From an uncultured Pirellulaceae bacterium (lineage in GTDB: Bacteria; Planctomycetota; Planctomycetia; Pirellulales; Pirellulaceae): a stretch of 42,089 bases of DNA. A program made the position numbers and the translations under genes. The number at the start of each line of letters is the position of its first letter. Positions within the stretch are counted from its first letter, which is position 1. Below the pieces are notes generated by a model. That model did not search any database. It was given only the letters and a program-made list of their open reading frames with translations, and was not told the DNA's origin. The stretch spans positions 1-42,089 of the forward strand of contig CALLUY010000089.1 of the NCBI GenBank assembly GCA_938010615.1, read 5' to 3'. Below, in pieces: positions 1 through 42,089 of this stretch.

Positions 1-528
1 CTCGAAGCGATCCTCAAGGAGTTCGACGTGCCGACGGTCGATACGCTTTCCAATGCCAAGCGATATTCGATGGCTTGTCCTGCGATGCCAACCTGCGGTT
101 TGGCGGTCGCCGAGTCAGAACGCGTTTCAGCCGATGTTGTCGGGTCCGTTGAAACGAAACTGGCTGAGCTTGGTTTGGCGGATGTTCCGTTGACGATTCG
201 CATGACAGGTTGCCCGAACGGGTGTGCTCGACCTTACACAGCCGATATCGCTTTTGTTGGCCGTCGTCCAGGAGTTTATCACCTGTTCGTCGGCGGTCGT
301 CTCACTGGAGATCGAATGGCGGATCTTTACGCTGGCGATGTCAAAGTTGAAGACACGATCGAAGTACTGACTCCTTTGCTGACAAAGTTTGCCGCGGACC
401 GAAAAGATGGCGAAGGGCTTGGGGACTTCTACCAACGAATTCTTGATCGCGATTCACCGCGTCGGCGCGTAACTGGAAAGGAAGAGCAGATGCTTGAGAC
501 GGTCGCGCCTCTGGTGCAGATCGGTTAG
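1..528 (+). CDS. cysI: Sulfite/nitrite reductase hemoprotein, C-terminal part (5' truncated by window edge)
   Basis: The frame is open from base 1, so the start lies outside the window; 175 residues are visible. The enzyme family reduces sulfite to sulfide with six electrons using a coupled siroheme and 4Fe-4S cluster in the cytoplasm. Seen here are the cluster and siroheme ligand motifs ACPAMPTCG and TGCPNGCARPY, which supply the four conserved cysteines (Cx5C and Cx3C), plus the flanking AESER and IAFVG segments typical of the C-terminal half of CysI / ferredoxin-sulfite reductase. The stop is five bases before a siroheme-type chelatase gene and the next gene is the uroporphyrinogen-III methyltransferase, so cofactor-making genes follow the cofactor-using enzyme. 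The electron donor (NADPH flavoprotein or ferredoxin) cannot be decided from this part. Nitrite reductase is the main alternative, less likely by motif. Confidence 0.93.
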   Translation, partial: LEAILKEFDVPTVDTLSNAKRYSMACPAMPTCGLAVAESERVSADVVGSVETKLAELGLADVPLTIRMTGCPNGCARPYTADIAFVGRRPGVYHLFVGGRLTGDRMADLYAGDVKVEDTIEVLTPLLTKFAADRKDGEGLGDFYQRILDRDSPRRRVTGKEEQMLETVAPLVQIG

Positions 529-533
529 TCTTC

Positions 534-1355
534 ATGCCAAACTTCAACGACGTTTCATTGATTCTCGGTGCTCACGGTTCCGAAGCCGCTTCGGATTCCA
601 ACGATCCCGTTGTGGACTTGGCGAAGCAAATCGAATCGCTCGGTCTGTTCGCAAAAGTCACGCCAGCGTTTTTGCTCGGCCAGCCGAATATGACCAACGT
701 CCTCGCAGAAGTATCAACTGATAAAGTGGTTGTCGTGCCGTTGATGACCAGTTCCGGCTACTACCTGAACTCCGTCATCCCGAAGAAGCTCGCCGAAAAC
801 GAAAACGCCGACAAGCGCCAATGGTTGATCAGCTCTGTTGCAGGAATGCATGATCGAATCGCTGGTTTGATGATCGATCGAATTCGATTGAGACTGAAAG
901 AAAACGATATCGTCGAATCCGAAACAACGATCGCCCTAATTGGCCACGGAACCCGGCGCAACAAGAAAAGCGCCACGTCAACGTTTGCACTATTTGAGCA
1001 AATCAAACTTGCCTTTCCGAATGCTCGTAGTCGCGTTGCGTTTCTCGATCAGGATCCAGAAGCGCCGCTTGTTGGTGCATCGATCGTCGAAGGACACACG
1101 ATCGTCGTGCCGTTCCTGGTCAGCCGCGGACCGCACACAACCGTCGATGTTCCGGAAGCTTTCGGTTTGCCTTCGGGGCCTGAAGTTCAGTTTCCCATTG
1201 TGCAAACGGTGGCCTCTCGCGGTGGACCGCGGACAACGATCGTTGAACAACCGTTGGCCTACTATCCTGAGATGGCTGACATCTGTATCGAGCTTGCGAC
1301 CGAAGCGATTGAGAGCAACCAACGACTGACTCTTCCTGAACTGGAGATCGCATGA
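534..1355 (+). CDS. sirB: CbiX/SirB-type sirohydrochlorin chelatase
   Basis: 273 residues with two CbiX-like halves. Each half has a chelatase histidine motif: GAHGS (His14) and GHGTRRNKKSA (His138). The second half carries VPFLVSRGPHTTVDVPEAFG, typical of the long CbiX form. The family inserts Fe2+ (siroheme) or Co2+ (anaerobic cobalamin) into sirohydrochlorin. Placement directly after a sulfite reductase and overlapping cobA by four bases argues for ferrochelation for siroheme. The start ATG is five bases after the cysI stop and no earlier start fits. No precorrin-2 dehydrogenase domain is present in this protein, so that step must be encoded elsewhere. Family assignment is firm; the metal is inferred from context. 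Confidence 0.87.
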   Translation: MPNFNDVSLILGAHGSEAASDSNDPVVDLAKQIESLGLFAKVTPAFLLGQPNMTNVLAEVSTDKVVVVPLMTSSGYYLNSVIPKKLAENENADKRQWLISSVAGMHDRIAGLMIDRIRLRLKENDIVESETTIALIGHGTRRNKKSATSTFALFEQIKLAFPNARSRVAFLDQDPEAPLVGASIVEGHTIVVPFLVSRGPHTTVDVPEAFGLPSGPEVQFPIVQTVASRGGPRTTIVEQPLAYYPEMADICIELATEAIESNQRLTLPELEIA

Positions 1356-2128
1356 TCGCAAATCAAGGAATGGTATATTTGGTTGGCGCTGGTCCTGGTG
1401 ATCCGGAACTGATGACGCTAAAGGCGGCTCGACTGCTGTCAGAAGCTGATGTCGTCATTCACGATCGGTTGATTCCGATGGAAGTGCTCGACTGGTGTCG
1501 TGAAGACGTTCTCAAGATCGATGTTGGGAAATATCCAGAACACCATCGCGTTTCCCAAGCAGAGATTAATGATCTTTTGGTGCAGCATGCATCCAAAGGC
1601 CAAATCGTAGTCCGCCTCAAAGGTGGTGACCCATTTGTATTCGGACGTGGCTATGAAGAACTCGAAGTTTGTCGCGAGCACAACATTACTTGCGTGATCG
1701 TGCCAGGCGTCAGTAGTTCCATTTCAGCTCCTGCCTCTGCCGGAATTCCGGTGACGTCTCGTGGCGTTGCTCGATCGTTCGCAGTCGTCACCGGTCAAAC
1801 GGATCCGCGTCTTGGGAATTACGCTTTCGATTTTGACGCGTTAAGCCGAATGGACACAATTGTACTTCTGATGGCTCGCAAGAACCTCGCGGAGATCACT
1901 GTCGGCCTTGTTGAAGCAGGTCTCGATCCCAACACGCCAACAGCCAGCATCGAGAATGCAACTTGCAAGAATCAACGCGTCACGTCGGGAACCGTTTCGA
2001 CGATCGCCGAAGTCGTCAAAGCGATTGGCATCGACAGTCCGATGGTCACTGTGATCGGAAACGTGGCTGCGATGGTGGATCAGGAATTGGTCGAATTGCC
2101 TGAAGTCCGTGCTGTGCTTACTTCTTAA
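1352..2128 (+). CDS. cobA: Uroporphyrinogen-III C-methyltransferase (SUMT)
   Basis: 258 residues, the usual length of a single-domain SUMT. It methylates uroporphyrinogen III at C2 and C7 with S-adenosylmethionine, giving precorrin-2, the branch point to siroheme and cobalamin. Visible family motifs are VYLVGAGPGDPELMTLKA at the N terminus, DVVIHDRLIP, the RLKGGDPFVFGRG signature, VPGVSS and the GIPVTSRG segment. The start ATG overlaps the previous stop (ATGA), indicating translational coupling with the chelatase. There is no fused HemD or CysG-type dehydrogenase domain. With cysI and sirB it forms a sulfite assimilation / siroheme unit. Confidence 0.95.
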   Translation: MIANQGMVYLVGAGPGDPELMTLKAARLLSEADVVIHDRLIPMEVLDWCREDVLKIDVGKYPEHHRVSQAEINDLLVQHASKGQIVVRLKGGDPFVFGRGYEELEVCREHNITCVIVPGVSSSISAPASAGIPVTSRGVARSFAVVTGQTDPRLGNYAFDFDALSRMDTIVLLMARKNLAEITVGLVEAGLDPNTPTASIENATCKNQRVTSGTVSTIAEVVKAIGIDSPMVTVIGNVAAMVDQELVELPEVRAVLTS

Positions 2129-2180
2129 ATAGTCTCTGCGAAACGAACTCCGCGCCTCCGCGTTTAATCGACCGAGGTAT

Positions 2181-3428
2181 CTATTTCGCGTTGTCGATGA
2201 TGCTCTCGATGACGGATTCGAACTTCTTCTTCAGCTCTTGGTAAGCTTCTCCCGTCGCTGGACCTGAAAAACCTTGGTGAACTGCGATGATCTTCCCAGA
2301 TGCGTCCGCGAAAATGGTTGTCGGGTAGGAACGAACTTCGTCGATCACGGTCACCGCCTTCGATGCAATCTTCTTGGAGGACTTGCCGCCGATCAAAACA
2401 GGATGATCCAGTTTGTGACGCTTCAGGTATTTGCGGACTTGATCGGCGTCCCGTTTAGCATCGCCAGTCAATTCAAAAGCGATGCCTACGACCGACATCT
2501 TGTCGCCGTATTTCTTTTCAAGCTCGGCGAGGTAGGCGGCGGCGTCATGACAGTTGGGACACCAGCTTCCGAAAATGTGCACGATGCGAACTGATGCGGC
2601 GAATTTTTTGTCGTCCAGTCGCATTTCCTTGCCATCAAGATCGTGGAAAGCGAGCGAATTGATGTTTGTTTCCGTGGCCGTCGTGAGCTCAAATCCATCG
2701 GGAAGTTTGGCTTCCTTGTCGCGGGTCGCCGTCCACGTTTCGTGCCAAGTGTTCGAAGACCAAAAATCTCCTGCGAGCGTGCCATCTTCTTTAAGGTTGG
2801 CCTTAAACAGAAATGCGTGAGCACCGTCGAAGCAACTCAGCTCTAACTGATCGTCGACAACGCAACCTGCGAGAAAGCGATAGTCGCCTGTCGTTGTGAG
2901 AAAAGTTCCCTCGATGGCGCCGCTTTTTGAATCCGATTTGAAAATGCCAACCGCTGGATCATCGCTGCTGTCAAAGTTCACTTTCCATTGACCATCGAAC
3001 TTCGAATCGCTTTTCGAACCTTTGGAAGTTTCAACGTTCTGTACAACCGCGTTGAAATTCATTTCGACCCATTTGTTGGTCCCACGACGTTTCTTCCACG
3101 TTCCAACTAGACGATTGTCAGATATGTCAGCTCCAAGAACAAATTGAACACTCAACTGCGAATCGTAATGGTCAATTTTCAGGACAAGCGATCCGTCGCT
3201 CTTCGATTCGATCTGAGGAATCTCGATTTGCTCGGATCCATTGATCAAATGGCCGGACCATTTTTTGTCATCGTTGGAATCGTGCAGCTGTAAGCCAAAT
3301 CGAATCGGCCCACCTGGAGAGTCGATGCGTGCATCCCAAAGGCCGGCTTGGGCGAAGCAGACGGGTGTCGGGGCGCAAACGGAGGCAATGATGATTGCGT
3401 GGAAAAGTACAAAGCGTAAACGAAACAT
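2181..3428 (-). CDS. Exported TlpA-like thioredoxin-fold protein
   Basis: 415 residues from the ATG at 3428, chosen because AAGG lies eight bases before it; an upstream in-frame GTG at 3437 is too close to that site. The N terminus is a signal peptide (hydrophobic stretch, then CFAQA). A central region of about 200 residues looks beta-rich and has no motif I recognise. The C-terminal domain is TlpA/ResA-like: GSWCPNC (Cys290, Cys293) and the cis-proline loop SYPTTIF (Pro369). Such domains reduce or exchange disulfides outside the cytoplasm, often on cytochrome c or as peroxidase-like proteins. It is convergent with cobA. The thioredoxin assignment is firm; the substrate is unknown. A Cys-rich lipoprotein lies just upstream on the same strand and could be a client, but that is speculation. 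Confidence 0.85.
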   Translation of the reverse strand: MFRLRFVLFHAIIIASVCAPTPVCFAQAGLWDARIDSPGGPIRFGLQLHDSNDDKKWSGHLINGSEQIEIPQIESKSDGSLVLKIDHYDSQLSVQFVLGADISDNRLVGTWKKRRGTNKWVEMNFNAVVQNVETSKGSKSDSKFDGQWKVNFDSSDDPAVGIFKSDSKSGAIEGTFLTTTGDYRFLAGCVVDDQLELSCFDGAHAFLFKANLKEDGTLAGDFWSSNTWHETWTATRDKEAKLPDGFELTTATETNINSLAFHDLDGKEMRLDDKKFAASVRIVHIFGSWCPNCHDAAAYLAELEKKYGDKMSVVGIAFELTGDAKRDADQVRKYLKRHKLDHPVLIGGKSSKKIASKAVTVIDEVRSYPTTIFADASGKIIAVHQGFSGPATGEAYQELKKKFESVIESIIDNAK

Positions 3429-3493
3429 GGGCGACACCTTAAGGACTAGATGCCGCCCAGTTTAATCGATTACTTGTTTGCTTGCGTTGTCGG

Positions 3494-4186
3494 TTAGCGA
3501 ACAACTTTCTGAGCTGCTTTTCTAACGCGAACGTTTGTCTGCTGAGCAACCGCTCGGCGTTGGACAGTGGTTGCGCGATCTGCGGCGGGCACATTTCTGA
3601 CAATTCGAGTTGTTGTCGATTGGGCTGGTTGAGCGTTCGTTGAGCAAACTCCACTCGAGCATCCACCGCTTGAGCATCCACCGCTTGAGCAACCGCAGCT
3701 TGGTGAAGCAACCGGTGCGGAAATCGGAGCACTGTTGACGACATGTCCGCCGAAACCGCAGCCGCCATCGCAAAGAGAATCGCTACAACCGCAAGGCGTC
3801 GACGAAGCATCGCCGCTGCAGAGTCGTGAACCGTAGAGTCCGCGAATCATGGTGCCGGGCTGCCAACAGAAAGGACGGCACTTGGTTGCACCACCAACGA
3901 ATTGATCGCCACAGCAAGGATCCATTGCGTCTGGAGGAGAGCTAATCCATTCACCCATGTAGGTTTCACCGCAGCCAGAACCGCAAGTCATGCGGCGTCG
4001 TGCGTTTCGCAATGCATCCAGAGGACCGTTGGCAATGTATTGAGTGTTTGCTCCCATGCCACTGCAATCATTGCAGCCCACGTCTGCACAGCCGGGACCG
4101 ATTGGACCCATCGGTGCACAGCAGCCAGAAAAAGAAATTGCAGTCAAAAAGAATGCCGTCGCGAGACCAAGACAAAGCTTGCTCAT
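3494..4186 (-). CDS. Cys-rich planctomycete lipoprotein, function unknown
   Basis: 230 residues. A signal peptide ends in ISFSGC, a lipobox-like site, so export and lipidation are likely. The mature part has very many cysteines, grouped in CADVGCNDCS, CGSGCGETYMGEW, DPCCGD and a C-terminal run with the five-residue repeat CSSGG, encoded by a short DNA tandem repeat near 3659-3700. The tail (last about 55 residues) is Arg/Thr/Ala/Val rich and cysteine-free. I recall similar uncharacterised proteins in planctomycetes, some containing the GPLDALRNARRRMTCG-like segment, but cannot verify this here. A role in a disulfide-linked envelope layer is a guess. A purine-rich site precedes the ATG. Confidence 0.75.
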   Translation of the reverse strand: MSKLCLGLATAFFLTAISFSGCCAPMGPIGPGCADVGCNDCSGMGANTQYIANGPLDALRNARRRMTCGSGCGETYMGEWISSPPDAMDPCCGDQFVGGATKCRPFCWQPGTMIRGLYGSRLCSGDASSTPCGCSDSLCDGGCGFGGHVVNSAPISAPVASPSCGCSSGGCSSGGCSSGVCSTNAQPAQSTTTRIVRNVPAADRATTVQRRAVAQQTNVRVRKAAQKVVR

Positions 4187-4365
4187 TTCGTCCCCCTGAC
4201 CCGTTTCCGAGCCAATTAATTAAAGCAAAAGTTTCACCGTCACGGTTCATCTATCGACCTTAGACTCACCAGCGATCAGCAAAACCACTACAATTGTCAA
4301 ACTTTCACACCCTTTCGTGCGGTTCAATCGTCGCAACAAAAACCCGGATTCGAATGAGTGGTCAA

Positions 4366-4809
4366 ATGACAAACAGGACTAAGTTTTCGACGTTGCTGGC
4401 ATTGATCGTGCTGTCGCTATGGTCGTTTTGCGGCTGCTATCAGGATCCGGTTCGAGCCAAATTGGTTGGAACGTGGGGCATTGAACACGGCGAGAAACTC
4501 ACCGAACGTGTTAATCAAAGTGCTGAAAAATCGGGCGAATCGACTGATCTGAGCGAAAGGATGATGCTGGTTTTCTATGCCAGCGGTTCGCTGCAGACGA
4601 ATACTCGAATGGGAGATGTAAATCGTGAAAAGAATGGTTCGTGGAACGTGGTCGAATTTGACGAAGAGAATTCTAAGATGAAGATCCGCTGTGACTTAAT
4701 GGGGCAGCAAACCGAACATGAAGTTCGATTCATCGAGGAAGATCTGATTCGACTCGTGCCGCCGAACATGGCAGGCACGAAATCGAAGCTGACCTTTCGA
4801 CGAAAGTGA
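4366..4809 (+). CDS. Small lipoprotein with lipocalin-like domain, hypothetical
   Basis: 147 residues from the ATG at 4366 (an ATG at 4354 is an equal alternative). A basic N terminus and a hydrophobic stretch lead to a lipobox-like SFCGC. After it comes VGTWGIEHGEKL and a chain of short beta-like segments (MMLVFYASGSLQTNT, GSWNVVEFD, MKIRCDLMG, EVRFIEEDLIRLVPP, SKLTFRRK). The VGTW opening and strand pattern resemble the small lipocalin-like domains found in many planctomycete lipoproteins. It is followed 25 bases later by another lipoprotein with the same layout, so they are probably co-transcribed paralogues. Function unknown. Confidence 0.72.
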   Translation: MTNRTKFSTLLALIVLSLWSFCGCYQDPVRAKLVGTWGIEHGEKLTERVNQSAEKSGESTDLSERMMLVFYASGSLQTNTRMGDVNREKNGSWNVVEFDEENSKMKIRCDLMGQQTEHEVRFIEEDLIRLVPPNMAGTKSKLTFRRK

Positions 4810-4834
4810 CAACACAACATGGCAAAGGACTTCC

Positions 4835-5479
4835 ATGTCGATCTCGAAGACGATTTTTCAATTTGGATTTACAACACTCGCCGTCGGCTCAGCTCTGTTG
4901 ATCTCAGGCTGTGCCGAGCCCGCTGCTGAGGAAACATCGGCACCCGAAAGCGTTTCGCAGGTTGAGTCGACTGTTCCTGCCAAGCAAGTTGCAGTTGAGA
5001 AAGCCGAAGCGCCGCACGAATTGATTGGCGTCTGGATGGGCGCTGGAAGGCTCAATGAGGCGTCGCTGGCAACAGCTATCGAAGGGCTGACTCCGGAAAC
5101 ACGACGACAGATAGAGGCAGCGGCGTCGTCGTTCTTAGCCACTGAGATGGCCGTCGAGTTCAAAGCGGATGGGCAGATGGAATCCGCCGTCGAAGTGACG
5201 AATCGTTCTGGGCAGCGCGAATCCGGCGAGAGTGTCGCGACTTGGGAAGCGGCACCCACGATAAACCGGGGCGAGTACCGAGTCAGTTCGGTGGAGATTC
5301 AAGCTGACGGATCAAAAGTTTCCGACTACAAGACGTATCGAGTTTCAGCAGACGGGCGCCAGTTGGTGTTGCTCGTTGATTTGCCTGGCCTGTTGGGACA
5401 GTGCAGCCCTCAGATTGTCCTCCAGCGGCAGAACGAAGTTCAGAGCGTCGCCAATGAAGCTGGCGGAACGCTCCGGTAG
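4835..5479 (+). CDS. Lipoprotein with lipocalin-like domain, hypothetical
   Basis: 214 residues. The signal peptide has a clear lipobox, LLISGC (lipidated Cys about residue 26), followed by an acidic Glu/Ala/Ser linker. The domain begins at ELIGVWMGAG and contains a helical insert (LTPETRRQIEAAAS) before beta segments MAVEFKADGQME, ATWEA, GEYRVSSVEI, YKTYRVSADGRQLVLL and IVLQRQ. Start is supported by AAGGA five bases upstream. It resembles the preceding lipoprotein in architecture (G-x-W start, beta strands) but is longer. Function unknown; substrate binding at the envelope is the usual guess for such folds. Confidence 0.75.
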   Translation: MSISKTIFQFGFTTLAVGSALLISGCAEPAAEETSAPESVSQVESTVPAKQVAVEKAEAPHELIGVWMGAGRLNEASLATAIEGLTPETRRQIEAAASSFLATEMAVEFKADGQMESAVEVTNRSGQRESGESVATWEAAPTINRGEYRVSSVEIQADGSKVSDYKTYRVSADGRQLVLLVDLPGLLGQCSPQIVLQRQNEVQSVANEAGGTLR

Positions 5480-5498
5480 ATAGATAAGCCAATCACAA

Positions 5499-5554
5499 CC
5501 CGACGCGTGAGCGAGGTGCAGCCGGTACCTCGCTCACGCTTTTTGAAGTTGCAC
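5499..5554. repeat. Dispersed palindromic repeat, copy 1
   Basis: Begins CCCGACGCGTGAGCGAGGT and ends with CCTCGCTCACGC then TTTTTGAAGTTGCAC. The arms GCGTGAGCGAGG / CCTCGCTCACGC form a hairpin. The same outer and inner sequences recur at 21444-21502 and, in shortened and reversed form, at 5697-5726 and 21687-21740. No ORF is convincing inside it. Confidence 0.8.
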
Positions 5555-5620
5555 ATTTGAGGCAAGATTACACATTCCACTCAATTAAAACACGTGAAAA
5601 TTAAAAAAGCGAAGCGCTCC

Positions 5621-5726
5621 AATACAAGCCCGACGCGCAAGCGAGGGATCCGGAAATCCTCGGAAATGTCCGCTCGCTTGCGCTTCGGGCTTGTATTTGT
5701 GCAACTTCAAAACTCACGCTTCGGGT
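5621..5726. repeat. Dispersed repeat: long inverted repeat plus reversed shortened copy
   Basis: Bases 5621-5644 (AATACAAGCCCGACGCGCAA and the next few bases) pair with 5674-5697 with one mismatch, giving a long hairpin. Bases 5697-5726 (GTGCAACTTCAAAACTCACG to CGGGTT) are the reverse complement of copy 1 with its inner palindrome missing. One frame of this element reads SPTRKRGI, a peptide I associate with spurious ORFs in planctomycete genomes. Confidence 0.8.
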
Positions 5727-5745
5727 TGAGACTTGCGCCGATTGC

Positions 5746-6285
5746 TTACGTTTCCGTTTCGCCGCGGGCCATCACGACCTGCCCGGTCCGAACGGTTTCG
5801 ATGATCTCGAACTGAGAGAGCATTTCGAGTGCTGAATCGATGATAGGTGACTCGCCGATGATCATTGCGATCATCGAAGTGTGCGTTAAATCGATCGTCC
5901 GGCCGTCAAAATGTTCAATGATGTTGATGGCGTCAGTCCGTTCCGCTTTGGGAACAAGAAACTTGGCCATGATCATTTCTTTGGCGACCGAATCGTCCGA
6001 AGTGTGCTCGTAGCAGTGAATCACGTCAACAAGTTTGTTGACTTGCTTGATGATCTGCTCCAGCCCTTCGGGAGCACCAGTCATTCCGACGGTCATTCTG
6101 GCGAAATTACTGTCGCGGCTCTCCGCAACGACCAGTGAGTCGATGTTGAAGGCTCGTCTGGCAAATACCTGACAGATTCGCATCAGCACGCCGGGTTCGT
6201 TCTTGGTGCGAACGGAGAGCGTGTGCCTGTCAGGGCGAGAGATGGTTGAAACTTTTTTCTCAGTCGTGTCGATCGTTTGTGGCAT
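5746..6285 (-). CDS. ilvH: Acetolactate synthase regulatory (small) subunit
   Basis: 179 residues, normal for the small subunit. It binds the catalytic subunit, raises its activity and gives feedback inhibition by branched-chain amino acids. An N-terminal ACT domain is visible from about residue 20 (HTLSVRTKNEPGVLMRICQVFARRAFNIDSLVV, quoted here as the HTLSV...NEPGVL...RRAFNIDSL pattern) to LEQIIKQVNKLVDVI. The C-terminal ALS-small domain follows (KEMIMAKFLVPKAERTD, EIIETVRTGQVVMARG). It lies 75 bases after ilvB on the same strand, so the two are very likely one operon. No clear Shine-Dalgarno precedes the ATG. Confidence 0.95.
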   Translation of the reverse strand: MPQTIDTTEKKVSTISRPDRHTLSVRTKNEPGVLMRICQVFARRAFNIDSLVVAESRDSNFARMTVGMTGAPEGLEQIIKQVNKLVDVIHCYEHTSDDSVAKEMIMAKFLVPKAERTDAINIIEHFDGRTIDLTHTSMIAMIIGESPIIDSALEMLSQFEIIETVRTGQVVMARGETET

Positions 6286-6360
6286 GGTTCTGGATAATTG
6301 GTTTGGGGGTTGATCTACGTGTGGACAGAAATAGTGTCAGCTCGAGAAGCAGAACTGCCT

Positions 6361-8085
6361 CTACGTTGAGCCAACTGGTTTGGCCAACTTCGTTGTTGGA
6401 GGCTCGGTCAACATGTCTTCTAGCGCTGCACCTGCTGGAATCATTGGGAACACGTTTTCATTTTTGACGCACTCAGCATGAATCAATATTGGGCCGTCAT
6501 TGTAAGCCAACGCTTCTTCAATTTTGCGACTCACATCGGCAGGTCGCTTGATGTTGACGCTAGGGATGTCGTAAGCGGCAACCAGTTTGCAGAAGTCCGG
6601 ATTGCCTTCAAGGTTGACACCCGATTCGCGATCTTCAAAGAACAGTTCTTGCCATTGGCGAACCATGCCAAGGTAGTGATTGTTCAGAACCACAATCTTG
6701 ATCGGTAGTTTGTGAATTTGTGCCGTCGCCAGTTCGCAAAGCGTCATTTGGAATCCACCGTCACCGCTGATCGAAATCACGGTTTTGTCGGGGTTACCGA
6801 GCTGAGCTCCAATGGCGGCCGGGAAGCCAAATCCCATGGTTCCCGCGCCACCCGAGGAGAGCCAGCAATAAGGTTCATTGGTTCTGAAGAACTGAGCCGC
6901 CCACATTTGATGCTGTCCAACATCGGTTGAGACAATCGCGTCTCCTTCGGTTTGGTCGAACAGTTCCTGGATGACTTGCTGCATTCGCAAGCCGCCCTGC
7001 TTTTTGTACGAGAGAGGGAATTTTGTTTTGTAGCCGTCAAGTTTTTTCAACCACGGCTCCGTCGCCAGCGGCTTGATCTTTTTGTTCAGCAGTTGCAAAG
7101 CCGTTTTTGCGTCGCCGATGATCTGAACGTCCGGGCGAATCATTTTGTTCATTTCCGCAGGATCGATGTCAATGTGAACGATCTTGGCGTCCGCACAAAA
7201 CTTGTCAGCCTGGCCGATGATTCGGTCATCGAATCTCGAACCGATGTTCAGTAGCATGTCGCATTCGATCATTGCTTTGTTTGCGTACGCCGTGCCGTGC
7301 ATTCCCAACATCCCCAACGAAAGCTCGTGAGTTTCGGGAAAGACTCCTTTGCCGAGCAGCGTGGACGTCACCGGGCAACCGAGTGTCGTTGCCAATTCCA
7401 TCAGTTCCTTGTCAGCACGCGAGATCATGCATCCCTGTCCCGCCAGGATCACAGGTCGTTCAGCGTTCTTGAGCAGTTGGGCTGCTTCTTCAACAGATGC
7501 GTTGTCGATGGTGAAACAGGAGTCCGGGTTGTATCCGGGCAGTTCGAACGGAGGGTTCAGGTCGCCGGTGAAGTCACCCGACGAAACGTTTTTCGGAACG
7601 TCGATTAAAACCGGTCCCGGCCGACCAGTCGTCGCGATGTGATAGGCTTCTCGCGCGACGCGCGGAAGATCGTTGGAGTCCTTAACCAGATAGTTGTGCT
7701 TCACGACAGGAATTGTGATGCCGAAAATGTCGGCTTCTTGAAAGGCATCTTTGCCCAGCATCCAAGTTACTTGTTGGCCACAGATGACGATCATTGGAAC
7801 CGAGTCCATCATCGCGGTCATCAGTCCAGTCACCGTGTTTCCAGCACCCGGGCCGGATGTAACGAGAACGGCTGCAGGCTTGCCGGTCGCCCGCGCGTAG
7901 CCGTCTGCCATGTGCGTCGCACCCTGTTCGTGTCGAACGAGTACAAACTTCAAGTTGGTTTCGATCGTTTCGAGCGCATCAAAAATCGGAATCGCGGCTC
8001 CACCGGAATATCCAAAGATGTACTCGATGCCCAGATCGTCGAGTGTCTTAATTAATGCTTGGGCGCCGTCCAATTGACTGCTCAT
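6361..8085 (-). CDS. ilvB: Acetolactate synthase catalytic (large) subunit
   Basis: 574 residues from the ATG at 8085, where homology begins ([19 protein letters not shown]); an upstream in-frame ATG at 8175 would add 30 non-homologous residues. The enzyme condenses two pyruvates, or pyruvate and 2-oxobutyrate, using thiamine diphosphate, FAD and Mg2+, the first common step to valine, leucine and isoleucine. Visible are the catalytic Glu motif [22 protein letters not shown], a central FAD-binding domain ([15 protein letters not shown]) and the thiamine diphosphate motif [15 protein letters not shown] ending in NN. It is followed by ilvH. Confidence 0.96.
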
Positions 8086-8441
8086 GGTATTGTTTTGAGT
8101 TGAAGTTTGTGTTTTTCGGTCGAAGTTGACCTTTTTTCGCCATGTCCATCTTTGAACTTGGCTGGTTTTTGCCAAAGTTCGGGTTTAAATCGAACTGTAT
8201 TAGTTGAATTTTGCAATATCGAAACGAAAAGTCCATATCAATCTCAGATATGCTGGCATAAATTGACGTTTTTGGACAAAGCTTCGGTTCTTTGGGATCG
8301 ATTAGCACCCGAAAGTGTGGTTTGTGGTGCAGTGCGATTCCAGTGCTTGGACTCGAAACGGTTGATGAGTGAGACACTTTTATCGTGAACTTGTTTATTG
8401 ACGCGTCTGGTAGAGCTCCTGACATCTGATAAAAAGTCCCA
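8086..8441. other. Divergent intergenic region between ilvB and holA
   Basis: About 356 bases hold the upstream regions of ilvB (-) and holA (+). One stable imperfect hairpin is visible at 8154-8180 (GAACTTGGC pairs with GCCAAAGTTC, one bulged A), which would lie in the ilvB leader about 70-95 bases before its start. It is not followed by a T-run in either direction, and I found no leader peptide rich in Leu, Val or Ile, so attenuation is not supported. No other gene seen. Confidence 0.5.
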
Positions 8442-9509
8442 ATGCCAAAAAACACAGTCCACGTTTTCGACTTCCTCGAGCAAGATTCGACTCAAATTGA
8501 CGGAGGTGTCTGTGCGCTTTTTGGAGGCGAACGATTCCTCAAGCAGCTGGCCGCGAACGCAATTTCCGACGACGGAAATGAGTACTCGCTGACACGACTC
8601 GACGGGCCGACAGCTCAATATTCGGAGGTCATGGACGAGCTTGCGACGCAGTCATTGTTCGGTGGCGGTGGGCCAAAGATCGTGTTGATTGATGATGCCG
8701 ATAGCTTCGTGAAACAGCATCGCGATCGGCTTGAGAGCGTCGTCGAAGCCAAGCACCGTAATCTATTGGTGATGCTTGTTGATTCGTGGGCAGCCAATAC
8801 TCGGCTATATAAATTAATCGACAAACACGGGTTTCAGATCCGCTGCGATGCACCTGTTCAAGGACGCTCCAAGAAGCCAGACGTGAAGCGGATCAGTGCC
8901 TGGTTGGTCGATCGAGCCGAAAAAACGCATGATTTCAAGCTTCCAGTCAACGGTGCGTCGCTGCTGATTGACCTAGTTGATTGTGAGTTTGGCCGGATGG
9001 ATCAAGAGCTGCAGAAGCTGGCTCTTTACGCAGACAAGAACAAGAAAGTCACCATGGATCAGGTGGCGAAAGTGGTCGGCGGTTGGAGAACGCAAACGAT
9101 GTGGGAGGCGATCGCAGCGGCCTGCGATGGCGACGCCGGAGAGGCAGTTCGGCTGCTGGATCAGCTACTGAAAACGGGTGAGCATCCGTTGGCGCTGTTT
9201 GGTCAACTTTCGTGGTCGCTGCGTCGATACTCGACCGCGACTGAAATCGTGCTGCGTCAGGTCCGCCAAGGCAAGCGTCCGGATCTTTCGTCGGCGGTGA
9301 GTTCTGCGGGCTTCAAGCCTTGGGGCGGCGAAGTCGATTTGGCTCAGGATCGGCTCAAGCAATTGGGACGGGGCAGGGCGGCTCAAATTCTCGATTGGCT
9401 CAACGAAACCGATGCGGCTCTCAAGCGGACCCACACTTCCGAGCATCGTGGACGGTTGGCTCTGGAAAAGCTGTTGATAAAAATGAGCAGCGAGTTGTCA
9501 CCGGCGTAG
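8442..9509 (+). CDS. holA: DNA polymerase III subunit delta
   Basis: 355 residues. HolA is the clamp-loader subunit that opens the beta sliding clamp. The protein has the family's three-part layout: an N-terminal AAA-like domain without nucleotide motifs (CALFGGERFLKQLAANAI, MDELATQSLFGGGGPKIVLIDDAD), a middle helical part (AWLVDRAEKTHDFKLPVNGASLLIDLVDCEFGRMDQELQKLALY) and the C-terminal collar domain (MWEAIAAACDGDAGEAVRLLDQLLKTGEHPLALFGQLSWSLRRY). These were read as a pattern rather than as exact residues. Length agrees with the family. It is a stand-alone gene, divergent from ilvB. Confidence 0.88.
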   Translation: MPKNTVHVFDFLEQDSTQIDGGVCALFGGERFLKQLAANAISDDGNEYSLTRLDGPTAQYSEVMDELATQSLFGGGGPKIVLIDDADSFVKQHRDRLESVVEAKHRNLLVMLVDSWAANTRLYKLIDKHGFQIRCDAPVQGRSKKPDVKRISAWLVDRAEKTHDFKLPVNGASLLIDLVDCEFGRMDQELQKLALYADKNKKVTMDQVAKVVGGWRTQTMWEAIAAACDGDAGEAVRLLDQLLKTGEHPLALFGQLSWSLRRYSTATEIVLRQVRQGKRPDLSSAVSSAGFKPWGGEVDLAQDRLKQLGRGRAAQILDWLNETDAALKRTHTSEHRGRLALEKLLIKMSSELSPA

Positions 9510-9525
9510 TCATGCTGCTCGCTGA

Positions 9526-9586
9526 CGTGGTTGTGGCTTCCAGCCGCAGCGTTGCGAGATTGCTGCAGCTAGAAGCTTCAACCACG
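9526..9586. repeat. Hairpin-forming repeat downstream of holA
   Basis: CGTGGTTG at 9526-9533 pairs with CAACCACG at 9579-9586, and the inner arms GGCTTCCAGCCGCAGC and GCTGCAGCTAGAAGC pair imperfectly around an 11-base loop. The GGCTTCCAGC / GCTGGAAGCC type of element resembles dispersed hairpins of planctomycete genomes; a fragment similar to it (ACTGGAAGCCGCACAACG) occurs at about 16155. It could end holA transcription but lacks a T-run. Confidence 0.6.
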
Positions 9587-9788
9587 CTTATGCCGATTCA
9601 GCGGGTTGTAACGAGAAAATGTCGTGTTGGAACTTCAATTCGCCAACGCAACCGGCTTTATTGGTTCATCGCTATCGTTTTTGCAGCCAAACGTGGATTG
9701 GGACGATAGAAACAGCGTGTGCCGTCAGTGAAGGCTGCAAATCCGTTTGGCGGGTTTCAGGTTTGAAAACGTGTTTTTCACAAATTCG

Positions 9789-9818
9789 TTGACACCCAAA
9801 ATTGCCCGCAACTATAAT
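9789..9818 (+). promoter_or_regulatory. Sigma-70-type promoter upstream of the membrane-protein/MoxR cluster
   Basis: Perfect consensus hexamers TTGACA (9789-9794) and TATAAT (9813-9818) with an 18-base spacer. Transcription would start near 9825, about 150 bases before the ATG at 9975. Between holA and this promoter only the hairpin repeat is seen; the open frames there look spurious. Confidence 0.75.
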
Positions 9819-9974
9819 TTTTTGAGGTTGGGGTGAGTTCCTTCGAGAGCTTTCCTTGATCTATGGACGATCATCCAATTTTTGATCCCGAAGCAGTGAA
9901 TCTGTAGTACAGTTTACTTGCCCGGTACAAAGTCCCATAACTCCTGGCGTGATGAGCTTCAAAGAGGAAAAGTA

Positions 9975-10802
9975 ATGAAAAACCTGGTCGGAAATGCACT
10001 AACGGTTTTGATTCTGTTGATGAGCTGTTTCTTTTTCGCAGCCGCCTTGATGGTTGGCGCCGCACAGAGAAACTGGAAAGCGGAAGTTGCCGCGTTGCAG
10101 TCTCGAGCGGATGCAGCTGAACGCCAAGTCAACGAAGCCAAAAGCGCCACCGGAGATCAGATTAAAGAGATCGAACGTGAGAAAGTTGCTCGCGCTCAGC
10201 AGCTCGCAACTCTTTTCTCTCAGAACCGCCAAATCAGTCAACAGCTTGAAGACCGCAACAAGGCTTACAAGGTTGTGGTCGAAGAAAGCCAAGAACGTCT
10301 TGCTCGTTTGCGTGAAGCTGAAGCTCGGCTTGCTCAGCAAGACAAAGAGCTTGCGGCAACGAAAGCACTCAACACGGACCTCAAGAACAACATCACTGAG
10401 CAATTCGGCAAAGTTAAAAACCTGACTCAGGAATCTTTCGAACAGCAAACGCAGCTTGACATGCTTGAGCGGACGGTCGAAGACCTCAACGCATCGTTGG
10501 CTGGCAAGACAAAAATCATGAACGCGATTGGTGTGGACGACAACTATCGAACCAAGGACATCGTTCCAAAGTTGACCGCAACTGTTGCTGAAATCGGCGA
10601 CAGTCGCGACACGCTGGCGATCAAGCTTGGCTCTGATGATGGCATTCGTGTCGGACACGAGTTCGATATTTACCGTGGTCAGCGATTCATCGGACGTGCG
10701 AAGGTGACCAAAGTCCGACAGGATGTTGCGGTTCTCAAGTCGATCCGAGGACTGATGCAGAGTCCTGTCCAGGAGGGCGACTATGTCACAAGCCAACTCT
10801 GA
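9975..10802 (+). CDS. Membrane-anchored coiled-coil protein, hypothetical
   Basis: 275 residues from the ATG at 9975, which has AGAGG seven bases upstream. One N-terminal membrane segment (about residues 9-29, VLILLMSCFFFAAALMV) is followed by a long Glu/Gln/Ala/Lys-rich coiled coil (about 35-180) and a small C-terminal beta-type domain (LAIKLGSDDGIRVGHEFDIYR, FIGRAKVTKVRQDVAVLK). The layout of one membrane helix, coiled coil and beta domain resembles MreC-like scaffold proteins in outline, but I see no sequence match. Its end overlaps the next gene by 20 bases. Promoter at 9789. Function unknown; an envelope or division-related scaffold is only an inference. Confidence 0.8.
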   Translation: MKNLVGNALTVLILLMSCFFFAAALMVGAAQRNWKAEVAALQSRADAAERQVNEAKSATGDQIKEIEREKVARAQQLATLFSQNRQISQQLEDRNKAYKVVVEESQERLARLREAEARLAQQDKELAATKALNTDLKNNITEQFGKVKNLTQESFEQQTQLDMLERTVEDLNASLAGKTKIMNAIGVDDNYRTKDIVPKLTATVAEIGDSRDTLAIKLGSDDGIRVGHEFDIYRGQRFIGRAKVTKVRQDVAVLKSIRGLMQSPVQEGDYVTSQL

Positions 10803-10995
10803 TTTCGGTGACTTTGGCGGAGCGATCGAGTACGACGGTACTCAACCGGCAGACGACATGCCTCAGGTTGCTCCGGCTCCCGTCTACCGCAAAAAAGGCA
10901 TCAACATCTACACATTGATGTTGATCTTTTCGCTGATCTTTTTGACCGCAGGCGCTATTTTGCTATTCACCAATTTGAGTGGTTATCAACTTTAG
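10783..10995 (+). CDS. Small single-pass membrane protein, hypothetical
   Basis: 70 residues. An acidic, Pro-rich N-terminal tail (about 35 residues) is followed by YRKKGINIY and one membrane helix (TLMLIFSLIFLTAGAILLF), ending a few residues later. The start lies inside the 3' end of the coiled-coil gene (20-base overlap, other frame), with AGGAGG about six bases upstream (GTCCAGGAGGGCGACT), so the pair is probably translationally coupled. The next gene has the same architecture. Function unknown. Confidence 0.75.
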   Translation: MSQANSDFGDFGGAIEYDGTQPADDMPQVAPAPVYRKKGINIYTLMLIFSLIFLTAGAILLFTNLSGYQL

Positions 10996-11039
10996 GCTTC
11001 GCAACGCTTTCAATTCTGACCAACTTTTGAACCCACAAA

Positions 11040-11270
11040 ATGTCTGATATCCCCAGTGACTTTGATGTTCCCGACGACACCACGGAAGTCGGTGAGACTT
11101 CCGGTGAAATGGTTCGTCCGGAAGCGCCGAAACGTCCTTGGTATCAGCTGGATTTGTTTAACACGTTGCTGTTGATTTCGTTTCTGCTGATTACGCTTTC
11201 GTCGATGCTGCTGATCTGGCACCTGATTGATCGTTACGGATCCATCACCGACGCTCCTTGGAACGTATAG
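11040..11270 (+). CDS. Small single-pass membrane protein, hypothetical
   Basis: 76 residues with the same plan as its upstream neighbour: an acidic N-terminal tail, then RPWYQLDLFNT, one membrane helix (LLLISFLLITLSSMLLIW) and a short end. The two small proteins look like diverged paralogues that could pair in the membrane with the coiled-coil protein at 9975. The position 45 bases after the previous stop suggests the same transcript. Function unknown. Confidence 0.72.
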   Translation: MSDIPSDFDVPDDTTEVGETSGEMVRPEAPKRPWYQLDLFNTLLLISFLLITLSSMLLIWHLIDRYGSITDAPWNV

Positions 11271-11397
11271 AGTTCTACAAAGCTTCGATTCTTCCTCGGT
11301 TCTTTTGAAACCTGAGCCCATTCGCCAGGTTAAACTTGTGGAGCGAGTTCTGTTTTATTGGTACACTTGCTCTGTTGGATGAGACGGAGAACGACAA

Positions 11398-12372
11398 GTG
11401 GACAAACCAATTGGTGATTCGGAGCACGCTGACTTGGCGTCTTTGCAGTCAACTGCACAGAAAATACTGGATAACATCAATTCGGTGGTCTTGGGCAAAG
11501 AGTCCGTTTCTCGGCTGTGCGTCATTGCATTGGTCGCCGGCGAACATGTGCTTCTGGAAGACGTGCCCGGCGTTGGCAAAACGTTGATGGCCAAAGCGAT
11601 TTCTCGCAGCATCGACTGTAACTTCAGCCGGATTCAATTCACGCCTGATCTATTACCCAGCGACATTCTTGGAAGCTCGGTTTACAACACTGAAAAAGGC
11701 TCGTTCGTTTTCAATTACGGAGCTGTCTTCAATAATTTCGTGCTCGCAGACGAAATCAATCGAGCACCACCGCGGACTCAGTCGGCCTTGCTGGAGGCGA
11801 TGAGCGACAATCAAATCAGTGTCGATGGCACGACTTACGAACTGCCCGATCCCTTCATGGTCATTGCGACCCAGAATCCTTTCGAATTCGAAGGCACCTA
11901 CGTCTTGCCCGAAAGCCAGTTGGACCGTTTTCTAATGCGGCTTTCCATGGGCTATCCAGATCGTAGCTTCGAATCACGGATCATGATGAATCACAAAACC
12001 GGTGAACCGGTTGAAAATCTTACTGCAGTTTGTTCTGTCGAAGGCATCGTGCAAATTCGTGCTGCCGTTAGAGACGTCACCGTTGAGGACTCGCTGGTCA
12101 AATACATGATGGACGTCGTCGGTTCGACCCGAGAGTCAGCCGACATCAGCGTCGGAATTTCTACTCGAGGAGCACTGGCTTGGTTTCGGGCAATTCAGGC
12201 GATGGCATTTCTGGACGGGCGAGACTACGCGATTCCAGACGATGCAAAGACGTTGGCAGTTCATGTGCTCTCACATCGAATTCAGCTTCGGGGCGGTTTT
12301 CAAGGCGCAAGGCGAGACGAATCGGAAGCCGCGGTCATCGAAATTCTTTCGCGTCACTCACTGCCGGGCTAA
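11398..12372 (+). CDS. MoxR-family AAA+ ATPase
   Basis: 324 residues from a GTG at 11398 with GGAG eight bases upstream. MoxR ATPases act as chaperones that mature or insert metal centres into partner complexes, usually together with von Willebrand A or DUF58 proteins. Visible are Walker A (GVGKT, residues 58-62), the MoxR sensor segment FSRIQFTPDLLPSDILGSSVY (given as a pattern), Walker B (FVLADE, 114-119) followed by INRAPPRTQSALLEAM, sensor ATQNPFEFEGTYVLPESQLDRF, and a C-terminal lid domain with STRGALAW. DUF58 and transglutaminase genes follow, the classic MoxR gene neighbourhood. Confidence 0.94.
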   Translation: MDKPIGDSEHADLASLQSTAQKILDNINSVVLGKESVSRLCVIALVAGEHVLLEDVPGVGKTLMAKAISRSIDCNFSRIQFTPDLLPSDILGSSVYNTEKGSFVFNYGAVFNNFVLADEINRAPPRTQSALLEAMSDNQISVDGTTYELPDPFMVIATQNPFEFEGTYVLPESQLDRFLMRLSMGYPDRSFESRIMMNHKTGEPVENLTAVCSVEGIVQIRAAVRDVTVEDSLVKYMMDVVGSTRESADISVGISTRGALAWFRAIQAMAFLDGRDYAIPDDAKTLAVHVLSHRIQLRGGFQGARRDESEAAVIEILSRHSLPG

Positions 12373-12428
12373 CGAACGGTTCCCGGCGAAGCCATCTTCA
12401 ACCAAGTAAACAATCCGACTGATTCAAG

Positions 12429-13718
12429 ATGGCCAGAAAAAAAACACCGAAAGATCGCCAGTGCAAACTGACGCCCGAGGGCTGGGTTTACATGGTCATC
12501 GTCGGCTTTATCGCGACGGGTGCTGTTCTGCGTAACGTCAATCTGTTGATTTTCGCCACAGGCATGTTGATTGCGCCGCTGATCTTCAATTGGCGCGTTT
12601 GTATGGCGAACCTTCGTTCGCTGACAGCGAGACGCGTCATTCCGGAACGAGTTCATGCCCTGACGCCGGTCAACATTGCCTGGACGTGCGAAAACGACGG
12701 CGGTCGGCTAACAGCAAGAAACTTGATTTTACACGATCGAATTTTTGACAGCTCCAAGCGAAATCAGCCCAGAGGATTTCTGCGGCGGATCGCCAGTAAA
12801 GTCGAGTCAATGTTTCAGGTCTTGAATTTCGAAGAAGACCATGCGCACGTCAGCTTTCAAAGCGTCTCCCGTTTGGACCCAAATATCACTACCTATCAGT
12901 GCATGTTTCCCGGACGTGGAAAGTACGAAATTGGACCAGCAGAATTGAAAACATCGTTTCCGTTTGGGTTGGTCGCTTGCCGCGTTCCACTGGAAGCAAA
13001 AGATTTAATCCTTGTCGCTCCGCCATTGGGAACTCTGCAGCCGACATGGGAACGCAGGATTGACTCGCGGGAAGTTGGCGAGCAGTCGCGAATGCGTCGT
13101 CGTGGACTTGAGCAAGACGAATTTTACGCGATGAGGAAATGGCGGTCTGGCGACAGCCGAAGAAACATCCACTGGCGGTCAAGCGCTCGAAAGGGCTTTC
13201 CGATGGTCAAACAATTCGATCAACCGAACGATCGAGATTTCGCATTGCTGCTAGATCTTCACAGTGACGACGAAATAACGAGGCTGCAGTGTGAAGTCAT
13301 GCTTAGTTTTGCCGCAACCGCGTTGTCGCAAGCAAATTCCGACGTTCGCGGACAACTGGGAGTTGCCTTGTGCGGCAAAGAAAATCATTTGATTTCTGGT
13401 CGCCAGAATGTCGCGACGAATCACAACGTGATGCGTCGGCTTGCGGTCGTTCAACCAACGGTCTCTCCCGAAATCGAAGCTTCCGTGATTGAATTGGCGT
13501 CACAAATCAGTGCCGGTACGCCACTCTATTGTTTCAGCACTCGAGACGAACCAGTCTGGCTCAGTTCAAATGGAGTCGTGAAGATCAGTCCCGCGCTTAG
13601 TGCGATTCGTCATCAAGTGAGATGGGTCCGGGTGGATTCGGATGAGTTTAACGAGTTGTTTTCGCTTGAAGAAAAACTTGGTCCGATCGTCGAAAAATCA
13701 CGGGAGGTTACCGCATGA
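12429..13718 (+). CDS. DUF58 domain membrane protein
   Basis: 429 residues. Two N-terminal membrane helices lie at about residues 18-60 (VYMVIVGFIATGAVL and LLIFATGMLIAPLIF). A beta-rich segment follows (NIAWTCENDGGRL, FPGRGKYEIGPAELKTSFPFGL), then the DUF58 signature RKWRSGDSRRNIHWRSSARKG at about 235-255 (seen as MRKWRSGDSRR..HWRSSAR) and a partly von Willebrand A-like C-terminal domain (FALLLDLHSDDE). DUF58 proteins are thought to work with MoxR ATPases. It begins 56 bases after moxR and its stop overlaps the next start (ATGA). Confidence 0.9.
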   Translation: MARKKTPKDRQCKLTPEGWVYMVIVGFIATGAVLRNVNLLIFATGMLIAPLIFNWRVCMANLRSLTARRVIPERVHALTPVNIAWTCENDGGRLTARNLILHDRIFDSSKRNQPRGFLRRIASKVESMFQVLNFEEDHAHVSFQSVSRLDPNITTYQCMFPGRGKYEIGPAELKTSFPFGLVACRVPLEAKDLILVAPPLGTLQPTWERRIDSREVGEQSRMRRRGLEQDEFYAMRKWRSGDSRRNIHWRSSARKGFPMVKQFDQPNDRDFALLLDLHSDDEITRLQCEVMLSFAATALSQANSDVRGQLGVALCGKENHLISGRQNVATNHNVMRRLAVVQPTVSPEIEASVIELASQISAGTPLYCFSTRDEPVWLSSNGVVKISPALSAIRHQVRWVRVDSDEFNELFSLEEKLGPIVEKSREVTA

Positions 13719-16138
13719 CCAACCGCCGAGTTCTACAGATCTTGTTAATGGCATTGGTGCTGACCAGCACGACGATGTTGGCGGTGAGTATCAATCATCT
13801 GCATCTGATCCCGCTGACAGTCGTCGCGATCGTTGGCGCGTTTTGCGTCACAGATGTGCTGAAGTGGATTTCAGTCAAAGGTTGGGTCGCAAACATTCTG
13901 TCGTTGGGAATCCTGTTTTTCTCAATGTTTGAGTTCTACCCGGCAGATAGTGCCGGGAAGCTGATTGCCGTTTCCAAGTTGTTGGTCTATCTGCAAGCGG
14001 TGTTGGTGTTTCAGGAAAAGACTCCAAGGCTTAACTGGCAGATTATGGTCCTCAGCTTGCTGCAAGTGGTTATCACCACAATCTTCAGCATCGGATTCGA
14101 AGGCGGCATCTTGTTCTTCGTGTTCTTTATTCTCGGTGGAATCACGCTGGTGCTACAGAATGCTTTTTCAAACGAATGCATGATCGAGCAACGAAACGAA
14201 TCAAGTGACGAAATTCGTGAACGAATCGCGTCGGAAACATCGCCGGCTCGACGGCTTGCGTTTTGGCAACACGATCCGCGGCCAGTTCCAATGATCACAT
14301 CGCTTGCGTCGCAGCAAAAATTCAGGATGCGCCCATTGGCAGTTCTGCCCGGCGTGATGTTTGTCGCATCGATGTTTACGCTGGTTGTGTTCTTGACGGC
14401 GCCTCGCAACGCAGAACCATGGTTCAGCCCGATCACTTACAAAGTCGAGTCGGTTGGCTTCTCCAAGGAAATCAGCCTTGAGGAAACTGGCAAAATCAAT
14501 GGGTCTAGCCTGCGGATCTTTGAAGCCAAATTTACTTCTGACGATGAAAAATCCGATCCGATACAGCTCGGCGAACTGCCTTATTTCCGCGGCATTGCAC
14601 TGTCGAATTTGACGTTTAAAGATGGCAAGACGAGCTGGAATGCTGCCTATGAGCGAATTAGTCGTAATACCTATCAGAAAATACGGAGCATTAGTGGCGA
14701 GCGCGGGAACCGAATTGCTGTGATGAAGGTCACGATGGAAAAGTCAGCACAGTCAATGTTGTATGCGCCGATGCCGGCTGGTATCGGAAGAAATACATCC
14801 GGGGAACTGATGTTCTGCCACGAGATTTCAGCTTTCACTCGATGTCGCGAGAACGAGGAAATCAATTTCGCTCCCTTCGGATACGAGCTTTCGATTCCAT
14901 TGGACTCAAGGAACAACCCAGCGAAGGCTTGGCCTTACATTGCCAATACTCGAATATATTCAAACGATCCGATGTCGGACGATCCAGCACAACAACGCTG
15001 GCTGACCCGGATGGATCGAAAGAACTACCCGACGCTGGTCAAGATTGCTGATTCGATCGCAGAAAAAGTTCGCATCAATGGCGGCGGCCGTGTCGAGTTG
15101 GTGCGCGAGATTGAGAATCACTTTTTGGATCCGTCGACCTATTCCTACACGCTCGACTATACCGACGTGGATCGGAATCTGAACATTGATCCGAACGAAG
15201 ACTTTGTCGCCAACTTTAGGACAGGCCACTGTGAGGCATTTGCGTCTGCCATGACGTTGATGTTGCGAAGCCAGGGTATTCCAGCGAGAGTCGTCACCGG
15301 ATTTTTCGGTGGCGAATTCAACGAGTTCAGCGAATCCTACGTCGTTCGTGGATCGCATGCTCACGCGTGGGTGGAAGTGTATCTGCGACGCCGTGATTGC
15401 AGACTGGCCAAACTGGAGCCGTGGGAGTACCGGGAAGGTGGTGCTTGGTTGACCGCTGACCCGACGCCTCCTCAGCCGGCGATTGAAAGTGGACTACGGA
15501 CAGACGATGCGATCGAAATAGCTCGCACCGTATGGCAAGACTATGTGCTCGGCATGGAATCTGATCAGGGTTCCAATGAGGAAACGACGCTCACAGCGAC
15601 GCTGGTGGAGATGTTCGATAATTTCGAGTTCGACAAAATTTCTGATCGGTTTGCAGAGTCTCGGCAGTACGGACTGATAGCGCTTCTTCAACCTGTGCTG
15701 TTCGTGGTTCTGATTCTGGCGTGCATTATTGGCATGTTGCGCGTCCTGATTGTTAACGCGGGTTATGAAGAGGATCAGCCAAATACCGCGGTTGGAAAAA
15801 TCAAGCGGTTCTTCGCAGATGCGATTGGCTTGATCAGCTCTGATTTGCGCGAGTGGGTGATTGGCCAAGACGTCGACACAGCATTCTATCGTCGACTCAC
15901 GGAGATCCTAGAAGGTCACGACTACGTTCGGTCGCCAGAGCAGACTCATCGCGAGTTTGCCAGCGAGGTCAGCTTGAAGTATTCATCGCATCCGTCTTCA
16001 AGCTTGATTTCTTCGGTATTGAAAGATGTCACGGAATCTTTCAACCGGATCCGTTTTGGTCTGCACGAAATCGAAGACAGTGAACGAACCGAAATCGGCC
16101 AAAGGCTGGATGAGCTTGATCGCGTGTTGAAAGTTTGA
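13715..16138 (+). CDS. TgpA-like membrane transglutaminase
   Basis: 807 residues. Several N-terminal membrane helices (residues about 5-175) precede a large extracytoplasmic part. The transglutaminase-like core has a full catalytic triad: Cys506 in TGHCEAFASAM, His550 in SHAHAWVEVYL and Asp582 in WLTADPTP. A further membrane helix (LLQPVLFVVLILACIIGMLRV) and a cytoplasmic tail of about 140 residues follow. The layout is that of the DUF3488/TgpA family, which is linked to MoxR-DUF58 clusters and in pseudomonads is an essential membrane transglutaminase. Substrate is unknown; a cross-linking or peptidase role at the envelope is inferred. Start overlaps the DUF58 stop by four bases. Confidence 0.92.
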   Translation: MTNRRVLQILLMALVLTSTTMLAVSINHLHLIPLTVVAIVGAFCVTDVLKWISVKGWVANILSLGILFFSMFEFYPADSAGKLIAVSKLLVYLQAVLVFQEKTPRLNWQIMVLSLLQVVITTIFSIGFEGGILFFVFFILGGITLVLQNAFSNECMIEQRNESSDEIRERIASETSPARRLAFWQHDPRPVPMITSLASQQKFRMRPLAVLPGVMFVASMFTLVVFLTAPRNAEPWFSPITYKVESVGFSKEISLEETGKINGSSLRIFEAKFTSDDEKSDPIQLGELPYFRGIALSNLTFKDGKTSWNAAYERISRNTYQKIRSISGERGNRIAVMKVTMEKSAQSMLYAPMPAGIGRNTSGELMFCHEISAFTRCRENEEINFAPFGYELSIPLDSRNNPAKAWPYIANTRIYSNDPMSDDPAQQRWLTRMDRKNYPTLVKIADSIAEKVRINGGGRVELVREIENHFLDPSTYSYTLDYTDVDRNLNIDPNEDFVANFRTGHCEAFASAMTLMLRSQGIPARVVTGFFGGEFNEFSESYVVRGSHAHAWVEVYLRRRDCRLAKLEPWEYREGGAWLTADPTPPQPAIESGLRTDDAIEIARTVWQDYVLGMESDQGSNEETTLTATLVEMFDNFEFDKISDRFAESRQYGLIALLQPVLFVVLILACIIGMLRVLIVNAGYEEDQPNTAVGKIKRFFADAIGLISSDLREWVIGQDVDTAFYRRLTEILEGHDYVRSPEQTHREFASEVSLKYSSHPSSSLISSVLKDVTESFNRIRFGLHEIEDSERTEIGQRLDELDRVLKV

Positions 16139-16178
16139 TCGTGGCGTCGTGACGACTGGAAGCCGCACAACGTTTTAC

Positions 16179-16955
16179 TCAATAGCCCATCAGCAAGATT
16201 AAATCGCCAACCAGTTCATCGATCAATTCGATGTGCTGTCGACTCAGGACAGAATTCCACTCTCCCGGTTTTCCGCTCCGTAGGTGGTGGTTCGGATTTG
16301 TTTCACCCGGCTGGCGATTTGCCACTTTTTTGAAAGACTGCGTCGCAGCAATATCGATGCACTGTTCAATGGCGGTGTCATGGAACCCGTAGTGACGAAA
16401 TAGTCTTTCGAACTGGTCCGACTCATTGGCGATCAACTCTTCGTAGCGCAACTCCAATACACGATCGTCTGAATAGTTCCATGATCGCATTTCATAGTCG
16501 TTCGCATAGTGACTGAACGATTGGATCTCAGCAGCCAAGCCTTCGTCTTGGCTTAGTGATCTCAAGTGCTGTTGGTAAGATTTTCCGCCCAAATCTTCGC
16601 GGGCTACATGAGCCCATTTTTCGTCCGTCCAAAGATGATAGAAGTATCCAGAGACTACCACGTCGCGAGGATCACGAATCATGTGCGAGCCAATCACGCG
16701 ATCCGGATCAAGTTTGCGAATCGTGTTCCAGTGTTGACTGTGATTCGAAAGGAATGCTTGAGTTTTGGGATGGATTTGTTCCTGTTTACAATTGGACTTC
16801 TGAAATTTGAGTTTAAATTCTAGAGCGACTTTCTCAAGAACACGCATCAACCAAACCGTCCCCATCTTATGGTGGGCTCCATGGTAGATGAGTTTCGGTG
16901 GACCGATAAAGGGAGAGGCACTGCTGTCGGAGAAGAGTTTGTCCAGCCAGGACAT
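16179..16955 (-). CDS. Sulfotransferase-family protein
   Basis: 258 residues. The family moves sulfate from PAPS to a hydroxyl or amine. Visible are the 5'-phosphosulfate loop variant HHKMGTVWLMRVLEK near residue 28, the 3'-phosphate site RDPRDVVVSGYFYH at about 95, and the C-terminal RSGKPGEWNSVLS, matching the RKGxxGDW pattern of the family. The ATG has GGAG seven bases upstream and follows the coaB stop by three bases, so it is the last gene of the tpiA-coaB run. The acceptor is unknown; marine planctomycetes handle many sulfated glycans, so a cell-surface glycan is a reasonable guess only. Confidence 0.85.
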   Translation of the reverse strand: MSWLDKLFSDSSASPFIGPPKLIYHGAHHKMGTVWLMRVLEKVALEFKLKFQKSNCKQEQIHPKTQAFLSNHSQHWNTIRKLDPDRVIGSHMIRDPRDVVVSGYFYHLWTDEKWAHVAREDLGGKSYQQHLRSLSQDEGLAAEIQSFSHYANDYEMRSWNYSDDRVLELRYEELIANESDQFERLFRHYGFHDTAIEQCIDIAATQSFKKVANRQPGETNPNHHLRSGKPGEWNSVLSRQHIELIDELVGDLILLMGY

Positions 16956-16958
16956 GTT

Positions 16959-17588
16959 TCACTCCGATTTCAACGCGACGATGCGGTTGGCGACGGCTTG
17001 CTTTGGACCAGAAATCGTATCGATGCATTCGCCATTGGGATCAATAATGGAAACGCTGTTCTCCTCGGAGTCGATCGCTGAAGGAGCATTCAGAACGATG
17101 AAGTCGCAGTTCTTGCGTTTGAGTTTGGCCCGAGCGTTTTCGAGTCCGTTGTCCGTTTCCAATGCAAAACCGATGGTCCACTGTTGGTCTGTTTTTCGGT
17201 TTCCAGCTTCGGCCAAGATGTCCGGGTTTTCGATCAGCCTGATCGACATGCTATTCGAATCGGCAGACTTCTTGATTTTCGTTGTCGAATACTTGGCAGG
17301 TCGAAAGTCGCTAGGAGCAGCGGCGGCGATCAAACCGACGCACTCGGACCAATGCTCCATCACTGCGTCGTACATTTCATACGTGGAAACAACGTCGACG
17401 ACCGAAGCTTCACTTGGATACTCGATTGAAACTGGCCCGGAAACAATCGTTACATCAAAACCATTTTCCAAAGCTGCGATTGCAAGGCAGCAACCCATTT
17501 GACCGCTGGAACCATTGCTTAAATAGCGAACCGGATCGAGATACTCACGCGTTGGCCCAGAAGTGATCAGCAAACGGGGACGGTTCAC
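16959..17588 (-). CDS. coaB: Phosphopantothenate-cysteine ligase, stand-alone
   Basis: 209 residues. CoaB joins 4'-phosphopantothenate to cysteine in coenzyme A synthesis. Visible are the N-terminal LLITSGPTREYLDPVRYLSNGSSGQMG, diagnostic of the CoaB domain (read as the SGPTREY...DPVR...SNGSSG pattern), the AAAPSDFRPA segment, GFALETD and the ALxKRKNCDFIVLN pattern. In most bacteria CoaB is fused behind CoaC; here they are separate genes overlapping by four bases, coaC first, so gene order keeps the domain order. Located in a biosynthetic run with coaC and rpoZ. Confidence 0.93.
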   Translation of the reverse strand: MNRPRLLITSGPTREYLDPVRYLSNGSSGQMGCCLAIAALENGFDVTIVSGPVSIEYPSEASVVDVVSTYEMYDAVMEHWSECVGLIAAAAPSDFRPAKYSTTKIKKSADSNSMSIRLIENPDILAEAGNRKTDQQWTIGFALETDNGLENARAKLKRKNCDFIVLNAPSAIDSEENSVSIIDPNGECIDTISGPKQAVANRIVALKSE

Positions 17589-18121
17589 TTGAGGTGCTCC
17601 TCAATCGCGGCAACGATCGTTTCCGGATCGGCCATGCGGCCCATTCCTTTTTGTCGGCAGCTCAACCATCCTTCTTGCGGATCAACAAAGTGAACGCCAT
17701 CGCTACGAAGTTGCTCAACGTTGCGTTGAACGGAAGGCTGATTCCACATCTCGACGTTCATCGCCGGCGCGACGATCACGGGACCGGTGAAACACAAGTA
17801 AAGTGTTGAAAGTAAATCGTCGGCCTGACCATTGGCCGCGTTGCACAGAAAGTTCGCCGTTGCCGGCGCAACGCAGAGCACTTTGGAGTCGCGAGCCAAT
17901 TCGATGTGAGCACCTAATGGCATGGACGGATCAAAGAGTTCCGTCGCAACAGGTCGGCCTGTCAACGCCATCAGTGTTGCGGGTCCGAGGAATCGCTGAG
18001 CCGATTCGGTCATCACTGCTTGAACGCTGTAATCCTTTTGGACCAAGGCACTGGTAAGTGATGCCGCTTTAAAAGCTGCAACGCCACCGGTGACGGCAAT
18101 GATGATGTCAATCGATGGCAT
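17585..18121 (-). CDS. coaC: Phosphopantothenoylcysteine decarboxylase, stand-alone
   Basis: 178 residues. The FMN enzyme decarboxylates 4'-phospho-N-pantothenoylcysteine to phosphopantetheine. Family motifs present: VTGGVAAFKAASLTSAL, a His in LGAHIELAR, the CVAPATANFLCNAANGQADDLLSTL stretch (read as APATAN...GQADDLL), the catalytic PAMNVEMW, and the substrate loop WLSCRQKGMGRMADPE containing the conserved Cys. Length fits a stand-alone HFCD flavoprotein rather than the Dfp fusion. It overlaps coaB by four bases. Confidence 0.93.
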   Translation of the reverse strand: MPSIDIIIAVTGGVAAFKAASLTSALVQKDYSVQAVMTESAQRFLGPATLMALTGRPVATELFDPSMPLGAHIELARDSKVLCVAPATANFLCNAANGQADDLLSTLYLCFTGPVIVAPAMNVEMWNQPSVQRNVEQLRSDGVHFVDPQEGWLSCRQKGMGRMADPETIVAAIEEHLK

Positions 18122-18159
18122 GGGGGAACTCGGTTACAGCTTTGTTGGTCTGCATGTGT

Positions 18160-18420
18160 TTACATGCTGTCTAGGTCGAGCTCCGGAGTCGATTCGAAGT
18201 CTGGTGAACTTCCGGTGCCAATGTTGCTGTTGGCATCCAAGTAAATTTTGTCCTGCAGAATCTCTTCGAGAACGAGCGACATCTTGTCCGCGCCGTTGTC
18301 TTCGACCAAAGGACGTGAGCCTTGGTTCAGTTGAACCAGACGTTTTTGAATGAGCGTTGACAATTTGAAACGGCCACCGACCTTGCGAACAATTTCTTCT
18401 TCTTTGAGTGCATCGTACAT
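18160..18420 (-). CDS. rpoZ: RNA polymerase omega subunit
   Basis: 86 residues. Omega helps fold and hold the beta-prime subunit. The recognisable part is MYDALKEEEIVRKVGGRFKL followed by LSTLIQKRLVQLNQGSRPLV, the omega pattern of a first helix, then GGRF, and xxxKRxxQL. It is placed straight after gmk, the same order as in many bacteria. The C-terminal 30 residues are acidic and Ser/Pro rich and not conserved. Confidence 0.88.
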   Translation of the reverse strand: MYDALKEEEIVRKVGGRFKLSTLIQKRLVQLNQGSRPLVEDNGADKMSLVLEEILQDKIYLDANSNIGTGSSPDFESTPELDLDSM

Positions 18421-18424
18421 AGTG

Positions 18425-19015
18425 TTAGGATTTCTCCGCGATTTCTGTTAGCAGCTGACAGATTTCATCGACGGTCTGCTGAACCGACGTGTTGTAAACA
18501 ATGTGTTTGTAGTGCGACGAAGCTTCAAGCTCGCCAGTGGCAACTTCCAAGCGACGCTTTAGATCCTCTTCGGATTCGGTCCCTCGTCCCCGCAAGCGAC
18601 GTTCAAGTTCTTCGGTAGAACCGGGGTGAACGAAGATTGTAATTGCGTCGGGCTGAATTTTAAGGACTTTCAGGGCTCCGACTACGTCTAACTCCAGGAT
18701 TATCCATTTCCCATCCCGCAGAGCCTGATTCACCGGCTCTTTCAGCGTTCCGTACATGTCGCCACGGCCAAAAACCTCCGTGTATTCAAGGAATTCGTCC
18801 TTTTCAATGTGGCTCTGGAACTGTTCGCGGGTCAGGTAGTGGTAGCTGACCCCGTCAGTTTCACCGGGCCGTCGAGCCCGCGTTGTGGCAGAGACACTTT
18901 CGCAAATCGGCAGTTTGCAGTCTTGCCGCAGTTGCTTGAGGATCGTCGTTTTGCCGACTCCCGACGGTCCGGAGAAGATGATCAGCCGGCCAGCGATGAC
19001 ATTGCTTTCACCCAT
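18425..19015 (-). CDS. gmk: Guanylate kinase
   Basis: 196 residues from the ATG at 19015, which has GGAG five bases upstream; a GTG one codon earlier overlaps the yicC stop. The enzyme phosphorylates GMP to GDP. Seen: P-loop GPSGVGKT (about 16-23), the GMP-binding pattern SATTRARRPGETDGVSYHYL (read as TTRxxRPGExxGxxYxY), EYTEVFGRGDMYGT, LELDVVGA and the lid RLRGRGTESEEDLKRRL. Neighbours yicC and rpoZ are its usual partners. Confidence 0.95.
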   Translation of the reverse strand: MGESNVIAGRLIIFSGPSGVGKTTILKQLRQDCKLPICESVSATTRARRPGETDGVSYHYLTREQFQSHIEKDEFLEYTEVFGRGDMYGTLKEPVNQALRDGKWIILELDVVGALKVLKIQPDAITIFVHPGSTEELERRLRGRGTESEEDLKRRLEVATGELEASSHYKHIVYNTSVQQTVDEICQLLTEIAEKS

Positions 19016-19017
19016 CA

Positions 19018-19881
19018 CTACTCCACATTCTGGACCATTTCGCGGATCCGCTCGATCGCGGTTTTGACTTCAACCACGTGAGTCGCAATATCGCTGTCAT
19101 TTGCTTTGGAGCCAATCGTGTTGGTTTCGCGGAGAATTTCCTGGACAAGGAAATCAAGTTTTCGGCCTGCCTGTTTGGTGTTGGAAACCGTCTCCCGAAA
19201 GTGATCCAAGTGCGTTCCAAGGCGAACTGTTTCTTCCGCGATGTCGACTCGATCGGCAAAGATTCCAACTTCGCGAATCACGTCGACGGGAGAATTTTCG
19301 ATGTTGTGTTTTTCCAGCAGTGACTGGATTCGTTCAGTCAGCCGTTTGGAATACGCTTCCGCGATCTTTGGCGAAAGCTCACGAATTGATTCGAGGCGTT
19401 GACCGATTGAATCGATGTTGCCAAGCATGTCTTGCTGCATGGCGTTGCCTTCTTGGGCTCGCATTGTTTCTAGATTGGAGAGCGCTTCGTTGACGGTTGC
19501 TTTTAGGTGTGGCCAGAGTTCGGTTGGATCAACACCCGTTTTTTCAATGACGGCACCGGGTAGTCCAAGCACGGATTCAACACTCACGCTTTGACTTGAA
19601 CCAGCGATTTCGGATAGCTGCAACCAGTAAGCTCGAATCAGTTCTTCATTGAGTTCGAAGTTACCTTCGCCGATTGATTTGACAGAAACTCGAAGTGTGA
19701 CCGTTCCGCGATGAATGCGATCACGAATGATCCCCTCAATCTTCGATTGGGTCTCAACATCGAGATCGGAATAGACGTTTAACTTCAGATGCCGGCTGTT
19801 GACCGTGCGGATCTCGACAGATATCTGAACGTTGTCGTTGTGGAAACGGGCTTGCCCGTGTCCCGTCATACTTAAGAGCAC
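19018..19881 (-). CDS. yicC: YicC/YloC-family endoribonuclease
   Basis: 287 residues from a GTG at 19881. This start gives MLLSMTGHGQA, matching the family's usual MxxSMTGFGxA, and AAGG lies six bases upstream; a TTG at 19899 would add six residues. Other family segments are EIRTVNSRHLKL, the C-terminal FADRVDIAEETVRLGTHLDHF (read as DRxDIxEExxRLxxHLxxF) and the KLDFLVQEILRETNTIGSKAND pattern. YicC has been reported to be an RNase. It precedes gmk with almost no gap, as in many bacteria. Confidence 0.93.
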   Translation of the reverse strand: MLLSMTGHGQARFHNDNVQISVEIRTVNSRHLKLNVYSDLDVETQSKIEGIIRDRIHRGTVTLRVSVKSIGEGNFELNEELIRAYWLQLSEIAGSSQSVSVESVLGLPGAVIEKTGVDPTELWPHLKATVNEALSNLETMRAQEGNAMQQDMLGNIDSIGQRLESIRELSPKIAEAYSKRLTERIQSLLEKHNIENSPVDVIREVGIFADRVDIAEETVRLGTHLDHFRETVSNTKQAGRKLDFLVQEILRETNTIGSKANDSDIATHVVEVKTAIERIREMVQNVE

Positions 19882-19929
19882 GGAACACCTTTGATTCAAA
19901 CGGTCGTGCGGAAGCTGGGCTTCCTCGAA

Positions 19930-20445
19930 TTACTGGTCAGATTCAGCGTCGGTCGCGTCGCTGCTTTCGGTTGAGCTCTCATCCGCAGAGCCTTCGCCTT
20001 CTGTGGCAGATGCATCGTCGCCAGTCGCTGGCTCGGCCGAGTCAGACGCCGCGGCATCAACTTCGCTTTCAGCATCGCCGGACGAAAGCATCGAAGCTCC
20101 CGCTTGAGGTTGCGGCTGACTATCATACTGATCCTCTTGTGCGAAAGGATTGGTAGGTTCCTCTGGCGGATTGTATCGTGCGATTGTGACCATGCAGAGC
20201 GTGATCCAAACCAGTGCACTTACGACCGTGATCTTTGTGAACGCGTCACCTGCTTTGGCACCGAAAGCGCTGTCGCCGCCACCGCCACCGAAGGCAGCTG
20301 TGAGGCCGCCACCTTTACCGCGTTGGATCAGGATCAGGAAGATCAGCCACAACGAGACAAAGAACAGTAGCAACGTCAGCAACGACAAACCGATGTCGGC
20401 AAGGACAGGTTGGAAGAGTACGGCAATTGGAAAATCAACGGTCAT
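19930..20445 (-). CDS. secG: SecG preprotein translocase subunit with long acidic tail
   Basis: 171 residues. SecG is part of SecYEG, the export channel. Two membrane helices (LTLLLFFVSLWLIFLILI and VVSALVWITLCMVTIARY) flank the diagnostic loop LIQRGKGGGLTAAFGGGGGDSAFG. After about residue 95 the protein continues as a low-complexity tail rich in Glu, Asp, Ser and Ala, making it roughly twice the size of a typical SecG. It sits between tpiA and yicC; tpiA-secG adjacency is common in bacteria. Confidence 0.92.
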   Translation of the reverse strand: MTVDFPIAVLFQPVLADIGLSLLTLLLFFVSLWLIFLILIQRGKGGGLTAAFGGGGGDSAFGAKAGDAFTKITVVSALVWITLCMVTIARYNPPEEPTNPFAQEDQYDSQPQPQAGASMLSSGDAESEVDAAASDSAEPATGDDASATEGEGSADESSTESSDATDAESDQ

Positions 20446-20494
20446 GTTTTACTCGATACAGGACGCGAAAAACGCGTGAGTGAATTGAATGTTC

Positions 20495-21250
20495 TTAAGC
20501 ACCAGCAGCTTCAATGATTGCGGCGAAGCTGTCCGCTTTTAGTGCCGCACCACCGACGAGTGCTCCGTCGATGTCTGGACAAGCCATCAGTTCGGCTGCG
20601 TTGGCTGGTTTGACGCTGCCGCCGTAGAGAATCCTAACTCCATCTGCTACTTCTTGATTATAACGGGTTGCCAGCAGGGTGCGAAGATCAGCATGGACCT
20701 CCTGAGCTTGCTCTGGAGAAGCGGTTTTCCCCGTGCCGATCGCCCAAACTGGCTCATAAGCGACCACGACTTCAGCCATTTGGTCCGCTGAAACCCCTTC
20801 CAACGAGCCATCCATTTGGGACTGAACGACTTCCATCGTCTTGCCAGACTCACGTTCTTCAAGCAATTCGCCAACACACAGAATTGGCTTGAGGCCAGCC
20901 GCCAACGCCGCGTGCAGTTTTTGGTTAATGAGTTTATCGCATTCTCCGATGACGTTGCGGCGCTCGCTGTGGCCTAGGATCACGAATTCGCATCCGAGAT
21001 CTTTCAGCATTTCGGTGCTGGTTTCGCCAGTGAAAGCTCCGTTGCCTTCGAAGTAGACATCCTGTCCGCCAACGGCGACTTTGCTGTCCGAGACGGCCGA
21101 AAAAACACTGTCGAGGTGAACGAAAGTTGGGCAAACAAGCACATCGACTTCACCATCGCCAGCGGCCGCACCGACACCCCGAGCTAAATCGACAGCTTCG
21201 TCGCGCTTAAGGTTCATTTTCCAGTTTCCAGCAATCAGTGGGCGTCGCAT
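20495..21250 (-). CDS. tpiA: Triosephosphate isomerase
   Basis: 251 residues, normal length. It interconverts dihydroxyacetone phosphate and glyceraldehyde 3-phosphate. All catalytic motifs are present: GNWKMN (Asn9, Lys11), the catalytic His in ILGHSERR, the catalytic Glu in AYEPVWAIGTGKT, which also includes loop 6, and the phosphate-binding ILYGGSVKP and GALVGGAAL. GAGG lies five bases before the ATG. First gene of the minus-strand run through the sulfotransferase. Confidence 0.97.
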   Translation of the reverse strand: MRRPLIAGNWKMNLKRDEAVDLARGVGAAAGDGEVDVLVCPTFVHLDSVFSAVSDSKVAVGGQDVYFEGNGAFTGETSTEMLKDLGCEFVILGHSERRNVIGECDKLINQKLHAALAAGLKPILCVGELLEERESGKTMEVVQSQMDGSLEGVSADQMAEVVVAYEPVWAIGTGKTASPEQAQEVHADLRTLLATRYNQEVADGVRILYGGSVKPANAAELMACPDIDGALVGGAALKADSFAAIIEAAGA

Positions 21251-21443
21251 GAGATCCTCGGTGGGAGGGTTGAGAATGGCGTTAATTGAACGCGAGATTC
21301 TAGTGCTTTTGAGTGCTTTGGCTAGGTGGAAATCGCCGGTTAAGCCGTGGGAATCGCAACCCGATAGGCCTGTGATTCCAAGCGAGTAGTGTTCGCTTAC
21401 TTGCGAGGAGATCGCATGTTTTTGGTTTGTCCGTTCAAATCCT

Positions 21444-21502
21444 AACCCGAAGCGTGAGCGAGGTGCACCTTGCTACCTCGCTTACGCGTTTTGAAGTTGC
21501 AG
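21444..21502. repeat. Dispersed palindromic repeat, copy 2
   Basis: AACCCGAAGCGTGAGCGAGG ... CCTCGCTTACGC then TTTTGAAGTTGCAG. Same structure and nearly the same sequence as 5499-5554, about 16 kb away. The stretch 21251-21443 before it shows nothing I can name. Confidence 0.8.
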
Positions 21503-21536
21503 ACATTTTTTATTCCGAAGGAATTTCAGCCAGTAG

Positions 21537-21675
21537 CCGGAGGTCGAGCGTAGCGACCACCTCCGGAACCCTAAGTATGCACGATTCGATCCCGTCGGGA
21601 TCATGTTTGCCATCGACCGAATCCGGTGATGGCGCTGCGCTTATCACCGGCTAATAGCTTGAATCCCTTCGGGAT
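21537..21675. repeat. Cluster of short REP-like palindromes
   Basis: Four separate hairpins in 140 bases: CCGGAGGT/ACCTCCGG (21537-21566), GATCCCG T CGGGATC (21588-21602), CCGGTGAT/ATCACCGG (21623-21650) and ATCCCTTCGGGAT (about 21662-21674). No coding potential. This looks like a repetitive-extragenic-palindrome landing site. Confidence 0.65.
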
Positions 21676-21686
21676 GGGCCGATATA

Positions 21687-21740
21687 GTGCAACTTCAAAA
21701 CTTACGCGTAGTGCAACTTCAAAACTTACGCGTCGGGTTA
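21687..21740. repeat. Dispersed repeat, shortened tandem copies
   Basis: GTGCAACTTCAAAACTTACG followed by CGTA and the same unit again, ending GTCGGGTT. Two tandem 24-base copies of the short form also found at 5697-5726, in the same reverse orientation relative to copies 1 and 2. Confidence 0.75.
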
Positions 21741-21839
21741 TGTTTGGCAATACGAAACGCCGAAACTGCCTGAATAGCGGAGTCTTACGGCAGCCCATGC
21801 AATTTCCTGTTGCACATCGGGATTGTATTTGCACTCAAT

Positions 21840-22259
21840 CTACCGGCGGTAACCGCGGTAGCTGTCAGAGGGCCTTGAATTTCCGCGATAGCTCCGCTGA
21901 GCACCATAGCCGCGGTAAGGGGAGGGCTGTGAATCACCTCGATAGCCTCGAGCCATACCCGAATAGCCTCGAGCCATACCCGAATAGCCACGTTTGCCGT
22001 AGCCTCGATAAGCATCTCCTCGGTATCCGCCGAGCCGATTACCGGCGGGCAGATTTCGGATCGCTTCAGGTGATGTCCATTTTGTGACATCCGGTCGTTT
22101 TGCACTCTCGTCAGCAACTGCGCTGCCTGCAGCTACCCGAGGAGCCGCTTTGTAAGCGGCCGGCTTGTACTTCTCATCGCAGCCCGTGCCAACCAACAGG
22201 CAAATGATGCAAGTTATGGCGATTGAAGGAATTGAGTAGTTGTGAGGTGAGTAAGACAA
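21840..22259 (-). CDS. Lipoprotein with YRG/GYSGMAR repeats, hypothetical
   Basis: 139 residues. A signal peptide ends in a lipobox, LLVGTGC (Cys about residue 27). The middle (KYKPAAYKAAPRVAAG, KWTSPEAIRNLPAGNRLGG) is followed by about 60 residues of Tyr-Arg-Gly repeats: YRGDAYRGYG, two GYSGMAR units (a 21-base DNA tandem at about 21940-21985) and repeated SYRG, ending RGYRR. It is very basic and aromatic, a composition seen in proteins that bind polyanions or phase-separate; the actual role is unknown. Divergent from the Cys-rich modular gene. Confidence 0.65.
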   Translation of the reverse strand: MSYSPHNYSIPSIAITCIICLLVGTGCDEKYKPAAYKAAPRVAAGSAVADESAKRPDVTKWTSPEAIRNLPAGNRLGGYRGDAYRGYGKRGYSGMARGYSGMARGYRGDSQPSPYRGYGAQRSYRGNSRPSDSYRGYRR

Positions 22260-22775
22260 CTTGAATCCGATTGTTTCGAGTCAGACGGTAACTTACATCG
22301 TCCAGTGTAGAGACGGGAATTGAGCGCAAGACACGGAAATTATCAACCAAACCTGCGGCCTACCATTCAATGTTGTTTGACACTTCAGATTAGTCAAGCC
22401 CTTCCCAGTCCGCAAACTCGATGTTCATCAATTTGCCAGTACTTTCGTTACGACAGGCGGATAAGTCATGAACCTCATTCAGTTCGGCACGATGCAGCTG
22501 TATGCCGGCGGTGTCGAATATAGATATGACACATTGAATGCAGGTACGGATTGAAAGATCCAAAGCCAAAAAAAAGGAGTTCGGTTTTTGTCCACACAAA
22601 TGGATGGTGTGGCCCGACGCTCAAAGAACTCAGATTTCAGCGCAAATTTCAAGCCTCATCCAACCGTTGGGTTAACCCCTGACGACCAGGAGCTGAAGAG
22701 GCGGCCGATACGATCAACTTCGTTGGATGGTTTGAAGTGAAATCGAAAGTTCAAAACTCAAGGAGACGAGTCTCA
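22260..22775. other. Divergent intergenic region without a convincing gene
   Basis: About 516 bases between the YRG lipoprotein (-) and the Cys-rich protein (+). A hairpin CCACAC/GTGTGG lies at about 22592-22612. Short open frames occur but none has homology or a good start context. The promoter of the Cys-rich gene must lie here; no clear hexamer pair was found. Confidence 0.4.
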
Positions 22776-24347
22776 ATGAACATTAAGTTAGCTTCAGCAA
22801 TGCTCTTTTGTAGCGTTGTGTTGAGCTGCAGCATCAGCGAAGGTCAATTACTTGACCGGATGCTGTCTCGAGTCGGTTGTTCAGCCTGTGCCAGTGCAAG
22901 TGCATGTGATACAGGCTGCGACTCAGGTTGCGGCGGAGAAATTATGTCTGGCGGTTGCGGTGCAGCAGCATCATGCGGCGGCGGACCAGGCATTCTTGAC
23001 AAAATCAAAGATCGTTTGGCAAGGGTTGGTTGCGGTGGCGGATGCCAAGCAGCTGCACCTGCTCCATGCGGTTGTGTAGAGCCAGTGGTTGAGTCATGCG
23101 GTTGCGATGCAGCTCCAGCACCATCTTGTGATGGCGGTTGCGGTGGCGGCGGACTTGGTCTTTTGGACAAACTGAAAGGTCGACTTTCATCAATGGGCAG
23201 TGGTTGCGGTTGTGCCGCTCCTGCTGCAGATTGTGGCTGCGAAGTTGCACCTGTTATTGCCGCTCCATCATGTGGTTGCGATGCAGCTCCATCTTGTGGT
23301 GGTGGTCGACTTGGCCTGATGGATCGGTTGCAAGGTCGCATCGCTCCGCTCGGTGGCGATTGTGGCTGTGCCACTCCTGCTCCAGCACCATGTGCAGCAC
23401 CGGCTCCAGCGCCATGTGCAGCACCGGCTCCAGCGCCATGTGCAGCACCGGCTCCAGCGCCATGTGCAGAGCCAGCCCCAGCACCATGTGCAGCTCCTGC
23501 TCCGGTTAGTTGCGGATGCGATGCAGCCCCAACATGTGGTGGCGGTGGTGGATTGCTTGACCGACTCAAGGGTCGCATGTCATCAATTGGTGGTGGCGGT
23601 TGTGGCTGTGCCGCTCCTGCTGCTGACGATTGCGGATGTGCAGCACCTGCTCCAGCTCCTTGCATGACTCCAGTGATGCCTGCTCCAGCCTCTTGTGGTT
23701 GCGATGCTGCACCTGCTGCAGATTGCGGATGCAACGCCGGTGGTGGACGAATTCGTGGAGCTCTCGGAAAAGTTCGCAGCTCTGCTGCCGGACTTCGCGT
23801 TCGAGGCTCATCATGCGGTTGCGATGCAGCTCCATCATGTGGTTGCGACGCTGCTCCAGTTTCATCTTGCGGATGTGAGTCATCTTGCGGTGGAACTTCA
23901 CGCGGTCGACTTTCACTTCTTGATCGTCTTCGCGGGAACCGAATTCCACGTGACCGCGATGGCCGAGTTCTCGGCGGTGGCTGCAACGATGGTTGCAATC
24001 CTCCATGCCCATCAACGGGTGGTGGTTGCGGATGCGATTCAGGTTGCGGTGGATCTGTCGTCATGGCAGCTCCAGTGGCATCTGGTTGCTCATCTTGTGG
24101 CGGTTCTTCAATGGTCGGCGCTGCTCCAATGGGTGGCGAAGTCATCTACGGAGCTCCAGCTGCCAGTGCCATCTATAGCGACGGTTCAATGGAATCTTCT
24201 CCAGTGATCACAACAGAGCCAGCAGTAGAAGCGTCTTCTTCAGAGGGCGTCATCGAAGCCGAAGCATCGCCATCTGATGTGGAAGTTGACACACCTGCTG
24301 TTGATCCTAACGCTTTCATTATCCGCAACGGAAACGCTCGCGGCTAA
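22776..24347 (+). CDS. Exported modular Cys/Gly/Ala/Pro-rich protein
   Basis: 523 residues from the ATG at 22776, with AAGGAG ten bases upstream; the open frame begins earlier but that start lacks support. A signal peptide (AMLFCSVVLSCSISEG) suggests export. The body repeats a two-part module about seven times: a Cys-rich part (SCGCDAAPSCGGG type) and a short amphipathic helix of the pattern GLLDRLKGRxSxxG (QLLDRMLSRVG, GILDKIKDRLARVG, LGLLDKLKGRLSSMG, LGLMDRLQGRIAPLG, GGLLDRLKGRMSSIG, LSLLDRLRGN and a degenerate GALGKVRSS copy). A PCAAPAPA run interrupts module four. The last about 80 residues are acidic and cysteine-free. A strong terminator follows. Function unknown; a disulfide-linked surface structure is the simplest guess. 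Confidence 0.8.
   Translation: MNIKLASAMLFCSVVLSCSISEGQLLDRMLSRVGCSACASASACDTGCDSGCGGEIMSGGCGAAASCGGGPGILDKIKDRLARVGCGGGCQAAAPAPCGCVEPVVESCGCDAAPAPSCDGGCGGGGLGLLDKLKGRLSSMGSGCGCAAPAADCGCEVAPVIAAPSCGCDAAPSCGGGRLGLMDRLQGRIAPLGGDCGCATPAPAPCAAPAPAPCAAPAPAPCAAPAPAPCAEPAPAPCAAPAPVSCGCDAAPTCGGGGGLLDRLKGRMSSIGGGGCGCAAPAADDCGCAAPAPAPCMTPVMPAPASCGCDAAPAADCGCNAGGGRIRGALGKVRSSAAGLRVRGSSCGCDAAPSCGCDAAPVSSCGCESSCGGTSRGRLSLLDRLRGNRIPRDRDGRVLGGGCNDGCNPPCPSTGGGCGCDSGCGGSVVMAAPVASGCSSCGGSSMVGAAPMGGEVIYGAPAASAIYSDGSMESSPVITTEPAVEASSSEGVIEAEASPSDVEVDTPAVDPNAFIIRNGNARG
23388..23483 (+). repeat. 24-base in-frame tandem repeat inside the Cys-rich gene
   Basis: Three near-perfect copies of CCATGTGCAGCACCGGCTCC + AGCG and a fourth diverged one, coding PCAAPAPA. 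The length in whole codons keeps the frame, so copy number can vary without breaking the protein. Confidence 0.9.
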
Positions 24348-24380
24348 ACCGATCAACTTCTCACGAAGTTCGAATCATTG

Positions 24381-24412
24381 CGGCCTGTCGGTTTTCCGGC
24401 AGGCCGTTTTTT
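24381..24412 (+). terminator. Rho-independent terminator of the Cys-rich gene
   Basis: CGGCCTG/CAGGCCG stem extended by CGG/CCG across one T-G wobble, TTTT loop, followed directly by TTTTTT. It lies 33 bases after the stop at 24347. Confidence 0.9.
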
Positions 24413-24486
24413 AATGCGCGGCGGGATGCCGCATTCGAGAGCCGAGGTTGCGGGCGAACAAATAAAGCGAAACTAGCAGCCGAAGA

Positions 24487-24897
24487 CTACTCCGTGGGCT
24501 TTGAGGTAATCTCCCAGAGCACGCCTCGCGTCTGGCTTGGTTCGATAAACGTTGCCGACCCATTGTTGGGAGCAGCATGAGGCTCATTGGGTTTCGGGCT
24601 CAAGCCGTACTCGCTCAATCCCTCCATCGCGGCCCCAATTTCGTCTTTCGTTTGCCAACAGAGATGGTGCAGTCCCTCACCTCGCTCGTCAAGAAACTTT
24701 GAAATCGGATGCGATTCGCTCAATGGTTCAACCAGTTGAAGTTCAACGTTGCCCATGTCCAAATGCGTCAATCGTACGCCCGGCCCATCAAGAACCTCGC
24801 TATACAGGAGGGGTAATCTAAGCGTATCGCGATAAAATTTGAGCGCATCTTCTGTGTTGCGAACCGCAATCGCGATATGATCGAGCCTGTTAAACAT
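24487..24897 (-). CDS. mce: VOC-family protein, methylmalonyl-CoA epimerase-like
   Basis: 136 residues from the ATG at 24897 (an upstream start at 24924 adds nine residues without homology). Two vicinal-oxygen-chelate halves are visible with the four expected metal ligands: His in LDHIAIAV, Gln/Glu in VELQLVEP, His in GLHHLCWQT and Glu in VLWEIT. The pattern and length fit methylmalonyl-CoA epimerase, which interconverts (S)- and (R)-methylmalonyl-CoA in propionate metabolism. Other VOC enzymes of the same size are possible. It is divergent from the dehydrogenase at 24942 with only 44 bases between. Confidence 0.78.
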   Translation of the reverse strand: MFNRLDHIAIAVRNTEDALKFYRDTLRLPLLYSEVLDGPGVRLTHLDMGNVELQLVEPLSESHPISKFLDERGEGLHHLCWQTKDEIGAAMEGLSEYGLSPKPNEPHAAPNNGSATFIEPSQTRGVLWEITSKPTE

Positions 24898-24941
24898 ATT
24901 GGATTCCAGATTTTTACTGACCAACCCGTGAGGGAAAAAAG

Positions 24942-26003
24942 ATTACCAACACGAATTTTGAAATAGCGATTCTTCCAGGCGACGGAATCGGGCCCGAAGT
25001 TACCTCAGAAGCCGTTCGAGTCATCAAGGCCGTCGCCGAGCAACTCGATGGTATCAGCTTCACTTTTACCACACAATCTGTCGGCGCGGGTGAGTACCTT
25101 GCCAGCGGCGATCCGCTTCCTGAAATTGCGTTCGACATTTGCAGACGCGCCGATGCCGTCCTGCTGGGGGCGATGGGCATGCCTTCGGTTCGCTGGCCGG
25201 ATGGAAGAGAGATGACTCCGCAGATCGACCTTCGTGAGCGACTTGATTTGTACAACGGGCTGCGACCTATTTATCTCTACGCCGCCGAAGACTCGCCGCT
25301 AAAAAAATATCAGGCCGGCGAAATTGATTTCGTTATCGTCAGAGAAAATACAGAAGGTCTCTTCGCCGCACGAACTGATCCACAAGAACAAACGCGTGAA
25401 GAAGCAAGAGATATCATGCTGATCACACGCAAAGGTTCGCTAAGAATCTTTCGGGCGGCTTTCCATCAAGCCATGCAACGTAGAAAGAAAGTTACGCTGG
25501 TCGACAAAGCCAATGTATTGCCATCGATGGTTTTGTTTCGTGAGATCTTCAAAGAAGTCGCTGCCGAATTTCCGGAAGTCGAAACGGAAGTCGTCTATGT
25601 CGATGCGGCTTCGTTGTTTCTCGTTCAGCGGCCAGAAACTTTTGACGTGATCGTTACCGAGAACATGTTCGGTGACATTCTTTCTGACTTAGCCGCCGGT
25701 TTGGTTGGCGGGATGGGCATGGCACCATCAGGCGACCTCGGAGACGACTGTGCTGTGTTTCAGCCATCACATGGGACGGCCCCTGATATCGCAGGGCAGG
25801 GCAAAGCCAATCCCGTGGCGACGATCCTTTCGGCGGCGATGATGCTTCAGTGGCTCGACCATCCAGAAGTCCAGCGTGGCGGTGACATGATCCAGTCCGC
25901 AGTTAGAGCAGCGCTTGCTGATCCTAGGACGCGGACTTGTGATATGGGTGGCCAATTGGGAACCCGTGAAATGGGCGATGCAATCCTTGCCCATCTCAAT
26001 TAG
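24942..26003 (+). CDS. Isocitrate/isopropylmalate dehydrogenase-family protein with non-canonical start
   Basis: 353 residues if started at the ATT at 24942. The family's N terminus is plainly coded upstream of the first ATG (25173): [20 protein letters not shown], with the hallmark GDGIGPE. The frame is closed by TGA at 24918 and offers no ATG, GTG or TTG before that motif. GAGG at 24930-24933 lies eight bases before the ATT. A GTG at 24928 leads in after a -1 shift at the A6 run 24935-24940. Other motifs: [40 protein letters not shown] and [19 protein letters not shown]. Such enzymes oxidise and decarboxylate 2-hydroxy acids with NAD. The neighbours (cyclase, DUF1537 kinase, Gfo/Idh) suggest an acid-sugar substrate rather than leucine synthesis. 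Confidence 0.85.
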
Positions 26004-26020
26004 TCCGGGAGAATGACGCG

Positions 26021-26701
26021 ATGCAAATCATTGACCTGACTCTGACCATGCACCCCGACATGCCGGGGGTCGATTGGGAACCGGCTCGAACGTTGGAAGA
26101 CGACGGTTGGAATGCGAGGACGTTGCACATTTATTCGCATAGCGGAACTCACATGGACGCGCCACTGCATTTTGGGTGCGGTGATCAAGCCACCATTGAG
26201 CAAACTCCTTTGACAACCTGTTTGACGACCGCTCATGTTGCCCGAATGATCGATCCCGATCCTTCGGCCTTGCTGAACGTTGAAGATCTTGGTGGCGTCG
26301 CTGACAAGTTTCAATCTGGCGATTCGCTTCTGCTGCATACCAACTGGAGTGCCCACGTCGGCAACGCCAGTTTGTATCGAGATCAATTGCCTCGAGTCTC
26401 CGAAAATCTCGCGCATTGGTGCGTTGATCAGGGGGTCGCCGTCTTGGGTGTTGAACCGCCATCGGTTGCCAACGTTCTGGACTTGAAAGAGGTCACGCGA
26501 ATCCACGAAATCCTGCTTGGGGGCGGTGTGACGATCGTTGAGGGCTTGACCAATCTCGACCGTCTTCCCGATCGCCCTTTTATCTTTGGTGCAATGCCTT
26601 TGAAGATCCTTGGTGGCGACGGCGCTCCGTGTCGAGCGTTTGCAAGCCTCGAAGATATCGCTGTTCGTGCGAGTGAAACCCAAGATTCTGGAATCGTATG
26701 A
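26021..26701 (+). CDS. Cyclase-family (kynurenine formamidase-like) metal hydrolase
   Basis: 226 residues. The family hydrolyses amide or lactone bonds with a bound metal. The metal motif HSGTHMDAPLHF is complete (His40, His44, Asp46, His50), matching HxGTHxDxPxHF. Starts 17 bases after the dehydrogenase stop and overlaps the kinase start by four bases (ATGA), so it is firmly in the operon. A lactonase or hydrolase step producing or opening an acid sugar would suit the context; kynurenine formamidase is less likely because no other tryptophan genes are near. Confidence 0.85.
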   Translation: MQIIDLTLTMHPDMPGVDWEPARTLEDDGWNARTLHIYSHSGTHMDAPLHFGCGDQATIEQTPLTTCLTTAHVARMIDPDPSALLNVEDLGGVADKFQSGDSLLLHTNWSAHVGNASLYRDQLPRVSENLAHWCVDQGVAVLGVEPPSVANVLDLKEVTRIHEILLGGGVTIVEGLTNLDRLPDRPFIFGAMPLKILGGDGAPCRAFASLEDIAVRASETQDSGIV

Positions 26702-28080
26702 ACAACGAACTTATCCAACAACTACCACCCGAGTGGCCGGATGAACTCACGGGCCCGATTCGAGAAAGCTTGCTCAGCAGCGGCCGAACGATTGTTGTTC
26801 TCGATGATGATCCAACGGGAACGCAAACCGTTTATGACGTTCCCGTTTTGACTTGTTTTGATGTTGAAACTTTGGCGCAGGAGTTGGCAACTCAACCGCC
26901 GCTGCTTTTTTTGCTGACGAACTCTCGTGCCATGACGGGAAGCGAGTCAAAGGAACTTCACCAAACAATCATCGCGGCATTGAAGCAGGCCGCAGTTGCG
27001 ACCAAGCGTGAGGTTGAACTTATCAGCCGCAGCGACTCAACGTTGAGAGGTCACTATCCGTTAGAAACTGACGTCATCGCTGATCATTGGCCAGAACAAG
27101 CGGAGTTGGTGCTGATGATGCCTTTCTTTCAGGAAGGAGTTCGGCTAACGATTTCCGGTCAGCATTACGTTGGAGAAGGTGACGCACTCGTCCCGGCTCA
27201 TGAAACACCGTTCGCACACGATGCGGTATTCGGCTTTCAAAACTCACACCTGCCCGACTACGTTGAGGAAAAAACCAACGGCCGAGTCTTGGCCAAGGAT
27301 GTCGTTCTGATTCCGATCGAAGTAATCCGTAACGCTGGCCCTGATGGTGTCTGTCAGATCCTCGATGACGCCCCCGTCGGCTCGGTTTGTGTCGCTGATG
27401 GAGTCACCGATAAAGACGCCCAAGTGATCGCCATGGCGGTGGGGCAAAGTTCGAGGACAATTCTGGCTCGTGTTGCTGCATCCTATGTGCGTGCGCGTTC
27501 CGGGTTGGCGCAAAAAGAACTGCTCTCGAAGGAGCAACTGTCCAGTGATGGCGAAACCGGCGGCCTCGTCGTTGTCGGTTCCCACGTCCCCAAGACGACT
27601 GCACAATTGAATTTGCTTTTAAGCGACAATGCAGCATGTACTTCCGTCGAACTGTCAGTGGACGACGTTTTGCAAGATGCGGAATTGGCGGTCACCTCGA
27701 TCAAGAGCCTAGTTGAAGACTCTTTAAGATCGGGAAAGAACGTTGTCTTGTATACCAGTCGTAACCTCATTGAAGGCCACGGTGAAAAAGACAATCTCAA
27801 AATCTCCCAAACCGTCTCCGCGTCGTTGGTTGGAATCGTTCAGCAACTAAAAGTTCGTCCTCGATTTCTGATTGCCAAAGGCGGCATCACGTCAAGCGAC
27901 ATTGCCACCAAAGCGCTTGGGACCAAACGAGCCTTGGTTGCCGGTTCGATTTTGCCCGGCGTGCCAGTATGGAAATTGGGCGATGAGACTTTGTTCCCTG
28001 GCATTCACTATGTCATTTTTCCTGGCAACGTCGGTGGTGACGATGCCTTGCTGAAAGCCTTTCAAAAGTTGAGTTCATAA
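26698..28080 (+). CDS. Four-carbon acid sugar kinase (DUF1537 family)
   Basis: 460 residues. The family (OtnK, DtnK and relatives) phosphorylates four-carbon acid sugars such as threonate, erythronate and 3-oxo-tetronate. The N-terminal domain has VVLDDDPTGTQTVYDVPVLT (about 34-53) and SRSDSTLRGHYPLETDV; the C-terminal nucleotide-binding domain has LIAKGGITSSDIATKALG, GSILPGVPVW and VIFPGNVGGDDAL. Both domains are complete. In characterised pathways the kinase is paired with a PdxA-type dehydrogenase; here the neighbour is an isopropylmalate dehydrogenase-like enzyme of the same superfamily. Overlaps the cyclase stop. Confidence 0.9.
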   Translation: MNNELIQQLPPEWPDELTGPIRESLLSSGRTIVVLDDDPTGTQTVYDVPVLTCFDVETLAQELATQPPLLFLLTNSRAMTGSESKELHQTIIAALKQAAVATKREVELISRSDSTLRGHYPLETDVIADHWPEQAELVLMMPFFQEGVRLTISGQHYVGEGDALVPAHETPFAHDAVFGFQNSHLPDYVEEKTNGRVLAKDVVLIPIEVIRNAGPDGVCQILDDAPVGSVCVADGVTDKDAQVIAMAVGQSSRTILARVAASYVRARSGLAQKELLSKEQLSSDGETGGLVVVGSHVPKTTAQLNLLLSDNAACTSVELSVDDVLQDAELAVTSIKSLVEDSLRSGKNVVLYTSRNLIEGHGEKDNLKISQTVSASLVGIVQQLKVRPRFLIAKGGITSSDIATKALGTKRALVAGSILPGVPVWKLGDETLFPGIHYVIFPGNVGGDDALLKAFQKLSS

Positions 28081-28093
28081 CGATCGAATCGAC

Positions 28094-29149
28094 ATGACAA
28101 ATCAAAGACCATTACGTGGTGTGTGTGTTGGGGCCGGTTACTTCAGCCGATTTCAGTATGATGCGTGGAAGCGGATCGACGGTGTCGATATCGTCGCCAA
28201 TTGCAATCGCACGGTTGGCAAAGCGGAAGCGATGGCCAGCGAGTTTGGGATTCCTGCCAGCTATCCCGTTTCAGATTTTGAAACGATGTTGGTCACCGAG
28301 AAACCGGATTTCGTCGACATCATCACTCCACCTGAAACGCACTTGGAACTTTGTCGAATCGCTGCGGATCACGGCGTCGACATCATCTGTCAGAAACCTC
28401 TGGCTCCGACCTGGGATGAAACGCAAGAGCTGATCGCGTTGATCGAGCAAAGTAACGTTCGTTGCATGGTTCACGAAAACTGGCGCTGGCAACCGTGGTA
28501 TCGAGAGATCAAAAAACTTCTCGACGATGATGCGATCGGAGACGTCTATCATTGCCACGTGATGTGTCGCATGGGAGATGGTTGGGGCGAGGATGCCTAT
28601 CTTGCGCGGCAACCATTCTTTCGCGACTACGAGCGACTGTTCATTTTCGAAACGGGCGTGCACTTTTTGGATACGTTTCGGTTTCTGTTTGGTGATGCAA
28701 AATCGATCTACGCCAAAACTGCGAGACGTAATCCGGTCATCAAAGGAGAAGACAGCGCGCTATTGGTTTGTGAAATGAACCGTGGCGTGACGGCAGTGCT
28801 TGATGCCAACCGGTACAATGAATCCGACTCAGAGAACCCGCGTTACACATTTGGGACGGTTCGAGTTGAGGGATCCAAAGGTCACTTAGAACTTGACTTC
28901 GACGGCGGGATCTCGATCAAGCTGCTTGGCCAAGCTTCGGTGCGACATCAATACAGCCCGTCGGCAGATGGATTCGCTGGCGATTGTGTCTTTGCCGTGC
29001 AGCAACATTTTGTGGAGTGCATGTCAAACGGAAGTCAGTTCGAAAGCACCGTTTCTGACTACGCCCATTCGGTTCGGCTGGTCGAGGCTGCCTACGAATC
29101 GGCTGCCAATGGTAGCGTCGTGACCATTCCGTCAATGGAAACGTCATGA
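28094..29149 (+). CDS. Gfo/Idh/MocA-family oxidoreductase
   Basis: 351 residues. N-terminal Rossmann fold: GVCVGAGYFSRFQYDAWKRI (nucleotide loop GAGYFS), VANCNRT, DFVDIITPPETHLEL and the catalytic KP motif as CQKPLAPTW. The C-terminal beta-sheet domain includes HENWRWQPWYREIKKLL, FETGVHFLDTFRFLFGD with the conserved Gly-x-His-x-x-Asp, and AVLDANRYNE. Such enzymes oxidise or reduce sugars and sugar acids with NAD(P). It is 13 bases after the kinase stop, so probably the last gene of the acid-sugar cluster. Substrate not predictable. Confidence 0.9.
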   Translation: MTNQRPLRGVCVGAGYFSRFQYDAWKRIDGVDIVANCNRTVGKAEAMASEFGIPASYPVSDFETMLVTEKPDFVDIITPPETHLELCRIAADHGVDIICQKPLAPTWDETQELIALIEQSNVRCMVHENWRWQPWYREIKKLLDDDAIGDVYHCHVMCRMGDGWGEDAYLARQPFFRDYERLFIFETGVHFLDTFRFLFGDAKSIYAKTARRNPVIKGEDSALLVCEMNRGVTAVLDANRYNESDSENPRYTFGTVRVEGSKGHLELDFDGGISIKLLGQASVRHQYSPSADGFAGDCVFAVQQHFVECMSNGSQFESTVSDYAHSVRLVEAAYESAANGSVVTIPSMETS

Positions 29150-29172
29150 TCATTCCGTTAATGGAAACGCCA
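29121..29172 (+). repeat. 26-base tandem duplication at the 3' end of the Gfo/Idh gene
   Basis: TGACCATTCCGTCAATGGAA + ACGTCA is repeated as TGATCATTCCGTTAATGGAA + ACGCCA, followed by a partial third TGACCATT. The Gfo/Idh stop codon lies at the join. Confidence 0.85.
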
Positions 29173-29181
29173 TGACCATTT

Positions 29182-30354
29182 TCATGCCATTGATGCGTTA
29201 TCTGTCTCGTTGCGACGAATTATCGCGAAAGCGTAGCCAGCGAAATTGTCGTGATCCCGAAACGCGTTTGCGATTCGTTCGAACTGAGCCGGAGTCCTCG
29301 CGATCTCGAACGCCGACGGCGGAAGACTGTTGGGCTCCATTGAGCCCCACAATCGGTTGACGGCTGTTTCCACCGCAGCATCGCGGTTGCCAGTTCGGAT
29401 CTGTAGGTCGATCAAGGCTTCGGCGGCTGCGGTTTCGTGGTACTGGCCTTTCGCGACGTCTGCTTTTTTCGCAAAGTGATCGATTGCCGATTCAATTTCT
29501 TGGCCGGTCAACGCAAGGAACCAAGCTCGCGAATCGTCGTAGAGGTTTTCAAACGGTGGATCGCTGGCGAATTGAAAATCTTCACCAAGTCGAGTTCCAT
29601 AGTTTGCCAGAGCGAGAGCTTTCTGGTGGTCAGCCGCCGTCACAGTTTGCCGGGCGATCCTAGTGACTGACGCCAAATGCGTTGCGTCAATGTGGTGGCC
29701 GCCTTCACGGACGAGCCAATCGTGTTGCTGCAGAAGTTCGCCCAAGGAAGCAGATTCGTCGACGGATGATTTTACTTTGCCGACATGTTCGATGACGTTA
29801 GCTCGAAGTTCATCATGGAAGTGATTCAGCAGAACGGATGCGAGGCCAGAGATGGTTTTGCGATCGAATTGCATCGCGTGAACGTCGAAGGCCGTAATGC
29901 CGTTGCAGGTTCCCGCCTGTTTCAACATCACGCCATAGCCATACAGTGGTGAAACTCCGTGGTTGAATGCGAGCTCGATAACCGATCCGAAGTTGTCTTC
30001 AGTGACTTCGACGCTTTTAATAAGCTGCTTTGCGAGATCTTCATCGCCGATTGGCTGAAGGTAGACCCAACCATCATTCAAATTTCCGTCAGCGAAGTGA
30101 AGATTGGCAACTTCTCGACACGCTTCTAGCAGGCCGTCTTCGAGCTTGTGTTGCGTTTCGTTGTCTAACGGCGGATCATCATCGCTGTGCAGTAGCGGCA
30201 GACTCAGAGATTTTCGGATCTCCATTTTCAGAACATCAAACAGTCGGTGGTATTCGCCCGATTCGCGGAAGTGCGTCTTGAGAAACTCAAGCGACGCATC
30301 GATGCTGGTTGAGGAAGCGGTATCGAAATTTTTCCACGGCTCTGATGTATTCAT
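29182..30354 (-). CDS. Soluble helical protein, hypothetical
   Basis: 390 residues from the ATG at 30354; the open frame reaches 30528 but the extra residues look non-coding. No signal peptide or membrane helix. The sequence is helix-rich and acidic, with segments such as ASLEFLKTHFRESGEYHRLFDVLKMEIRK near the start (read as a helical pattern), GWVYLQPIGDEDLAKQL, HGVSPLYGYGVMLKQAGTCNGITAFD, and TPR-like helices toward the end (YHETAAAEALIDLQIRTGNRDAAVETAV). I recall similar unnamed planctomycete proteins but cannot assign a function. It is convergent with the Gfo/Idh gene and divergent from the small membrane protein and hemDE. Confidence 0.75.
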   Translation of the reverse strand: MNTSEPWKNFDTASSTSIDASLEFLKTHFRESGEYHRLFDVLKMEIRKSLSLPLLHSDDDPPLDNETQHKLEDGLLEACREVANLHFADGNLNDGWVYLQPIGDEDLAKQLIKSVEVTEDNFGSVIELAFNHGVSPLYGYGVMLKQAGTCNGITAFDVHAMQFDRKTISGLASVLLNHFHDELRANVIEHVGKVKSSVDESASLGELLQQHDWLVREGGHHIDATHLASVTRIARQTVTAADHQKALALANYGTRLGEDFQFASDPPFENLYDDSRAWFLALTGQEIESAIDHFAKKADVAKGQYHETAAAEALIDLQIRTGNRDAAVETAVNRLWGSMEPNSLPPSAFEIARTPAQFERIANAFRDHDNFAGYAFAIIRRNETDNASMA

Positions 30355-30469
30355 GATAGTTCTTCGTGATCTCAGTTTCGTTGTCGCCGAACGGTTGTGG
30401 CAAACATCGATATAATGGTTTAGCCTTTGGCAGTTATCGAAAACAAATCGAATCCAACCCGGAGCTGAA

Positions 30470-30673
30470 TTGTACTGGTTCTCAACGCTGTTATTGCTGG
30501 TTCCAATTATTGCCGGAGTCATCTGCATCGCGATAGCGGCCTCATGGACTCATCGGGCTCCAACGATTGGAGAATCTGCCATTGTTGTTGGGTTTGTCGT
30601 CTTGGCGCTTATTGGTCCAATTTACATTTTGCTGAAAGACGGAATTCGTGAGGGGCATCCGTTGGATGACTAA
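30470..30673 (+). CDS. Small two-helix membrane protein, hypothetical
   Basis: 67 residues from a TTG at 30470 with GGAG five bases upstream. Two membrane helices (LLLLVPIIAGVICIAIAAS and AIVVGFVVLALIGPIYILL) with a short basic loop, ending DGIREGHPLDD. The stop overlaps the hemDE start by eight bases in another frame, suggesting coupling. The unusual start codon makes the exact N terminus uncertain. Function unknown. Confidence 0.6.
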   Translation: MYWFSTLLLLVPIIAGVICIAIAASWTHRAPTIGESAIVVGFVVLALIGPIYILLKDGIREGHPLDD

Positions 30674-32576
30674 CGAAAGCGACAACGTCAGAAAGTCCCC
30701 GCCCACGTTGGTCATCGTTCATGATGACGCGCAACGATGGAGCAGAGAATTCGAATTGGCTGGCTTGGAAGCAAGTTGCATTGAGCTCGAACCTTCAAAT
30801 GTTTCGCTTGTTTGCCATCGTAAGTTAGCTGACTTCATCGGCGAGCTACTGACCGGAAGGATTGATGCAGTTCTTCTGATGACAAGTCTGGGAACTGAAC
30901 TGTTGAGAGCTCGGGCGATTGAAACAACAGATGAAACCCGATTCCTGAATGCTCTCCAGGATTGCCAACTTATTTCCGGGAGTTCGGCGACCACGAAATT
31001 GCTCCAAGAATGGGGCCTTGCTCCGACTTTGGAAGCCAGAAAACTATCCGGTTGGCGCAGTACTTTACAGTGGTTGGAATCGGAAATTGAGCTCAGCAAC
31101 AAGCGGATTGCAATTGAATCGACGCTGCAGGACAGCGGATTGATTGCCGGGTTGGAGTCGCGAGGCGTACGCGTGCGAAAAATGGCACCGCTTGAATCGC
31201 AGCAAGAACTTGCTGGGCGAATTGATGCCGCATTGTCTTCCCGTGGCAGAGACACAATATTGGTCGTTCCGTCGGTGGGTGCTGCCAGAGCTGTTTGTGG
31301 TACTTTGGTCGCAGCCCATTTGACGAAAGAGACGCTGGGACATCATATTGTCGTGGCCTTCGGTAAGGACGTTGCCGACTATTTGTTGCAAAACGGTATC
31401 GATGTCAACTTCACAACTGATGGCGAATCTCAAGTATCAGCGGCGAAGCAACTTGCTTCCAACCGCGAAACAATCATTGCGAGAAAACAGAACTTCCTGA
31501 TGAACATGTCCGGCCCAAACGCTCCTGCGAACGATACGAATGCTCCCTGGTACAACAGTCCGTTTATGAAGGCCTGTCGCGGCGAACCGACGGATGTGAC
31601 TCCGGTTTGGATGATGCGTCAGGCGGGACGTTACATGAGCGAGTATCGCGAAGTTCGCGAGAAGATTTCTTTTCTTGATTTGTGTGCCAATCCGCAACTG
31701 TGTAGCGAGGTCATGTGCACCGCGGTCGATCGTTTGGGGGTCGACGTCGCAATTATATTCTCTGACCTGTTGCCGATACTGGTTCCGATGGGCTGCGATC
31801 TGGAATTCGTGAAAGGCGATGGGCCGGTGATTCACAATCCCGTTCGCAGTGCTGCCGACATTGATCGTATCAAGCCGCTGGAATCCAACGATGAACTTCA
31901 GTTTGTGATGGATACCGTCACGCAAACGCGTGCGGACTTGCCTGCCGATATGCCACTGATCGGATTTTCGGGCGCCCCGTTTACGCTCGCCAGCTACATG
32001 ATCGAAGGAGGCGGCAGTCGCAATTACGCTCATGCGAAAGCGCTGATGTTCGGTGATCAAGGAGCCTGGAATGAGCTCATGCAGCGGCTCACTGATTCGA
32101 TCGTGATTTATTTGAAGGGACAGATCGAAGCAGGCGCTCAATGTGTGCAGCTTTTCGATTCTTGGGCGGGCTGTTTGAATGTGCAACACTATCGTGACTA
32201 CGTGCTTCCATTCGTGCAGCAAATCATCCAGCGGTTGCCGGAAGAAGTTCCCGTGATCAACTTCGGAACTGGAAACCCCGCATTGCTACCGCTCTACGCT
32301 GATACGAAAGCTTCCGTCATCGGTATCGATTGGCGAGTCCGGCTTGATGAAGCTTGGGAGACCGTTGGCCACGACAGGGCAGTGCAGGGCAATCTTGACC
32401 CGACAATTCTGCTGACGGATCCCAAGACGATTCGAGCTCACGTCAAAGTTGTGTTGGATCAAGCCGCAGGTAGGCCCGGCCACATTTTCAATCTTGGTCA
32501 CGGGATATTGCCGCAAACTCCGGTTGATAACGCCATCGCGCTTGTGGATGCGGTGCATGAATTGAGCCAGCGGTGA
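30666..32576 (+). CDS. hemE: HemD-like / uroporphyrinogen decarboxylase (HemE) fusion
   Basis: 636 residues from the ATG at 30666. Residues about 279-636 are a full HemE: PVWMMRQAGRYMSEYRE, IIFSDLLPILVPMG, GFSGAPFTLASYMIEGGGSRNY (read as GFSGAPFTLASY and EGGGS), LFDSWAG, GIDWRVRLDEAW, VQGNLDP and FNLGHGILPQTP. HemE converts uroporphyrinogen III to coproporphyrinogen III. Residues about 15-270 resemble uroporphyrinogen-III synthase (HemD) in outline: DAVLLMTSLGTELL, CQLISGSSATTKLLQEWGLAP, RIAIESTLQDSGLIAGLESRGVRV, TILVVPSVGAARAV and VVAFGKDVADYLLQNGI. This half is diverged, so its activity is inferred. An internal ATG at 31500 could allow separate HemE synthesis but lacks a good ribosome site. 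Confidence 0.88.
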   Translation: MTNESDNVRKSPPTLVIVHDDAQRWSREFELAGLEASCIELEPSNVSLVCHRKLADFIGELLTGRIDAVLLMTSLGTELLRARAIETTDETRFLNALQDCQLISGSSATTKLLQEWGLAPTLEARKLSGWRSTLQWLESEIELSNKRIAIESTLQDSGLIAGLESRGVRVRKMAPLESQQELAGRIDAALSSRGRDTILVVPSVGAARAVCGTLVAAHLTKETLGHHIVVAFGKDVADYLLQNGIDVNFTTDGESQVSAAKQLASNRETIIARKQNFLMNMSGPNAPANDTNAPWYNSPFMKACRGEPTDVTPVWMMRQAGRYMSEYREVREKISFLDLCANPQLCSEVMCTAVDRLGVDVAIIFSDLLPILVPMGCDLEFVKGDGPVIHNPVRSAADIDRIKPLESNDELQFVMDTVTQTRADLPADMPLIGFSGAPFTLASYMIEGGGSRNYAHAKALMFGDQGAWNELMQRLTDSIVIYLKGQIEAGAQCVQLFDSWAGCLNVQHYRDYVLPFVQQIIQRLPEEVPVINFGTGNPALLPLYADTKASVIGIDWRVRLDEAWETVGHDRAVQGNLDPTILLTDPKTIRAHVKVVLDQAAGRPGHIFNLGHGILPQTPVDNAIALVDAVHELSQR

Positions 32577-32626
32577 AATGCCACGCGAGGTGTGTCGGCC
32601 TGTTGGTCTGACAGACCACCGGGAAA

Positions 32627-33658
32627 TTAGGACGGGCGTCGCCGAATCCTATTCCAGCCACGTTGAAGCAGGCTTGCTGGCGATGCCGCAATTGGCTGAT
32701 AGTCAAGAAATCGATCGAGATCTTCTGCCAGTTCTGCCGCCGAAGCGTAGCGGTCTGAAGCATTTTTTCGAAGGCATTTCAGGCAGATCGTTTCTAGGTC
32801 GACGGCAACTCTTTGGTTCCGTTTTCGTGGAGCAACAGGATCTTCGTTTAGCAATCGCTTCAATGTCTTGATGTGGTCGCTGCGGCAACTAAAAGGAGGT
32901 TCACCAACGAGGCAGTCGTACAGAATCGCTCCGAGAGACCAAACTTCTGCTGCCGCGTCCAACGATGTTGGGTCGGCAACAACTTCAGGCGCTCGAAAGC
33001 CTAGATCGTTTGAGCATTCGTCCATTTTTGACGAACTCTTTGGACGAAGCGTCGCGACACCAAGGCCCAGAATGTGCGGCCGTCGATCGGTGTCCATGAT
33101 GATGTCGGATGTTTTCAGATCACGATGAAAAATCCCGGCATTGTGAAGCCGATGGATGCTTTCAGCAATTGATTTGACGGTTTCGGCGGCTTCGCGGTTT
33201 GACAGTGTGTTTGAAAGGATCAGTTTTGAAAGACTGTTGCCTCTCAAATACTTCATCGCATAGAAGTACCGACCGTCGACCTGACCGACATCGAAAGCCG
33301 AAATGACATTTTCCTGATCGATGACTGCTGCGGCTCGACATTCATTCCGAAAATCACCGATCAACTTGTCGATTTCATTTGCCCCAAGGTCTGCGAAAAC
33401 TTTGGAGCGAATCATGTTCACGGCCACTTTTTCGGGTGCCCCTGACTGCCGCGCTAGGTAAACTCGCCCTGTTTTTCCCTGTCCAAGAACTCTGGTTAGC
33501 TTGTAGTTTCCGAATGTTTGAGGAAGTAGTTCGTGGTTGGGGCTATCTTCGGATTTCGTTTCGATCAGACTTTTCGAGAACGTGACCAAACGATCAAATT
33601 CGGCTTCTTTAAAAAGCTTGTCAGGGAAGTCGAATTTTTGATTTTCACTCACGGTCAT
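32627..33658 (-). CDS. Hanks-type serine/threonine pseudokinase
   Basis: 343 residues from the ATG at 33658. The kinase fold spans about residues 51-320. The glycine loop is kept (GQGKTGRVYLA, 59-69) and so is HRDLK (178-182) and APE (223-225), plus the D-x-W-S-L-G-like EVWSLGAILYDCLVGEPPF. Three catalytic elements are altered: VAIK lysine is Asn81 (VAVN), the metal-binding Asn of HRDLKxxN is Asp185 (HRDLKTSD), and DFG is GLG (198-200). A catalytically dead scaffold or sensor is likely. It ends at RGWNRIRRRPS, where planctomycete kinases normally continue into a membrane helix and sensor region. Start overlaps the ECF sigma stop by 14 bases, so they form one operon. Confidence 0.85.
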   Translation of the reverse strand: MTVSENQKFDFPDKLFKEAEFDRLVTFSKSLIETKSEDSPNHELLPQTFGNYKLTRVLGQGKTGRVYLARQSGAPEKVAVNMIRSKVFADLGANEIDKLIGDFRNECRAAAVIDQENVISAFDVGQVDGRYFYAMKYLRGNSLSKLILSNTLSNREAAETVKSIAESIHRLHNAGIFHRDLKTSDIIMDTDRRPHILGLGVATLRPKSSSKMDECSNDLGFRAPEVVADPTSLDAAAEVWSLGAILYDCLVGEPPFSCRSDHIKTLKRLLNEDPVAPRKRNQRVAVDLETICLKCLRKNASDRYASAAELAEDLDRFLDYQPIAASPASLLQRGWNRIRRRPS

Positions 33659-34295
33659 CTTTTGGATACATGTCGTCGTCGAGTAAATCTTCGAACGTTG
33701 ATTTGAAACGTTTGCGAATTCGCGATAATGCCAGATACACAACGTTGTCTGTAACTCCAAATGTTTCAGCGGTGTCTTTGCGATCTTTTTCTTCAACTGT
33801 GATCGCCCAGAAAATTTTCCAGTCTCGAGTTGAAAACTCATCCTGAACCATTTTCATTGCTTGTCGCACCAAAACGGCTCTCTCACTTAGCTCCGAATGG
33901 CAGCTGTCTTCCAAATTGTCATCAACATTGTCCACGACGCCGGAAATCAGATCATGAGCATCCGAGCCGCCTAAAGCGTCGACAACGGAAGCCTTACGGA
34001 AATGGTCCCGACATTTGTTGTCAACGATCACACGTAACCATGCTCGAAAAGATCCTTCACGTTTGCGGCGGAAGCCCGCAATGCTGTTGGCGACTGACTT
34101 AAAGACCTCCTGCCCGACGTTTTCTGCGTCGGCCGGAGACAAACTCCAGTGATTCCGACACCTTGAGTAAATCATCGGGGCATACAGCTCAACTAGCGTT
34201 TCCCAAGCGGGATCGTCGTTACTTTTGGCGCGATCCAACAGGGAAAGATTGGTCGATTCAAGGTCTTTACCAGCAGTAACGTTTTTCTCTGTCAT
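33645..34295 (-). CDS. ECF-type RNA polymerase sigma factor
   Basis: 216 residues from the ATG at 34295. Region 2 is visible as LVELYAPMIYSRCRNHWSLSPADAENVGQEVFKSVANSIAGF (pattern: YAPMIY...ADAENVGQEVF), with FRAWLRVIVDNKCRDHFRK as region 2.4. Region 4 is DRKDTAETFGVTDNVVYLALSRIRKRFKSTF, a helix-turn-helix. Between them lies an acidic linker. This layout is like the planctomycete ECF groups that are encoded beside Hanks kinases. It is co-transcribed with the overlapping pseudokinase gene, which may gate its activity. Target genes are unknown. Confidence 0.88.
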   Translation of the reverse strand: MTEKNVTAGKDLESTNLSLLDRAKSNDDPAWETLVELYAPMIYSRCRNHWSLSPADAENVGQEVFKSVANSIAGFRRKREGSFRAWLRVIVDNKCRDHFRKASVVDALGGSDAHDLISGVVDNVDDNLEDSCHSELSERAVLVRQAMKMVQDEFSTRDWKIFWAITVEEKDRKDTAETFGVTDNVVYLALSRIRKRFKSTFEDLLDDDMYPKDDRE

Positions 34296-34362
34296 CGATT
34301 TGCGGCAGCAATTAAAGACTGGGAATAGAAGGGCAAAACCATCAGAGCAGGCGCGTAACGAA

Positions 34363-34368
34363 ATTATA
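34363..34368 (-). promoter_or_regulatory. Possible -10 box for the sigma/pseudokinase operon
   Basis: On the minus strand TATAAT lies about 68 bases before the sigma-factor ATG, with a poor -35 match (TTCGAA, 3 of 6) 17 bases upstream. The same intergenic stretch serves the divergent LuxR-type gene. Confidence 0.35.
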
Positions 34369-34467
34369 CACGGATGTATGACAGATTCGAACGTTATATG
34401 AGTGTCGGCATTGATCGTGTCGGTATTGCGTAAAGTTTTCTGCCACCTCCAAACCAGAAGCGAAGCG

Positions 34468-34824
34468 ATGATTGCCAAAAATTCCAAGGAATTAACTCAG
34501 TTGCAACAGGCTGCCATAACGTCCACTATCCCGGGTAGCGATATGTTGACGCAATCGCAATGGAACGAGACTGCGGAAACGCTGCGGCTTACAAATCGTG
34601 AAACACAGGTATGTCAAAAGTTGTTCGAGGGAATTACTCGCAACCAAATAGCGGAAGATCTTGGTATTAAGCCTAGAACCGTTCGGCACTATATGGAGCA
34701 CATCCACGAAAAGTTGGCTGTTAAGAATCGAGTTGGTGTCGTGCTACGCATCATTCAGCTGCGTGACGAGCTGGGAGACACGCATGTTACTGCGAGTCCA
34801 AGCCCGGATCAAAATCAAAACTAG
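34468..34824 (+). CDS. Small LuxR/GerE-type DNA-binding regulator
   Basis: 118 residues from the ATG at 34468; earlier in-frame starts read into the divergent promoter. The protein is little more than one LuxR-type helix-turn-helix: LTNRETQVCQKLFEGITRNQIAEDLGIKPRTVRHYMEHIHEKLAVKNRVGVVLRII (residues about 45-100, with the hallmark RE at the start, RNQIAEDLGIKPRTVRHY recognition part). No receiver or ligand domain is present, so activity must come from partner proteins or level. Divergent from the ECF sigma gene, sharing its regulatory region, which suggests linked control. Confidence 0.82.
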   Translation: MIAKNSKELTQLQQAAITSTIPGSDMLTQSQWNETAETLRLTNRETQVCQKLFEGITRNQIAEDLGIKPRTVRHYMEHIHEKLAVKNRVGVVLRIIQLRDELGDTHVTASPSPDQNQN

Positions 34825-34896
34825 TACTTTCGAACGACAGCCAAGCCTCTTCGAGCTAAGGAGGGGCTGTCGCAATTGCGCAATTGATGCAACCGA

Positions 34897-36237
34897 CTAC
34901 TCGTGTCGCAAAGCTTCGATTGGATCCATTCTGGCAGCCCGAATCGCTGGATAGAGTCCGAACAGGACACCAATGATGACCGAGATCGAAAAGGCCAGTG
35001 GAATCGACAAAGGCACAATTTCTGGCTGCAAAGTTTTGGCAATGTCTGGGAGTTTGGCGTAGGTGTCAGCAGCAAACGTGTACGTTAGCCAGCGCAGTCC
35101 GATAACGAGAAACGGAAACACGACGCCCAAAAGCACGCCGATGATCCCACCGACGACCGAAAGAGAGATCGTTTCTACCAGGAATTGATTGGTGATGTCG
35201 CTGCGTTTGCCACCAAGTGCTCTTCGAATACCGATCTCTCGCGTTCTTTCGGTGACCGTTGCGAGCATGATGTTCATGATGCCGATGCCGCCGACAACCA
35301 AAGAGATTGCGGCTACGAACCCAAACGCTACCATCAACATTAAACGAGTTGCTTTGGCTTGCTCAAGGAGTTCGTACGGCACAATGACCGCGATATCCTG
35401 ACGTTGTGGATCGTTCATTCGCAGTGTCGCTTCAATGACTTCAGCGGTACGAGGAACTTCTTCAGGAGACTCAACTTCGATCGTAATCTGTGTCAGTTCG
35501 AAAACTGACCGGCTGAAACTGCCAGACGCTCGTTTGACTTCTTCGTCTCCCATCTTGGCCCGCATCGTCGTGATCGGGATGTAGATATCGAGGGAAAAGT
35601 CTTGTGCTGCGAGCGATCCACCAATCGCGGCTGTCGCATTTCGTGGCTCGAGCACGCCGATGACTTTGAAGTACTCCTTCTTTTCCGGAAGGTAGACAGG
35701 TTTTTCGAGAGGATCTTCTGACGGGAACAGCTTGCGAGCCAAAACGGCTGCGATCACGCAGACGGAATCGTTCGTCGCCATGTCTCTGGATGAAATGAAA
35801 CGACCACGGGCAGGCTTGAGTTTCGTAACATCCGCATAAGCGGGCGAGCACCCAACGAGGCGTCCATCGATTGGCGTTGCGTTTTGGTTACCAGCGTAGA
35901 TGAATTTCTGAGGCAGCTCGCGAATTGGCACCACCTGTTCAACGGTTGGGATTGTGCTCTCGATCGTTCGCATTTCAGCACGCGAGACACCGAACATTTC
36001 GACCGTCCGCACGCTGGCGCCGGCTTCGTCGGGCGGCTTGATCGATCGAACGATGATGTTTTCGGCACCTAAGTCTTCGATCTGTTTTTGCGCGGCTTGG
36101 CTGATCCCTTCTCCAATCGCCAGCAACCAGATTACGCCGGCGACTCCGATGAAGATTCCCAAAATCGTAAGCGCCGATCGCATCGGGTGAAGCAGCAGGC
36201 TCTTGAGGCCCAATATCCATGTGCGGAGTGAGAGCAT
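34897..36237 (-). CDS. MacB/FtsX-type ABC transporter permease
   Basis: 446 residues. One N-terminal membrane helix (ALTILGIFIGVAGVIWLL) precedes a large periplasmic MacB core domain (about 55-280), then three membrane helices: LMLMVAFGFVAAISLVVGGIGIMNIML, the TRTREIGIRRALGGKRSD coupling region, VVGGIIGVLLGVVFPFLVIG and LAFSISVIIGVLFGLYPAIRAARMDPIEALRHE at the end. All are hallmarks of MacB-type permeases (mechanotransmission exporters, not classic transporters). Its ATG directly follows the ATPase stop. With the ATPase and adaptor it forms one export system. Confidence 0.93.
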   Translation of the reverse strand: MLSLRTWILGLKSLLLHPMRSALTILGIFIGVAGVIWLLAIGEGISQAAQKQIEDLGAENIIVRSIKPPDEAGASVRTVEMFGVSRAEMRTIESTIPTVEQVVPIRELPQKFIYAGNQNATPIDGRLVGCSPAYADVTKLKPARGRFISSRDMATNDSVCVIAAVLARKLFPSEDPLEKPVYLPEKKEYFKVIGVLEPRNATAAIGGSLAAQDFSLDIYIPITTMRAKMGDEEVKRASGSFSRSVFELTQITIEVESPEEVPRTAEVIEATLRMNDPQRQDIAVIVPYELLEQAKATRLMLMVAFGFVAAISLVVGGIGIMNIMLATVTERTREIGIRRALGGKRSDITNQFLVETISLSVVGGIIGVLLGVVFPFLVIGLRWLTYTFAADTYAKLPDIAKTLQPEIVPLSIPLAFSISVIIGVLFGLYPAIRAARMDPIEALRHE

Positions 36238-37029
36238 TTAGTTTTCCTCGTCCGCTTGATTTGCCAAGTGAGCGTTCTTCGAAATCTCTTCGATTTCCTC
36301 CGCCGTATAGGTTTTGCGATCCTTGATTTGTTCGTCGACCACAACTTCACCGTCTTTGAGCCGAATGATTCGTTTCGCATGAGCAGCGACTTCGTCCTCG
36401 TGTGTCACCATGATGATCGTGCGACCCTCATCGTTTAGCCGCTGGAACAGTGCGAGGATTTCTTCGGTCGTGACGGAGTCAAGGTTACCCGTTGCCTCGT
36501 CAGCAAGAATGAAATAAGGATCGTTGACCAGCGACCGTGCGATTGCGACACGCTGCTGTTGACCACCAGAAAGCTGAGTCGGTCGGTGGCCAAGTCGCTG
36601 TCCAAGGCCAACCATTCCCGCCAGCTCCGTGCTCTTTTTTCGCGATTCGCGATTGAGTCTTCCCATGTAGTACAGCGGAACCTCTATGTTTTCGACAACG
36701 CTAAGCTGAGCGATCAAGTTGTACGATTGGAATACGAATCCAATTCGCGATGCTCGGATGCCAGAAAGGTCATCGTCTGACATTTGAGCAACGTCGTCTC
36801 CGCCGAGCATGAAAGACCCGCCGGTTGGGCGGTCGAGACAGCCCAGCAAATTCAACAGCGTACTTTTCCCGGAACCTGACGGTCCCATGATGGCAACGTA
36901 GTCACCTTCGGGAACATCGAACGAAACTCCGCGCAGAGCGCGAACCGTTTCACTTTTTAGCACATAGTGCTTTGTGAGATCACGAATCTGTGCCGCGAGC
37001 TTCGGTTTGGTTTCAGTGCTTGATGACAT
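36238..37029 (-). CDS. MacB/LolD-type ABC transporter ATP-binding protein
   Basis: 263 residues. Complete nucleotide-binding domain: Walker A GPSGSGKST (49-57), Q-loop VFQSYNLIAQLSVVENIEVPL (read as FQSYNLI...ENIEVPL), signature LSGGQQQRVAIARSL, Walker B YFILADEATGNLD, and H-loop VTHEDEVAAHAKR. A short C-terminal tail rich in Glu and Lys extends the domain by about 35 residues. Located between the adaptor and permease genes of the same strand. Confidence 0.95.
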   Translation of the reverse strand: MSSSTETKPKLAAQIRDLTKHYVLKSETVRALRGVSFDVPEGDYVAIMGPSGSGKSTLLNLLGCLDRPTGGSFMLGGDDVAQMSDDDLSGIRASRIGFVFQSYNLIAQLSVVENIEVPLYYMGRLNRESRKKSTELAGMVGLGQRLGHRPTQLSGGQQQRVAIARSLVNDPYFILADEATGNLDSVTTEEILALFQRLNDEGRTIIMVTHEDEVAAHAKRIIRLKDGEVVVDEQIKDRKTYTAEEIEEISKNAHLANQADEEN

Positions 37030-37177
37030 GGAGTTCTAGTTTAGTTGAAAGATGCGTGAGGACATTGTCGCTCTGCTCTCCGAGATGATAGCGGACGGGG
37101 GTGATAAGTTTCCATCGGTAGAACTCAAGGCGAAGTGTTACTTGCGAATCCGCTTGGAGAACCGAGCGACATTGAGA

Positions 37178-39016
37178 CTATCGGCCGCCTCCGCCTGTGG
37201 GTCGTCCGCCGCCTCCGCGTCCTCCTCTGCCTCCGCCGCCCCATGACTTCATGGCTTTCTTCATCGCTTCGACAACTTCATCTTTTGAGATGTCACCATC
37301 GCCATCAGTATCAGCGGTTGCGGCCCATGATTTGGAACGATCGTCCAAGCCAGCGACTTCGTCTTTGTCCAATTTTCCATCACTGTTCTTGTCACTGCGT
37401 TGCATGACAAAACCTGCGATCGTTGCCGCATCAGGACGTCCGCCGCCTCCAGCTCCTCCGCCTTGAGGGCGACCACCGCCAGCCTTTGCCTCATCCTTCG
37501 TTTCTTTTTTGGCATCTGCGACTGCAGCTTCAGCTTGATCTCCTGAGATTTCAATTCTCTTATCGAGCTTCACTTCAGGTAGCTCCATGAGATCTTTGTT
37601 GGCACCAGGATTCATGACGACATTTTCGCCTTCCTTGAGTCCCGACAGGATCCAAGCCATTTGAGAATTGTTTCCGCCGACTTCGACTTCGCGAGTTTCG
37701 AAACCGCCGTCGTCGTTCTTGACTAGACAAAACTGTTTCTCTTGAACGCCGTAGATGGTTTGGATCGGAACCATCAATGCATCGGCTTGATACTTTGATT
37801 GAATGAAAACGGACGCATTCATGCCCGGCTTAAGCGCTTCTGGAGGATCGATGATGCGAACCTTGACTGCGTATTTACGAACCGAAGAGCCACCCCAGCC
37901 GGCTGATTCGGCATACTGATTGACTTTCGTTACGACGCCCTTGAGAGTTCGGTCCGTCAGAGCATCCACTTTGATGGAAGCTGGCATGCCAGTTTCGATT
38001 TGCGTAATGTTCTGCTCGTTGATCAACGCTTTGACTTCCATTTTGTCGATGTCGGGAAGCCGAATCAAAACTTGTGATTCGCGAACGTTGGCTCCTTCTT
38101 CCAAAATCCATTCGTCGCCACCTCGCCCGCGTTGTTCTTTGGCGTACACGACCTGTCCGGAGATTCCTTCCGGAACGACGACTTCGCATTTCTTGATCAT
38201 CTCTTCAATTTCGGCCATCTGGTTTTCCTGAACCCGAAGAGCATCTTTTTCAGAATCCAATTTCACTTTGGCTGCTTCGATGTTGCTTTCGAGCTGGACT
38301 TTTTCCTTTTCGAGCGTGTACTTTTCGAGCACAGCCTTGTTTTGTTCGGCCATCGTTTTGATGTTTTTGTTACGCTTAAGATTGAGCTCCGCACGTGTTA
38401 CCGCAAACTCATCCGCATCAAGTTGTCTTTGGGTGATGAATCCTTTGGCTTGCAGGGCCCGGCTATGATTCAGGACATCGTTGGACTGTTCCAGTTCGGA
38501 TTTGGCTGTTTCGATCAAGCCATCGGCGTCAATGATCTGGTTTTCAAGATCCATCTCCAAAGCCTTGTAGGTTCCTTCCATGTACTCGGTCAACGTCGTC
38601 TTAGCAGTTTTGAGATTGGCATCCGCCTGAATAACAGTCGCCTTCGCGTTGGCGACGGTAATCCGCTGACTTTCACGTTCCTTTTCAAACGCCGTCGAAT
38701 CCAACCGAACCAAGAAGTCACCTGCTTTAACGCGAGTACCTTCGGGAACGAGGCTAATGACAGACAGCTGGCCATTGCGAGCACGAACTTCGCAGCGGAT
38801 CTCTACGTTTTCGCTACTTTGAATTTCGCCTTGATCGAGGACCTTGGCGACGAAGTCACCTTTTTCGACCGTCGCCATCATCAGGTTCAAATTTGGTTTG
38901 GCTGGACCGCTTTTGTAGTAGTACCAAGCAATCGCACCGATAACAGCACAGATCACGGCGCCGATAAGCAGCAGTGACGTTACGACGCCACGACGTTGGG
39001 GGATTTGGCGTTTCAT
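37178..39016 (-). CDS. HlyD/RND-type membrane fusion protein with C-terminal EF-hands
   Basis: 612 residues. One N-terminal membrane helix (SLLLIGAVICAVIGAIAWYYY), then the adaptor layout: lipoyl half (MMATVEKGDFVAKVLDQGEIQSSENVEIR), a long coiled-coil hairpin (about 120-280), the second lipoyl part (VVVPEGISGQVVYAKEQ), and a beta-barrel and proximal domain (MEVKALINEQNITQIETGMPASIKV, LKPGMNASVFIQS). After about residue 500 comes a tail unusual for the family: an Ala/Lys linker, GGGRPQGGGAGGGG, two EF-hand loops (DKNSDGKLDKDE at 542-553, DTDGDGDISKDE at 569-580) and a Gly/Arg end. Both loops have the usual Asp and Glu positions. It precedes the ATPase and permease genes. Confidence 0.9.
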   Translation of the reverse strand: MKRQIPQRRGVVTSLLLIGAVICAVIGAIAWYYYKSGPAKPNLNLMMATVEKGDFVAKVLDQGEIQSSENVEIRCEVRARNGQLSVISLVPEGTRVKAGDFLVRLDSTAFEKERESQRITVANAKATVIQADANLKTAKTTLTEYMEGTYKALEMDLENQIIDADGLIETAKSELEQSNDVLNHSRALQAKGFITQRQLDADEFAVTRAELNLKRNKNIKTMAEQNKAVLEKYTLEKEKVQLESNIEAAKVKLDSEKDALRVQENQMAEIEEMIKKCEVVVPEGISGQVVYAKEQRGRGGDEWILEEGANVRESQVLIRLPDIDKMEVKALINEQNITQIETGMPASIKVDALTDRTLKGVVTKVNQYAESAGWGGSSVRKYAVKVRIIDPPEALKPGMNASVFIQSKYQADALMVPIQTIYGVQEKQFCLVKNDDGGFETREVEVGGNNSQMAWILSGLKEGENVVMNPGANKDLMELPEVKLDKRIEISGDQAEAAVADAKKETKDEAKAGGGRPQGGGAGGGGRPDAATIAGFVMQRSDKNSDGKLDKDEVAGLDDRSKSWAATADTDGDGDISKDEVVEAMKKAMKSWGGGGRGGRGGGGRPTGGGGR

Positions 39017-39452
39017 TCAGGAACTCAGACAATCGGAATGGAAAATGAAGACGAGGAAGTTAAACAGAAAGTCTAACTGAAAAAAGCAGATTCCCATTGA
39101 AGAAATCGGCTCACGAGGCGTTGCTATCTCGCAAAAACAGGGCTATCGGGGCCAAGTTTACCGCGGCATGCCGGCGTAACTCGAAGGAAGCCTTCAACCG
39201 TCATTGAACCATTGAATCAACGGCAAGTTCCGCAAATAGATTCGCTGGGATGCCGCCACCGTAGTCACCTGAACAAGGCAGGCGCAAAAAAATCCCCTTC
39301 GTCTCATCCACGAAGGGGACATGAACCGTCGGAATACGTGGTTCGGTTATATATGTAAAGGATTGGCACTCGAGCCGACCAAAGATGAATCCTTGGTAAA
39401 TTCGCTACAACCGTGAAGCTTTCACGTTTGGCTCGTGTGATCCGGTCCCTGT
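39017..39452. other. Intergenic region between the adaptor and selenoprotein genes
   Basis: About 435 bases without a convincing gene. It holds a rho-independent terminator for the minus-strand selenoprotein gene (39286-39318) and a small perfect hairpin CGTGAA-GCT-TTCACG at 39412-39426. The promoter of the adaptor operon should lie in 39017-39280; no hexamer pair stood out. Confidence 0.4.
39286..39318 (-). terminator. Rho-independent terminator downstream of the HMA selenoprotein gene
   Basis: On the minus strand CCCCTTCGT/ACGAAGGGG (nine perfect pairs, seven-base loop) is followed by ATTTTTTT. It lies about 135 bases after the TAA at 39453 and supports a transcript that runs past both TGA codons. 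Confidence 0.88.
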
Positions 39453-39839
39453 TTAAGCTGATTTTTGATCACAGCTAAAACCAAGGCCGTCGATTGCCTT
39501 TTTTACTTTTTCAAGTGCTTCTGGATTAACGTCACCGTTAAGGATCAACGTCTTACCATTAAGATCAAACTCTACACCCGGTAGAGCCAGTTCGTCTAAT
39601 GCTTTACGAACTTTGGCGCCTCAGCCGCCTGGTCATGCCATACCTGAGATTGCCAGGCTGACCGGAGTCGTGCCTGTTGTAGCTGTCTCTGTGCCAGTGT
39701 CTGCAGGAGTGCTCATGCTAGTGTCAGCTGATGAAGTATCAGCTTCCGTCTTAGCAGGCGCTTCTGCACCACCGCAACCGAGACTCGCTACGCTGACTGC
39801 TACCATACAGGCAACAGCAACAAAGCGAATTAGTCGCAT
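39453..39839 (-). CDS. HMA-domain lipoprotein with two in-frame TGA (selenocysteine) codons
   Basis: 128 residues if both TGA codons (39635-39633, residue 69; 39623-39621, residue 73) are read as selenocysteine; a conventional reading ends at residue 68. A signal peptide with VASLGC (Cys22) and a Thr/Ser/Asp linker lead to a heavy-metal-associated domain at about 59-128: VSLAISGMA-U-PGG-U-GAKVRKALDEL, PGVEFDLNGKTLILNG and VNPEALEKVKKAIDGLGFSC. In relatives, GMxC..C or a CPxGC variant holds the two metal-binding cysteines; here both are TGA and everything around them is conserved. The frame then runs clean to TAA. AGGAGA lies six bases before the ATG. A SECIS-like hairpin and a terminator follow. 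Expected role: periplasmic or outer-surface binding of soft metals or redox chemistry. Confidence 0.82.
39586..39617 (-). promoter_or_regulatory. Putative bacterial SECIS hairpin
   Basis: In the mRNA, GCC-AA-AGUUCGU pairs with ACGAACU-GGC (ten pairs, AA bulge) around the ten-base loop AAAGCAUUAG. The loop begins 15 bases after the second UGA and 27 bases after the first, within or near the spacing reported for bacterial SECIS elements. The hairpin lies inside the coding frame, as bacterial SECIS elements do. Confidence 0.65.
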
Positions 39840-39844
39840 GTGAT

Positions 39845-39850
39845 TCTCCT
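39845..39850 (-). promoter_or_regulatory. Strong ribosome binding site of the HMA selenoprotein gene
   Basis: Minus strand AGGAGA, six bases before the ATG at 39839. This is one of the best Shine-Dalgarno sites in a window where many genes lack one, so the short lipoprotein start is real. Confidence 0.8.
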
Positions 39851-39872
39851 AATTGAGATAAATAATTGAGTC

Positions 39873-39887
39873 CACTTCTGTGAAGTG
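39873..39887. promoter_or_regulatory. Palindrome upstream of the HMA selenoprotein gene, possible operator
   Basis: CACTTC-TGT-GAAGTG, a perfect six-base dyad with three-base centre, 34 bases before the ATG at 39839. Position suits a repressor site over the minus-strand promoter. A second dyad TCAATGG/CCATTGA lies at 39911-39930. Confidence 0.35.
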
Positions 39888-40378
39888 AACCTCATTCATG
39901 ACTTGTCGGCTCAATGGAATCGCCCATTGACCGAAAAAGACATCGAACGATCAGTGTAAGCAATTCAACCCGCGGTGTAGCGATTGCGTCGTCAGTTACC
40001 GGCGAAAACAGGATAAATTGTCTGAATTTGTGGTCCTGCATCCCATTTTTGGGCGATTCAGCTAGGCATTTCCAAAAAAATCGTTGGGCAGCCACATTCG
40101 AACTCGGGACGTGACACAGATTCTTCGATGAATTAAGTTCCAAAACAGGCCTTCGTCGGCATTTCTCTTCTTGGCGCAAAATCGGCATTCAGTATCATCT
40201 CAGTTCGATTCGGTCGGAGAAATCGCTCGTTTCGATGTTGTTGTAGTATGTAGTGTGACCGTATTGGACCTTGAAAGAAACACGAAGAGCCTGATAGGAA
40301 ATTGAATTGCAGTGTTCGGATCGCCAGTGTTGGCTCGGATGAACTGCGACAGGGCGAATCAGTAAGACAGTTAAAAAT

Positions 40379-40648
40379 ATGACCATCACGAAAGAGACAA
40401 AAGCAGAAATCATTGGGGAATTCCAAAAGAATGAAAAGGACAACGGGTCTCCCGATGTCCAGATCGCCGTTCTGACAAAGCGAATCAATAGCTTGACAGA
40501 ACACATGCGAGCTAACCCCAAAGATTACTCGACACGACGTGGCCTGCTTGGAATGGTCTCTCGTCGCCGTCGTTTGCTGGACTATGTCCGTGATCGCGAT
40601 CCTGATCGTTACCTTGACCTTCTTGAGCGTCTTGGAATTCGTAAGTAA
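40379..40648 (+). CDS. rpsO: Ribosomal protein S15
   Basis: 89 residues, the standard length. S15 binds 16S rRNA early in small-subunit assembly. Visible family pattern: DNGSPDVQIAVLTKRINSLTEHM, HxxDYSTRRGLLGMVSRRRRLLDY (here NPKDYSTRRGLL), and the end RYLDLLERLGIRK. It precedes pnp, the conserved bacterial order rpsO-pnp. Start ATG has no clear Shine-Dalgarno. Confidence 0.97.
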   Translation: MTITKETKAEIIGEFQKNEKDNGSPDVQIAVLTKRINSLTEHMRANPKDYSTRRGLLGMVSRRRRLLDYVRDRDPDRYLDLLERLGIRK

Positions 40649-40657
40649 CCAGATTCG

Positions 40658-40678
40658 TTCGCGGTTTCAAACCGTGAA
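40658..40678 (+). other. Hairpin in the rpsO-pnp intergenic region
   Basis: TTCGCGGTTT pairs with AAACCGTGAA (ten pairs including one G-T) just after the rpsO stop. No T-run follows, so an RNA stability or processing structure is more likely than a terminator; in enterobacteria this interval holds an RNase III site. A second weaker dyad AATCAC/GTGATT is at 40836-40856. Nothing else is seen in the roughly 330 bases before pnp. Confidence 0.45.
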
Positions 40679-40926
40679 TGTATCTCTAGGCAACACGTAT
40701 TCGTTTGCTTCCTGTTTCGCATTTCTTATGGCGAGGCAGGGCAGGGCGTAGCCCAAAATTCAACTTCCTGAGTTCAGGTTCCTTCGGCAGGATTTTGTTC
40801 GTGCCAAATGGAATGGCCTATTGCGCTTAAATCGTAATCACCGCTGTGGTGTGATTGCGTAATTCTAGCTTTGCGTAGGCGGCTTTTCCGTTCTTTGATG
40901 TGTTCGCCGGTCAGGCACACTCTTTT

Positions 40927-40954
40927 TTGACAGCTGTGTAAATTTGAATTGAAT
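40927..40954 (+). promoter_or_regulatory. Possible sigma-70 promoter for pnp
   Basis: TTGACA (40927-40932, perfect) and TTGAAT (40949-40954, four of six) with a 16-base spacer, ending 23 bases before the GTG start of pnp. This would give pnp its own promoter besides read-through from rpsO. Confidence 0.45.
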
Positions 40955-40977
40955 GTAGTCCTGGAAAGGGAATGATT

Positions 40978-42089
40978 GTGAAAGTAAAAGTAGAAAAGAA
41001 AATTGGTGACCAAGTCCTGTCGATCGAGACCGGACAACTTGCGAAACTCGCCGCTGCCGCCGTTGTAATTCAGTATGGAGAAACGGTCGTTCTGTGCTCA
41101 GCAGCGACGGGTTCACCGCGACCGGGTTTGGATTTCTTCCCATTGATGTGTGATTACCGCGAGCGCACCTGTGCTGCCGGTAAATTTCCTGGCGGTTTCA
41201 TGAAGCGTGAAGGCCGACCGACGATGAAGGAGACGTTGACGGCTCGTTTGATCGACCGTCCGATCCGCCCAATGTTTGCCGATGGCTTCAAGGATGAAGT
41301 TCAGTGTCAGTCATTCGTGCTTTCGAGCGATCGTCAAAATGATGGCGATGTTCTGGCCATGAACGGTGCCGCAACTGCCTGTTTCATCTCAGCATTACCG
41401 TTCCACGAAGCCGTTGCTTCGACTCGCGTTGGACGCGTCGATGGTGAGTTCGTCGCCTTCCCAACCTTCGAGCAACTCGAAGAAAGCGACATGGACATCA
41501 TCGTTTCCGGTACCGATGGTGCGGTGACGATGATCGAAGGTTTCGCTCGCGAAGTCGCCGAAGACGATATGCTTGCTGCGATTGAATTTGCTCACAGCAC
41601 GATCAAGGAAGTCCTTGGGTTGATGCATGAGCTTCGCGAGAAGTTCCCTGTTGAGAAGGTTGACTTCGAGTCTCCGACCGATGGCGGACTCTTCGATAAA
41701 GTCAAAGCGAAATACTTCGACGGCTTTTCCAAAGCTGTTCTGACAGCTGACAAAAAAACGCGTGGAGCTGCCAAGTCTGAATTCAAGGACAAGGTCATCG
41801 CCGAGATGATTCCTGACCCCGAAGCGGACAACGCCATCTGCAAAGACGCTCTCAAGAAAGCACTTTACAAGCTTGAATCATCTGTCATCCGTGAATCGAT
41901 TCTCGACGGCAAGCGTACCGATGGTCGTGGCCTTGAGGACCTTCGCGACATCGAATGTCACGTCGACGTGATTCCTCGCGTTCACGGTTCGGCTGTTTTC
42001 CAACGCGGTGAAACTCAAGCGATGATCACCATCACCCTTGGTACTGGCCGTGACGAGCAGCGTGTTGACGGCTTGCAGGATGAGTACTC
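40978..42089 (+). CDS. pnp: Polyribonucleotide nucleotidyltransferase, N-terminal part (3' truncated by window edge)
   Basis: The frame is open to the end of the window; about 370 residues are visible. PNPase degrades RNA from the 3' end by phosphorolysis. Start chosen at the GTG at 40978, where GGAAAGGG ends seven bases upstream and MKVKVEKKIGDQVLSIETGQLAK matches family starts; an in-frame ATG at 40972 is too near that site. First RNase PH domain: YGETVVLCSAA, DFFPLMCDYRERTCAAGKFPGGFMKREGRP (FPGGFxKREGRP motif), RLIDRPIRPMF, and the helical linker to about residue 320. The second RNase PH domain begins at KRTDGRGLEDLRDIECHVDVIPRVHGSAVFQRGETQA, which is cut soon after. Confidence 0.96.
   Translation, partial: MKVKVEKKIGDQVLSIETGQLAKLAAAAVVIQYGETVVLCSAATGSPRPGLDFFPLMCDYRERTCAAGKFPGGFMKREGRPTMKETLTARLIDRPIRPMFADGFKDEVQCQSFVLSSDRQNDGDVLAMNGAATACFISALPFHEAVASTRVGRVDGEFVAFPTFEQLEESDMDIIVSGTDGAVTMIEGFAREVAEDDMLAAIEFAHSTIKEVLGLMHELREKFPVEKVDFESPTDGGLFDKVKAKYFDGFSKAVLTADKKTRGAAKSEFKDKVIAEMIPDPEADNAICKDALKKALYKLESSVIRESILDGKRTDGRGLEDLRDIECHVDVIPRVHGSAVFQRGETQAMITITLGTGRDEQRVDGLQDEY

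What the first reader, a model, noticed from the sequence alone, without database searches (positions are those of the whole stretch)
39453..39839. Hidden double-selenocysteine HMA lipoprotein (U-PGG-U)
Standard reading gives a 68-residue lipoprotein ending ...AISGMA. Reading on through TGA gives PGG, a second TGA, then GAKVRKALDELALPGVEFDLNG and a full HMA-like C-terminal half to TAA. Both TGA codons fall exactly where metal-binding cysteines sit in the GMxC/CPxGC motif, and no other stop occurs in 128 codons. Random nonsense mutations would not hit only those two codons and leave the rest intact. Both stops are UGA. Other genes here use TGA as a normal stop, so the code is not reassigned. 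Twin selenocysteines in an exported metal-binding motif would be a highly nucleophilic soft-metal site.
Basis: partly seen in the sequence, partly recalled or inferred. Interest (0 to 1): 0.95.

Follow-up and report, generated by a model that had tools for sequence, protein, structure and literature searches.

The report
Twin-selenocysteine lipoprotein sharing one RNA signal
A bacterial gene has two in-frame UGA codons at the two metal-holding positions of a heavy-metal-binding domain; both are likely read as selenocysteine with the help of one conserved RNA hairpin downstream, which would give an exported lipoprotein predicted to grip soft metals such as mercury or copper.

Summary
The double-selenocysteine reading is strongly supported. 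The genome has selA, selB, selD and tRNA-Sec. Relatives carry U-x3-U, U-x3-C, U-x2-C or C-x3-C at the same positions. UGA forms go with selA (48 of 56 listed genomes), stop-free forms mostly do not (16 of 89). A CGGGU-type hairpin (SECIS) follows in 20 of 20 family U-x3-U/C members read and in 0 of 11 Cys forms; over 28 distinct rows its six inner pairs are always paired, with 34 double-sided changes. A DNA pattern scan of 84,980 species found 24 double-UGA members, two in Myxococcota. The hairpin lies 46-52 nt after the first UGA, beyond the usual 16-37 nt, and a second hairpin usually sits between. I infer one "telescoping" SECIS serving both UGAs: spacer folded for the first, melted by the ribosome for the second. 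The product is predicted to be a lipid-anchored HMA protein holding soft metal through two selenolates. HMA selenoproteins are known (NF041115, UxxU); the papers searched listed no UxxxU family or such a SECIS. Nothing was tested at the bench.

The parts
39453..39839 (-). Predicted selenoprotein gene, 128 codons plus TAA; HMA-domain lipoprotein with predicted Sec at 69 and 73
   Evidence: translation with TGA=U; homologues with TGA or Cys codons at the same places
39846..39850 (-). AGGAG, Shine-Dalgarno-like, 6 nt before the ATG
   Evidence: read directly from the sequence
39774..39839 (-). Signal peptide ending in lipobox-like SLGC (Cys22)
   Evidence: sequence. A loose regex, [LIVAFSTM][GA]C in residues 9-60, hits 20 of 20 family UxxxU/UxxxC members; for this gene it stopped at an earlier VAC, and the LGC at 20-22 was read by eye
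39477..39656 (-). HMA domain (residues 62-121), predicted beta-alpha-beta-beta-alpha-beta
   Evidence: Pfam PF00403 32.0 bits; AlphaFold model, block pLDDT 84-94 from residue 61; PDB fold matches ZntA-N, Atox1, MerP
39633..39635 (-). UGA 1 (codon 69), predicted Sec at the first metal-ligand position
39621..39623 (-). UGA 2 (codon 73), predicted Sec at the second metal-ligand position
39589..39612 (-). Spacer hairpin (helix I): arms AGTTCGT/ACGAACT, 10-nt loop
   Evidence: inverted repeat; not significant in this gene alone (z -0.4 and -0.46), clear across the family
39570..39586 (-). SECIS hairpin (helix II): CUCUAC-CGGGU-GUAGAG; loop starts 52 nt after UGA 1 and 40 nt after UGA 2
   Evidence: inverted repeat; covariation; spacing
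39292..39320 (-). Terminator-like hairpin and T run about 130 nt downstream of the TAA
   Evidence: consensus scan, 11 pairs; not evidence of function; the same scan found no sigma-70-like promoter

Best explanation
Codons 69 and 73 of this minus-strand gene are UGA, lie at the two metal-ligand positions of an HMA domain, and are both likely decoded as selenocysteine under the direction of one downstream hairpin, so that the product would be an exported lipoprotein predicted to hold a soft metal ion between two selenolates. Shown by sequence: the two UGAs, the Cys/Sec-codon alternation in relatives, the Sec machinery, the covarying CGGGU hairpin, and a spacer hairpin across the family. Inferred, decoding: SelB with Sec-tRNA binds the CGGGU loop. 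With UGA 1 in the A site the spacer helix stays folded, so the loop is 18-31 nt away once the helix is counted out. When the ribosome reaches UGA 2 it opens the spacer helix, which starts 1-8 nt further on, and the same loop is then 34-40 nt away. Inferred, function: after export and lipid attachment at Cys22 the selenolate pair binds Hg(II), Cu(I) or a similar soft ion, as MerP, CopZ or Atox1 do with thiolates, more tightly than thiolates would, to trap it outside the cytoplasm or hand it on. No partner gene was found conserved beside it.
For: Machinery: selB 349.8 bits, selA 552, selD 262.6, tRNA-Sec 65.9 against a gathering score of 47. Homology: 62 distinct family members read sort into UxxxU 14, UxxxC 6, UxxC 31, CxxxC 11, CxxxU 0. 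SECIS: a CG[GU]GN loop 38-58 nt after site 1 with at least 6 stem pairs is in 14 of 14 UxxxU, 6 of 6 UxxxC, 0 of 31 UxxC and 0 of 11 CxxxC. In 28 distinct rows (of 39) the six inner pairs are paired in 168 of 168 cells, with 34 double-sided changes in three pairs; covariation score 0.574 against a shuffled mean of 0.157 (0 of 500 reach it) and at most 0.179 when slid. Codons: CCG 20 of 20 and GTA 20 of 20 in the hairpin; GTA is 29 of 196 Val codons elsewhere in the same genes. In four relatives from another planctomycete family the protein reads LPWV instead of LPGV but the hairpin stays. Independent scan: 24 of 34 pattern hits are HMA genes, 23 of them with the identical 31-nt gap although 25-45 was allowed. 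Spacer helix: 39 of 39 z-scores negative, mean -2.38, against synonymous-codon shuffles. Spacing: UGA 1 is in the 16-37 range in 39 of 39 with the helix folded and 0 of 39 open; UGA 2 (or its Cys counterpart) in 36 of 39 open and 5 of 39 folded. selA: 48 of 56 TGA-form genomes against 16 of 89 stop-free. Fold: HMA.
Against: No protein, RNA or selenium data. In this gene UGA 1 to loop is 52 nt and UGA 2 to loop 40 nt; UGA 1 comes into the 16-37 range only if the spacer is folded (22 nt), and UGA 2 misses it by 3 nt when open. The published review itself says a subset of putative bacterial SECIS fall outside that range, so the range is no firm rule and telescoping is not forced. The spacer helix of this gene alone is not significant (z -0.4), and its register shifts between lineages. 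One Cys form has an equally strong hairpin there (L101, z -2.94). In 6 of 9 members folded over the longer stretch the minimum-energy structure uses other pairings than the SECIS hairpin (it is kept in L009, L013, L022). Three of 20 UxxxU/UxxxC genomes have no selA hit over the cut-off (82, 71 and 89% complete). Not every UxxxC relative uses this SECIS: 1 of 8 among the phylum loci read. Sixteen of the 39 rows were found by the hairpin core itself, so that core is not independent there. The metal and the partner are unknown; no neighbour is shared beyond near kin.
Confidence: 0.72

Rival explanations
1. Two separate SECIS elements: the spacer hairpin (helix I) serves UGA 1 at about 24 nt, and the CGGGU hairpin serves UGA 2 at 34 nt. 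This is the textbook rule of one SECIS per Sec codon in bacteria.
For: Helix I loops lie 18-27 nt after UGA 1, inside the published range, and 14 of 39 have a G in the first two loop positions, the published minimum. Canonical-type hairpins sit at 25 nt in UxxxC relatives L121, L124, L128, L131. A review states that each bacterial Sec codon is followed by its own SECIS (PMC3541580, passages).
Against: 25 of 39 helix I loops lack that G, only 3 of 39 have the common G[GU] form, and the loop letters are not conserved, while the CG[GU]GN loop of helix II is. The seven long-reach UxxxC members have only UGA 1 and still keep helix II.
Confidence: 0.15
2. Sec is inserted, but the protein is a redox enzyme: U-x3-U forms a diselenide (or U-x3-C a selenylsulfide) that reduces periplasmic disulfides or peroxides, and metal binding is incidental.
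For: A review says almost all selenoproteins of known function act in antioxidant defence and most predicted ones resemble thiol oxidoreductases (PMC9312934, passages). In L012 and L017 a neighbour is a di-haem cytochrome c peroxidase.
Against: The predicted fold is HMA, not thioredoxin-like. Family members match CopZ, MerP and P-type ATPase models. The peroxidase neighbour is in two genomes of one genus only.
Confidence: 0.2
3. The UGAs are ordinary stops: the gene makes only the 68-aa lipoprotein, or is a decaying pseudogene.
For: Standard gene calling gives 68-74 aa products. No experiment shows read-through.
Against: The downstream half keeps the HMA domain and a covarying RNA hairpin across Planctomycetota and two Myxococcota MAGs. 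In the 62 members read the UGAs sit at the two Cys positions. UGA forms co-occur with selA.
Confidence: 0.03
4. UGA is read as Cys or Trp by suppression rather than as Sec.
For: The positions correspond to Cys in relatives.
Against: Full Sec machinery and a SECIS-like hairpin with covariation are present.
Confidence: 0.02

Closest known systems
NF041115 UxxU_metal_bind, metal-binding (seleno)protein (in PMC13188914: 'Metal-binding protein (putative mercuric reductase)', UxxU, 2 Sec)
   Same: HMA-like protein with two Sec; 13 of 15 members of alignment A1 match it at E up to 0.01, best 2e-10
   Different: This protein scores 19.7 against a cut-off of 95 bits; UxxU spacing, not UxxxU; its SECIS was not examined here
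NF045683 MerT/CopZ fusion-like heavy metal transport selenoprotein; MerP selenoprotein of the GOS survey (PMC2398784); Sec-containing E1-E2 ATPase
   Same: Sec in Hg/Cu-type transport or binding proteins
   Different: By name fusion or transporter proteins; ours is a stand-alone, probably lipid-anchored domain with U-x3-U
MerP, CopZ, Atox1 and ZntA N-domain (Pfam HMA PF00403)
   Same: Same predicted fold and ligand positions
   Different: Thiolate CxxC (recalled) instead of predicted selenolate UxxxU; no SECIS
Bacterial SECIS consensus (bSECIS model as told in PMC13188914, passages)
   Same: 5-nt apical loop with G in the second position, stem of 6-8 pairs
   Different: Loop lies 46-52 nt from UGA 1 instead of 16-37; a spacer hairpin intervenes; one hairpin appears to serve two UGAs
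Archaeal and eukaryotic SECIS serving several UGAs from a distance (PMC9499178, PMC3541580, passages)
   Same: One element, more than one Sec codon
   Different: Those mostly lie in UTRs, in archaea 70-1,500 nt away; this one lies in the coding region close by and is bacterial

Membership tests
Bacterial selenoprotein | In-frame UGA aligned with Cys in homologues | tested here: met
   C-x3-C in 11 of 62 distinct family members read
Bacterial selenoprotein | selA, selB, selD, tRNA-Sec in the genome | tested here: met
   all above cut-off
Bacterial selenoprotein | Conserved SECIS-like hairpin downstream | tested here: met
   20 of 20 UxxxU/UxxxC, 0 of 11 Cys forms; covariation 0.574 against 0.157 shuffled
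Bacterial selenoprotein | Selenium in the protein | not testable with these tools
   needs 75Se or mass spectrometry
Canonical bSECIS model (PMC13188914) | G in the first two loop positions; loop 3-9 nt; stem 4-16 pairs | tested here: met
   CGGG[UGC] or CGUGG loop, at least 6 pairs in 39 of 39 rows
Canonical bSECIS model (PMC13188914) | UGA to loop 16-37 nt | tested here: not met
   UGA 1: 46-52 nt in 39 of 39; second site: 34-40 nt, 36 of 39 inside, this gene 40
Canonical bSECIS model (PMC13188914) | Minimum free energy of -7.5 kcal/mol or lower | not tested
   helix II was not folded alone; with the spacer the nine family members folded give -11.0 to -18.5 (line 'full')
Pfam HMA PF00403 | Score above the gathering cut-off and beta-alpha-beta-beta-alpha-beta fold | tested here: met
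   32.0 against 24.8 bits; predicted model; PDB fold matches
Pfam HMA PF00403 | CxxC metal motif (recalled) | tested here: not met
   spacing is x3 here and in the Cys forms read; x2 in the UxxC branch
Pfam HMA PF00403 | Metal binding | not testable with these tools
   needs purified protein
NF041115 UxxU_metal_bind | Score above 95 bits | tested here: not met
   19.7 bits
NF041115 UxxU_metal_bind | UxxU spacing | tested here: not met
   U-PGG-U
MerP (TIGR02052) | Match to the model | tested here: not met
   no match for this protein up to E 1; 10 of 15 members of A1 match at E up to 0.01
Bacterial lipoprotein | Signal peptide and lipobox Cys | tested here: inconclusive
   SLGC at 19-22 departs from the recalled consensus at -3; no signal-peptide predictor was at hand; loose regex hits 20 of 20 UxxxU/UxxxC, 29 of 31 UxxC and 1 of 11 Cys forms

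The most novel reading that the evidence does not exclude
A telescoping SECIS: in bacteria one SelB-binding CGGGU hairpin inside the gene decodes two UGAs 12 nt apart. A spacer hairpin folds to bring the loop into reach of UGA 1 and is melted by the advancing ribosome to keep the same loop in reach of UGA 2. It arose when a single-Sec HMA ancestor gained a second Sec and its old hairpin at 25 nt became too close, turning that hairpin into the spacer.
Probability: 0.4. Interest if true: 0.9.

Novelty: new variant of a known kind. Interest (0 to 1): 0.76.

Why it matters
If true, a family of exported metal-binding selenoproteins is being cut to 70-residue stubs by gene calling in Planctomycetota and beyond. 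It would give a simple test case for how far, and for how many codons, one bacterial SECIS can act. It also offers a natural bis-selenolate metal site with matched Cys, Sec/Cys and Sec/Sec forms, so that the gain from selenium in soft-metal binding can be measured directly.

Tried and rejected
Rfam search of 39000-40200 found no SECIS or other family above its gathering score; the four listed hits (E 1.1 to 4.9) were chance-level. The search for related loci with the Cys-for-Sec protein in genome contigs matched 594 stretches and confirmed none, probably because TGA sites do not back-translate from C; I then used a DNA pattern. Ten of its 34 hits were chance: non-HMA frames, and none has the 31-nt gap. 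An operon or partner gene was sought by listing ORFs beside 24 loci and scanning 20 of the neighbouring proteins: HlyD, AAA, DinB, PAP2, MauG, WD40, FAD-binding, enolase-like and others; the same neighbour recurs only in pairs of near kin (MauG in L012/L017, DinB in L061/L063, enolase-like in L079/L080). TACCGKGNGTA occurs once more in the own genome (C25, L170); by eye its stem is only three pairs, so I do not take it for a SECIS. Helix I as a second SECIS was tested and lowered. Covariation for helix I was not counted column by column, because its register differs between lineages. Dropped rows: 8 of 70 loci and 5 of 29 gave no motif under my filter and are in no count; duplicates over 90 nt or 75 nt were merged. 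The selA comparison over 56 and 89 genomes uses only the rows that one search printed (145 of 215 matching genomes), classed by the first row of each, and is not corrected for kinship. The Cys control for helix I (11 sequences) had mean z -0.67 and one strong hairpin (L101), so that helix alone is not unique to Sec forms.

Full report
What is there. The gene runs on the minus strand from ATG 39839 to TAA 39453. Read with TGA as Sec it gives MRLIRFVAVACMVAVSVASLGC...SLAISGMA-U-PGG-U-GAKVRKALDELALPGVEFDLNG...SCDQKSA, 128 residues. The plus-strand frame is not open. An AGGAG lies 6 nt before the ATG and a terminator-like hairpin about 130 nt after the TAA; no sigma-70-like promoter was found. The 68-residue standard ORF stops at the first UGA. 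Residues 62-121 match Pfam HMA with 32.0 bits.

The host can make selenocysteine. The own genome (84% complete, 221 contigs) has selB with 349.8 bits, selA with 552 bits, selD with 262.6 bits and tRNA-Sec with 65.9 bits, all above the curated cut-offs. Contig G134:C165 (a genome of the same genus) has the same length, 33,331 bases, and the same protein as record CALFWR010000165.1, an uncultured Pirellulaceae bacterium, so the window's genome is most likely from that family; this is inference.

Both sites are Sec/Cys sites. A search of 149 family genomes gave 17 matches and a profile search of all 241 gave matches in 215. From the loci fetched I read 62 distinct members: 14 U-x3-U, 6 U-x3-C, 31 U-x2-C and 11 C-x3-C. 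None is C-x3-U: where there is one Sec it is at the first site, which I recall to be the more exposed ligand in HMA proteins. Among 392 genomes drawn from the phylum 239 match the profile. Of 29 loci from there 24 could be read; 11 have a UGA motif, 3 U-x3-U and 8 U-x3-C. Eight database proteins stop at the residue before UGA 1.

UGA forms go with selA. Of 56 listed genomes whose first listed match has an interior TGA, 48 have selA above the cut-off; of 89 with a stop-free match, 16 do (Fisher p 3e-16; kinship not corrected; 145 of 215 matching genomes were listed). For the motif-checked set: U-x3-U/C 17 of 20, U-x2-C 26 of 31, C-x3-C 1 of 11. The three U-x3-U/C genomes without selA are 82, 71 and 89% complete.

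One hairpin follows. All 20 family U-x3-U/C members read have a hairpin with loop CGGG[UGC], starting 46, 49 or 52 nt after UGA 1. The same test finds it in 0 of 31 U-x2-C and 0 of 11 C-x3-C members. Most code there for LPGV or VPGV, and the codons are constrained: CCG 20 of 20 and GTA 20 of 20. Three phylum U-x3-U members and one U-x3-C member from another family have loop CGUGG at the same 46 nt and code for LPWV: the residue changed and the hairpin stayed. In 28 distinct rows of 39, pairs 4/20, 5/19 and 6/18 have 12, 12 and 10 double-sided changes and no broken pair; the next outer pair is paired in 17 of 28. Over the 20 family members alone (16 distinct) the score was 0.504 against 0.167 shuffled. 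The U-x2-C branch has its own hairpin, in 20 of 31 with loop GGU[CU]C, 17 nt after UGA (by eye), also covarying (0.368 against 0.203).

A count of spacing. I scanned 84,980 species genomes for two TGAs 9 nt apart, a gap of 25-45 nt and TACCGGGTGTA. There were 34 hits. Twenty-four encode this HMA family; 23 have a gap of exactly 31 and one of 37; the ten others have no HMA frame, and their gaps differ (one of them also 37). Two of the 24 are in Kofleriaceae MAGs (Myxococcota), and both those genomes have selA. In the window's own genome TACCGKGNGTA occurs twice, once here.

The distance problem and the spacer. The published bacterial SECIS model puts the loop 16-37 nt from the UGA for most elements, and says a subset does not fit (PMC13188914, passages). 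Here UGA 1 is 46-52 nt away. Between UGA 2 and the SECIS lies a second hairpin: against synonymous-codon shuffles 39 of 39 members have negative z, mean -2.38, 33 below -1 (the 20 family members: mean -2.31, 17 below -1). Cys homologues have mean -0.67 (n 11; rank test p 9e-4, kinship not corrected), one of them strong. The spacer's loops are not conserved: 14 of 39 have a G in the first two places and 3 of 39 the G[GU] form. Counting the folded spacer out, UGA 1 comes to 18-31 nt (39 of 39 in range; 0 of 39 if open). UGA 2, or the Cys codon in its place, is in range for 36 of 39 with the spacer open and for 5 of 39 with it folded (for the 32 U-x3-U alone 29 and 5). The spacer begins 1-8 nt after UGA 2, so a ribosome with UGA 2 in the A site would have to open it (footprint recalled). 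Hence the telescoping model. It is inference. In this very gene the spacer helix (AGTTCGT/ACGAACT) is weak (z -0.4) and UGA 2 is 3 nt beyond the range. Over longer stretches 6 of 9 members have other minimum-energy folds.

A likely origin, inferred. Four U-x3-C relatives (L121, L124, L128, L131) have a hairpin of canonical type, GUGC-[GA]GUCU-GCAC, with the loop 25 nt after UGA, just where the spacer hairpin has its loop (23-25 nt in 26 of 39). A second Sec at +12 would leave that hairpin only 13 nt away. A new SECIS further down, with the old hairpin kept as spacer, would serve both.

Fold and function. The model (mean pLDDT 72; blocks 84-94 from residue 61 on; 23 sequences, 8 of them truncated) is beta-alpha-beta-beta-alpha-beta. 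Best PDB fold matches are ZntA-N, PacS-N and Atox1, with MerP lower in the list. A sequence profile finds copper-transporting ATPases, mercuric reductase and MerP. The N-terminus looks like a lipoprotein signal; a loose lipobox regex hits 20 of 20 U-x3-U/C members and 1 of 11 Cys forms. No neighbour is conserved beyond near kin. I commit to a lipid-anchored soft-metal trap or carrier. The metal is not known, and a redox role is the main rival.

Known or new. HMA-type selenoproteins are known: NF041115 (UxxU, two Sec) and NF045683 in NCBIfam, MerP and E1-E2 ATPase entries in surveys (passages of PMC2398784, PMC9312934 and PMC13188914). This protein misses the NF041115 cut-off by far. Searches for 'UxxxU/UxxxC selenoprotein' (0 papers), 'two UGA codons' with SECIS, 'SECIS metallochaperone', 'selenocysteine Pirellul' and searches listed no paper that I recognised as describing this family or a bacterial SECIS shared by two UGAs. 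One review says each bacterial Sec codon has its own SECIS (PMC3541580); sharing is described for archaea and eukaryotes.

What the check changed. On re-reading I replaced a circular '39 of 39' by the family count with its controls, added the looser loop rule for helix I (14 of 39), and corrected one citation. No probability needed changing.

Noticed in passing
window 37178-39016 (-): HlyD/MacA-type membrane-fusion protein with a C-terminal EF-hand (EF-hand_1 32.6 bits, cut-off 25.4), followed by ABC-transporter-like ATPase and permease ORFs (by eye); the EF-hand on such a protein looks unusual.
   Followed up: no
L078 (own genome, C107:44181-44441): A second HMA gene of the same genome with U-TG-C and its own CGUGC-loop hairpin 17 nt after the UGA: another predicted selenoprotein.
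   Followed up: partly
the 31 UxxC members, e.g. L014, L016, L019, L020: A large sister branch, U-x2-C, mostly lipoprotein-like, with a canonical-range GGU[CU]C or CGUG hairpin after the UGA.
   Followed up: partly
L107, L109, L122, L126 hairpin: Protein changed from LPGV to LPWV while the RNA stem and spacing stayed: RNA constraint seems to override the residue.
   Followed up: yes
L138 and L152 (Kofleriaceae MAGs): The same double-UGA gene and SECIS in Myxococcota, with selA in both genomes; suggests transfer or an old origin, or binning error.
   Followed up: partly
L012:248-1414 and L017:1996-3168: Di-haem cytochrome c peroxidase (CCP_MauG) beside the gene in two genomes of one genus.
   Followed up: no
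C-x3-C members such as L018, L025, L094: Cys forms mostly lack the lipobox Cys and may be anchored by a transmembrane segment instead (1 of 11 hit by the regex).
   Followed up: no
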